From contig JAAYKH010000054.1 of the NCBI GenBank assembly GCA_012522475.1, positions 1 through 43,167 of the forward strand: DNA of 43,167 nucleotides. The letters run 5' to 3'. This document shows positions 1 to 43,167 of this stretch, in pieces. The notes under the pieces are model-generated. The model did not search any database, was not told where the DNA came from, and was given only the letters and a program-made list of their open reading frames with translations. Both the position numbers and the translations under genes were made by a program. Source of the DNA: Chloroflexota bacterium. Its GTDB lineage: Bacteria; Chloroflexota; Anaerolineae; Anaerolineales; Anaerolineaceae. Numbering within the stretch: the first letter of the stretch is position 1; each line of letters starts with the position of its first letter.

Positions 1-63
1 AAAGCGAATTGTATCTGTTTCCACTTGCCAGCATAATCGGGAAATATTAGATAGACCTTGATC

Positions 64-1200
64 ATGAGAAATAACAAAACCAAAGATAACCTTGTATATC
101 CCCGAAAAGTCCTGATCCGGAGGGCGATGACTGCCCTGGGAAAGGGTTTATTAACGCTGTTTGCCGATGTAGAAGTCCACGGGCGTGAAAGATTACCTGA
201 TAAGGGCCCGGCGATCCTGGCGGGCAATCACGCTGCCGTCCTGGAAGCGGTGATGATGGCCGCCTACACCCCGGGCATCGTCGAATTCCTCGGCAATGGC
301 GATATCCCCTTTGACCCGAAATATGCTTTTATTGTAAACGCTTACGGCCTAATCCCGGTTAACCGGGGCAACCTGGATCGGCAGGCATTAAATACCGCCG
401 TCAGTATCCTGGAACAGGGCGGGCTTTTGGGCATCTTTCCTGAAGGGGGCATCTGGGATGCCGGCCAGATGCAAGCCCAGTTGGGCGCCACCTGGCTGAG
501 TTACCGCGCTCAGACGCCTATCATCCCAATTGGTTTTGGCGGTATTATGGGCGGGGTGCAGGATGCTTTTAAACTCAAACGCCCCAAGCTGGTCATGAAC
601 GTTGGCGAACCGATTTCCCCGGTAATCCTGGGCCCAGGTCGGGCTGCACTGCGCGAAGTTTTGGAGCGTTCAGCCCAGGCGTTGCTGGAGCAGATCAGAT
701 CCCTGGTGCCAGAGGATGATACCCAGAAAACTCGCACACGCCTGAATGAGCATTATGCGTTAACCATCCAAATTCATGCAGACAGGCTGGAAGCTCCCCT
801 TGACCTGCCTGAACACTTGCAGGTCATCCACAGCTCTGCATATGCACACTTATTATTTAATCCCACCATTCTCGATATCCTGGTGCGCAACCTGCGTTTG
901 CCAATTTACGAGATCAAAGAGGTTCACCGCCGAAAAGATCTCGCACCATTAATTACTGCCTGGGATGTCATTTTGTCCTATCTCGAAGAAAACCCTGGTT
1001 TTTTCACCTACCGCTTTGGGGTTGAAGAAGGGTTAGCCGTCAAAGCAGCCCTGACCGAACTGCGCCGCTTGGCTCTCTGGGCACAGGATTCAGGTTTTTC
1101 CCTCACCCTGACGCCGACTCTTCGCTATCTTAACCCCAGAACGGGTGCAGAGGTGATTGAGACCGGTGGTCTCTTTCCAAACAGCATGCATAAAAATTAG
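64..1200 (+). CDS. PlsC-like 1-acyl-glycerol-3-phosphate acyltransferase
   Basis: Membrane-associated lysophospholipid acyltransferase family, expected to transfer an acyl chain to lysophosphatidic acid or a similar acceptor. The acyltransferase block fills roughly residues 25-225: AGNHAAVLE (His56), GLIPVNRG (about 95-102), GIFPEG (about 123-128) and PIIPIGFGG. The catalytic motif is HX4E instead of the family's HX4D, which is unusual. About 150 residues follow that I cannot assign to a domain, so the protein is longer than the usual ~240 aa. A TTG at 58 is in frame, but ATG 64 is the more ordinary start; no strong SD is visible. Family assignment is firm; substrate is unknown. Confidence 0.85.
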   Translation: MRNNKTKDNLVYPRKVLIRRAMTALGKGLLTLFADVEVHGRERLPDKGPAILAGNHAAVLEAVMMAAYTPGIVEFLGNGDIPFDPKYAFIVNAYGLIPVNRGNLDRQALNTAVSILEQGGLLGIFPEGGIWDAGQMQAQLGATWLSYRAQTPIIPIGFGGIMGGVQDAFKLKRPKLVMNVGEPISPVILGPGRAALREVLERSAQALLEQIRSLVPEDDTQKTRTRLNEHYALTIQIHADRLEAPLDLPEHLQVIHSSAYAHLLFNPTILDILVRNLRLPIYEIKEVHRRKDLAPLITAWDVILSYLEENPGFFTYRFGVEEGLAVKAALTELRRLALWAQDSGFSLTLTPTLRYLNPRTGAEVIETGGLFPNSMHKN

Positions 1201-1237
1201 GCCTATCCAGCACCGTCCAATCCCCACAAAAACAGGC

Positions 1238-2599
1238 TTAGCGCCTGGCTTTCAATATCCTCCCCCAGGCCGGCGGGACAGGAACTTGCAAGCTTCCTTC
1301 GTAGAGTGTGAACACCTCGCCAGGGTTTAACAGATCGAAAAATTCGCCCTGTGCGTCCGGCAGGGTCAGGTTGAGGGAGATTTCCTGTAAGTCGCTATTC
1401 AAGATCACCAAGACGGTTTCGTCTGCGACCCTGCGGCGAAACGCAAATTGTTGGTGATTGATAAACAAGGTTTTAAAATCTCCGTGACGCAAGGCCGGCG
1501 AACCTACGCGGATTTTGCCCAGTTTGGCAATGACCCCTGCCAGTGCTGGATGCGCTGGATGGTTTCTCAGGGCGTCAAGATCTAATTTGGGCCGCAGGGG
1601 TGCGTCGGTATGTTCGCCTTTCAGTCCCTGAATCCCCCACTCACTGCCGTAGTAAATCGATGGTATACCCGGGATGGTAAACAGCAGCAGGTACAGCGGG
1701 TAAAGATGCTGTTCATCTTTCAATTTACTGGCCACACGGTCAACATCATGATTGTCTACAAAATTGTACAGGTACAGGCCTTGACAGCTTCCCCCCTCTC
1801 CAAACTGATTCTCCAGGGTGTGTGCAATTTCAAAATAATTCTTGTCGCTCAGGCTGGAATACAATCCTTTGTAAGCCGCATAATTGGTCACCGAATCCAG
1901 GGTGTCCTCGTTGACCCAGTCCCGATAATGACCATGCACCACCTCGCCCATCAACCAGAAATCCTCTCTGCGGGTTTTAACGAAAGTGCGCAGGGCGCGT
2001 AAGAAATCAAAATCAATACAATCGGCGGCGTCCAATCTGAGACCATCGATGTTAAACTGCTCCATCCACATACGCACCGCGTCAAACAGGTGTGCCCGTA
2101 CATCGGGATGCGCCAGGTTGAGTTTGACCAGGTCGTAATGACCCTGCCAGCTTTCATAACTGAAGGGATCTCCTTTGGGGCTGGTTTGACCAAAGCGCAG
2201 GTTCTCAAACCAATCCACGTAGACTGATCTTTCACCTTTTTCTAAAACATCTCGAAAAGCCCAAAATTCTCGCCCCACATGGTTGAAAACAGCATCCAAC
2301 ACCAGGTGCATGCCTCGTTGATGCAATCCATCAGAAAATCTGGCCAAGGCGGGGTTATCGCCCAACCGCCGATCGACGTGATAATAATCGCGTGTATCGT
2401 ATCCGTGGGTGGACGATTCAAACACAGGGCCAAGGTAGAGTGCTCGGGTGCCGAGCGTTTGAGCGTGTTCCAGCCAGGGATAGAGCTGATCCAAATGGTG
2501 TTCAACGGGGGCACTGTTGTGATTGTAAGGCGGTGCTCCCGTCAATCCAAGCGGGTAGAGATGATAAAAACTTGTGTCCTGGTACCAATAGGGTTGCAT
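1238..2599 (-). CDS. GH13 family alpha-amylase-type glycoside hydrolase
   Basis: Retaining alpha-glucan hydrolase or transferase with a (beta/alpha)8 barrel. The four GH13 regions are in order: DAVFNHVG (102-109), GLRLDAAD (196-203, nucleophile Asp200), LMGEVV (acid/base Glu219) and VDNHD (271-275, Asp275). At 453 aa it has the catalytic barrel and a short C-terminal beta domain, with no signal peptide and no N-terminal starch-binding domain, so it is probably cytoplasmic, like maltodextrin- or cyclomaltodextrin-degrading enzymes. A GAGG SD lies about 7 bases before the ATG. It follows a TetR gene on the same strand, with a TetR-type operator in the 60-bp gap. The exact substrate cannot be told from motifs. 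Confidence 0.9.
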   Translation of the reverse strand: MQPYWYQDTSFYHLYPLGLTGAPPYNHNSAPVEHHLDQLYPWLEHAQTLGTRALYLGPVFESSTHGYDTRDYYHVDRRLGDNPALARFSDGLHQRGMHLVLDAVFNHVGREFWAFRDVLEKGERSVYVDWFENLRFGQTSPKGDPFSYESWQGHYDLVKLNLAHPDVRAHLFDAVRMWMEQFNIDGLRLDAADCIDFDFLRALRTFVKTRREDFWLMGEVVHGHYRDWVNEDTLDSVTNYAAYKGLYSSLSDKNYFEIAHTLENQFGEGGSCQGLYLYNFVDNHDVDRVASKLKDEQHLYPLYLLLFTIPGIPSIYYGSEWGIQGLKGEHTDAPLRPKLDLDALRNHPAHPALAGVIAKLGKIRVGSPALRHGDFKTLFINHQQFAFRRRVADETVLVILNSDLQEISLNLTLPDAQGEFFDLLNPGEVFTLYEGSLQVPVPPAWGRILKARR

Positions 2600-2621
2600 T
2601 TTAAAAACCTCACTGACTCTA

Positions 2622-2637
2622 TATACCGGTAGGTATA
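2622..2637. promoter_or_regulatory. Putative TetR operator upstream of the GH13 gene
   Basis: TATACCGGTAGGTATA is an inverted repeat with 6-bp arms, 22 bp upstream of the glycoside hydrolase ATG. It matches the palindrome in front of the tetR gene (3237-3252) at 13 of 16 positions, including both TATACC and GGTATA ends. Binding by the adjacent TetR protein is inferred from this match. Confidence 0.65.
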
Positions 2638-2659
2638 GTTACTTTAAAATAATCATTCT

Positions 2660-3226
2660 TTAGCTAAAGATTCCATGCATAAATTGGTGAACGGTTTGAT
2701 ACACCAGTTCGTCTGTCAGGGAAACTTCCTCGTTAAAATACAGGCCGATCATGGCATTGATCGCACCTAAAAATATGGCAGCATAGCGTGCATGTCGGCC
2801 GCGTAAATTGCCGTGGTCTTCGGCAGCCTGGACAAAGACTTCTTCAAGCAGTTGGTGCTGTGCGGTTGCATAAGGGCGAATGGCCTGGTTACCTTCACTC
2901 TCCGGGGCTGAAAAATACATCCCTAATTGCATCCGGTAACAGGAGGTATGGTTCTGAGCGAAGGAAAAATAAGCCCTGAGGATGCTTTCCAGGGTTAAAA
3001 TCAGATCTCCCCGATAAACTGCACTCGAGGTGATCCCTGATAAAAGCCTCTGTGACTCCCTCTGCAACAAGGACTCCAGCAAGCCGCGCTTGCTGTCGAA
3101 GTAATAATACAAGGTCGGCTTCGTAACGCCTGCTGATTCAACCACCTCGCGCACGCCCACCGCATCGTAACCTCGCAAACTAAAAAGCTCCAATGCGCAA
3201 TCTAACAACCGCTGTCGATTATCCAT
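2660..3226 (-). CDS. TetR/AcrR family transcriptional regulator
   Basis: One-component repressor of 188 aa. The N-terminal helix-turn-helix is typical of the family: RQRLLDCALELFSLRGYDAV, then VREVVESAGVTKPTLYYYF (about residues 4-45). The C-terminal two-thirds is the variable ligand-binding and dimer domain. Its promoter region carries a near-perfect palindrome, so self-repression is likely, and a matching half-degenerate palindrome precedes the downstream GH13 gene. The pair is therefore probably a small regulated unit responding to an unknown ligand, perhaps a sugar; that part is inference. ATG at 3226 gives the normal family length. Confidence 0.92.
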   Translation of the reverse strand: MDNRQRLLDCALELFSLRGYDAVGVREVVESAGVTKPTLYYYFDSKRGLLESLLQRESQRLLSGITSSAVYRGDLILTLESILRAYFSFAQNHTSCYRMQLGMYFSAPESEGNQAIRPYATAQHQLLEEVFVQAAEDHGNLRGRHARYAAIFLGAINAMIGLYFNEEVSLTDELVYQTVHQFMHGIFS

Positions 3227-3233
3227 GTTAATA

Positions 3234-3255
3234 TAATATACCGAACGGTATATTA
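3234..3255. promoter_or_regulatory. TetR autoregulatory operator
   Basis: Perfect 10-bp inverted repeat: TAATATACCG, two bases AA, then CGGTATATTA. It starts 8 bp upstream of the tetR ATG and overlaps an AT-rich promoter-like stretch. The core TATACCG-NN-CGGTATA is of the type bound by TetR-family dimers. Confidence 0.75.
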
Positions 3256-3399
3256 GGTCAAGAGGTTAATCCCACCTCTTTTGATTCTTTTAGGTCAGAA
3301 AACGGTGGGGTGTTTGCCTCAAAGTCCTCTTTTTTATGATCACGCATACTAACCTCATTCATCTACATTGGTTTTTAATTTATCCGGTTGAAGGGGGGC

Positions 3400-3842
3400 T
3401 TAAGCCGTGTGGTTAATTAACTTATTCACAATTGTATAGGGTTAAGTATTTAATTCGTAGTCGTCGTAGGCCCTGTGGATATGTGGAGGAAAGATTTAAG
3501 GGCAGCTATTTTGGTGAAAAAGACCGTTCACAGAGCGTAAAAACGTTAAAATTGGTTTGCTGCCGCGTGAAAAGGTCAGCAGTGGAGGATATATTTATCC
3601 ACATAATTTTGTGGATGAGGGTTGAAAAAGTCGGACAAAAGTACAGCACAACGAGAGATACCCTCTTTTCGAAGTGATTTCTCCACGTCTCCTCCAGAAA
3701 ATGACTGTAAATTTATCGAAAATTTGGTCGATTTATCCACAGTTTCTACAGGTTATCCACAGTTTTTGGGTAGTTATCCACAATTGAAGAGAAATTCAGG
3801 CAGTCAGAACGCAAATAAAAGAGAAAAAAATAAAGCATGAAA
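3400..3842. other. DnaA-box cluster, candidate oriC
   Basis: A gene-free AT-rich stretch of about 600 bp (3227-3842) contains four exact TTATCCACA DnaA boxes, all forward: 3595-3603, 3733-3741, 3753-3761 and 3774-3782. The last three start 20 and 21 bases apart, about two helical turns. Near matches are TTATTCACA at 3422-3430, ATATCCACA (reverse) at 3474-3482 and TCATCCACA (reverse) at 3610-3618. A/T-rich runs at 3411-3460 and 3812-3840 could serve as unwinding elements. No dnaA, dnaN, gyrB or rpmH is adjacent, so the call rests on the boxes alone. Short ORFs here run through the boxes and are not credible genes. Confidence 0.65.
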
Positions 3843-4850
3843 TCAAAAACCATAGGTATTAGCCCAGGCTTCAATTAATATCTCAATGCGGTCCAGGGCC
3901 ACGTCTAAGGCTTTGAGTTTACCTGAGCTGACGGATGCGGTGAAATTCAGCGTTTTAATGAAGTCTTGCCAAACATCAAACCCGGGAGAGGGCTTTGGAA
4001 GAACCAGGTGGATGTCCAGCCAGGTTCGCAAGAGCGGCCAAACCAGATAAGCCGGATGATCACCGCGAGCCAAAGCATTGAAACCTTGAACATAATATAA
4101 CTGCCGGCAGGCGGCCAGATGCGGCGGCGCGGTGGCGCTGTGGGTTAGGTAAAGCAGGTCGTTCTCAAAGGCATCGATCCACCCTTTGTACTTAATGTCG
4201 ATTTCTTCCGAACATCCCAATAAGCCGCATAAGCTATGGTACATATCGGGCGTTCCCAAATCTTCCAAACGCTGGTGGAGGGTTAATAAAAAACGGCGTC
4301 TGGTTAGGGGCGGACCAATCAGGCCGGCCAGAGCGTTTGCGCCGAACCACAGGGCTTGCAAAAACAGGTCAAGCCATTCCAGATAATTGTCAGGGGCCTG
4401 TTCAGTGAGGCCTTGCCAAAGCTTACGCCCAGAACTCGAAAATGCGTTAACCCGGGCCAGGACATTATCCGCTCGATGAAACTCAGCACTCACACTGGAT
4501 TGTGTAAACTCCAACCAGTGATTGCTGTCATAAAGCAGGACCAGGTTGTAAGTCAGGGGGTAGCCGATGAGCGCATTTTGTCGAAATTGGCGGGCGGGTT
4601 CGAAATCAGCCACGGTTTTATGTAGAATATCTAATGAAATTTCGGGTGTCAGGGCGACGGTTTCACGTGCTACCGGCGCAAGATACTTGTGTACCAGCAC
4701 CAGGTCGATATCCGTGGTGCCACCTAAAAGGGGTTCATCATCCAGTAATGAGCCCATTAAATAGGATGCATGAAGGTCCGGTTCGCTTCTTTTTCGCGCT
4801 TTGATCGTATCAAGAGCAAACTTGTGGAGCAAAGCTTTTGTAATACGCAT
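3843..4850 (-). CDS. Nucleotidyltransferase-fold protein
   Basis: 335-aa protein whose N-terminus carries a minimal Pol-beta nucleotidyltransferase motif: LMGSLLDDEPLLGGTTDIDL (about residues 31-50), with the DxD metal-binding pair in TDIDLVLV. The long remainder is helical and of unknown function; a substrate-binding helical domain is usual for such enzymes. It lies 15 bp downstream of a deoxynucleoside kinase gene and is probably co-transcribed with it. An AGGTGA SD precedes the ATG. It might modify an RNA, a protein or a small molecule such as an antibiotic; nothing visible decides this. Confidence 0.7.
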   Translation of the reverse strand: MRITKALLHKFALDTIKARKRSEPDLHASYLMGSLLDDEPLLGGTTDIDLVLVHKYLAPVARETVALTPEISLDILHKTVADFEPARQFRQNALIGYPLTYNLVLLYDSNHWLEFTQSSVSAEFHRADNVLARVNAFSSSGRKLWQGLTEQAPDNYLEWLDLFLQALWFGANALAGLIGPPLTRRRFLLTLHQRLEDLGTPDMYHSLCGLLGCSEEIDIKYKGWIDAFENDLLYLTHSATAPPHLAACRQLYYVQGFNALARGDHPAYLVWPLLRTWLDIHLVLPKPSPGFDVWQDFIKTLNFTASVSSGKLKALDVALDRIEILIEAWANTYGF

Positions 4851-4865
4851 GAAACATCACCTGCT

Positions 4866-5501
4866 TTATAGATCGATCGGCAGGCTTTCCTGAAAGGGGG
4901 CCAGCTTTAATGCCTGCCTGATACGTTGGTTGACGGTTTCCAGGTCGTCCGGGTTGCGTACGTAGTCCAGCTGGTTGGTGTTGATTGTCAGACAGTGTTG
5001 ACCGGGGTTGCTAGCAAAGCGCTGTTCATAGGCGAGATTAACAGCGTGAATATAGTCCGTTTTTATCTGGCGTTCATAAGTGCGGTCTCGCTGGGCAATG
5101 CGCTGCATGAGCACGTCTGTGTCTGCCTGAAGGTAAACCACCAGGTTTGGGCGGGTGATTTTTTCCGCCAGGGCTTCGTGGACGTTGAAGTACATATCCA
5201 GTTCATCCCCATGCAGGTTGACTTCTGCAAACAGGCGATCTTTTTCAAAGGTATAATCCGATAGCAGCCAGGGATTACTGTCTAAGGCTTTACGGACGCC
5301 TTTGCGTTGTTGATGATAACGGCTGAGAAGAAAGAAGATCTGCGTCTGGAAAGCATACCGTGCTCGATCGCCATAAAAGTCGCTGAGGAAGGGGTTCTCT
5401 TCAAAGATCTCGAGAAGCAGATTGGCCTCAAAAAGGGGCTGTAAAAGGCGTGCCAGGGTGGTTTTCCCAACGCCAATCACGCCCTCAATCGCAATATACA
5501 T
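4866..5501 (-). CDS. Deoxynucleoside kinase (dNK family)
   Basis: Transfers a phosphate from ATP to a deoxynucleoside in the salvage pathway. Residues 1-20 hold the P-loop GVIGVGKTT; FEENPFLSDFY and TFEKDRLF fit the substrate-binding region, and RIAQRDRTYERQI fits the arginine-rich LID. At 211 aa it matches the bacterial deoxyadenosine/deoxyguanosine kinase group, though base specificity cannot be read here. GGAGG lies 7 bases before the ATG. It is the first gene of a two-gene unit with the nucleotidyltransferase, transcribed toward the DnaA-box cluster. Confidence 0.88.
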   Translation of the reverse strand: MYIAIEGVIGVGKTTLARLLQPLFEANLLLEIFEENPFLSDFYGDRARYAFQTQIFFLLSRYHQQRKGVRKALDSNPWLLSDYTFEKDRLFAEVNLHGDELDMYFNVHEALAEKITRPNLVVYLQADTDVLMQRIAQRDRTYERQIKTDYIHAVNLAYEQRFASNPGQHCLTINTNQLDYVRNPDDLETVNQRIRQALKLAPFQESLPIDL

Positions 5502-5619
5502 TGACCTGCCTCCATAGCGTCTTTTTGATTATTTTCAATAATACCATAGGACAGCATTCCTGGGATAAATCAATGATTGTCAAGCCCCCGATTCAACCGG
5601 ACAGAATTTTAACGTGTAT

Positions 5620-5648
5620 GTGTCAACCAGGATCCTATCCGATATAAT
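5620..5648 (+). promoter_or_regulatory. Candidate sigma70-type promoter of ccmEF
   Basis: Consensus -10 TATAAT at 5643-5648 with a weak -35 GTGTCA at 5620-5625, 17-bp spacing, about 40 bp ahead of ccmE. Confidence 0.5.
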
Positions 5649-5692
5649 AAGGGCATTGAATTTAGCGGTTGAAAGAATACAGGATGACAAGC

Positions 5693-6202
5693 ATGAAAAA
5701 AATCGGTTCGACTGGATCGAAACGTAATCGCATTAAATTTATTGTCGGCGGAGGTTTATTCCTGACAGCGGTGCTCTTCATGGTGATCAGTGCCACAAAA
5801 GCAACCAGCGAGTTTTTTATGACGGTGCAGGAAGTTCTCGATGCTGAGAACGACCTGCAGGGACAGAGTTTGCGGGTTTCTGGCGCCGTGATCGGGGACA
5901 GCATCGCTTATGACGCGTCGGCAGGTGAGGTAAGATTTTTGATTGCGCACATCCCTGCCGATAAAAACCTGATCAAAGGGGCTGGCGGTTTGAACGAAGT
6001 TTTGCATCAGGCGGTTAATGACCCGAACAACCCCCACCTGGCCGTCTTTTACCGGGGATCACCGCCGGACATGCTCAGGGATGAGGCACAGGCGATCCTC
6101 ACCGGTCGACTTAATGATGCAGGGGAATTCATTGCGGAAGAACTTTTGTTAAAATGTCCTAGTAAATACGAAGAAGCGCTCCCTGATCAGGTGGGCCAAT
6201 AA
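5693..6202 (+). CDS. ccmE: Cytochrome c maturation haem chaperone CcmE, CxxxY type
   Basis: Membrane-anchored haem chaperone of System I cytochrome c biogenesis; it holds haem covalently and passes it to CcmF. A basic N-terminus and one membrane segment (IKFIVGGGLFLTAVLFMVIS) precede an OB-fold domain with the family pattern LRVSGAVI, then AVFYRG and GRLNDAGEF. At the C-terminus the usual haem-binding HxxxY is replaced by CPSKY (Cys codon 6155-6157), the CxxxY form known from some archaea and sulfate reducers. ccmF begins 3 bp after its stop. ATG 5693 fits an ACAGGA SD; ATG 5684 and TTG 5669 are also in frame. Confidence 0.88.
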   Translation: MKKIGSTGSKRNRIKFIVGGGLFLTAVLFMVISATKATSEFFMTVQEVLDAENDLQGQSLRVSGAVIGDSIAYDASAGEVRFLIAHIPADKNLIKGAGGLNEVLHQAVNDPNNPHLAVFYRGSPPDMLRDEAQAILTGRLNDAGEFIAEELLLKCPSKYEEALPDQVGQ

Positions 6203-6205
6203 AAT

Positions 6206-8239
6206 ATGGTCGCTGTAACAGGTTTTCTGACGCTTGCGTTAGCCTTCTTGCTGGCAGTGTACGGGTTGGTCGCAGCCTTTTTTGCATTGATGTTAAAAGC
6301 GCCTGTCTGGATCAAATCGGCCCGGATCGCGCTGCTGTTGATTTTTCCCCTGGTGAGCATAAGCCTGGTTGGACTGCTGTTGATGCTGGCGGGGCAACAT
6401 TTTGAGTTGAGTTACGTCTACAGTGTAACCAGCCGTGAAATGCCCCTCTATTTGCGATTAACAGCGTTGTGGGGCGGGCAAGGCGGCTCTTTATTGTTCT
6501 GGTCCTGGCTGGTGGCCGGGTTTTCGCTTTTCTTTGCCCTCAGGAAATGGCGCACGGAAGCCGATCTGCTGCCCTGGTCGCTGCTGCTGGTATTTTTTAC
6601 ACTGAGTTTCTTTTTGATGATCAACGTGTTTTTCGAGATGCCCTTCGAGCGCTTTTGGCTTTTACCCGATGGCAGCCGTCTGCTGTCTTTATTACCGCCT
6701 TCAGGAGCTCAGTTACTTGTCCCTGCAGATGGCCAGGGGCTGAACCCTTTGTTGCGACACCCCGGGATGATCTGGCATCCACCGGCGCTTTATTTAGGGT
6801 TTATTGGCTTCATCATCCCCTTTGCGCTGGCGATTGGCTCCTTGGCAACCGGAAGGCACGCTCAGCGCTGGCTTGAAATCGCCCGTCCGTGGATCTTGAT
6901 GACCTGGGTATTCCTCTCTCTGGGTTTGGTGCTGGGGATGCGCTGGGCTTATGACATCCTGGGTTGGGGGGGCTATTGGGGTTGGGACCCTGTTGAGGTG
7001 GCGGCTTTGTTGCCCTGGCTGAGCGCTACAGCGCTGCTGCACACCCAAATCCTCCAGGAGCGGCGGGATGCTTTTAAGCGCTGGAACCTTGTGCTGGTGA
7101 TTGTCACCTTTATTTTGGTGATCTTTGGCGCCTTTATTACCCGCTCTGGCGTGCTTTCTTCTGTGCATACCTTTTCAGGCAGCGAAATTGGGCTGCCCCT
7201 GCTGATTTACGCCGCTGTGTTGACACTCACTTCTTTGGGGTTGTTAATCTATCGCTGGCGGAGCCTGAGTGCGAGTTATGAACCCGAATTTGGTTTTAAT
7301 ATCGAAACGCTGACGCTGTTTACGAATTTGGTTTTATTGAGCATTCTGCTGATCTGTTTGCTGGGGATGGTTTACCCGTTGGTGTCGGAGTTAATTACCG
7401 GTACACCGATTACGGTTGGCCCGGCCTGGTATAAGCGTATCACCGGGCCCTTGTTCATTGTGTTGGTGCTCCTGGTGGGTGTGTGCCCATTAGCCGTCTG
7501 GAGTGGCACCAACCTGATACGCATGAAAAAGAGCTTGCGGACGGTGCTGCCGCTTTCAGCCCTGCCCTTGCTGGCGGCCTGGTTCGTTTGGGGCGTGCGC
7601 CAGTGGGTTGTGCTGGTTGCCCTGTGCCTGGTTGGGTTTGGCATCCTGGTGATGATGATGGATTACCTGCGGCAGGTGGCGGCCGCGCGGCACCGGCAAA
7701 CGGGGGGCTTGTGGTACAGTTTGTGGGCGCCTTTCCGGGGCAACCTGCGCCGCAATGGTGCTGCGCTGGTGCACCTGGGGATCATCCTGATGGCCATTGG
7801 CATTATTGGTATTGAGGGTTTGCAGGAGGAAGCCCAGGCCACGCTCTCCATTGGTGAAACCATTGATTTGAGCGGGATCACCTTCAGGTTTGAAGAACTT
7901 GAGCATTCTGAAGACGAGGGACGCTTGATCACTGAAGCCCGGCTGTCCATCAGCCGTAACAGACAGCTGATCGGTATGCTGTACCCTCGACGGGAAATTT
8001 ATTCAAAAATGGGGTTGGCCATAACCCAACCGGGGCTCAAGAGCAACCTGGCGGTGGATCTGTATGCAATTTTGGTCGATTGGCAGCCAACCACACCAAA
8101 TCAGGCAGCCTTCCAGATTTTTTACAACCCGCTGGTGGCCTGGTTGTGGATTGGTGCGGGGATGTTGACCCTGGGTGTGGTGCTCGCCCTTTTACCTGTA
8201 GGCTCATGGAAAAACCGGCGGGAGAAACGTCCGGGATAA
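6206..8239 (+). CDS. ccmF: CcmF-type haem lyase subunit
   Basis: Polytopic membrane protein that joins haem to apocytochrome c outside the membrane. Many hydrophobic segments span the 677 aa, and the haem-handling WWD motif WGGYWGWDPVEV lies near residue 252, followed by AFITRSGVLSSVHTF, a strongly conserved CcmF segment. A soluble region near residues 545-630 precedes the final membrane helix. It follows ccmE by 3 bp, so the two are translationally linked. ccmABCD and the ccmG/ccmH thiol genes are not in the window, so they must lie elsewhere or a reduced System I is used. Confidence 0.93.
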   Translation: MVAVTGFLTLALAFLLAVYGLVAAFFALMLKAPVWIKSARIALLLIFPLVSISLVGLLLMLAGQHFELSYVYSVTSREMPLYLRLTALWGGQGGSLLFWSWLVAGFSLFFALRKWRTEADLLPWSLLLVFFTLSFFLMINVFFEMPFERFWLLPDGSRLLSLLPPSGAQLLVPADGQGLNPLLRHPGMIWHPPALYLGFIGFIIPFALAIGSLATGRHAQRWLEIARPWILMTWVFLSLGLVLGMRWAYDILGWGGYWGWDPVEVAALLPWLSATALLHTQILQERRDAFKRWNLVLVIVTFILVIFGAFITRSGVLSSVHTFSGSEIGLPLLIYAAVLTLTSLGLLIYRWRSLSASYEPEFGFNIETLTLFTNLVLLSILLICLLGMVYPLVSELITGTPITVGPAWYKRITGPLFIVLVLLVGVCPLAVWSGTNLIRMKKSLRTVLPLSALPLLAAWFVWGVRQWVVLVALCLVGFGILVMMMDYLRQVAAARHRQTGGLWYSLWAPFRGNLRRNGAALVHLGIILMAIGIIGIEGLQEEAQATLSIGETIDLSGITFRFEELEHSEDEGRLITEARLSISRNRQLIGMLYPRREIYSKMGLAITQPGLKSNLAVDLYAILVDWQPTTPNQAAFQIFYNPLVAWLWIGAGMLTLGVVLALLPVGSWKNRREKRPG

Positions 8240-8371
8240 ACAACAGCTTGGCGGTGTTTCAAAAGCAGGTTAAGCCTGAAAGCCACACTTTCCACAAAAA
8301 GGCTGCTGGCTGGAAAAAAGATATTAAATCCCGATAGCTTTGCGTGTAAAAAAAGAATTTATTTCTGCGGG

Positions 8372-8377
8372 TATAAT
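8372..8377 (+). promoter_or_regulatory. -10 box upstream of diaminopropionate ammonia-lyase
   Basis: Exact TATAAT, 41 bases before the ATG at 8419; no clear -35 at 17 bp. Confidence 0.4.
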
Positions 8378-8418
8378 CAGGCATATTAAAAATCTAAAAA
8401 CTGATTCTGGATGAACCT

Positions 8419-9666
8419 ATGAAAGATAACCCACCCATTGCCTGGATTGAAAATCGACGCGCACGCACTGTTGAAAAAAGCGCGATTGTCGATGAAATTT
8501 TCCCAGCTGGCATTGTCCGTCAAACGCGGACTTTTCACAACCGCATCCCTGGCTACCAGGTTAGCCCCCTAAAAAGCCTGCCGCGCCTGGCAGCTCTGTT
8601 GGGCTTGGGTGGCATCTGGGTCAAGGATGAATCTTTTCGCCTGAGCCTGAACTCTTTTAAAGTCCTGGGGGGTTCTTATGCCATCTATAGCTTTGTGAAA
8701 TCTGAATTGGGGGTGGATGAGCTGGACATCTTCTCTTCCGATGGGCGCGCCCTGATTCGTGAAAAGTTAGGTGAGCTGACCTTTGCTGCTGCTACCGATG
8801 GCAATCATGGCCGCGGCGTGGCCTGGTCGGCTTCACGCCTGGGGTTTAAATCGGTTATCTATGTCCACGATAAGACCTCCCTCGCCCGTATTCAGGCGAT
8901 CGAGAGCAACGGCGCCCGGGTTGTGGTGATTAAGGGTACCTACGATGATGCCGTTCGGCAGGTGAAAGAGGATGCTCAGTTGAATGGATGGCAGGTGATT
9001 TCAGATACATCCTGGCCGGGTTACGAAGACGTGCCGCGCTGGGTGATGCAGGGGTATACCACGATGTTTGCCGAAGTACAGGAGCAGCTGGCTGCCCAGG
9101 GAATTATCAAACCCAGCCACGTTCTGGTTCAGGCGGGGGTTGGATCGCTGGCTGCTGCCACGATAGGCTACTATGCACAATTATTTGGCGCTGAACGGCC
9201 GCGCTCAATTGTGGTGGAACCAGATAAGGCTGCCTGTCTGTTTCATTCTGCTGAAATTGGTGATGGTGAAGCCTACAGCTTCAGCGGTGAGTTGGATACC
9301 ATCATGGCCGGCCTGGCCTGCGGCGATCCGAATCCTCAAGCCTGGCGCGTATTATGGGATACAGCCGACGTATTTATAAAAAGCCCGGATTATGTCGCCG
9401 CCAAAGGGATGCGCGTCTATGGTACGCCGCTGGCGGGCGACCCCTTTGTGATCTCTGGGGAATCGGGGGCATCGACGCTGGGCGCACTGATGTTCATCAT
9501 GCTTTTGCCTGAATGTGCTCCCCTGCGAGAATCCCTTAACCTGGGGCGAAGTTCTGAGGTGTTGTTGATCAACTCGGAGGGCAATACCGACCCAACCTAT
9601 TTCCGAAAGGTGGTCTGGTCAGGCAGGCATCCAGTCCCGGAGGCTTACTACACTTTAGGGGATTAA
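8419..9666 (+). CDS. dpaL: Diaminopropionate ammonia-lyase
   Basis: PLP enzyme of fold type II that breaks 2,3-diaminopropionate into pyruvate and two ammonia. The PLP lysine lies in FRLSLNSFKVLGGSYA (about residues 74-89), and the segment DGNHGRGVAWSASRLG is the asparagine loop typical of the family. EDVPRWVMQGYTTMF and QAGVGSLAAA (the phosphate-binding glycine-rich loop) also match DpaL/YgeX. The 415-aa length is close to the usual ~400. It stands alone, converging on a DASS transporter gene. Threonine dehydratase-like enzymes are the nearest alternative, but the middle motifs favour DpaL. Confidence 0.85.
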   Translation: MKDNPPIAWIENRRARTVEKSAIVDEIFPAGIVRQTRTFHNRIPGYQVSPLKSLPRLAALLGLGGIWVKDESFRLSLNSFKVLGGSYAIYSFVKSELGVDELDIFSSDGRALIREKLGELTFAAATDGNHGRGVAWSASRLGFKSVIYVHDKTSLARIQAIESNGARVVVIKGTYDDAVRQVKEDAQLNGWQVISDTSWPGYEDVPRWVMQGYTTMFAEVQEQLAAQGIIKPSHVLVQAGVGSLAAATIGYYAQLFGAERPRSIVVEPDKAACLFHSAEIGDGEAYSFSGELDTIMAGLACGDPNPQAWRVLWDTADVFIKSPDYVAAKGMRVYGTPLAGDPFVISGESGASTLGALMFIMLLPECAPLRESLNLGRSSEVLLINSEGNTDPTYFRKVVWSGRHPVPEAYYTLGD

Positions 9667-9768
9667 TCCCCTGCCACATATAAAAGTGCCGGGGTGGTGT
9701 GTAATCTTTCCTGAATAAACCATAATCGATGGTGGTTCACTCGGTTGCCAGCTCTTGGAAAAAGGCAG

Positions 9769-9796
9769 GCTGGTCTGGGATTCAGGGCCAGCTTTT
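9769..9796 (+). terminator. Weak intrinsic terminator after dpaL
   Basis: GCTGGTC at 9769-9775 pairs with GGCCAGC at 9786-9792 (one G-U pair) and is followed by TTTT. Confidence 0.4.
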
Positions 9797-9844
9797 GAGG
9801 GGAGGCTTTCACCTTTCAGGAATTAACTGATGTAAAAAAAGGGG

Positions 9845-11605
9845 TTATAACGGCCACAACCAGGGCACCATTAATATCGCAATAATGTAAATTAAGACGG
9901 TCAGCAGAGCGCCAACCTTGACGAAATCAAAGAAGCGATAATTACCAGGGCCATAAACCATCAGGCACGCAGGTTCCAGCGGCGTAATGAAAGAATTGCT
10001 GGCGCCGATGGCAATCATCACCGCAAAGGTACGGGGATTGAGGTTCAGGTAAAAGGCAGTTTGCATCGCAATTGGGGTGACAATGACCGCAGCGGCCTGG
10101 TTTGACATGGGTTGGGTTAAAATCAAGGACAGGAAGAAAAAGGCGGAAAGCAGTAAAGTAGGAGGGTATCCCCCAACCAGGGCGACGATCTTATCCGCCA
10201 GCAGGGCTGCCAGGCCGGTCACTTCCATGGCCCGACCCAGTGCCAGCATACAAGCAATTAACAGCCAGGCGCTCCAATTCACCTGGCGGTAAGCCTCTTC
10301 AGGGGTGATACAGCGGGTGATAAATGCAATTAATGCCCCCAGCATAACCCCCACATGCAGAGAAAAGACGTTGAGCGATACCAGCAAAATCACGCTGCCA
10401 AAAATGGCCAGCGCCAGGGGTGCTTTAGAGGTTTCGGGCATGACATCTAACGCACCGGTGACGATTCGGAAACTGATGTTCTTCCCCAACCCGCGGATTG
10501 TATCAGGATTGCCCTGGAGCAGTAATTGATCGCCAACTTTAAATCGGGTCATGCTGATGCGGCGGCGAATGGCTTCTCCCTTGCGATTGATGCCCAGCAC
10601 CTGCAGGCCATAGCGGTCTCTGAAATTCACTCCGCGCAACGTGCGCCCAATTAAGGGTGAGCCAGGCAACAGGATCACTTCAGCCATAGATAGATTCTTG
10701 GTCAACTCTGAATCAAATTCTCCGGCAAATTCGACCAGGTTCTTTTCTCGCAGAATGACCAGGTTGTTTTTATTGCCTTCAATCAATAAACGATCACCGG
10801 GTTCAAGCAAGGTATTGGCCCGGGGTTCAACAGGCAGCCCGGATTCTTTTAATATGCGCAGGATATACAGGTCGTATTCCTGGCCTAACCCGATTTCGCT
10901 TAGAGATTTGCCCGCCCACGGTGAGGAAGGGGTGACTTTGAATTCGGATAAATAAGCCAGGATTTCGGCTTGTGGGTCGGTGCTTTCGGTTTCACGAATT
11001 GGGATTAAGTGTTGACCGATAAAGTACATGTATAGCAATCCGATTATCAGGATTGGCACGCCTACTGCGGTAAGCTCGAACATACCCAAAGGCGCCAGCC
11101 CGTATTGAGTTAGCTGACCGCTGACGACGAGGTTGGTGGAGGTGGCCACCAGCGTGACGGAACTGGCCAGGATCGTGGCAAAAGCCATAGGCATCAGCAA
11201 TTTCGATGGATTAACCTTTAACCGTCTTGCCAGGCCGATCGTCATCGGGGTGTAAAAGGCAGCTGCAGCCGTGTTAGAAATAAACGAGCTAAACAAACCT
11301 GCTGTACCGGTAATAATCCAATATAAATGGGTTTTGCTATCCCCAACCGACTGAAAGATCTTTCGAGAGAGAATTTGGACAATGCCGGTGCGCACCAGGG
11401 CAGCGGTCAAAATTAAAACCCCCAGGATCATAATCGATGTATCGCTGCCAAAACCTTCAAAGGCGGTGTCGGCTGGCAGGATACTGGTCAGGATCAACGC
11501 CATCATCAACCCCAGGGCAATCACCTCGGCTGGCAGAGTTTCTATTGAAAACAGGACCAGTGCCGCCAGGATGAGAACGATTAACAAAACCATGGAGAGA
11601 GTCAT
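9845..11605 (-). CDS. SLC13/DASS-family transporter with two RCK_C domains
   Basis: Inner-membrane anion permease of 586 aa. Two membrane halves enclose a soluble middle: N-terminal helices (residues 1-190) include SSFISNTAAAAFYTPMTIGL, and C-terminal helices (about 385-586) include TQPMSNQAAAVIVTPIAMQT, the two paired SNT/SNQ-type substrate and Na+ motifs of the family. Between them lie two TrkA-C/RCK_C repeats (about 205-285 and 295-370; e.g. LLIEGNKNNL and LLLQGNPDTI), which may sense a ligand. Substrates in the family are sulfate or di- and tricarboxylates; which one is not readable here. Confidence 0.88.
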   Translation of the reverse strand: MTLSMVLLIVLILAALVLFSIETLPAEVIALGLMMALILTSILPADTAFEGFGSDTSIMILGVLILTAALVRTGIVQILSRKIFQSVGDSKTHLYWIITGTAGLFSSFISNTAAAAFYTPMTIGLARRLKVNPSKLLMPMAFATILASSVTLVATSTNLVVSGQLTQYGLAPLGMFELTAVGVPILIIGLLYMYFIGQHLIPIRETESTDPQAEILAYLSEFKVTPSSPWAGKSLSEIGLGQEYDLYILRILKESGLPVEPRANTLLEPGDRLLIEGNKNNLVILREKNLVEFAGEFDSELTKNLSMAEVILLPGSPLIGRTLRGVNFRDRYGLQVLGINRKGEAIRRRISMTRFKVGDQLLLQGNPDTIRGLGKNISFRIVTGALDVMPETSKAPLALAIFGSVILLVSLNVFSLHVGVMLGALIAFITRCITPEEAYRQVNWSAWLLIACMLALGRAMEVTGLAALLADKIVALVGGYPPTLLLSAFFFLSLILTQPMSNQAAAVIVTPIAMQTAFYLNLNPRTFAVMIAIGASNSFITPLEPACLMVYGPGNYRFFDFVKVGALLTVLIYIIAILMVPWLWPL

Positions 11606-11763
11606 ATGAAAGCCTGTCTTTCACGCTTAGAACTGGTTGCCTTAATTATAAAGGAAAAATTCTCTTTCGCCGGGTGTATGTAACAGGATGGAACCACGGA
11701 TGCTCTGCACTCGTCTTAACCGCGGTGCAAAAGTGCTTAAACGCTATTTTGGAACCAGTGCAG

Positions 11764-11769
11764 TATAAT
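11764..11769 (+). promoter_or_regulatory. -10 box placed for a leaderless vanW-family mRNA
   Basis: Exact TATAAT ending 8 bases before ATG 11778. A transcript starting 6-9 bases past the -10 would begin at or next to the start codon, so translation is probably leaderless. No convincing -35 is seen. Confidence 0.55.
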
Positions 11770-11777
11770 CGAGGGCT

Positions 11778-13640
11778 ATGATGAACGAGAATGAACCGAA
11801 CGGAGCTTCTAAATTACTTCTGGCGCGATTGCTTTTGGCTTTACCGATGGCATTGGTTATTTTCGGTTTGGCGGCGATCGCGACCCTGGTGGGGTTTGAA
11901 GTGGTTTATGCTGATCGTGTGTATCCGGGGGTGCACGTACAAAACATCGATTTGTCGGGTTTGACACTTGATGAAGCCAACGAAAAGCTGTCCGATGCCC
12001 TGCAATTCAGCCAGCAGGGTGTTATTCAATTTCACGCTCAAGGGCTGAGCTGGACCTTTACGCCGGCCGAGTTGGGCTACCGCATTGATCCCTCGATCAG
12101 TGCTAAACAAGCCTATTCCGTAGGGCGCGGGGGCTGGTTCGGTGCGAACATCCTTCAAAAAGTGCACGCCTGGTTTAAGGGTGTGTTGATTTCTCCAGTG
12201 GTGACCTATGATGAGCGGGTGGCACTCAAGGTGCTGCAAGCCATTGCTGAGGAGGTCGATCAGCCGGTGGTTGAGGCTTCCCTAAACCTCAACAATACCG
12301 ATGTGTCCGTGATCAGCGGTCAGGTTGGTCGTGAGGTTGACCTCCCCGCGACGCTGGCTGCCACAGCAAACCACTTGATGCAAATGGAAAATGCACAAAT
12401 CGCCCTTGAGGTGAAGGAAACACCGCCGATGATCATGGATGTTGATCTCCAGGCTGAACAGGCGCGCAAAATTCTCAGTGCGCCTCTGGTATTAACCGCA
12501 CCGGACGCGGAAGAAGATGCGATAAGCTCCTGGATAATAGACCCACAAGACTTAGCGGCGATGTTGACCGTCTATCGCGTTGAAGACGAGCAGGGTCAGG
12601 AGTCCTCCTATCAGATTGGGGTCAACCAGGAGCTGTTTTATGTTTACCTGAGCAGCCTGGCGCCCGGATTGTATGTTAACCCGGTCAACACCCGGTTCAT
12701 TTTTAATGATGATATACGGCAATTAGAGGTGTTGGAACCGGCAGTGATCGGGCGCGATTTGGATGTCGACGCCAGCATGGAGAAAATCAACGCTGAATTA
12801 CTTAAAGGCACCCATGAGGTACCACTGACCTTCACCAATTTTGCACCGGCAGTCACCGATGATGCCGGCGACGAAGACCTGGGCATCACCGAGCTGGTGC
12901 AAAAATATACCTCTTACTTCTACGGTTCAGAAGCAGCCCGTGTGCAGAATATTCGGGCAGCTTCTTCCCGCTTTCATGGCCTGCTGGTGGCGCCAGGCGA
13001 GACCTTTTCTATGGCTCAGGCCTTGGGAAACATCAGCCTGGATAGCGGCTACGCTGAAGCCCCCATCATTTATGGAGACCAGACCATCCAGGGCATCGGG
13101 GGTGGCGTTTGCCAGGTAAGCACCACCCTCTTCCGGACGGCTTTTTTTGGTGGTTTTCCCATCAATGAGCGGCATGCCCACTCGTACCGTGTTGGATATT
13201 ACGAGCAATTGAGCAATGGCGCCCGCGACACTAGCCTGGCAGGTTTGGATGCAACCGTGTTTGTGCCCATTGTTGATGTTAAATTCACCAACGATACCGG
13301 CCACTGGCTGTTAATGGAAACCTATGTGGAAGGCTTTTCCTTAACGTGGAAATTTTATTCAACCAGTGATGGCCGTACCATAGATTGGCAAACGACCGGG
13401 CCGACGAACGTCATCAAAGCGCCGGAACCCCTTTACCGAGAAAACCCCGACCTGCCTAAAGGCACGATCAAGCAAATTGATTACTCTGCCGACGGCGCGG
13501 ATGTTAACGTGACCCGTACCGTTTACCGAAATGACCAGGTGTATTTCTCGGACGCCTTTTACACCCATTACCACCCCTGGCGGGCAATCTACGAATATGG
13601 CCCTGGAACAGAGGGAATCCCGGAGCAAAAATCCGACTGA
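11778..13640 (+). CDS. VanW family protein with peptidoglycan-binding-like repeats
   Basis: Envelope protein of 620 aa anchored by one N-terminal membrane segment (about residues 14-42). Two PG_binding_4-like repeats follow: the first begins at GVHVQNIDLSGLTLDEA, the second covers about 230-350. The VanW domain (about 370-500) is clear: NIRAASSRFHGLLVAPGETF, then GIGGGVCQVSTTLFRTAF and ERHAHSYRVGYY. A beta-rich tail follows. Family members sit at the cell surface and are linked to cell-wall metabolism and glycopeptide resistance clusters, but their biochemical role is not settled. ATGATG starts are adjacent; the first lies 8 bases after a TATAAT box. Confidence 0.9.
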   Translation: MMNENEPNGASKLLLARLLLALPMALVIFGLAAIATLVGFEVVYADRVYPGVHVQNIDLSGLTLDEANEKLSDALQFSQQGVIQFHAQGLSWTFTPAELGYRIDPSISAKQAYSVGRGGWFGANILQKVHAWFKGVLISPVVTYDERVALKVLQAIAEEVDQPVVEASLNLNNTDVSVISGQVGREVDLPATLAATANHLMQMENAQIALEVKETPPMIMDVDLQAEQARKILSAPLVLTAPDAEEDAISSWIIDPQDLAAMLTVYRVEDEQGQESSYQIGVNQELFYVYLSSLAPGLYVNPVNTRFIFNDDIRQLEVLEPAVIGRDLDVDASMEKINAELLKGTHEVPLTFTNFAPAVTDDAGDEDLGITELVQKYTSYFYGSEAARVQNIRAASSRFHGLLVAPGETFSMAQALGNISLDSGYAEAPIIYGDQTIQGIGGGVCQVSTTLFRTAFFGGFPINERHAHSYRVGYYEQLSNGARDTSLAGLDATVFVPIVDVKFTNDTGHWLLMETYVEGFSLTWKFYSTSDGRTIDWQTTGPTNVIKAPEPLYRENPDLPKGTIKQIDYSADGADVNVTRTVYRNDQVYFSDAFYTHYHPWRAIYEYGPGTEGIPEQKSD

Positions 13641-13739
13641 AGGGGCTCAATGCGGGTTGGTAGACGGATCAGAGGAAATAGAATAGAATTATGCCTGCTC
13701 GTTCAGGAAGATACCTGATGGCGAAATACTGGAGGTTCG

Positions 13740-13961
13740 ATGGTTAATCAAGAATTACTCGATTTGTTGCGCTGCCCGCATTGCGTTCAAACTTCAGATG
13801 GATTGCTTGAATATTATCAAGAAGTCTGGCTGATTTGCCAGGATTGTGGTCGGAAATATCCCATCGTTGAGGATATCCCGGTAATGCTGATTGATGAAGG
13901 CGATAAATGGATTGAAATCGACAAAGCAGATCTGCCAGTTCCACCGCCGCCTTTTTCGTAG
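13740..13961 (+). CDS. Trm112 family zinc-ribbon protein
   Basis: 73-aa protein with a CPHC (residues 12-15) and CQDC zinc ribbon followed by KYPIVEDIPVMLIDE, the signature of the Trm112/UPF0434 family. In other organisms such proteins are small activating partners of methyltransferases; the bacterial role is less clear. A TGGAGG SD lies just upstream of the ATG. It sits between two envelope-protein genes on the same strand. Confidence 0.88.
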   Translation: MVNQELLDLLRCPHCVQTSDGLLEYYQEVWLICQDCGRKYPIVEDIPVMLIDEGDKWIEIDKADLPVPPPPFS

Positions 13962-14086
13962 CAGGCTTTGAGCAGGTTAATTCTGAAGATTTGTATTTTT
14001 ATGATCTTTATTAACAGATGAAATTTTGCAGCTCAAGGCCAGTTGGTTAAAAATATTTTCATGTAAAAGAATCAAAATAATAAACG

Positions 14087-15493
14087 ATGCGCGTATTTGA
14101 AAAATTAATCCATGCTTTTCCTAAAGACCGAACCACGCGAATTATTCTCGGCGTTTTGCTGGTACTGGCATTGTTCGGTTCAATTTTCGCCTTCCGGATA
14201 ATTAGGTATGTGGTGTCGACCAACCAGACTTTTTCTTTGCCTGGCGATCCGTTAATAAACGCATTGCCCTCTACAGAAGGTGATGATCCTGATGATTTGT
14301 CGGCGATTGGATTTGCCCCCTCGGCTAACCTGCCGACACCGGAACCCTGGGATGGTGTCAGCCGCGTTAACTTGCTCCTGATGGGATTGGATTATCGAGA
14401 TTGGGAAGCGGGGGAAACCCCGCGTACGGATACCATGATCGTACTCACCTTCGACCCTCTGAGCGACACAGCCGGCATGCTTTCGGTTCCCCGGGATTTG
14501 TGGGTGCCGATCCCCGGGTTTGAATACAATAAAATTAACACGGCCTATTACCTGGGCGAAATTTACAACCTGCCTGGTGGGGGCCCTGGTCTGGCCATGA
14601 AAACTATTGAAGAGCTTTTAGGGATCCCAATCCAATATTATGCTCAAATTGATTTTCAAGCTTTTGTAGATTTTATCAATCATATTGATGGCGTCCGGTT
14701 GACCTTTGATGAACCGATGGTGCTGGATCGGCGCGGCAAGTGGAACACGGTTACCATTGAGCCGGGTATTGTTACGTTATCTGGCGAATACGCGCTGGCT
14801 TATGTGCGCTCTCGGGCAGGTGAAGGCGGAGACTTTGGCCGGGCACAACGTCAGCAGCATTTTATTATGGCTGTGCGCGATCGCATCCTGGAATTTGACA
14901 TGATGCCAAAATTGGTGGCGAATGCACCACAAATTTATAACGATATCGCTGCCGGTGTTCATACCAACATGTCGGTTAATGAAGTGATTAAATTAGCCTG
15001 GTCGGCTTTGGATTTGGATCGGGATGCCATTAAAACCCTGGTAATCAGTAACGAATATACCTCGATGGCTGAATCGGAAGATGGCTTGGAGATACTCAGG
15101 CCGATACCTGATAAAATCCGCCTGCTGCGAGACGAAGTGTTTGGGACTGGCGACCTCCTGGGCCCAGCTTCAAGAGGCGAAATCGGTGAAATTATCGCCG
15201 AAGAAGGGGCGCGGGTCTCTGTTCGGAACGGGTCTTCACATACGGGCCTGGCAGCGCAAACTGCAGAATGGCTGCGAACGCAAGGCTTTAATGTCGTTGA
15301 AGAAACCAGCGCCGAGTATACGGTGTATAGCCAAATTTATATTTATGGGGGCACACCCTATGCGATGAAGTTTTTGGCAGAGGCTTCCGGGATATCGGAA
15401 ATGAACATTCACTATAATGATGAGGCAGACGTTGGGTTTGATATCATCTTCATTATGGGTGATGATTGGGCCAATAATAACCCCATGCCCTAG
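14087..15493 (+). CDS. LytR-CpsA-Psr (LCP) family protein with LytR_C domain
   Basis: Membrane-anchored phosphotransferase family that attaches wall polymers to peptidoglycan. One membrane segment lies at about residues 19-43. The LCP domain (about 98-260) shows NLLLMGLDYRDWEAGETPRT, TDTMIVLTFDP, MLSVPRDLWVPIPG, KINTAYYLGE and GDFGRAQRQQ, including the Arg and Asp residues that bind the polyprenyl pyrophosphate. A LytR_C domain (about 365-455: VRNGSSHTGLAAQTAEWLR) ends the protein. A perfect hairpin terminator follows. Confidence 0.93.
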   Translation: MRVFEKLIHAFPKDRTTRIILGVLLVLALFGSIFAFRIIRYVVSTNQTFSLPGDPLINALPSTEGDDPDDLSAIGFAPSANLPTPEPWDGVSRVNLLLMGLDYRDWEAGETPRTDTMIVLTFDPLSDTAGMLSVPRDLWVPIPGFEYNKINTAYYLGEIYNLPGGGPGLAMKTIEELLGIPIQYYAQIDFQAFVDFINHIDGVRLTFDEPMVLDRRGKWNTVTIEPGIVTLSGEYALAYVRSRAGEGGDFGRAQRQQHFIMAVRDRILEFDMMPKLVANAPQIYNDIAAGVHTNMSVNEVIKLAWSALDLDRDAIKTLVISNEYTSMAESEDGLEILRPIPDKIRLLRDEVFGTGDLLGPASRGEIGEIIAEEGARVSVRNGSSHTGLAAQTAEWLRTQGFNVVEETSAEYTVYSQIYIYGGTPYAMKFLAEASGISEMNIHYNDEADVGFDIIFIMGDDWANNNPMP

Positions 15494-15514
15494 AAAAATA
15501 CGAACAAGAAACGG

Positions 15515-15558
15515 CAACCCCAAAGGATAGCAAATGGATCCTTTGGGGTTGTTTTTTT
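15515..15558 (+). terminator. Strong intrinsic terminator of the LCP gene
   Basis: Perfect 14-bp stem: 15515-15528 pairs with 15538-15551 (arm CAACCCCAAAGGAT), 9-base loop, then seven T (15552-15558). Confidence 0.93.
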
Positions 15559-15603
15559 AAATGGGTCAGGCGGTAGGGTTTAATCGAATTTGTGTGCTGA
15601 ACT

Positions 15604-16461
15604 TCAAATTGGCAAGCTGCTCACCGGTGCAAAGACCAGCCCAACAAGCCCCCGGCCCGTGTGAGCACCTAACACAGGTGAAATTGAGAAATCAGGAAGC
15701 CAGTCGCACTTGAATAAGGCTTCTGTCGCTTCTCGCAACACGTCGGCAGCTTCAGGACTGCCGGCATGCCCGACCTGTACACGCAGATGTGTGCCTTCGG
15801 GAAATTTCTTGGCAACATAGGCTGGAATTGCCTTGATGGCGCGTTGGAAAGTGCGGAATTTGCCGCGATCATAATACTTTCCATCTGCCTTATCCACGCC
15901 AATTAACGGTTTGATACCCAACAGATTTGCCAGAAGCCCCTTCAAATGGCTGATACGCCCACCGTGGATGAGGTACGAGAGGTCTGGCAGGGTGAAGATG
16001 ATTTCTGTCGCTTCTCGGACCTGTTTCAACTGCTCAAGAATTTTCTCCGCAGATAGGCCAGCCAGGATTCCCCGTCCAGCAGTTTCGACTTGCCAGCCCA
16101 TTTCACCCGAGAGTGAACGCGTGTCTACCAGGTGAATGTTAACGTCTGGCAATTGGCTGGCTACGGTTTGGGCAACATTGAAAGTACCGCTCAGGCCGGA
16201 AGATATGTGGATGGAGAGGATCTCCTGGCCGGTTTCTGCAATTTTCTGGTAGAGTTCCATAAATTCACCGACTGAAGGCGTTGAAGTGGCTGGCATATCA
16301 TCCGTTTTTTCAAGCAGAGCATAAAAATCTTCGGGTTGGATGTCAACCCCGCTCTGATAGGATTGTCCGCTCAGTGTGATCTTAAGGGGCAGTGTATGGA
16401 TGGGCAATCCTTCTTCTTGCTGCGGCGACAGGTCATAGCCGCTGTCGGTTACAATTTGCAT
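15604..16461 (-). CDS. DegV family fatty-acid-binding protein
   Basis: DegV-fold protein of 285 aa that binds a fatty acid; in Gram-positive bacteria FakB proteins of this family present fatty acids to the kinase FakA. The start MQIVTDSGYDL, the PATSTPSVGEF motif (about residues 57-67) and IHISSGLSGTFN with VDTRSLSGEMG are typical. The frame stays open upstream to 16578, but ATG 16461 has a CAGGAG SD 8 bases before it and gives the family's usual length and N-terminus. No FakA gene is nearby. It converges on the LCP gene. Confidence 0.92.
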   Translation of the reverse strand: MQIVTDSGYDLSPQQEEGLPIHTLPLKITLSGQSYQSGVDIQPEDFYALLEKTDDMPATSTPSVGEFMELYQKIAETGQEILSIHISSGLSGTFNVAQTVASQLPDVNIHLVDTRSLSGEMGWQVETAGRGILAGLSAEKILEQLKQVREATEIIFTLPDLSYLIHGGRISHLKGLLANLLGIKPLIGVDKADGKYYDRGKFRTFQRAIKAIPAYVAKKFPEGTHLRVQVGHAGSPEAADVLREATEALFKCDWLPDFSISPVLGAHTGRGLVGLVFAPVSSLPI

Positions 16462-16865
16462 GGTTTTAACTCCTGTAAAATAAATGATTAAAAAATTCTC
16501 CAACTCGAGTGATGAAGGCAAAGGCGAATTTAAGTGAAGCGCTTTAGTATACCCATTAATTTGAAATTTATGCAACATTTAAAATGAAATGGGATGAGAT
16601 CTCCAAAAGAATAATCGTGGGGATTGCTTACCCACCAAATACCTGGATGGTCGTTTGATGGATGACAGGTAGGGTAAACCTGTTCCGAACAGACCGGGGT
16701 GAAAAGCAGGGTTTCCCATCGTTGTGAACAACCGTGAGTTCTGAAGCTTCACCGGATGTGTATAAATGGGGTTTGCTGCCCCACTTCCCAATGCGCGTAT
16801 AATTAAGTAACCAAGTTGTTAGAAGTTCATCTAAAGTTATTAAGCAAGTCAATAAAGGAGAAATC
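16462..16865. other. Divergent intergenic region between degV and aldo/keto reductase
   Basis: About 400 bp without a credible gene. An exact TATAAT lies at 16798-16803 for the rightward gene, and a TATACT on the minus strand (16546-16551) could serve degV. I recognise no riboswitch or repeat here. Confidence 0.4.
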
Positions 16866-17834
16866 ATGGAATATCGACATTTAGGTAAAGCTGGCGTCAA
16901 AGTTTCAGAGCTGTCTTTGGGCGCCTGGGTAACGTACGGGTTTCAGATTGACGTTAAAGAAGCCAAGGAGATCATGACCGCGGCTTATGATGCCGGTGTG
17001 AACTTTTTTGACAATGCTGAAGCTTATGCTGGCGGCGAGGCTGAGGTCATCATGGGTAAAGCCCTCAAAGAGTTGGGCTGGGCGCGTAAGGATTATTTGA
17101 TCTCGACCAAGATCTTTTGGGGCGGCGATGGACCTAACGACCGCGGCCTGTCTTACAAACATATTATCGAAGGCACCAACCATTCCCTCAAACGTCTGGG
17201 TTTGGAGTATGTGGATCTGATCTTTGCACATCGTCCGGACCCGGAAACGCCGATTGAAGAAACCGTGTTTGCTTTTAACCAGATCATCCGTGAGGGCAAA
17301 GCCTTTTATTGGGGTACTTCAGAATGGGCTGCTGCAGACATCATGCGGGCCACGGACTTTGCCCGCCGCAACAATCTGCGACCGCCCAGTATGGAGCAAC
17401 CCGAATATAACCTGCTGCATCGCCGGCGGTTTGAAGTGGAATATGCACCGCTTTACAAGGAGCTTGGCTACGGCACCACCACCTTTAGCCCACTGTTCAG
17501 CGGCTTGCTGACAGGTAAGTATAACCAGGGTCAGATTCCTAAAGGCAGCCGTGGTGACCTGGAAGCATACGCGTTTTTAAAGAATAAATTTGAAGATGAA
17601 GCCAAATTGGTGACAGCTCGCCAGCTGGCAGCAGTTGCCGATGACCTGGGTGTTAGCCTGGCACAGATGTCTTTGGCCTGGCTCTTGAAGAACCCGAATG
17701 TCAGCACCGTGATCACCGGCGCCACCAGGGTTTCCCAGGTTGAAGAAAATATGAAAGCTGTGGAAATCAAAAACCAACTCACCGATGATGTGATGGCACG
17801 TATTGATGAGATCATTAAAGATGTTGAATTCTAA
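16866..17834 (+). CDS. Aldo/keto reductase, Kv-beta/YghZ-like
   Basis: NADPH-dependent carbonyl reductase with a TIM barrel, 322 aa. The AKR6-like pattern is present: [20 protein letters not shown] (Asp and Tyr of the catalytic tetrad), STKIFWG (Lys) and [17 protein letters not shown] (His). Cofactor-end motifs are [13 protein letters not shown] and [15 protein letters not shown]. Potassium-channel beta subunits share this architecture, but bacterial members act on small aldehydes and ketones. An AAAGGAG SD lies 6 bases before the ATG. It is a single-gene unit ended by a hairpin terminator. Confidence 0.92.
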
Positions 17835-17862
17835 TGCGTTGGTGGTTGTAAATTGCACCATC

Positions 17863-17891
17863 AGGCTGAACGCACTGCGTTCAGCCTTTTT
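17863..17891 (+). terminator. Intrinsic terminator of the aldo/keto reductase gene
   Basis: AGGCTGAACGC (17863-17873), 3-base loop, GCGTTCAGCCT (17877-17887), then TTTT. Confidence 0.9.
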
Positions 17892-18062
17892 GTTTTCCCT
17901 ATAGTTTTCAGTTTTAAACGGGATGTTATCAGCCGGGTTAACAGGTTCAGAAGCACGGGTGCAAGGACGTCAAACACCGAAATCTTTTAGCGACTAAGCC
18001 TTTATTGTGACAGGCTTGAGCGTTGTGTTTGGGCAAGTTTTTGATGGGAAAAACGTAAATCC

Positions 18063-18091
18063 TTGACAGCCCAGTTTATATATGCTAGATT
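18063..18091 (+). promoter_or_regulatory. Promoter of the M-box/mgtA transcript
   Basis: Perfect -35 TTGACA (18063-18068), 17-bp spacer, -10 TAGATT (18086-18091) with an extended TG at 18083-18084. It lies just upstream of the riboswitch. Confidence 0.8.
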
Positions 18092-18111
18092 TAATTTTAG
18101 ACAAAATAATA

Positions 18112-18260
18112 CTACTCGGTAGGTGAGGCTACTACGCGGATATGGATTACTGCCGCAAAATAGTGGAGACACTATGAGCTGGTATGAACAGTTGCTGTCG
18201 ATTAAGGCTTCAACTAATGTAATTTCATCGCCTCGCAGAGTTAAAGCTCAAACGGGATTG
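18112..18260 (+). ncRNA. M-box (ykoK) magnesium riboswitch aptamer
   Basis: The conserved blocks of the Mg2+-sensing M-box leader are in order: TAGGTGAGGCTACTAC (from 18119), CGGATATGG, TACTGCCGCAAAA, GGAGACACTATGAGC, GGTATGAACAG (18181-18191) and GTTAAAGCTCAAACG (18240-18254). It lies between a TTGACA promoter and an MgtA-type Mg2+ pump, the expected context. Its last block AAAGCTC (18243-18249) is the exact complement of GAGCTTT (18300-18306) in the 3' arm of the following terminator, so it can act as antiterminator when the aptamer is empty of Mg2+. Confidence 0.92.
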
Positions 18261-18272
18261 CTTATGATTTTT

Positions 18273-18308
18273 GCTCTATGCATCTGTTGGGTTTGCATGG
18301 AGCTTTTT
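18273..18308 (+). terminator. M-box expression-platform terminator
   Basis: GCTCTATGCA (18273-18282) pairs with TGCATGGAGC (18294-18303), one G-U pair, followed by five T. It should form when Mg2+ is high and stop transcription before mgtA. Confidence 0.88.
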
Positions 18309-18480
18309 CTGTTCAATGATGGCGGTAATTGCAAATCTGTCTTACGGAATTGATGGATAAACTTTCATAAGAGAAGGGGGTGCGTTGTATCAATTAGCGG
18401 TCTACCCGCGGTAGTGATAAATGAATCGGGCGGATCTGCTTTTTTCAATGCGTTCTGCTTAGAAAGTTGGAGGTGACACG

Positions 18481-21201
18481 ATGATGAACAAAAACAACAA
18501 AAAATCATTCGTTAACGTCGCGGAGGATATCGTCAGAAACGACGCGGTCAATAAGAGACTTTTGGACGCATCCAGAAACGAGATACCAGTCGTCTATGAC
18601 TTGCTGGATAGTTCAGAAAGCGGCAAAACAGAAGAGCAGGTAAAAACTGCCAGACACCTGTACGGAGAAAATATCGTCACTTACGAGAAAGGCGACTCCG
18701 TATTCAAACGGCTGGTTGAAGCCTTCATCAATCCATTTACTTTGATTCTAATTGCCCTGGCTGTTGTATCTGCCTTTACAGATATTATCCTGGCCGGTGT
18801 GGGCGAAAAAGATTTTACAACAGTTGTGATTATCGTCGCAATGGTGCTGATTTCGGGCATCCTGCGTTTTGTTCAGGAAACGCGAAGTGGAAACGCAGCC
18901 GAAAAACTGCTCGAGATGATTGAAACCACAGCGAATATTGAAAGAATTGGTGAAGGTGCGAAAGAAATCCCTTTAGATGAAATCGTTGTCGGTGATATTG
19001 TGCATTTATCCGCCGGGGATATGATCCCTGCTGATATTCGTGTCATCCAGGCGAAAGACTTATTTATCAGTCAAGCTGCTTTAACCGGGGAGAGCGAAGC
19101 TGTAGAAAAAACCTCAGCAATTATTGAAGATGACGGTACCGCCTTGGAAAAGAATAACCTGGCTTTTATGGGTACCAACGTGCTCAGTGGTTACGCAAAG
19201 GGTATTGTTTTGGCCACGGGAAACGATACGATCTTTGGCGAAATTGCTCAGGCATTAAAAAAAGAACCGATTGTTACCAGCTTTGAAAAAGGTGTGAATG
19301 AAGTCTCCTGGGTTTTAATCAGGTTTATGATGGTTATGGTTCCGATTGTGTTTGTGATCAATGGGATCACAAAAGGCGACTGGGTCAGTGCCTTGCTGTT
19401 TGCAATTTCTGTGGCGGTAGGCCTCACCCCAGAAATGTTACCGATGATTGTCACCGCGGGTCTGGCAAAAGGCGCCATAGCGATGTCGAAAGAAAAAGTC
19501 ATCATTAAAAACTTGAACTCCATCCAAAATCTGGGCGCAATCGATATTCTCTGTACCGACAAAACAGGAACGCTTACTGAAGATAAAGTCATCTTGCAAT
19601 ACCATTTGGATATTGATGGAAACAGCGATACCAGGGTGCTCAGGCATGGTTTTTTAAACTCTTATTATCAGACGGGTTTAAAGAATTTGCTGGATATTGC
19701 GATCATTAATAAAGCAATGGAATTGAAAGATACCGATGACAACCTTAAAAGTAGCATTGGTCGTTACACAAAAGTTGACGAGGTACCCTTTGACTTCGAC
19801 AGAAGAAGAATGAGCGTGGTGGTGGAAGATGAAACCGGTAAAAGGCAGATGATCACCAAAGGCGCCGTTGAAGAGATGCTCACCATCTCCAGTTTTGTGG
19901 AATATAAGGGAGAAGTTGTTGCACTCAGTGAAAATAAGAAGAAGATCGTCCTGGACAAAGTGCAAGAATTAAATAATGATGGTATGCGGGTTATTGCTGT
20001 TTCTCAAAAGACCAACCCTTCACCAGTGGGAGAGTTCTCCGTCGCCGATGAAAGCGAAATGGTTTTGATTGGCTACCTGGCTTTCCTGGATCCTCCCAAA
20101 GTGAGTGCAACAGCCGCCATTGAGGCCCTGAAAGCACATGGTGTCACCGTGAAGGTTATCACTGGAGATAATGAAGATGTTGCCAAAAGCGTTTGTAAGC
20201 AAGTCGGCATAGAATTTGATAAGGTTTATGTAAGTTCAGATATTGATCAACTCTCCGATGAAGAACTGGGCAATCTGGCGGAAAAGGCAACGGTGTTTGC
20301 GAAAATGTCTCCTTCGCAAAAGACCAGGTTGATTACCCTTTTGCGGGGAAAAGGACATTCCGTTGGATATTTAGGAGACGGCATCAATGACGCCGGTGCG
20401 CTGGAGGCAGCAGATGTCGGCATTTCAGTTGACAATGCCGTTGATATTGCGAAAGAATCCGCCGATGTTATCTTGCTGGAAAAAGATTTAATGGTGCTTG
20501 AAAACGGCATCCTGGAAGGAAGAAAAACCTACGCGAACATTATTAAATACATCAAAATGACTGCCTCATCGAACTTTGGCAATGTATTCTCGGTGCTGGT
20601 GGCGAGCGCGTTTTTGCCCTTCCTTCCCATGGCGTCATTGCACTTGATATTGCTTAATTTAATTTACGATATTTCCTGCATTGCCATTCCATGGGACAAT
20701 GTGGATCAGGACTATTTACGAAAGCCGAGAACATGGGATGCCAGTTCGGTGACAAAGTTCATGCTCTGGATCGGCCCAACCAGCTCAGTTTTTGATATCA
20801 CAACCTATTTATTGATGTACTTTATCATCGCGCCAATGTTTACCGGCGGGTTATTGTTCCATCAATTAACCGATCCAAAGCTGATGGCGTTGTATATTGC
20901 CGTTTTCCAGGCCGGCTGGTTTGTTGAATCGATGTGGAGCCAAACACTGGTGATTCACATGATCAGAACACCGAAAATCCCCTTCATTCAAAGCCGTGCT
21001 TCAACGGAACTGATTGCGCTCACCTTTGCCGGGATCGCCTTGCTGACTGTGATACCATTTACTCGTTTTGGCGCCTCAATTGGACTGGCGCCATTGCCCG
21101 GGGTTTATTTCATCTATCTTGCCATTACAATCATCCTGTATATGGCTTTAGCCACAGTTGTTAAAAACCTGTATGTAAAGAAATATAAAGAGTTGTTGTA
21201 A
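18481..21201 (+). CDS. mgtA: Magnesium-transporting P-type ATPase
   Basis: P3B-type pump importing Mg2+ at the cost of ATP, 906 aa. Visible parts: actuator TGES (about 202-205), phosphorylation site [10 protein letters not shown] (Asp360), nucleotide-binding region with KGAVEEM, hinge [16 protein letters not shown] (about 632) and about ten membrane helices with [14 protein letters not shown] and [17 protein letters not shown] near the ion site, matching MgtA/MgtB. A GGAGGTGA SD precedes ATGATG. The M-box leader and terminator upstream indicate expression only at low Mg2+. An MgtC-type gene lies 4 kb downstream. Confidence 0.95.
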
Positions 21202-21208
21202 GGTTGAA

Positions 21209-21242
21209 ATGGCCTTTGTGGAAAATAACAGAGGCTATTTTT
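21209..21242 (+). terminator. Intrinsic terminator of mgtA
   Basis: ATGGCCTTTGT (21209-21219) pairs with ACAGAGGCTAT (21228-21238) with two G-U pairs, then a T run to 21242. Confidence 0.8.
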
Positions 21243-21407
21243 ATTTCCGTCTTTTAAAAGAGTCTGGCAATAAAAAAACCGGAGTTGATTAAATTAACTT
21301 GCAAACGGCCTGCCAGGCACTGTTTCTTTTCAGCTTTACACCAAAATGACCTGGCTTGTTGCCGTCCCTGCATAAAGCCGCACGCAGCTTTATTTTCAAC
21401 TTAATTC

Positions 21408-21444
21408 AGGTTAGAATGAAAGTGTTAATGTAGTTTTCTAACCT
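21408..21444. repeat. Inverted repeat in the polA leader
   Basis: AGGTTAGAA (21408-21416) and TTCTAACCT (21436-21444) are perfect 9-bp arms around 19 bases, ending one base before the polA SD AAAGGA. TAGAAT at 21412-21417 may be a -10 box. It could be an operator or an mRNA hairpin touching the ribosome site. Confidence 0.5.
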
Positions 21445-21456
21445 AAAGGACTTAAC

Positions 21457-24246
21457 ATGCCCCCAATTCTTTATTTGCTCGATGGCCATGGTCTGGCATA
21501 CCGGGCTTACTATGCTCTGACCGCTGGCGGCAGCCGCAGCAGCGCCTTCCAGACCAATAGCGGCGAACCTACTGCGGGTGTCTACGGTTTTACCAGCATT
21601 CTGATGCGCATCTTTCAACAGGAAAACCCTGACTATCTGGCGGTTGTCTTTGATAAAGGAAAGTCATTCCGCCATAAAATTTATGAGGATTACAAGGGAA
21701 CCCGGGCGAAGATGCCGGATGACCTGCGCGGACAGGTGGAACGTATGCGCGAGATTGTGGATGCCTTCAATATTCCCCGTTTAGAGCTGGAGAACTACGA
21801 GGCCGATGATGTACTGGGCAGCGTGGCGCGCTGGGCAGCCGAGGAAAAGGGGCTGGGCGTTAAGATCATCACCGGAGATAAAGACCTGTTGCAGCTGGTT
21901 ACCGACCGGGTGGTGGTTAACCTGGCGGGTACCAAACTCTCTGAAGCCAAGGATTATTTTCCCGAGGATGTGGTGGATAAATTAGGTGTCCCGCCTGAAA
22001 AAGTCGTTGATTTTAAAGCCCTCAGCGGCGACCCTTCTGACAATATTCCCGGTGTGCGGGGTGTTGGTGAAAAAACAGCCGTGAAACTGTTGACAGAATA
22101 TGGATCGCTGGAAGGGATATATGAGCACTTGGATAACATCAGCGGGCGGGCTAAAACCGCCCTGGAGGAGGGCAGGGAATTGGCTTTTATGAGCCGTGAA
22201 TTGGCGCGCATCGTCACGGACTTGGATATGCAGATCGACCTGGAGCAGGCGCGCATCGAACACTTCAACCCTAAGGCGGTGGAAACGCTCTTCCGCGAGC
22301 TGGAATTCCGCAGCCTGATTGAGCAGCTGAATACCCTGGTGAGTAAGATGCATCCACTGGCGCAGCAGGGTGATCAGCTGGATTTATTTGAGGTCTCCGG
22401 GCCTGCTGACCCTGTTGAAGAAAAACCCGGCCTGGTCAAAGCAACGATTGTAGATACGCCCGAAGGGTTGCAGCATCTGGTGGATGCCCTGACGGCTGCA
22501 GACTGGATCGCCCTCGATACCGAGACCACTGATACCGACCCGATGCGGGCTAAACTGGTCGGCATTTCACTGGCGGTTGACCCTGAGCACGGATTTTACA
22601 TCCCCCTTGGACATGAGGATGGGCCGCAGCTTGCCCTACAGGACGTGTTTGCATCCCTTAAGGGGCCCCTGACGAATAATAAAATTGGCAAAGTTGGTCA
22701 TAACCTGAAGTTTGATTATCTGGTTCTCAAGCGGGCTGGGCTGGCCTTCGAGCCATTGACCTTCGATACGATGATCGCTGAGTGGTTGGTCAACCCGGCT
22801 TCGCGTAACTTAGGGTTGAAGAACCTGGCGTGGGTGCGCCTGGGTTATGAGATGACCCAGATTGAAGCGTTGATCGGCAAAGGGCGGGGGCAAAAAACGA
22901 TGGCTCAGGTACCAATCGCCGAGGCAGCCAGGTACGCCGCGGCGGACGCAGCCATTTGCCTGCGGCTGCTTCCCCAGTTGCAGGAGGAACTGCGCAGCCA
23001 TAGCGCACAGAAACTATTTGACACCATAGAAATGCCCCTGGTGCCGGTGCTGGCCGGGATGGAAGAAGCCGGAATTCGGCTGGATACAGATTTTTTCGAA
23101 ACGTTTTCCCGTGAACTGGAGGAAAAACTGGTAGAAATCGAAGCCAGGATTCAAGAAGGGGTGGGGTATCCATTTAATTTAAATTCACCCCAGCAGCTTT
23201 CTGAAGCCTTGTTTGAAAAACTTGGGCTGGGGCCCCCCGACAGGGCCCGGAAAACATCGACAGGTTTTTATTCTACGGCTGCTGGCACTTTAGAAGCGAT
23301 GGTCGCTCAACACCCTGTAGTCGCATGGGTGTTAGACTATCGTGAACTGGAGAAATTGCGTTCCACCTATGTGAATGCATTACCTCATCAGATCAACCCC
23401 GATACCGGGCGCGTGCATACATCGTTTAATCAGACGGGCACCGTCACTGGGCGGATCGCCTCATCCAATCCCAACCTGCAAAATATCCCCATTCGGACTG
23501 AAATCGGACGGCGGGTGCGGGAAGGCTTCATTGCCCAGTCGGGCTGGTTGTTACTGGGCGTGGATTATTCACAAATTGAGCTGCGCATCGTGGCTCACAT
23601 GGCTCAGGACGAAGCCATGCTGGCCGCCTTCAGGGCCGGGCAGGACATCCACGCGACCACTGCGGCAGCCGTGCATGGCATTGACCTGGCGGATGTCACA
23701 CCCGAAATGCGCCGCCACGCCAAGGCAATCAACTTCGGCCTGATCTACGGGATGAGTGCTTACGGGTTGACCAATGCTACCGATCTGACCCTGGCAGAAG
23801 CTGAGAACTTCATCGAGGCGTATTTTAAGGAATTCCCGGGCGTTAAAAATTACTTGGACGGGATCCGCGCGCAAGCCACCCAACAGGGCTATGTTGAGAC
23901 CTTGCTGGGGCGCCGCCGGTACTTTCCCAACCTGAAAGAAGGTGCGCCGCACAACATCCGTCAACGGGAAGAGCGCGAGGCGATAAATGCTCCCATCCAG
24001 GGCACAGCCGCAGATATTATCAAGCTGGCCATGCTGCAGTTGCCAAAGACCATCGAAAAAGCTGACCTGCGGGTGCGGATGCTGCTGCAGGTACACGATG
24101 AGCTGATCTTTGAAGTACCTGAAGATGAACTGCAACGGACTACGAAACTGGTGCAAGCGGTCATGGAAAATGCCTACACCTTGACGATTCCCATCAGTAC
24201 CGAGGCCAGGGTCGGGAAAAGTTGGGGAACCATGGAGGAAATCTGA
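21457..24246 (+). CDS. polA: DNA polymerase I
   Basis: 929-aa repair and primer-removal polymerase with all three domains. Residues 1-290: 5'-3' exonuclease (YLLDGHGLAYRAYYAL, YEADDVLGS, ITGDKDLLQL). About 325-520: 3'-5' exonuclease with its metal residues intact (ALDTETTDTDP, GHNLKFDYL, YAAADAAICL), so proofreading should work. About 520-929: family A polymerase with motif A GVDYSQIELRIVAH, the O-helix RRHAKAINFGLIYGMSAYGL and motif C QVHDELIFEV. A perfect hairpin follows the stop. The 258-aa open frame on the opposite strand at 23569-24345 is a shadow. Confidence 0.97.
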   Translation: MPPILYLLDGHGLAYRAYYALTAGGSRSSAFQTNSGEPTAGVYGFTSILMRIFQQENPDYLAVVFDKGKSFRHKIYEDYKGTRAKMPDDLRGQVERMREIVDAFNIPRLELENYEADDVLGSVARWAAEEKGLGVKIITGDKDLLQLVTDRVVVNLAGTKLSEAKDYFPEDVVDKLGVPPEKVVDFKALSGDPSDNIPGVRGVGEKTAVKLLTEYGSLEGIYEHLDNISGRAKTALEEGRELAFMSRELARIVTDLDMQIDLEQARIEHFNPKAVETLFRELEFRSLIEQLNTLVSKMHPLAQQGDQLDLFEVSGPADPVEEKPGLVKATIVDTPEGLQHLVDALTAADWIALDTETTDTDPMRAKLVGISLAVDPEHGFYIPLGHEDGPQLALQDVFASLKGPLTNNKIGKVGHNLKFDYLVLKRAGLAFEPLTFDTMIAEWLVNPASRNLGLKNLAWVRLGYEMTQIEALIGKGRGQKTMAQVPIAEAARYAAADAAICLRLLPQLQEELRSHSAQKLFDTIEMPLVPVLAGMEEAGIRLDTDFFETFSRELEEKLVEIEARIQEGVGYPFNLNSPQQLSEALFEKLGLGPPDRARKTSTGFYSTAAGTLEAMVAQHPVVAWVLDYRELEKLRSTYVNALPHQINPDTGRVHTSFNQTGTVTGRIASSNPNLQNIPIRTEIGRRVREGFIAQSGWLLLGVDYSQIELRIVAHMAQDEAMLAAFRAGQDIHATTAAAVHGIDLADVTPEMRRHAKAINFGLIYGMSAYGLTNATDLTLAEAENFIEAYFKEFPGVKNYLDGIRAQATQQGYVETLLGRRRYFPNLKEGAPHNIRQREEREAINAPIQGTAADIIKLAMLQLPKTIEKADLRVRMLLQVHDELIFEVPEDELQRTTKLVQAVMENAYTLTIPISTEARVGKSWGTMEEI

Positions 24247-24248
24247 GG

Positions 24249-24282
24249 GAATTGGGATTGAGGTGGTATCCCAATTCAATTT
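24249..24282 (+). terminator. Hairpin after polA
   Basis: GAATTGGGAT (24249-24258) and ATCCCAATTC (24268-24277) form a perfect 10-bp stem directly after the stop; the tail AATTT is a poor T run. Confidence 0.55.
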
Positions 24283-24609
24283 AGATAGACCACATCCATG
24301 GGCATTTATGAAGGTCAGGGCATAAAACACCACCGGGTGGGTCACATCCTGAAGACTGTATGCTGTGATAATTCCATCTGCGGATAATTTCTATAAACAC
24401 TACTCAGAAAGGGGTAATAGCCCTGAATCCTGACACCCGAGTTTCGGGTCCTAATTTGCGAGCGGGCTGATTTCTGCCAGGGTGACCAGGTGAGGATGTG
24501 AGTAAATTGCGCATACGGTGTGGGTGAGCTCCCGGGCGACCGGAATAGCGCTTAGAAACCAGGAACAACCAGTATAATTTGTGCCAATGACACGCGCAAA
24601 GGAGTTCTA
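24283..24609. other. Intergenic region before the HAD gene
   Basis: No gene is seen. A -10 TATAAT lies at 24573-24578 with no clear -35, and an AAAGGAG SD (24598-24604) sits 5 bases before the ATG. A 6-bp hairpin ACCCGA-GTT-TCGGGT lies near 24444. Nothing else is recognised. Confidence 0.5.
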
Positions 24610-25317
24610 ATGAATATTGAGATGATCGGTTTTGATGCTGATGACACCCTCTGGCATACCGAGGTTCACTATGTCCAAGCCCAGGAAGATGTTTTAAAAA
24701 TTCTCAGCCCCTGGGGTGAAACAGAGCAGATCAGCCGCATTTTTGATCAAACCATCGTCAAAAATTTGTCCTGGTATGGTTATGGGATCAAAGCATTTAT
24801 ACTTTCGTTGCTTGAAGCCGCTCTTCAGGCTTCTCGAGGAGAGCTCCAGGCTTATCAAGTTGACCAAATTTTATCCATCGGAAAAAGAATGCTTTCTGAG
24901 GAAATTGTCTTGTGTCCACATGTTCAGGAGACTTTGCACGTTCTGGCTTCCTCATACCCGCTGATGCTCATTACCAAGGGCGATCTTTTAGATCAAACCA
25001 CGAAAGTAAAGCGCTCCGGGATCGGGGATTGTTTTTCGATCATTGAGGTTGTGAATGAAAAATCACCGGAAACCTATGCTAAAGTTCTAAAAAAATACCA
25101 TGTCAACCCGGTTAACTTCCTGATGGTTGGCAATACCATCCGCTCCGATGTTCATCCGGTTTTAGCCTTAGGCGGGGCCGCTGTGCACATCCCTGCGGAT
25201 ACAACCTGGGAGCACGAATTGGTGCCGGGCTTTGACACCACTCAGGACAACTACTATGAACTGGAGCATATGGGGCAGCTCTCTGATTTAATTGCCCAGA
25301 TCGATGCGGCACGTTAA
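24610..25317 (+). CDS. HAD superfamily hydrolase
   Basis: 235-aa phosphatase-type HAD protein. Motif I is FDADDTLW (nucleophile Asp9, acid/base Asp11), motif II LITKGD, motif III lysine in NEKSPETY, motif IV MVGNTIRSDV. A helical cap lies between motifs I and II (about residues 18-90). Such enzymes dephosphorylate small phosphorylated metabolites; the substrate cannot be read from sequence. It is a single gene with its own TATAAT and strong SD, converging on the MgtC gene. Confidence 0.88.
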   Translation: MNIEMIGFDADDTLWHTEVHYVQAQEDVLKILSPWGETEQISRIFDQTIVKNLSWYGYGIKAFILSLLEAALQASRGELQAYQVDQILSIGKRMLSEEIVLCPHVQETLHVLASSYPLMLITKGDLLDQTTKVKRSGIGDCFSIIEVVNEKSPETYAKVLKKYHVNPVNFLMVGNTIRSDVHPVLALGGAAVHIPADTTWEHELVPGFDTTQDNYYELEHMGQLSDLIAQIDAAR

Positions 25318-25375
25318 CGGGTATTTCTTCACACGTTTTTTCTCAGAAAAAAGTTGGAGGATTCAAAAAGCGCGT

Positions 25376-26044
25376 TTACTCAACTTTGATGTTGCGCACC
25401 CCATCAAGGTCAAAGAGCTGATCGATTAATTCATCCAGGCTCTCATCACTTGACATGCGCATCACCACCTGGACACGTAAACGCGTGTTGGTTACATTTT
25501 TTTGCATCTTAAAGCTTACCAGATTGTTGGAAGTCTTTTTGATAGTTTTCTTAATCGTTTTGACCAAATCTTTTCGATAATCGGCCTCAATTAAAATATG
25601 GTGTGAAACCTCAATGCGAACAAAGCGATTTGCAATAACATTGACCAGTGACAATGTAAACAACATCAATAGCGTGGCGAGAACGCCGACCAGGTAATAT
25701 CCTGCGCCGACCGTCAAGCCCACAATGGCCATAGTCCATAGAGATGTGGCGGTTGTCAGGCCCCTGACCGTGTAACCGTAGCGCAGAATGGCGCCGGCGC
25801 CCAGAAAACCGATGCCAGAGATCACCTGGGCTGCTAAGCGCGCAGGGTCAAAGTATGCCCCTTCCAGACCGTAGATATGGCCCAAATTCACGGACAAAAC
25901 CATGGCCAGGGTAGCCCCAATAACCAGGATCATGTGCGTGCGAAGGCCAGCGGGCTGATCATGAAGCTCGCGTTCAAAGCCGATCACACCACCCAAGACA
26001 GCCCCTACCAGTAATCGCAAGAAGATTTGTGTTTGAGAAACCAT
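25376..26044 (-). CDS. MgtC/SapB family membrane protein
   Basis: 222-aa protein with about five membrane helices (residues 1-150), containing the signature GAVLGGVIGFERELHDQPAG, GLRTHMILVIGATLAM and SGIGFLGAGAIL, then a C-terminal ACT-like domain (about 145-222). Family members are tied to growth at low Mg2+ and, in pathogens, to survival in macrophages; the molecular role is still debated. A Mg2+ pump lies 4 kb away, but no M-box is visible upstream of this gene. Confidence 0.92.
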   Translation of the reverse strand: MVSQTQIFLRLLVGAVLGGVIGFERELHDQPAGLRTHMILVIGATLAMVLSVNLGHIYGLEGAYFDPARLAAQVISGIGFLGAGAILRYGYTVRGLTTATSLWTMAIVGLTVGAGYYLVGVLATLLMLFTLSLVNVIANRFVRIEVSHHILIEADYRKDLVKTIKKTIKKTSNNLVSFKMQKNVTNTRLRVQVVMRMSSDESLDELIDQLFDLDGVRNIKVE

Positions 26045-26406
26045 AAACAGCTCCCATGCCCAATGATAAAAACCGGCAAGACCAATATTTAATGAGGCTC
26101 TTCAGGTGATCAACACTGTGAAAAATCCGGCTTGTCCCCCTGGCTGAACAACCTGATTTTCTAATCCATCATTACGCCATGATTACAGGTGATTAAACAT
26201 CTTTACTCGGTCATCGTTTATGCTTCTGATGCGCGTGCCAGCCCATAAAAAAGATGAGAGCGGGCCGGCTTCTTAAAGACTAATTCTATCATGAAAGTAA
26301 AACTGCTGATTGGATTGAAAGAATTTATACCCCTGAAAACAACGTTGATCAAACGCCTAATACCATCCCCTAAAATTGTATTTTATGAGTTTTCGACATC
26401 GACCAA
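26045..26406. other. Intergenic region upstream of mgtC
   Basis: About 360 bp with no credible gene. On the minus strand a TAGAAT near 26285 could be a -10 box for mgtC. The conserved M-box blocks were looked for on both strands and are absent. Confidence 0.4.
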
Positions 26407-26832
26407 TCAAGAAAATTTACTCTCTAGCAGTAGTTTTAGCCCCACAAAATCCGTATGGTCCTCAATGCGCAACCATAGCCAGCGCCCCTGGGGCAGTTCG
26501 GAAGGTTGGTTTAATAAAGCTCGGATGCGGGTGTTGAAATACTGGATCTTCGCTTGGGCGGCCTCCTCGCCCTTCAGGGTAAGGGTGAGAAAAGCAGTAA
26601 ACCCGCCCTGCCCTGGAAACAGAATGCATAGCCGCTGCAACCCTTGGCGATAATCCAGGCCCCAGCCGCGTTGGGCGTTGTAATAGGTTAATTCAGCCTC
26701 AAAATCCGGATAGTGTGCCTGCAAATAACGGTTGACGGCCACCCAGACCGGGAAGACTTCCCTGCCGATGATCTGGCGGATCAGCTCAGGTCGGGGGGGC
26801 GCATCTCGATTTAATAAGCGTTCATCCTGCAT
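26407..26832 (-). CDS. DUF3788 family protein
   Basis: 141-aa cytosolic protein. The opening ERLLNRDAPPRPELIRQIIG, the centre YYNAQRGWGLDYR, LCILFPGQGGFTAFLTL and the end GRWLWLRIEDHTDF match DUF3788 in order and over its whole length. The fold resembles small YdhG/DUF1801-like proteins; function is unknown. It is transcribed away from mgtC's upstream region and appears to be monocistronic. Confidence 0.8.
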   Translation of the reverse strand: MQDERLLNRDAPPRPELIRQIIGREVFPVWVAVNRYLQAHYPDFEAELTYYNAQRGWGLDYRQGLQRLCILFPGQGGFTAFLTLTLKGEEAAQAKIQYFNTRIRALLNQPSELPQGRWLWLRIEDHTDFVGLKLLLESKFS

Positions 26833-26983
26833 CGGTCCGTTCCAAATTAATTTTTATACGAATCAAGGTATTAAAATTTACACAGGTAAAATTTGACCTA
26901 ACGTCCGGGCTGGTGCATAACTGGCCGGCACCTATTGATTGTATCCTACAATATGTACGGGTTGATATCGAGCTCCGAAACGC

Positions 26984-27766
26984 TCAGATTTCGTCGTACA
27001 ACAGCCACCAAACGTCATCCCCGGTAAAACTGCAACGTCGATAAAGTTGTTCTGGCTGAGACTCACTCTCCACCTCGCCCGAGACAGTGAGAAAGGCAAC
27101 CCCTTCTAATGCCCGCTGAGATAATTCATTGACAAGCGCCTTTCCAAGGCCTTTTCCCCGGTAATCCGGATGTACTTGGACCCACTCTAATGAAGCTTCT
27201 GGCACCCTCGGATCACGTTCAGCGATACCCAAACCTGCTTTGACTCCGCTGGCCTGATGAATAACCCAAGCCCATAGCTCGGGATCATAAACCGGGTGCC
27301 CGGTCCAGGTTCGGACAATTTGGGAGCTGACTTTGATTTCAGCGTAACAATTACAAATCAAGTCTACAATTGCATCGATATCTTCCTCAGGGTTGACCAC
27401 TTGAAAAGTGAACCCGGGCAGACACAGGGCCTTTTCAGAACTTTCCCGGTTGATCAGGCGAAAATAGGCTCGACGGTGGGCGAATTTGCGACCCGAAAAT
27501 ACGGATAAGCCATCAGCGTGGACAAGGGCAAAAGGTGTGTGAGCGATCTCTTCCTGGCTTAAAAGGTGTTTTCCCGAGTCAGCACACCAAAACGCCATCA
27601 ACTGTTGATCTTTTTGCAAGACCAGTGAAGTGACCACCCCCGCAGGATCTCGGGAAATCCTCAGTTCAGTCTCTGACCAACTACCAGCTGTTTTCCAAAA
27701 TGCGTTAGGAAGTGTGCGGCAAGGGTTGGCTGTGTAAATTTCTAAAAATTCTTGCAAAGAATTCAA
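26984..27766 (-). CDS. GNAT family N-acetyltransferase
   Basis: 260-aa acetyl-CoA-dependent transferase. The acetyl-CoA site is at the C-terminal side: EWVQVHPDYRGKGLGKALVN (about residues 194-213), with LYRRCSFTGDDVWW closing the fold. The N-terminal half (residues 1-110) is poorly conserved and may bind the acceptor. The TTG start overlaps the stop of the upstream methyltransferase gene (TTGA at 27763-27766), so the two are translationally coupled. Substrate unknown. Confidence 0.83.
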   Translation of the reverse strand: MNSLQEFLEIYTANPCRTLPNAFWKTAGSWSETELRISRDPAGVVTSLVLQKDQQLMAFWCADSGKHLLSQEEIAHTPFALVHADGLSVFSGRKFAHRRAYFRLINRESSEKALCLPGFTFQVVNPEEDIDAIVDLICNCYAEIKVSSQIVRTWTGHPVYDPELWAWVIHQASGVKAGLGIAERDPRVPEASLEWVQVHPDYRGKGLGKALVNELSQRALEGVAFLTVSGEVESESQPEQLYRRCSFTGDDVWWLLYDEI

Positions 27767-28392
27767 CCCTCTCCAGTTACGGACAAGCTTTTCGCTTGAT
27801 CATCATTTTCACAGCGCATAAAGGCTGCCCAGGTCGATGGGTGACCACCACCACCGTCTGGCCGACGCTCAACAGAGTCTTCACGCCATTGGCAGCACAA
27901 AAAGTCTGAAAGCTGGACGAAATCGTCTTCAGCTAGGCCATGCAGATCTGCAACAGCCTTTTTTCGGTGTGCATAGAGCAGAAAATAACCACCTGGTTTC
28001 AGCCAATTCGCCAAATTAGCCTGGTAAGCTGAACGTTCTCTGGGGTGCAAATCATGATAGCAGCCAATATCCAAAACCAGGTCAAATTCTTTTCCTGGGT
28101 GTACCCCTGCGGAAACATCCCCGTGGATCACACGGCCCCTCACCCCAGCCTGGTTCAGCTTGGTGCGCGACTTAATTACGGAAATCCAGGCCAGGTCAAT
28201 CCCGACCACCTGCCAGCCGTAAGAGGCCATGTTCACCAAATTGGTGCCAGTACCACAACCCATATCCAGGGCTTTACCCGGCGGGGCGCTTTGTAGAAAT
28301 CGAATCAATTCTGGTGGCGAAACACCTGTATCCCAGGGAGGTTGGCCAAAATAACGTAGATTATAACGAACCCAACGAGTGACTTTGTTCAA
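27763..28392 (-). CDS. Class I SAM-dependent methyltransferase
   Basis: 209-aa Rossmann-fold methyltransferase. Motif I is ALDMGCGTGTNLVNMA (about residues 38-53), followed by VVGIDLAWISV (acidic residue for SAM ribose), VIHGDVSAG and LVLDIGCYHDL, then LKPGGYFLLYAHRK (motif III). It resembles small-molecule methyltransferases of the thiopurine/tellurite-resistance type. The start is TTG at 28392 with an AAGGAA SD. It is the first gene of a two-gene unit with the GNAT protein. Confidence 0.85.
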   Translation of the reverse strand: MNKVTRWVRYNLRYFGQPPWDTGVSPPELIRFLQSAPPGKALDMGCGTGTNLVNMASYGWQVVGIDLAWISVIKSRTKLNQAGVRGRVIHGDVSAGVHPGKEFDLVLDIGCYHDLHPRERSAYQANLANWLKPGGYFLLYAHRKKAVADLHGLAEDDFVQLSDFLCCQWREDSVERRPDGGGGHPSTWAAFMRCENDDQAKSLSVTGEG

Positions 28393-28608
28393 TCCTATTT
28401 CCTTGTGTGGTTGTAATAAATAAGCTCACAGCCAGCCGGGCAGATTAAGTATACCGGGAAAGCCCTTAATGTCATTTAATCCGGCCAACTTCTTTTTACT
28501 GGAGCAAAATTTTAGCAATTTGCCTCATCCATAACTGGGCAGAAGGTTTTTGTCCCAAGTTTCAGCGGGTAGAATTAAACCCACACACGTTAAAAAGAAA
28601 GGAGAACC

Positions 28609-29430
28609 TTGAATAAAAAAATCACCACCAATGATGGTTACGAGATTCCTATCCTGGGACTTGGAACCTACCTGTCGATGGGCCGAGATTGTGAACACGC
28701 GGTGGAATTCGCCCTCTCGCATGGCTACGACCACATTGATACAGCCCAGGGCTACAATAACGAAAAGGAAGTGGGTCAAGGCTGGAAGGCCAGCGGTCGC
28801 TCGCGAGAAGGTATTTACATCACCACAAAAATCAGCACCTCCAACCAGGGGTATGAAAAAAGTATGCGCTCGTTAGAAAAAAGTCTGAAAGCGCTGCAAA
28901 CAGACTACGTCGACTTGCTGCTGATTCACTGGCCTAACCTGTCAAATATCGAACGTACCTTTGAAACCTGGCAGGCGATGGTTGAAATGCAAGCGCAGGG
29001 TATGACCCGCAGTATTGGTGTCAGCAACTTCCCCATTGACTTACTTAAAGACTTGTTGGTCAGAACCGAAGTCGTCCCCGCAATTAACCAGGTTGAATTC
29101 CACCCCTTCCTGTATCAACAGGAGCTTTTGGCCTATTGTCGAGAAAAAGGAATCCAAATTGAAGCCTATAGCCCAATTGCCAGGACAAAATTTTTTGACC
29201 ACGAACAACTGGTGAAAATTGCTAAGAAATATGCTAAAACCCCCGCCCAGGTGATGCTGGCCTGGTTGATCAACCATAACCTGGTGGTCATCCCCAAATC
29301 AAACCACGAGACGCGGATTTTGGAGAACGCGGACATCTTCTTCCAATTTGAGGCTGAAGACATGAAAGTCCTGGATAACCTCCTCCCTCAAAGTCGAGTC
29401 GTTCAAGAACCGCGTTTATTTAAGGACTAG
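28609..29430 (+). CDS. Aldo/keto reductase, AKR5-like
   Basis: 273-aa NADPH-dependent reductase of the 2,5-diketo-D-gluconate reductase type. The tetrad is visible: HIDTAQGYNNEKEVG (Asp, Tyr), ITTKI (Lys) and LLIHWPN (His). GVSNFPIDLLKDLL, NQVEFHPFLYQQELL and VVIPKSNHETRILEN are family signatures. The start is TTG at 28609, supported by AAAGGAG four bases upstream; no ATG or GTG fits. It is distinct in sequence from the Kv-beta-like enzyme at 17 kb. Confidence 0.92.
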   Translation: MNKKITTNDGYEIPILGLGTYLSMGRDCEHAVEFALSHGYDHIDTAQGYNNEKEVGQGWKASGRSREGIYITTKISTSNQGYEKSMRSLEKSLKALQTDYVDLLLIHWPNLSNIERTFETWQAMVEMQAQGMTRSIGVSNFPIDLLKDLLVRTEVVPAINQVEFHPFLYQQELLAYCREKGIQIEAYSPIARTKFFDHEQLVKIAKKYAKTPAQVMLAWLINHNLVVIPKSNHETRILENADIFFQFEAEDMKVLDNLLPQSRVVQEPRLFKD

Positions 29431-29523
29431 GGTAACCCCTTCAGGGCAGGCTAAATATGCCTGCGATGTTTAAAATTATTGTGTAAACCTTAAAAGTGGG
29501 TACCACAACGAGTGCCCACTGAC

Positions 29524-29557
29524 CAAAAAATCAGGCCGTGAAACTTCACGGCCTGAT
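29524..29557 (-). terminator. Intrinsic terminator of the SWIM gene
   Basis: ATCAGGCCGTGAA (29530-29542) and TTCACGGCCTGAT (29545-29557) form a perfect 13-bp stem. Read on the minus strand it is followed by a run of T (29524-29529), so it ends the leftward SWIM gene; it may also act on the rightward aldo/keto reductase transcript. Confidence 0.85.
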
Positions 29558-29585
29558 GCTTTACCAATGTTTGAGAAATGCGAAA

Positions 29586-29828
29586 TCAGTCTTCACGGGC
29601 GATATCGACCATCTGGTCAAGAATCGTTTCAAGTGCCATGGTATGGCTGCAACGTCCACGGGAATGAAAGAATTCACAGGTACAGCCCCAGTTACCCTCA
29701 TTATAGGTTACCGTATGGTCGCTATGATTGCCGGTAAAAATAACCTTAAATTGCTTAAATTGAATCCGATCACGTTCCTCTGCGTAACGTTTAGCTTTCT
29801 CCATTTTTCCGATCATTCCATAGTCCAT
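29586..29828 (-). CDS. Small SWIM zinc-finger protein
   Basis: 80-aa protein ending in a SWIM zinc finger: CTCEFFHSRGRCSH gives CxC-X8-CxH. The N-terminal part is basic and helical (MEKAKRYAEERDRIQFKQF), followed by a beta hairpin with NEGNWGCTC. SWIM fingers bind DNA or proteins and usually occur inside Swi2/Snf2 or transposase proteins, so a free-standing one is less common. The frame is open to 29984, but a hairpin terminator at 29861-29892 lies inside that extension, and ATG 29828 has an AAAGGA SD, so the short form is chosen. Confidence 0.75.
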   Translation of the reverse strand: MDYGMIGKMEKAKRYAEERDRIQFKQFKVIFTGNHSDHTVTYNEGNWGCTCEFFHSRGRCSHTMALETILDQMVDIARED

Positions 29829-29860
29829 GGCACGCTTTTCCTTTCTAAAGGGGGGATATA

Positions 29861-29892
29861 AAAAAGAGCACGCGCGGTATACCCGGCGTGCT
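29861..29892 (-). terminator. Intrinsic terminator after the RimI-like gene
   Basis: AGCACGC (29867-29873) and GCGTGCT (29886-29892) pair, with further pairing inside around GGTATACC; on the minus strand it is followed by a T run (29861-29865). Confidence 0.7.
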
Positions 29893-29980
29893 AATGTTTT
29901 TGTTTTCGGTTCAATTTTTGCATATGTACCTTTTGCACACAGCTTTATTAACCTGAGTATAAGCCCAGTTGGCGGTAAAG

Positions 29981-30424
29981 TCAACGCTGCTTTTCAAGCA
30001 CGAGGGCGTCTTCACCACCCACATAGTACTTCTCCCAGCGGTTAATGATGGTATAACCCTGCCTTTCGTACAGGCAAATGGCGGGTCGATTGGATGCTCG
30101 TACACTGAGCCGGATGATGGGTAAGTTAAGGTCTTGTTCGCAGTGCTCAAGCAGTGTCAGGGCAATACCGCGCCGGCGATGTTCTGGTAACACACCCAGT
30201 GTGGTCACCCAGCCGACGCCTCGGTTTTCATCGCGTTGACCGCCGATGAACCCCACCATCTGCACACCGACAACGGCCTTTAAACGCACCATATCAGGCA
30301 GAGTCAGCGTGCCGATCAGGTCCCAAAAGGGCCACAAATCTTCTGGTGGGAAACAAGCCCGTTCCAGCAGGGTTAGCTGGGCATAATCGCGCCAATTGGC
30401 AACTTGAATGGAATAACTTCTCAT
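29981..30424 (-). CDS. RimI-like GNAT acetyltransferase
   Basis: 147-aa single-domain GNAT protein. The acetyl-CoA loop is LGVLPEHRRRGIALTLLEHC (about residues 76-95), and LSVRASNRPAICLYERQGY is the strand-turn-helix typical of RimI-type protein N-alpha-acetyltransferases. The substrate could be a ribosomal protein or another N-terminus; this is not shown. A terminator hairpin follows 90 bp after the stop, so it is monocistronic. Confidence 0.85.
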   Translation of the reverse strand: MRSYSIQVANWRDYAQLTLLERACFPPEDLWPFWDLIGTLTLPDMVRLKAVVGVQMVGFIGGQRDENRGVGWVTTLGVLPEHRRRGIALTLLEHCEQDLNLPIIRLSVRASNRPAICLYERQGYTIINRWEKYYVGGEDALVLEKQR

Positions 30425-30635
30425 ACTGAAACTTATGCTACCTTACGCGTCGGTAAGTGGTTTTTTGAGGGCCAATGATACGCCTGCAATGGATGACAAA
30501 ACCATTATACCTTGATCATTTAAACCATCAGGCCGCTGAATTTTCTTGACCGAAACCAGGTAAAATTTAGTATAGATCATCGCGTTCAAGGAACTTGTGG
30601 AAATAACGGCGAGCGCCAGAAAAGGCTTGGGACTA

Positions 30636-31466
30636 ATGATGAATACGAACCTGACCATCAACATCGAACAGACCGAAAAGACCCTGACCGGGTTCATTCG
30701 GGGTGAATTGGCCCGAGCCGGGTTTCAACGTGCTTTGCTGGGCGTCTCGGGTGGGCTGGATTCGGCGGTCAGCCTGTACTTATGTGCTAAAGCTCTTGGC
30801 CCCGAAAATGTCCTGGCGGCCCGTCTGCCTTACAAGACCTCCCCACCGCACACCCTGGCTGACGCCCAGACGATGATCGATGCTCTTGGCGCCCGCTCGC
30901 TGACGGTAGAGATCACCCCCATGGTCGACCCTTTAATCGCGCGCTTTCCCGAGATGAATTCGTTGCGGGCGGGCAATATCATGGCGCGTATGCGCATGAT
31001 CGTGTTATTCGACCAATCTGTAGCTTTCAACGGGTTGGTGGTGGGTGCCAGCAATAAAACAGAACTGCTCCTGGGTTATACGACCATCCACGGCGATTCA
31101 GCCGTGGCCCTGCAACCGCTGGGCGACCTGTATAAAACCCAGGTGCGCCAGCTGGCTCGGCATCTGGGTGTACCGGATGCGGTGATCAACAAAGCGCCCT
31201 CGGCTGACCTGTGGGAGGGTCAGACCGATGAAAACGAGCTGGGGTTCACCTATGATGAGGTTGACCGGCTGCTGCATTTGCTGATCGAACGGGGTTATAG
31301 CCCCGAAGCCTGTATCGAACATGGCTTTGAGCGTAATTTCGTCGAGCGGGTGGTGCGCAGGGTCCGCCAGAACCAATTCAAGCGCGTTATGCCGCCCATC
31401 GGCTGGCTCTCCGGGGACGCGGATGGCTACAACCTATCAAGCTTGGGAATTTTCGGGCGGAAATAG
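30636..31466 (+). CDS. nadE: NH3-dependent NAD+ synthetase
   Basis: Makes NAD+ from nicotinate adenine dinucleotide, ATP and ammonia. 276 aa, the length of the ammonia-dependent form, with no glutaminase domain. The PP-loop GVSGGLDSAV (about residues 36-45), VVGASNKTELLLGYTTIHGD and QPLGDLYKTQVRQLA are clear. GAPSADLW-like substrate contacts appear as NKAPSADLWEGQTDENELG. Two adjacent ATG codons (30636, 30639) follow TTGGGA; a GTG at 30597 is in frame but poorly placed. Its last 30 bp overlap the convergent rnhB gene. Confidence 0.93.
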   Translation: MMNTNLTINIEQTEKTLTGFIRGELARAGFQRALLGVSGGLDSAVSLYLCAKALGPENVLAARLPYKTSPPHTLADAQTMIDALGARSLTVEITPMVDPLIARFPEMNSLRAGNIMARMRMIVLFDQSVAFNGLVVGASNKTELLLGYTTIHGDSAVALQPLGDLYKTQVRQLARHLGVPDAVINKAPSADLWEGQTDENELGFTYDEVDRLLHLLIERGYSPEACIEHGFERNFVERVVRRVRQNQFKRVMPPIGWLSGDADGYNLSSLGIFGRK

Positions 31467-32126
31467 GGAATCAAACTCAGCTACCGGCGCAAAGCTGCGG
31501 CGGTGAACCGTGCAGGGCCCCAATTCGCGGATGGCCTGGCGATGCGCAAGGGTGCCGTAACCCTTGTTACGGGCAAAGCCATACCCGGGGTAAGTTTGCG
31601 CCAGCTCAATCAGCAGGGCATCCCGAGCGGTCTTGGCCAGAACAGACGCGGCCGCGATCGACAGCGAGCGTGCATCACCTTTAGTCAGGGAGGTTTGCGG
31701 CAGGTCCACATTGGGCAGGGTAATGTAATCCACCAGCAAGTGCTCAGATGTCATCTTCAAAGAATCCAGCGCCCGCGCGGCTGCTAATCGGGTAGCTGGG
31801 GCAATGCCCAGCTGATCGATTTCCTCTGGCGTAGCCAGACCCAATCCACAGGCCAGTGCAAACGCTTTAACCTCCGTTGCCCAGCGCTTGCGCTCATTTG
31901 GTTGCATAACCTTAGAATCGCGAATGCCGCTCAGCCGTGTCATTAAATCGGGTAGGTCATTTGGCAGTATCACCGCACCAACAGCTACTGGCCCGGCCAG
32001 CGCGCCGCGTCCGGCTTCATCGATGCCAGCCACCAACCGGACGCCCCTTTCCCAAAGTGCGTTTTCAAAGGAAAGGTTCGGCCGTTCGGGCAACAGCGCC
32101 GGGTCGAATTTAACCCTAGGCGCCAT
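31437..32126 (-). CDS. rnhB: Ribonuclease HII
   Basis: Cuts RNA in RNA-DNA hybrids, including single ribonucleotides in DNA. 229 aa. The signature AGIDEAGRGALAGPVAVGAV (Asp36, Glu37) and GIRDSK (Asp70) start the active site, and AAASVLAKTARDAL and YGFARNKGYGTLAH are conserved family segments. It overlaps the upstream glycosyltransferase gene by 11 bp, which implies one transcript, and overlaps nadE tail to tail. Confidence 0.95.
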   Translation of the reverse strand: MAPRVKFDPALLPERPNLSFENALWERGVRLVAGIDEAGRGALAGPVAVGAVILPNDLPDLMTRLSGIRDSKVMQPNERKRWATEVKAFALACGLGLATPEEIDQLGIAPATRLAAARALDSLKMTSEHLLVDYITLPNVDLPQTSLTKGDARSLSIAAASVLAKTARDALLIELAQTYPGYGFARNKGYGTLAHRQAIRELGPCTVHRRSFAPVAEFDSLFPPENSQA

Positions 32127-32841
32127 ACCGTCCCCGTCTGGCGTTTGACCTTATCTTCAGCAAATCCAGGCCCATCTGCAATGAATCCTGCACCAGGCGC
32201 ACACGGCTGTCGGGGTCAAAATACCAGTCGATGGCCACCTCTTGCAGGCTGTAGCCTCTCTTCCGGGCGATGAACAGGACTTCGGCATCAAAGGACATCC
32301 CGCTCAGGGTTTGCAGGGGGAAGACGGTTTCAACCACTTCCGCGCGAAAGCACTTAAACCCACACTGCGAGTCCTGAATTCCAGGTAATACCAGCCAGCG
32401 CACCATGGCATTAAAAGCCCGCCCGATCAGATGCCGGTATTCCGGTTCATCATAACGCACCGACCCGGGCAATTCCCGCGATCCGATAGCTACATCGACC
32501 TCATACAAAGCGGGGGGAATAAAGCGGTTCACCTGTTCGATTGGCATGGACAAATCGGCGTCACACAAAAAGCGGTACTCCCCTTGTGCCGCCAGCATGC
32601 CACGCTGCACGGCCAGGCCCTTACCGCGTTGTATTTCTGCCAGCACAATTAAATTTGGCATACGTTCCTGGAAGGCCTGTGCTACCGCCAATGTGTCATC
32701 ATGGCTGCCGTTTTCAATCACCAAAACCTCGGCTGAATAATCCTGATGCGCAAGGAAAGCCTGAATTTTCTCCAGTGATGGTGGCAGGCGTTCAGCTTCG
32801 TTGTGCGCCGGAATGATGATCGAAAGGAAAGGCTTGCTCAC
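32116..32841 (-). CDS. Family 2 glycosyltransferase (dolichyl-phosphate glucosyltransferase-like)
   Basis: GT-A fold sugar transferase of about 241 aa. FLSIIIPAHNEAERLPPSL opens the nucleotide-sugar fold, VLVIENGSHDDTLAVAQ follows, and CDADLSMP supplies the DxD-type metal motif. QDSQCGFKCFRAE and FDAEVLFIARKRGY match the ALG5-like group that moves glucose or a related sugar to a polyprenyl phosphate. No C-terminal membrane segment is seen. GTG 32841 gives the typical MSKPFLSI start after a GGTGA; the frame is open to GTG 32853. It precedes rnhB in one unit. Confidence 0.88.
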   Translation of the reverse strand: MSKPFLSIIIPAHNEAERLPPSLEKIQAFLAHQDYSAEVLVIENGSHDDTLAVAQAFQERMPNLIVLAEIQRGKGLAVQRGMLAAQGEYRFLCDADLSMPIEQVNRFIPPALYEVDVAIGSRELPGSVRYDEPEYRHLIGRAFNAMVRWLVLPGIQDSQCGFKCFRAEVVETVFPLQTLSGMSFDAEVLFIARKRGYSLQEVAIDWYFDPDSRVRLVQDSLQMGLDLLKIRSNARRGRYGA

Positions 32842-32934
32842 ATGTTCACCCACAAATTAACAAGAATAGCAGCGATAAAAAAATGGTCAGGGAGTGCTGG
32901 TAGCCAGCCCGCTCACCGATCCATTTATCAACAG

Positions 32935-33008
32935 TCGGGGTGGGCGGACTTGAACCGCCGACCTCCGCGTCCCAAACGCGGCGCGCTAGCCGTCTGCGCT
33001 ACACCCCG
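32935..33008 (-). tRNA. tRNA-Pro (anticodon UGG)
   Basis: A 74-base cloverleaf on the minus strand: acceptor CGGGGTG pairs with CACCCCG, discriminator A; D arm GCGC/GCGC; anticodon stem CCGCG/CGCGG with loop TTTGGGA, anticodon TGG; T arm GGCGG-TTCAAGT-CCGCC. CCA is not encoded. C at position 1 with G at 72 is typical of bacterial tRNA-Pro. Confidence 0.96.
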
Positions 33009-33017
33009 GTAGATAAG

Positions 33018-33047
33018 AGTATAATCCGAATCATGGACAAACGTCAA
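33018..33047 (-). promoter_or_regulatory. tRNA-Pro promoter, overlapping the divergent esterase promoter
   Basis: On the minus strand TTGACG (33042-33047), 18-bp spacer, TATACT (33018-33023), ending 9 bases before the tRNA 5' end. It overlaps the plus-strand TATAAT at 33020-33025, and its -35 lies inside the esterase coding region. Confidence 0.75.
33020..33025 (+). promoter_or_regulatory. -10 box for a leaderless esterase mRNA
   Basis: Exact TATAAT with 7 bases to ATG 33033; no SD is possible in that distance. It overlaps the divergent tRNA -10 box. Confidence 0.6.
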
Positions 33048-33962
33048 GATCCGCAACGCGTCCTTTTTCAAGCTGTGATTCTCATAGTTTTTTCTGTTTT
33101 GCTCCTGATTGTTCTGGCGGCTTGCCAGGGGGATTTCAACCCCGATTCGCTTGAGCCGACCACATCAATCTCTACCCGCGTAACCGACACGCCTGCCGCG
33201 TTGATTGCGACCGCATTTGCCCCAACGACTCAAAAACCAACCCCCTCGCCTGATGTTGAATGCCGCAGCGCTGGTGGGACTGTTCTCAGCGAGTCTTTGT
33301 TTAGCGAACAGTTGGGAGAGGAACTTCGCTTCCAGGTTTACCTCCCGCCCTGTTATGAAGAGGACGTTGAAATTTATTACCCGGTCACTTATTTGCTGCA
33401 CGGCCTGTCCTATGCCGAGGACCAATGGCTGCGTTTAGGTGTAGCTGAACAGATGGACGCGTTGATTGCCGAGGGTCGTATTGCTCCGTTTATCATTGTC
33501 TTGCCCGGCGAAAGCCGTTTCCAACTGCCGCCGCATTCAGCCTTTCCCGATGCCCTGGGGGAGGAGTTAATCCCGTGGGTTGATCAGCATTACCGTACCT
33601 TGCCCGAAAAACCCTACCGGGTCATTGCCGGGCTTTCCCGCGGCGCGGCATGGGCGGTGCACATCGGGTTTCTGAACCCCCAGCTCTTCAGCCGCGTGGG
33701 GGCGCACAGTCTGCCCCTGTTTAGCTCCGACAGCAGCAAGCTGAACACGTGGCTGGCAGAAATACCCGTCGAGGAACTGCCCTGGTTTTTTATTGATATT
33801 GGGCGGACAGATCCTGAACGTTGGTCTGCTCAAGATTTTGCCGACCGGTTGAACACCCATCACATCCCCCACACCTGGTATTTGTTCAACGATGGTCACA
33901 CCGAAACATACTGGTCATCGCATCTTAAGCTATACCTGCATTGGTACGCACTTGATTGGTGA
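33033..33962 (+). CDS. Lipoprotein esterase, alpha/beta hydrolase of the putative-esterase family
   Basis: 309-aa surface lipoprotein. A hydrophobic signal ends in the lipobox LAAC (Cys31); a Thr/Pro-rich linker (about 42-74) leads to the hydrolase domain. YLLHGLSYAEDQW supplies the HG oxyanion loop, GLSRG holds the catalytic Ser202, DIGRTD (about 255-260) fits the acid and NDGHTE the His289. The family includes esterase D and feruloyl-esterase-like enzymes. The frame is open to 32940, but that extension runs through the tRNA and is rejected. ATG 33033 is 7 bases past a TATAAT. Confidence 0.87.
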   Translation: MDKRQDPQRVLFQAVILIVFSVLLLIVLAACQGDFNPDSLEPTTSISTRVTDTPAALIATAFAPTTQKPTPSPDVECRSAGGTVLSESLFSEQLGEELRFQVYLPPCYEEDVEIYYPVTYLLHGLSYAEDQWLRLGVAEQMDALIAEGRIAPFIIVLPGESRFQLPPHSAFPDALGEELIPWVDQHYRTLPEKPYRVIAGLSRGAAWAVHIGFLNPQLFSRVGAHSLPLFSSDSSKLNTWLAEIPVEELPWFFIDIGRTDPERWSAQDFADRLNTHHIPHTWYLFNDGHTETYWSSHLKLYLHWYALDW

Positions 33963-33993
33963 AAATATTTTTAAAAATCAAGTAAAATAAACG

Positions 33994-33999
33994 TATACT
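33994..33999 (+). promoter_or_regulatory. -10 box of the ssb operon
   Basis: TATACT 27 bases ahead of the ssb ATG, followed by the SD GGAAAGGGA (34012-34020). No strong -35. Confidence 0.45.
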
Positions 34000-34026
34000 C
34001 ACACACAATCAGGAAAGGGAACACAC

Positions 34027-34452
34027 ATGTATCAACAAATCATCATCGTTGGGTATTTAGGCAGTGATCCAGACATGCGCTTCACGCCTAATGGCCAGGC
34101 CGTCACCAGCTTTTCAGTTGCCACCTCTAACAAATATACCAGTAATACCGGGCAGCGAGTTGATGAGACCACCTGGTTCCGCGTTTCTGTTTGGGGGTCT
34201 CAGGCGGAATCTTGTAATCAATACCTGGCCAAGGGCCGACCGGTCATGGTCATTGGTCGATTGCGACCGGACCCGCAGACTGGCAACCCCAGGATTTTCA
34301 ACCGCCAGGATGGAACACCAGCCGCATCCTTTGAAATCACAGCACAGCAGGTCAAATTCCTGCCCGGCGGCAGCCGAGGCGCTGGTGGTTACGAGGATGA
34401 TTTCGGTAACGAGCAAGGAGCCCCTGCTGAAGACGACGTCATTCCCTTCTAA
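34027..34452 (+). CDS. ssb: Single-stranded DNA-binding protein
   Basis: 141-aa OB-fold protein that coats single-stranded DNA in replication and repair. IIIVGYLGSDPDMRFTPNGQ, then VTSFSVATSNKY and WFRVSVWGSQAE form the OB fold; a Gly-rich linker leads to the acidic tail EDDVIPF, the tip that recruits partner proteins. It is not beside rpsF/rpsR but heads an operon with a DUF3467 gene 11 bp later and a translin gene. Confidence 0.96.
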   Translation: MYQQIIIVGYLGSDPDMRFTPNGQAVTSFSVATSNKYTSNTGQRVDETTWFRVSVWGSQAESCNQYLAKGRPVMVIGRLRPDPQTGNPRIFNRQDGTPAASFEITAQQVKFLPGGSRGAGGYEDDFGNEQGAPAEDDVIPF

Positions 34453-34463
34453 CCGGAGCGTTT

Positions 34464-34775
34464 ATGTCCCAAAAACCCATCCCCGACTTTAAAATACCGG
34501 AGGACCTGGAAGCTCAGTATGTAAATTTCGTCCGGATTGCTCACACCCCATCAGAATTTATCTTCGACTTCTCCCTTCTTTTGCCCGGTATTGTTAAACC
34601 AGAGGTGAATTCTCGCCTGGTGATGGCGCCCACAGCAGCTAAATTGTTCCTGAGAGCCCTGACTGAAAACCTCAAGCGCTACGAGACCAATTTTGGTGAG
34701 ATTGCCGCCCCGGGCAGCCATTCACTGGCTGACGATTTGTTCCGTTCTACCGATCAACCTGATGAAGGCAACTAA
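34464..34775 (+). CDS. DUF3467 family protein
   Basis: 103-aa protein. QYVNFVRIAHTPSEFIFDF, then RLVMAPTAAKLFLRALTENL and YETNFGEI match DUF3467 over its full length. Function is unknown. It starts 11 bp after ssb, and its TAA overlaps the ATG of the translin gene by one base (TAATG), so it is co-expressed with both. This position suggests a nucleic-acid-linked role; that is inference. Confidence 0.85.
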   Translation: MSQKPIPDFKIPEDLEAQYVNFVRIAHTPSEFIFDFSLLLPGIVKPEVNSRLVMAPTAAKLFLRALTENLKRYETNFGEIAAPGSHSLADDLFRSTDQPDEGN

Positions 34776-35428
34776 TGGATAATTACCTGGAATCCCTGTC
34801 CGACCGGATCAGAGAGTCATTTGGGCAGAAAAATGAGAAACGAGACAAAGCGCTCACGCAAAGCCGTGAGTTAACCCGGCTGGCTTCTCGCGCCATCCGC
34901 GCTACCCATCGCAACGATACCAACCTGGCTGACGATTACCTTGCCAAGGCCAAACAACTGGCTGACGCGCTGCGAACCGGTTTGGCAGATGAGCCCGATT
35001 TGTATTTTTCCGGTTACACACAGGATGCACTCAAAGAATATTGCGAAGCGCACCTCACCGTGGCAATCATCTTGAATCAGGCGTGCCCTTCCCCGGAATA
35101 CCTGCAGGTTGAATACGCCACCTATCTCAACGGCATGTCTGAGGTGATTGGCGAGCTGCGCCGGCGCATCATGGATCTGATACGCGACGGTCATTCACCC
35201 GAAATCGAACGCTTGTTAGATGTCATGGACGGGATCTTTGCCTTACTGGTCACCATGGACTATCCCGACGCTCTCACCTATGGATTGCGCCGCCGAACCG
35301 ACATTGCTCGCAGCATTATCGAACGTACCCAGGCAGATATCACCATCAGCTACCGGCAACAATTACTTGAAAAACGAATCACTGAGCTTTCAAAGCAGTT
35401 ATCTCAATTTGAAACACTGGATGAATAG
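34775..35428 (+). CDS. Translin family protein
   Basis: 217-aa all-helical protein resembling archaeal and bacterial translin/TRAX. KRDKALTQSRELTRLASRAI and RAIRATHRNDTNLADDYLAK cover the N-terminal helices, YTQDALKEYCEAHL the middle, then EVIGELRRRIMDLIRDG, and MDYPDALTYGLRRRTDIARS matches the C-terminal helix. Translins form octameric rings that bind single-stranded nucleic acid, and TRAX subunits cut RNA; the acidic TRAX residues cannot be checked with certainty here. It is coupled to DUF3467 and ssb and ends at a hairpin overlapping its stop codon. Confidence 0.85.
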   Translation: MDNYLESLSDRIRESFGQKNEKRDKALTQSRELTRLASRAIRATHRNDTNLADDYLAKAKQLADALRTGLADEPDLYFSGYTQDALKEYCEAHLTVAIILNQACPSPEYLQVEYATYLNGMSEVIGELRRRIMDLIRDGHSPEIERLLDVMDGIFALLVTMDYPDALTYGLRRRTDIARSIIERTQADITISYRQQLLEKRITELSKQLSQFETLDE

Positions 35429-35463
35429 CGTTAAGACGCCGTGTGTACAGGCGCCTTAACGCT
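35427..35463 (+). terminator. Hairpin at the end of the ssb operon
   Basis: AGCGTTAAG (35427-35435) pairs with CTTAACGCT (35455-35463), with CGCC/GGCG pairing inside. It overlaps the translin stop. There is no T run, so it may be an mRNA-end stabiliser. A separate perfect hairpin AGGCAGC-TTG-GCTGCCT lies at 35529-35545. Confidence 0.5.
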
Positions 35464-35697
35464 TCATCTGCCAAGGCTTTACGAAAAATTGTAAATAACC
35501 CCTGTTAACGACGGCCATCCCTGGTGCAAGGCAGCTTGGCTGCCTGAACTTCGGACTGATTGTGACTCAAAGCCCGGTTACCAAAGTTGCGTTATAAATT
35601 GAAGCGTTAATGCTCAAATGTCAATGTCAGTAACTTTGTTTTTTTAACGATTCGCCTTTTTACCTAAAAAAGGCTAAACTCTTTGCTGAGGTTATGC

Positions 35698-36912
35698 ATG
35701 GAAGACATGAGAGATCCCTGGCAGCGACCTGAAACAGTCCCAATCGAAGCCACCCCCCTAACAGAAGCGCCATCCCCATCATCTGAACCTAAATATATTC
35801 AATTTTGGGAACGCCTGCATCACTGGGGGCTGGGTGATGCTGTGCTGCGGACAGCGACCACGCTGACAACGGCCTTGTTAATCCTGTTGGTTGTGTGGGT
35901 GATGAGTACTTTTTACCAGTATGACTCTGCATCCACTTTGGAAGCCGGGGGTGTGGCCTTGGCGCAACCTCTGGATGAAGAACCATCAACCATAGCCCCC
36001 CCGATTTTTAACGCCGGCGGTGTTAACCCCGAGGGCGTCGTCCGCGCCATCGGTATGAATACCATTCTGCCCAATAATTTAGCTCGTCATGAAGTCCTTG
36101 TATACACTGTTGAAACTGGCGATTCGTTATTTTCTATTGCTGATAAATTTAACCTCAAACCCGAAAGCATCCTGTGGGGCAACCGCTACACCCTGGGTGA
36201 CGACCCTCACTTTATCCTGCCCGGACAGTCTCTTTACATCCTGCCCGTGGACGGTGTTTATCACCAATGGAGCGCAGGTGAGGGATTGAACGGTGTCGCT
36301 TCTGTCTATGGGGTCACACCCGAAGATATCATTAATTGGCCGGAAAACCAGCTTAACCCCGCTCAGATCGGTGATTATGCCAATCCGCGTATCCCGCCGG
36401 ACAAGATGCTGGTCATCCCGGGCGGACAGGGGTCTTATACCGACTGGCGCACGCCGCGTATCACCCGGGAAGAACCGGCCAAAGCCCGGCAGCTCGGCCC
36501 GGGTGCCTGTAGTGCCAGTTATGACGGGGTGACGGGGTCGCTCGTCTTTATATGGCCCACAACCGAACGACATTTATCTGGTTACGATTTCACCCCTGAA
36601 ACCAATCACTTTGGCATCGATATTGCCGGGAAAACCGGTAACCCAATTATCGCTGCGGATCATGGTGTCGTGGTTTACGCCGGGTGGAATGACTACGGAT
36701 ATGGCGAGATGATTGTGGTTGATCATGGCGCAGGCTGGCAGACCCTGTACGCCCACCTCAGCCAGGTGAACGTCATCTGCGGACAGGAAGTCTACCAGGG
36801 TGACATCATCGGATTGATGGGTAGCACTGGCAAGTCCAGCGGACCGCACCTGCACTTTGAGATGCGTAGCGATGATTACGGCCGTGTCAATCCCTGGAAT
36901 TTCTTGAACTGA
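35698..36912 (+). CDS. M23 family metallopeptidase with LysM domains
   Basis: 404-aa envelope peptidase. One membrane segment lies at about residues 46-70. A LysM (about 133-180: VYTVETGDSLFSIADKFNL, LPGQSLYILP) and a second LysM-like repeat (GVYHQWSAGEGLNGVASVYG) bind glycan. The C-terminal peptidase M23 (LytM) domain keeps its zinc ligands: HFGID (His304, Asp308) and HLHF (His384, His386). It should cut or bind peptidoglycan cross-links. ATG 35698 follows GAGG by 6 bases; TTG 35683 is in frame but less likely. Confidence 0.92.
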   Translation: MEDMRDPWQRPETVPIEATPLTEAPSPSSEPKYIQFWERLHHWGLGDAVLRTATTLTTALLILLVVWVMSTFYQYDSASTLEAGGVALAQPLDEEPSTIAPPIFNAGGVNPEGVVRAIGMNTILPNNLARHEVLVYTVETGDSLFSIADKFNLKPESILWGNRYTLGDDPHFILPGQSLYILPVDGVYHQWSAGEGLNGVASVYGVTPEDIINWPENQLNPAQIGDYANPRIPPDKMLVIPGGQGSYTDWRTPRITREEPAKARQLGPGACSASYDGVTGSLVFIWPTTERHLSGYDFTPETNHFGIDIAGKTGNPIIAADHGVVVYAGWNDYGYGEMIVVDHGAGWQTLYAHLSQVNVICGQEVYQGDIIGLMGSTGKSSGPHLHFEMRSDDYGRVNPWNFLN

Positions 36913-37086
36913 TTCCAAGCCAATACCGAAGATCAGCGCAATCAACCGGCTGGTGAGACAGACCTGCTAGGATTATTTAAATTCTGGTTGAGGTTGATCG
37001 CTTGCTAATAAAATCACGGGTCAATCGTTTAGGCGCTCATCAGTATGCTTTTATCTAGGATCGTGGTAATCAAACCAAAGGTATGT

Positions 37087-37092
37087 TAAAAT
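37087..37092 (+). promoter_or_regulatory. -10 box for a leaderless memo-like mRNA
   Basis: TAAAAT, 6 bases before ATG 37099, with no SD; the mRNA probably begins at or near the start codon. Confidence 0.45.
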
Positions 37093-37098
37093 TTAACC

Positions 37099-37950
37099 AT
37101 GATGACTGATAATCGAACCGTCAGGCTTTCATCCATTGCCGGCACCTGGTACCCGGACGACCCCAAACGACTTAGAAGTGACCTGGCAGGCTATATTGAT
37201 ACCGCTGAAAACCCCCCATTGCCTGGCCAGGTAGTCGGGCTGGTGGTGCCTCATGCCGGCTATGTTTATTCGGGCGCGATAGCAGGCCATGCCTTCAAAA
37301 CCGTGCAGGGGGACAGCTTTGATTGTGTCTGCGTACTCTCTCCCATGCACCAGTATTACTCGCAACCCTTGCTGACCAGTGCCCACCGCGCCTATCGCAC
37401 GCCGTTGGGTGACATTCCTTTAGCAGATGATGAGATCGAACAGATCAATGCCAGATTGATGGAGAAAATCAGCATCGGGCTAACCCCCATCGCCAATGAC
37501 TGTGAGCATTCATTGGAGATCGAACTGCCCTTTTTGCAGGTAGCCCTATCAGGCGACTTCACCCTGATCCCAATTATGCTGCGCGACCAATCTCGTCAGG
37601 TGGCGAAAGCATTGGGCGAGGTTTTAGCTGAAGTCTTCGTAGACAAAATGTGTTTAATGGTCGCCAGCAGCGACCTTTCGCATTTCCACACGCAACACCA
37701 GGCGGAGCGGCTGGATTTAGTCGTGCTGAATACGCTGGAGGCGTTCTCGCCCGAAGGCTTGTTTGACCTCAAAGACCAGGGGCAGGGTCAGGCCTGCGGC
37801 CTGGCGCCCATGGCTGCGGTGCTGTGGGCTGCGGAAAAGCTGGGCGCCAATGCAGCAACTTTGCTAAAATACGCGACCTCAGCCGCCACGACCGGAGATA
37901 CCTCATCCGTGGTTGGGTATGGCGCTGCGGCCATTACCCGTCCAGATTGA
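37099..37950 (+). CDS. amrB: MEMO1-like protein (AmmeMemoRadiSam system protein B)
   Basis: 283-aa protein of the MEMO/class III extradiol dioxygenase-like fold. SSIAGTWYPDDPKRLRSDL and GLVVPHAGYVYSGAIAGHAF are the family start; CEHSLEIELPFLQV and ASSDLSHFHT supply the His and Asp positions equivalent to the metal pocket. In many genomes it occurs with an AMMECR1 domain protein and a radical SAM enzyme; neither is in this window. Function is unknown. A lipoprotein gene begins 28 bp after its stop. Confidence 0.88.
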   Translation: MMTDNRTVRLSSIAGTWYPDDPKRLRSDLAGYIDTAENPPLPGQVVGLVVPHAGYVYSGAIAGHAFKTVQGDSFDCVCVLSPMHQYYSQPLLTSAHRAYRTPLGDIPLADDEIEQINARLMEKISIGLTPIANDCEHSLEIELPFLQVALSGDFTLIPIMLRDQSRQVAKALGEVLAEVFVDKMCLMVASSDLSHFHTQHQAERLDLVVLNTLEAFSPEGLFDLKDQGQGQACGLAPMAAVLWAAEKLGANAATLLKYATSAATTGDTSSVVGYGAAAITRPD

Positions 37951-37978
37951 GGGTCGAGATACACACCTAAAACTGCTT

Positions 37979-38971
37979 ATGAACGCCAATTCCGCCAGAT
38001 GCCTGTCGGGCCTTCTTTTTGTGCTGATACTTTTTTCTGCTGCCGGTTGCAAATCTGCGCGAATGCCAGGTAGCACCGAAACGCCGGCACCCTCATCCAC
38101 CCACACGCTGACACCTACAAAACCCCGGACCTTTACACCCACCCATACTACCACCCCGGCGTTCACCATCACCTCGCCTCCGACCAACACGCCCACCATC
38201 ACCGCCACGCCCTTCAGAGCCCTCAGCCCAACCCCCACCCCCAGCTTGGCACCGCCCCGGCCGGCGGTCTTATTTCCACTTCAGGATAATTTCGGCAGGA
38301 CCATTGATTGGGCATACTTTCATATCACCCAATTCAGTACGAACGACCTGGACGAGGTCAATGATTTGTGGGCCTTTATGGCTTTTCAGTTGTTAGATCG
38401 CGGTATTCACCTGAGAAACTTTTACTTCCAAGGAGCGGTGATCACTGTGTATTACCTGAATGTGGCGCATGAGTTTAATGGGGAGATGATACCCTTGCAG
38501 TTGGTGCTGGGCGGCACTCCGGGTGATTTGGTGCCGATTGATGTCATCCCCGCGGGCGGCACAGCTTATGTCCAGGTGGCATTGCGGGATGGAACCACCT
38601 ATTTTTCGCCGCGCACCACCCACCAGGAAGCCAACCGCGCCGATGAAAAGCAGGATGAGGCCTACCCCTTCCTGTTTTTGAAAGACTTACAAAAGCTGCT
38701 GCCGAAATTGCCCGAAGAGCTGATTCTGTTGGCCAACCACTCCATCCTGATTCCACGCAATGATTGGCCCCAGGTCAAGTTGGATATGGAACGGGTTAGT
38801 TTCCTGGCAGCGCGATACCAGCCCTTTTTCGAACTGGATCCTTACGACCGCATCGTGGACCAGAGCGCCTTTGCCTATGCACTTAGGGATTACCTGCTTG
38901 ATAATGAAGATATGCCGTTGGGCATCTATGCTTTCAGCAGTCGCAACCTGGTGATCGTTACAGGGAAATAG
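37979..38971 (+). CDS. Hypothetical lipoprotein with Thr/Pro linker
   Basis: 330-aa exported protein. A hydrophobic signal ends in the lipobox SAAGC (about residue 25), followed by a low-complexity Thr/Pro/Ser stretch (about 33-92) that would span the wall. The remaining ~240 residues are a folded domain I do not recognise (e.g. PLQDNFGRTIDWAYFHITQF). The frame is open to 37913 inside the upstream gene; ATG 37979 starts a proper signal peptide. Likely co-transcribed with the MEMO-like gene. Confidence 0.75.
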   Translation: MNANSARCLSGLLFVLILFSAAGCKSARMPGSTETPAPSSTHTLTPTKPRTFTPTHTTTPAFTITSPPTNTPTITATPFRALSPTPTPSLAPPRPAVLFPLQDNFGRTIDWAYFHITQFSTNDLDEVNDLWAFMAFQLLDRGIHLRNFYFQGAVITVYYLNVAHEFNGEMIPLQLVLGGTPGDLVPIDVIPAGGTAYVQVALRDGTTYFSPRTTHQEANRADEKQDEAYPFLFLKDLQKLLPKLPEELILLANHSILIPRNDWPQVKLDMERVSFLAARYQPFFELDPYDRIVDQSAFAYALRDYLLDNEDMPLGIYAFSSRNLVIVTGK

Positions 38972-39047
38972 CGTGTTGAAAAGAAGGCATACGGCGCTTA
39001 AAAGACCGGCTCCCACCCCCTGACACTCATCGCTTTGCAGCGAAACG

Positions 39048-41603
39048 CTATGAATTATGCGCTTTTAACGCGTCCAGCCAAAGCGCAGCGATCTTACGGT
39101 TACGGGTTTCCAGCGCTGCCATCAATTTGACTAGCTTGTCCTTAACCGCATCTACCGGCCAGCCTTTCCGGTCAATCACTGCTTCCACAGCTTGCCATGT
39201 TTTTTCGGTGAAACTGGTCTGAGAGAGGATATCCACCAGGCGCCACTGACTATAAGCCGCGTTAATTTCATTGATGGTTAACGCCTCCAGCCGGGCCAAA
39301 GTTGCATCAATGATCACCCGGCCTTGAAGTGGGTCTTTGCTCTCAACATACACCCGGTTAATCGGCTCTGTACCCGAGGCGCGCACCCGCAATTGGTAAC
39401 GATCATCGCCCTCGGCATCCACCAATTGCATCTCAGCCACTTCGTAGCGGATCCCGCCCAGGTAGGCAATGTCCATCCCGGCGATTTTACCAGCTGGGTT
39501 CAGGTTAAGATAATGATCAATAAAAGCTTCTTTGGCTTCCAAGGGCGCATCCACATCCACGCGCCCGGTATGCGAAGTTGCGTCATCCGGTGAACAGCCG
39601 AAAATTTCCCATAAGCCCGGCATGCGTACTGTATCGTCCCAGATCTCTGCAATCGTGGTCAGCGGGTTTTCTGGTCGCGTCCCGAAATAAGCCAGCATGT
39701 CCATAATCAACAGATTGGCCCAGGGCCCGTCCTTATCGGTCACGTGGCCGCGGGTGGTCAGCCCCGATGATTCCTCACCGCCGATCAGGATGCGATCCCG
39801 CCAATTTGATGGCAGCGGGTTTTCTGACTGATATGCCCGGTCTACGCGCCGAATCTCCTCGATGTATTTGATTCCCACGGGCACCAGGAAGGCATTTTTT
39901 AAAATCCGATCCTCCCGACCCCCGATGACGATCTTGTAAAAAGGGTGGCTCACATACCCCGGAAGCGCATCCTTTGCTGGTTTGTTCGCATCATTGCCCC
40001 GGATCATCCCCGCCAGAACTTCAATTAGGGGCGAGCCCGTCTGGGTGGCAATCACCCGGCCGGTCAGGCCGCGTTCCACACCCAGGTAGCGCACCAACAT
40101 GGTTAAAATCTGGTTTGGGCGAAAATACACGCCACCCTTATCCACCACCCCAAAGCGGTCGGCGTCCGTATCCATCCCCAGACCCAGGTGGGCGCCCGTC
40201 TCTGTCACTTTCGCTTTGAGCGGGTTGATAAAGGGTTCCTCGGGGTTGGCGTAATCCAGGCCGGGCAGCTCCGGGTCGCGCTGGGCGTGGATGACCGTAT
40301 ACCGCGCGCCGGCTTCACCCAGCAGGCGGGTTAAATAACCCCGGCCAGAGCCGTGAAACTCATCGATCACCACCAACTTATCGTTGAAGAATTCCCTAAT
40401 ACGGTCAAAATCAATCGGGATGCGGGCATTACCCTTACCATTCGCCTTAATCCAGGTCACGTAATCATCCAGCGGATCGAAGCCGCGCAGTTTGCCCTGC
40501 CCGCGGCCCACGTCCAGGCTCGTGATGCGCCCGTCGAAATCGGTGAGCTGCAATTCATTGATGCGGAAAGCAATGAAATCCGTCTGGTTGGTGGGCGCTG
40601 GGTAGCCCAGGCGCGGGTTGAACTTGATTCCCTGCCATTCCGGTGGATTGTGGCTGGCTGTGCAGATTAATTATCCGGCCACCTCTTCGGGCGGCAGGTG
40701 CTCTGTCAGATAATACACCAGGGCGGGTGTGGGTGTATCGCGGTTGGCGAAATCCACCTGGAAACCGTTCGCCAAACAGACCTGAGCGGCCCATTCCGCG
40801 ACCCTGTCGGCATTTCTGCGGGTATCGTAGCCGATAACAATCCTGCGACCGGACAGGTTCTCCCGACCGACAAAATCGGGCACGTCTAGATCGTTAAGGT
40901 AATCGCACACGGCCTGGACCACCTGTTTGGCCCGCCGCTCGGTGAAATCTACACCCCAACGGGCACGCACCCCGGAGGTGCCAAAACGCAGGTACTTCCG
41001 GTCATAGATTGTGCGCAGCAAGCCCGGGCTGTGTGCATCCCCAATCAGCAGGGCTTCCTGGGTCCGCAGCCGGAACATGATCAGGCGTTCGTAGATATTG
41101 CCAATTTGGATCACCCGGAAGGGCATCCAACGGTCGTGATCCTTCTCAAAATCCATGCTATCGAGCAAGGGCAGGATCTCGTGATCGAGCGCTTCTCGAA
41201 GTGAGTTGAAAACCGGGGCTGCCAAATAATCCTTTGCCAGGCGAAGTGCCTTTTGACGCAAGCGCCCGGTCAGAGAGAGATAGACATCATCGATCAACGC
41301 CCGACGCGCTGACCCCGCATCGTCTTTGGGGAGATATTGCTCCAGGCGGTACTGCGTCCCCGTGGCGGCTAGGGTCAACAGGATACTGAAAACCCGCGAT
41401 GAATCGTTTGGTGAGCGGGCGATCAATTCAGGATCTGAGAGTACTTGTTGTGACAAGACGTCTAAAAATTGATCCATCGCGCGTACAGAGGCCTGCCAAT
41501 CGGCTTCGCTTTCAGCGCTTATCAGCAGGCGATTGATACAGTTAAAGACCATGCCCAACTGCGGGATTGTGATCTGATCGTAGGGAATATTCAATGGGTC
41601 CAT
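39048..41603 (-). pseudogene. Phosphoglucomutase/phosphomannomutase, interrupted by an in-frame TAA
   Basis: A single frame of 851 codons before its final stop, broken once by TAA at 40671-40673. The 5' part (40671-41603) has an unassigned helical N-terminus of about 200 residues, then LRFGTSGVRARWG and the sugar domain. The 3' part reads TASHNPPEW with the phospho-serine codon at 40653-40655, the metal loop DTDADRFG, the sugar loop GGEESSG and the phosphate loop RASGTEP. All catalytic motifs survive; only the stop, six codons before the serine, breaks the gene. A TTG at 40551-40553 begins an open 501-codon frame but would leave out the serine. It may be a true pseudogene or an assembly error. 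Confidence 0.85.
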
Positions 41604-41676
41604 AGCAGGCTCCTATCAACGAATTGCAAGGTTTTTTAAGAACGACTGTTAACAATCAATCTCATTCCAGGTGTCA

Positions 41677-43152
41677 TCACCCTAACCGGGGGATCAACCC
41701 ACCGCGAGTGACGTTTAATACTTCCAACCGACTGCCCGGTGGCGTATTTGTTCCCGCCTGAACAGCCTCAATCAAGGTATAGGCTTTTTCGGCCAGTTCG
41801 CGTTCCGAATGTCGCGTGTCTGCTTCGAGCATCAGGCGCACCATAGATTCCGTGCCCGAATAGCGTAAACTCAGGCGGGTGAGTCCGGGCAGCTCATCTC
41901 TAAGTGCGTTGCGCAGGGCTACAACCTCTTCAAGCTGCTCCAGATCGATTTTTTCGGCTACAACGGCGGAGGCGATCACCTGGGGATACTTATGAATGCT
42001 TTCCGCCAGCTCACTCAGGGTTGCCCGTCCGCTGGTCAGAAAAGCTCGCAGGAGGTAAATAGCCGAGCGCAACCCATCACCGGTGGTATGCGATTCGTCC
42101 ATCAGGACAATATGCCCGGATTGTTCACCACCCAGACCAATCTGTTTTTTCTGATTGTTTTGTTTGAACAGCTCGTACAGTTCACCAATGACGAATTTAT
42201 CACCCACCGGGGTTTCAATAAAGTTAATCTTCCGTTCGGCAAAATAGTTTACCAGCGCGCCATTGCGCATGGCGGTACTGACCACAACATCGTCCAATAA
42301 CCTGCCCCGGGTGCGCAGGTAATCGCCCAAAATAGCCAGGATATGGTCCCCGTCCACTAGGTGCCCAGCCTCATCCACGAAGATCACCCGGTCCGCATCA
42401 CCGTCAAAGACCACAGCGAAATTCGCCCGATGCCGTTTAATCTGTGCAAAAAGGGCTTCCGGATACTGACGTGCGTACTCCGATCCGCAGTCTGCATTGA
42501 TGTTGTTACCGTTGGGCGAGGCATGCAGGGCCACAACCTCTGCGCCCAGGCGAGAAAATACCTTGGGGGCGTACCAAGAAGCCGCCCCATTGGCACAATC
42601 TAAAACCAATCTGACCCCACTCAGGTTCAGGTCCTGACGTTCACCCACCAGGTCCTCAACATAGCGTTCACGCAGGTTGGTGCCGTCAACCTGCCCCTTG
42701 AGCTGGTCCGCCCGCAGGTTGTTCAAGTTCATTGGCTGGTCCAGCAAAGCTTCAATTTCCAGTTCAAGTCCTGCATTCAGTTTGAGGGCCTGCCGGTTAA
42801 AAAACTTGATCCCGTTCTCGTTCACCGGGTTGTGAGAAGCCGAAATGACCACTCCGGCATCCGCTTTCGTCTGACCAACCAAAAAGGCCACCCCAGGCGT
42901 GGGGATCACCCCCAAATCGACTGCCGAGGCACCGCTGGCCAGCAAGCCTGTGGTCAACGCGTTTTGCAAACGCTCTCCCGATTGGCGGGTATCGCGCCCA
43001 ATAACAAAAGTGGGATGCGTAACCTGGCGCGCCAGCACCGTCCCGGCTGCATAACCCAGACGTGTAAGGAATTCGGGCACCAGCGGGTCGCGACCGACGT
43101 GTCCGCGGATGCCATCAGTGCCGAAATACTTCCTTTGCTGTGTTGCTGTCAT
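41677..43152 (-). CDS. glmM: Phosphoglucosamine mutase
   Basis: Converts glucosamine-6-phosphate to glucosamine-1-phosphate for UDP-GlcNAc and peptidoglycan synthesis. 491 aa. RKYFGTDGIRGHVG, VISASHNPVNENGIKFF (phospho-Ser106), FDGDADRVIF, GGEQSGHIV and RYSGTESMVRLM are the GlmM signatures. It is longer than the usual ~450 aa, mainly at the C-terminus. A CGGAGA SD precedes the ATG close to the window edge. It is followed after 73 bp by the interrupted phosphohexomutase on the same strand. Confidence 0.92.
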   Translation of the reverse strand: MTATQQRKYFGTDGIRGHVGRDPLVPEFLTRLGYAAGTVLARQVTHPTFVIGRDTRQSGERLQNALTTGLLASGASAVDLGVIPTPGVAFLVGQTKADAGVVISASHNPVNENGIKFFNRQALKLNAGLELEIEALLDQPMNLNNLRADQLKGQVDGTNLRERYVEDLVGERQDLNLSGVRLVLDCANGAASWYAPKVFSRLGAEVVALHASPNGNNINADCGSEYARQYPEALFAQIKRHRANFAVVFDGDADRVIFVDEAGHLVDGDHILAILGDYLRTRGRLLDDVVVSTAMRNGALVNYFAERKINFIETPVGDKFVIGELYELFKQNNQKKQIGLGGEQSGHIVLMDESHTTGDGLRSAIYLLRAFLTSGRATLSELAESIHKYPQVIASAVVAEKIDLEQLEEVVALRNALRDELPGLTRLSLRYSGTESMVRLMLEADTRHSERELAEKAYTLIEAVQAGTNTPPGSRLEVLNVTRGGLIPRLG

Positions 43153-43167
43153 GCTCGTGTTCTCCGA

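Follow-up and report, generated by a model that had tools for sequence, protein, structure and literature searches.

A phosphohexomutase gene is interrupted by an in-frame TAA six codons ahead of its catalytic serine, and we consider it very likely that a single-base change in an ordinary, constrained gene is responsible, as either a nonsense mutation of very recent origin or an erroneous base in the consensus sequence. Between these two we see about equal odds, each a little short of even. The change would be one substitution that turned a leucine codon, probably TTA, into TAA, and the host gene an otherwise constrained phosphohexomutase of an Anaerolineaceae bacterium from the genus that holds Brevefilum. 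The window, by which we mean the whole stretch of DNA analysed (43,167 nucleotides), is one 43-kb contig of a genome of 2.26 Mb in 89 contigs that is 98.6% complete. The assembly is presumably of metagenomic origin, like those of the named relatives listed.

The interrupted gene

The minus strand from 41603 to 39048 translates into 852 codons, two of which are stops: the terminal codon and a TAA at codon 311. In TASHNPP the serine is encoded by codon 317, and the codons right after the TAA read L-I-C-T-A-S-H-N-P-P. This agrees in coordinates and content with the initial annotation, which had described a TAA six codons before the catalytic serine in a frame of 851 codons with its other motifs intact; DTDADR, GGEESSG and RASGTEP were all found. 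The features of the region are as follows.

39048–41603, minus strand: phosphohexomutase frame, 851 codons plus terminal stop, with one internal TAA (from translation, Pfam and relatives)
40674–41603, minus strand: upstream fragment of 310 aa, with an N-terminal extension (about 200 residues, no Pfam match) and the first part of PGM_PMM domain I, without the catalytic serine
40671–40673, minus strand: in-frame TAA, codon 311; leucine (38) or isoleucine (2) in 40 other distinct copies
39051–40670, minus strand: downstream 540 codons, with TASHNPP, the remainder of domain I, domains II and III and a weak domain IV match
40641–40661, minus strand: TASHNPP, codons 315–321 (sequence motif), which we take to be the active-site loop
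40155–40172, minus strand: DTDADR, codon 478 (sequence motif), presumably the metal-binding loop
39762–39782, minus strand: GGEESSG, codon 608 (sequence motif), presumably the sugar-binding loop
39363–39383, minus strand: RASGTEP, codon 741 (sequence motif), taken here as the phosphate-binding loop
41677–43152, minus strand: intact phosphohexomutase of 491 aa with all four PGM_PMM domains, adjoining the interrupted gene upstream, also in relatives

PGM_PMM_I matched on both sides of the TAA, with 51 and 28.4 bits (Pfam cut-off 22.5), and the downstream piece also matched PGM_PMM_II (61.1 bits, cut-off 29.3) and PGM_PMM_III (30.2 bits, cut-off 20.7). PGM_PMM_IV reached 20.6 bits there against a cut-off of 23.1, with the RASGTEP loop present. 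With domains I–III above cut-off across the two pieces and all four loops in place, the gene resembles the alpha-D-phosphohexomutase superfamily (Pfam PGM_PMM I–IV); it differs in its N-terminal extension, which is common to relatives of similar length. Among solved relatives, 1tuo and 1wqa scored best by sequence against the downstream piece. The exact substrate is not settled, because the two pieces, scanned separately, each scored far under every cut-off of the NCBIfam equivalogs listed.

The TAA separates the catalytic serine loop from the start of domain I. Within 70 codons after it, the in-frame ATG, GTG or TTG codons are the TTG at 40553, which comes first, and the GTG at 40511, both of them behind the serine. 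Since the stop precedes the serine and the next start codon follows it, the active site is complete in neither fragment. If the stop is real, translation would be expected to end after 310 residues with the catalytic serine missing, and a restart at the nearest ATG, GTG or TTG would fall behind that serine.

The site among homologues

The site was compared in fetched copies with the motif TASHNP[PE]EWQG, with identical proteins removed. Paralogues of other families, reading ...GGVMITASHNPP (L018, L019 and L029), were excluded by this motif, as were the remaining loci without it; L064, which has the motif TPSHNPP, is absent from the alignment, and no stop occurs in the two pieces of it that align. 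This left 40 other distinct copies open through the site, in frames of 735–903 codons. Stop-to-stop frames spanned 848–903 codons in 38 of these relatives and 735 and 764 codons in two with frame breaks elsewhere; L047 and L061, shortened in this way, were included in the 40. In L047 (1–2399; UBA5365) the reading passes through frames 3-2-3 in the N-terminal part of the same gene, while in L061 (4110–6508; UBA7927) it changes from frame 3 to 2 near the C-terminus.

At the position of the TAA, 38 of the 40 copies encode leucine and two isoleucine (L069 and L071), and none has a stop. Seven further distinct partial copies (L016/L074, L017/L075, L059, L067, L068, L076 and L078/L079), which were excluded from the dN/dS and column tests, all have leucine. 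The search for homologues sharing the TAA, proposed as a check in the initial annotation, thus found none in either set. Of the other 15 genomes in the genus, 14 carry the gene, with no stop in the matched domain, so the interrupted frame is not a chance open frame. Two of these genomes have short frames (G001 and G008; 353 and 460 aa) that run into contig ends, and G003 had no match of this type.

The 12 copies from the genus read VAG-L-[LIM]-[IV]-C-TASHNPP, with LLIC in nine of them, and four codons lie between VAG and TASHNPP both in the window and in its relatives. Because these copies keep L-[LIM]-[IV]-C in frame, the LIC of the window is the inherited reading. Over the five codons starting at the stop, the window and L008 agree in 13 of 15 bases, and no gap is needed to align them. 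TTA stands at the site in L008, L062, L063 and the partial copy L079, and CTG, three steps from TAA, in the closest four copies (L003–L006). From these sequences we infer, rather than observe, that the ancestral codon was probably TTA.

Constraint and the age of the stop

The gene aligned end to end with its relatives in a single frame, with the TAA as the sole internal stop; relaxed constraint and further lesions were looked for in the whole gene against relatives, and none were found. After the TAA, dN/dS (NG86) between the window and its four closest relatives was 0.057, 0.100, 0.082 and 0.093, compared with 0.069 (L003–L004) and 0.096 (L003–L005) in intact pairs; these ratios are rough, with synonymous divergence near or above 1. 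Of 450 columns that do not vary among the other 12 members of the genus, five carry a private change in the window, where the others have 0 to 16; after the TAA it is four of 323. A rough Poisson bound, which rests on assumed branch lengths of 0.4 and 0.6 and an assumed 2.3 nonsynonymous sites per codon, allows at most about 2–3% of the branch to have been unconstrained. As the gene shows no decay, the stop is either very young or not real, and the dN/dS values and private changes bear out the earlier view that a very recent mutation or a local error is to be preferred to an old pseudogene.

Wrong base or real mutation

The possibility that the TAA is a wrong consensus base and the organism's gene intact, to which we give slightly less than an even chance, is consistent with the lack of decay in the rest of the gene, and the assemblies behind L047 and L061 show frame breaks in other parts of this gene. 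Assembly and sequencing errors are known to create false internal stops, more of them at low coverage (PMC11017572). Against an error of this kind, the window genes that were compared include no second one recognised as broken. From 24610 on, 17 of the 18 other ORFs are matched over nearly their full length in the relative G005, and ORF 26291–26653 has no match there. ORF 30597–31466 matches in two pieces because the compared stretches meet at that point, and ORF 37913–38971 matches only from residue 42 on. Left of 24.6 kb there are no G005 matches but one weak one, and integrity rests on Pfam coverage and, in part, on comparison with ORFs of G010, G005 and G004.

For a wider comparison on false stops, 0.39 Mb of the window's genome was sampled in 20 stretches, and 0.8 Mb of the relative G010 in 40. 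ORFs of G010, of three G005 loci and of one G004 locus served as queries against the window and the genome stretches. They matched 31 targets, 27 in the window and four elsewhere, so that the result bears almost entirely on the window and hardly at all on the rest of the genome; at least one of the 27 window targets is an antisense ORF. Five alignments contained a stop. One of these was the TAA in question, the only one attributed to a broken gene. The others lay, by position, at the natural end of ORF 9845–11605, upstream of a start at 37099, in an ORF antisense to 34027–34452 and, in the fifth alignment, close to a gap in L141. The comparison listed no frame breaks.

Alternative explanations

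Read-through or recoding of the TAA, which would give a full-length enzyme, had been raised as a third option. We keep it as a very improbable one: the constraint that persists after the TAA speaks for it, but a stop occurs in none of the 40 distinct and seven partial copies, TAA terminates 13 of the 31 listed ORFs of the window, and the stop stands in the context TAAT, described in PMC5289835 as the most efficient bacterial termination signal. A suppressor tRNA was sought and rejected as a candidate, since none of the 43 tRNAs found, an incomplete set without Ile-GAT and Ala-TGC, reads a stop codon. It is less probable still that the TAA is real, fixed in the species and decoded as an amino acid, with synthesis of the mutase limited by read-through before the active-site loop.

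As a separate observation on the assembly of the window's genome (G000), Ile-GAT and Ala-TGC are absent among its 43 tRNAs. Genes for these two tRNAs are often located in rRNA operons, and the rRNA operons may be missing from this assembly.

The initial annotation had suggested that a compensating pair of 1-base indels, at most about 13 bases apart, could have produced the stop, with VAG-IINL-TASHNPP as the true reading, an explanation that we regard as scarcely credible. IINL is indeed present in the next frame (ATA ATT AAT CTG), and two distant copies, L062 and L063, have LINL ahead of TASHNPP. However, both encode LINL in four codons without a shift of frame and at unchanged spacing, and the genus copies have L[LIM][IV]C where the window has LIC in frame; the likeness of IINL is coincidental, and the frame that holds the TAA is the inherited one. 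Two indels would be required in place of one substitution, and they are not needed, because one substitution in a TTA codon suffices and the frame of the relatives is kept. The pair is rejected on the frame kept in homologues. An old pseudogene, to which an in-frame stop ahead of the active site might point, is likewise rejected as highly improbable on the resemblance of dN/dS after the TAA to that of intact copies and on the few private changes, with the narrow bound that these set on time without constraint.

The reading that we favour, a single-base change that is either very young or an artefact of the consensus, places the gene beside single-nonsense pseudogenes and spurious internal stops in bacterial assemblies, which it resembles in having one internal stop in an otherwise intact and constrained gene. 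The case in the window is special only by the place of the stop, six codons ahead of the catalytic serine. The interrupted gene is of an ordinary, known kind, and nothing points to a new mechanism.

Genomic context and other phosphohexomutases

Across 39048–43152, the gene of the 850-aa type lies directly beside that of the 491-aa phosphohexomutase, an arrangement found in the window and in relatives. The genome encodes two other phosphohexomutases above the PF02878 cut-off, the adjacent 491-aa protein and one on contig 79. Of the other 15 genus genomes, 13 encode the same three mutase types, with two in G008 and one in G003 by PF02878. A second intact copy of the interrupted gene was not found in the genome, where the next match shares 28% identity across 205 residues.

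Contigs labelled Desulfosarcina, Ignavibacterium and Bacillota (L059, L063 and L064) also encode the 850-aa gene type, which among the matches listed is otherwise in records labelled Chloroflexota or Anaerolineae. L059 is 82% identical over the 366 downstream residues present in it. We infer that these three contigs are probably mis-binned or mislabelled.

The case has little import beyond this record. It offers a small worked example of how indel pairs, nonsense mutations and decay can be told apart, decided here by the frame that the relatives keep. Annotators would call the gene broken or split it in two, whereas the evidence suggests that it functioned until very recently or still does. 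If the TAA is real, it should abolish the enzyme, and the bacterium would be left with the adjacent mutase and the third one elsewhere in its genome.
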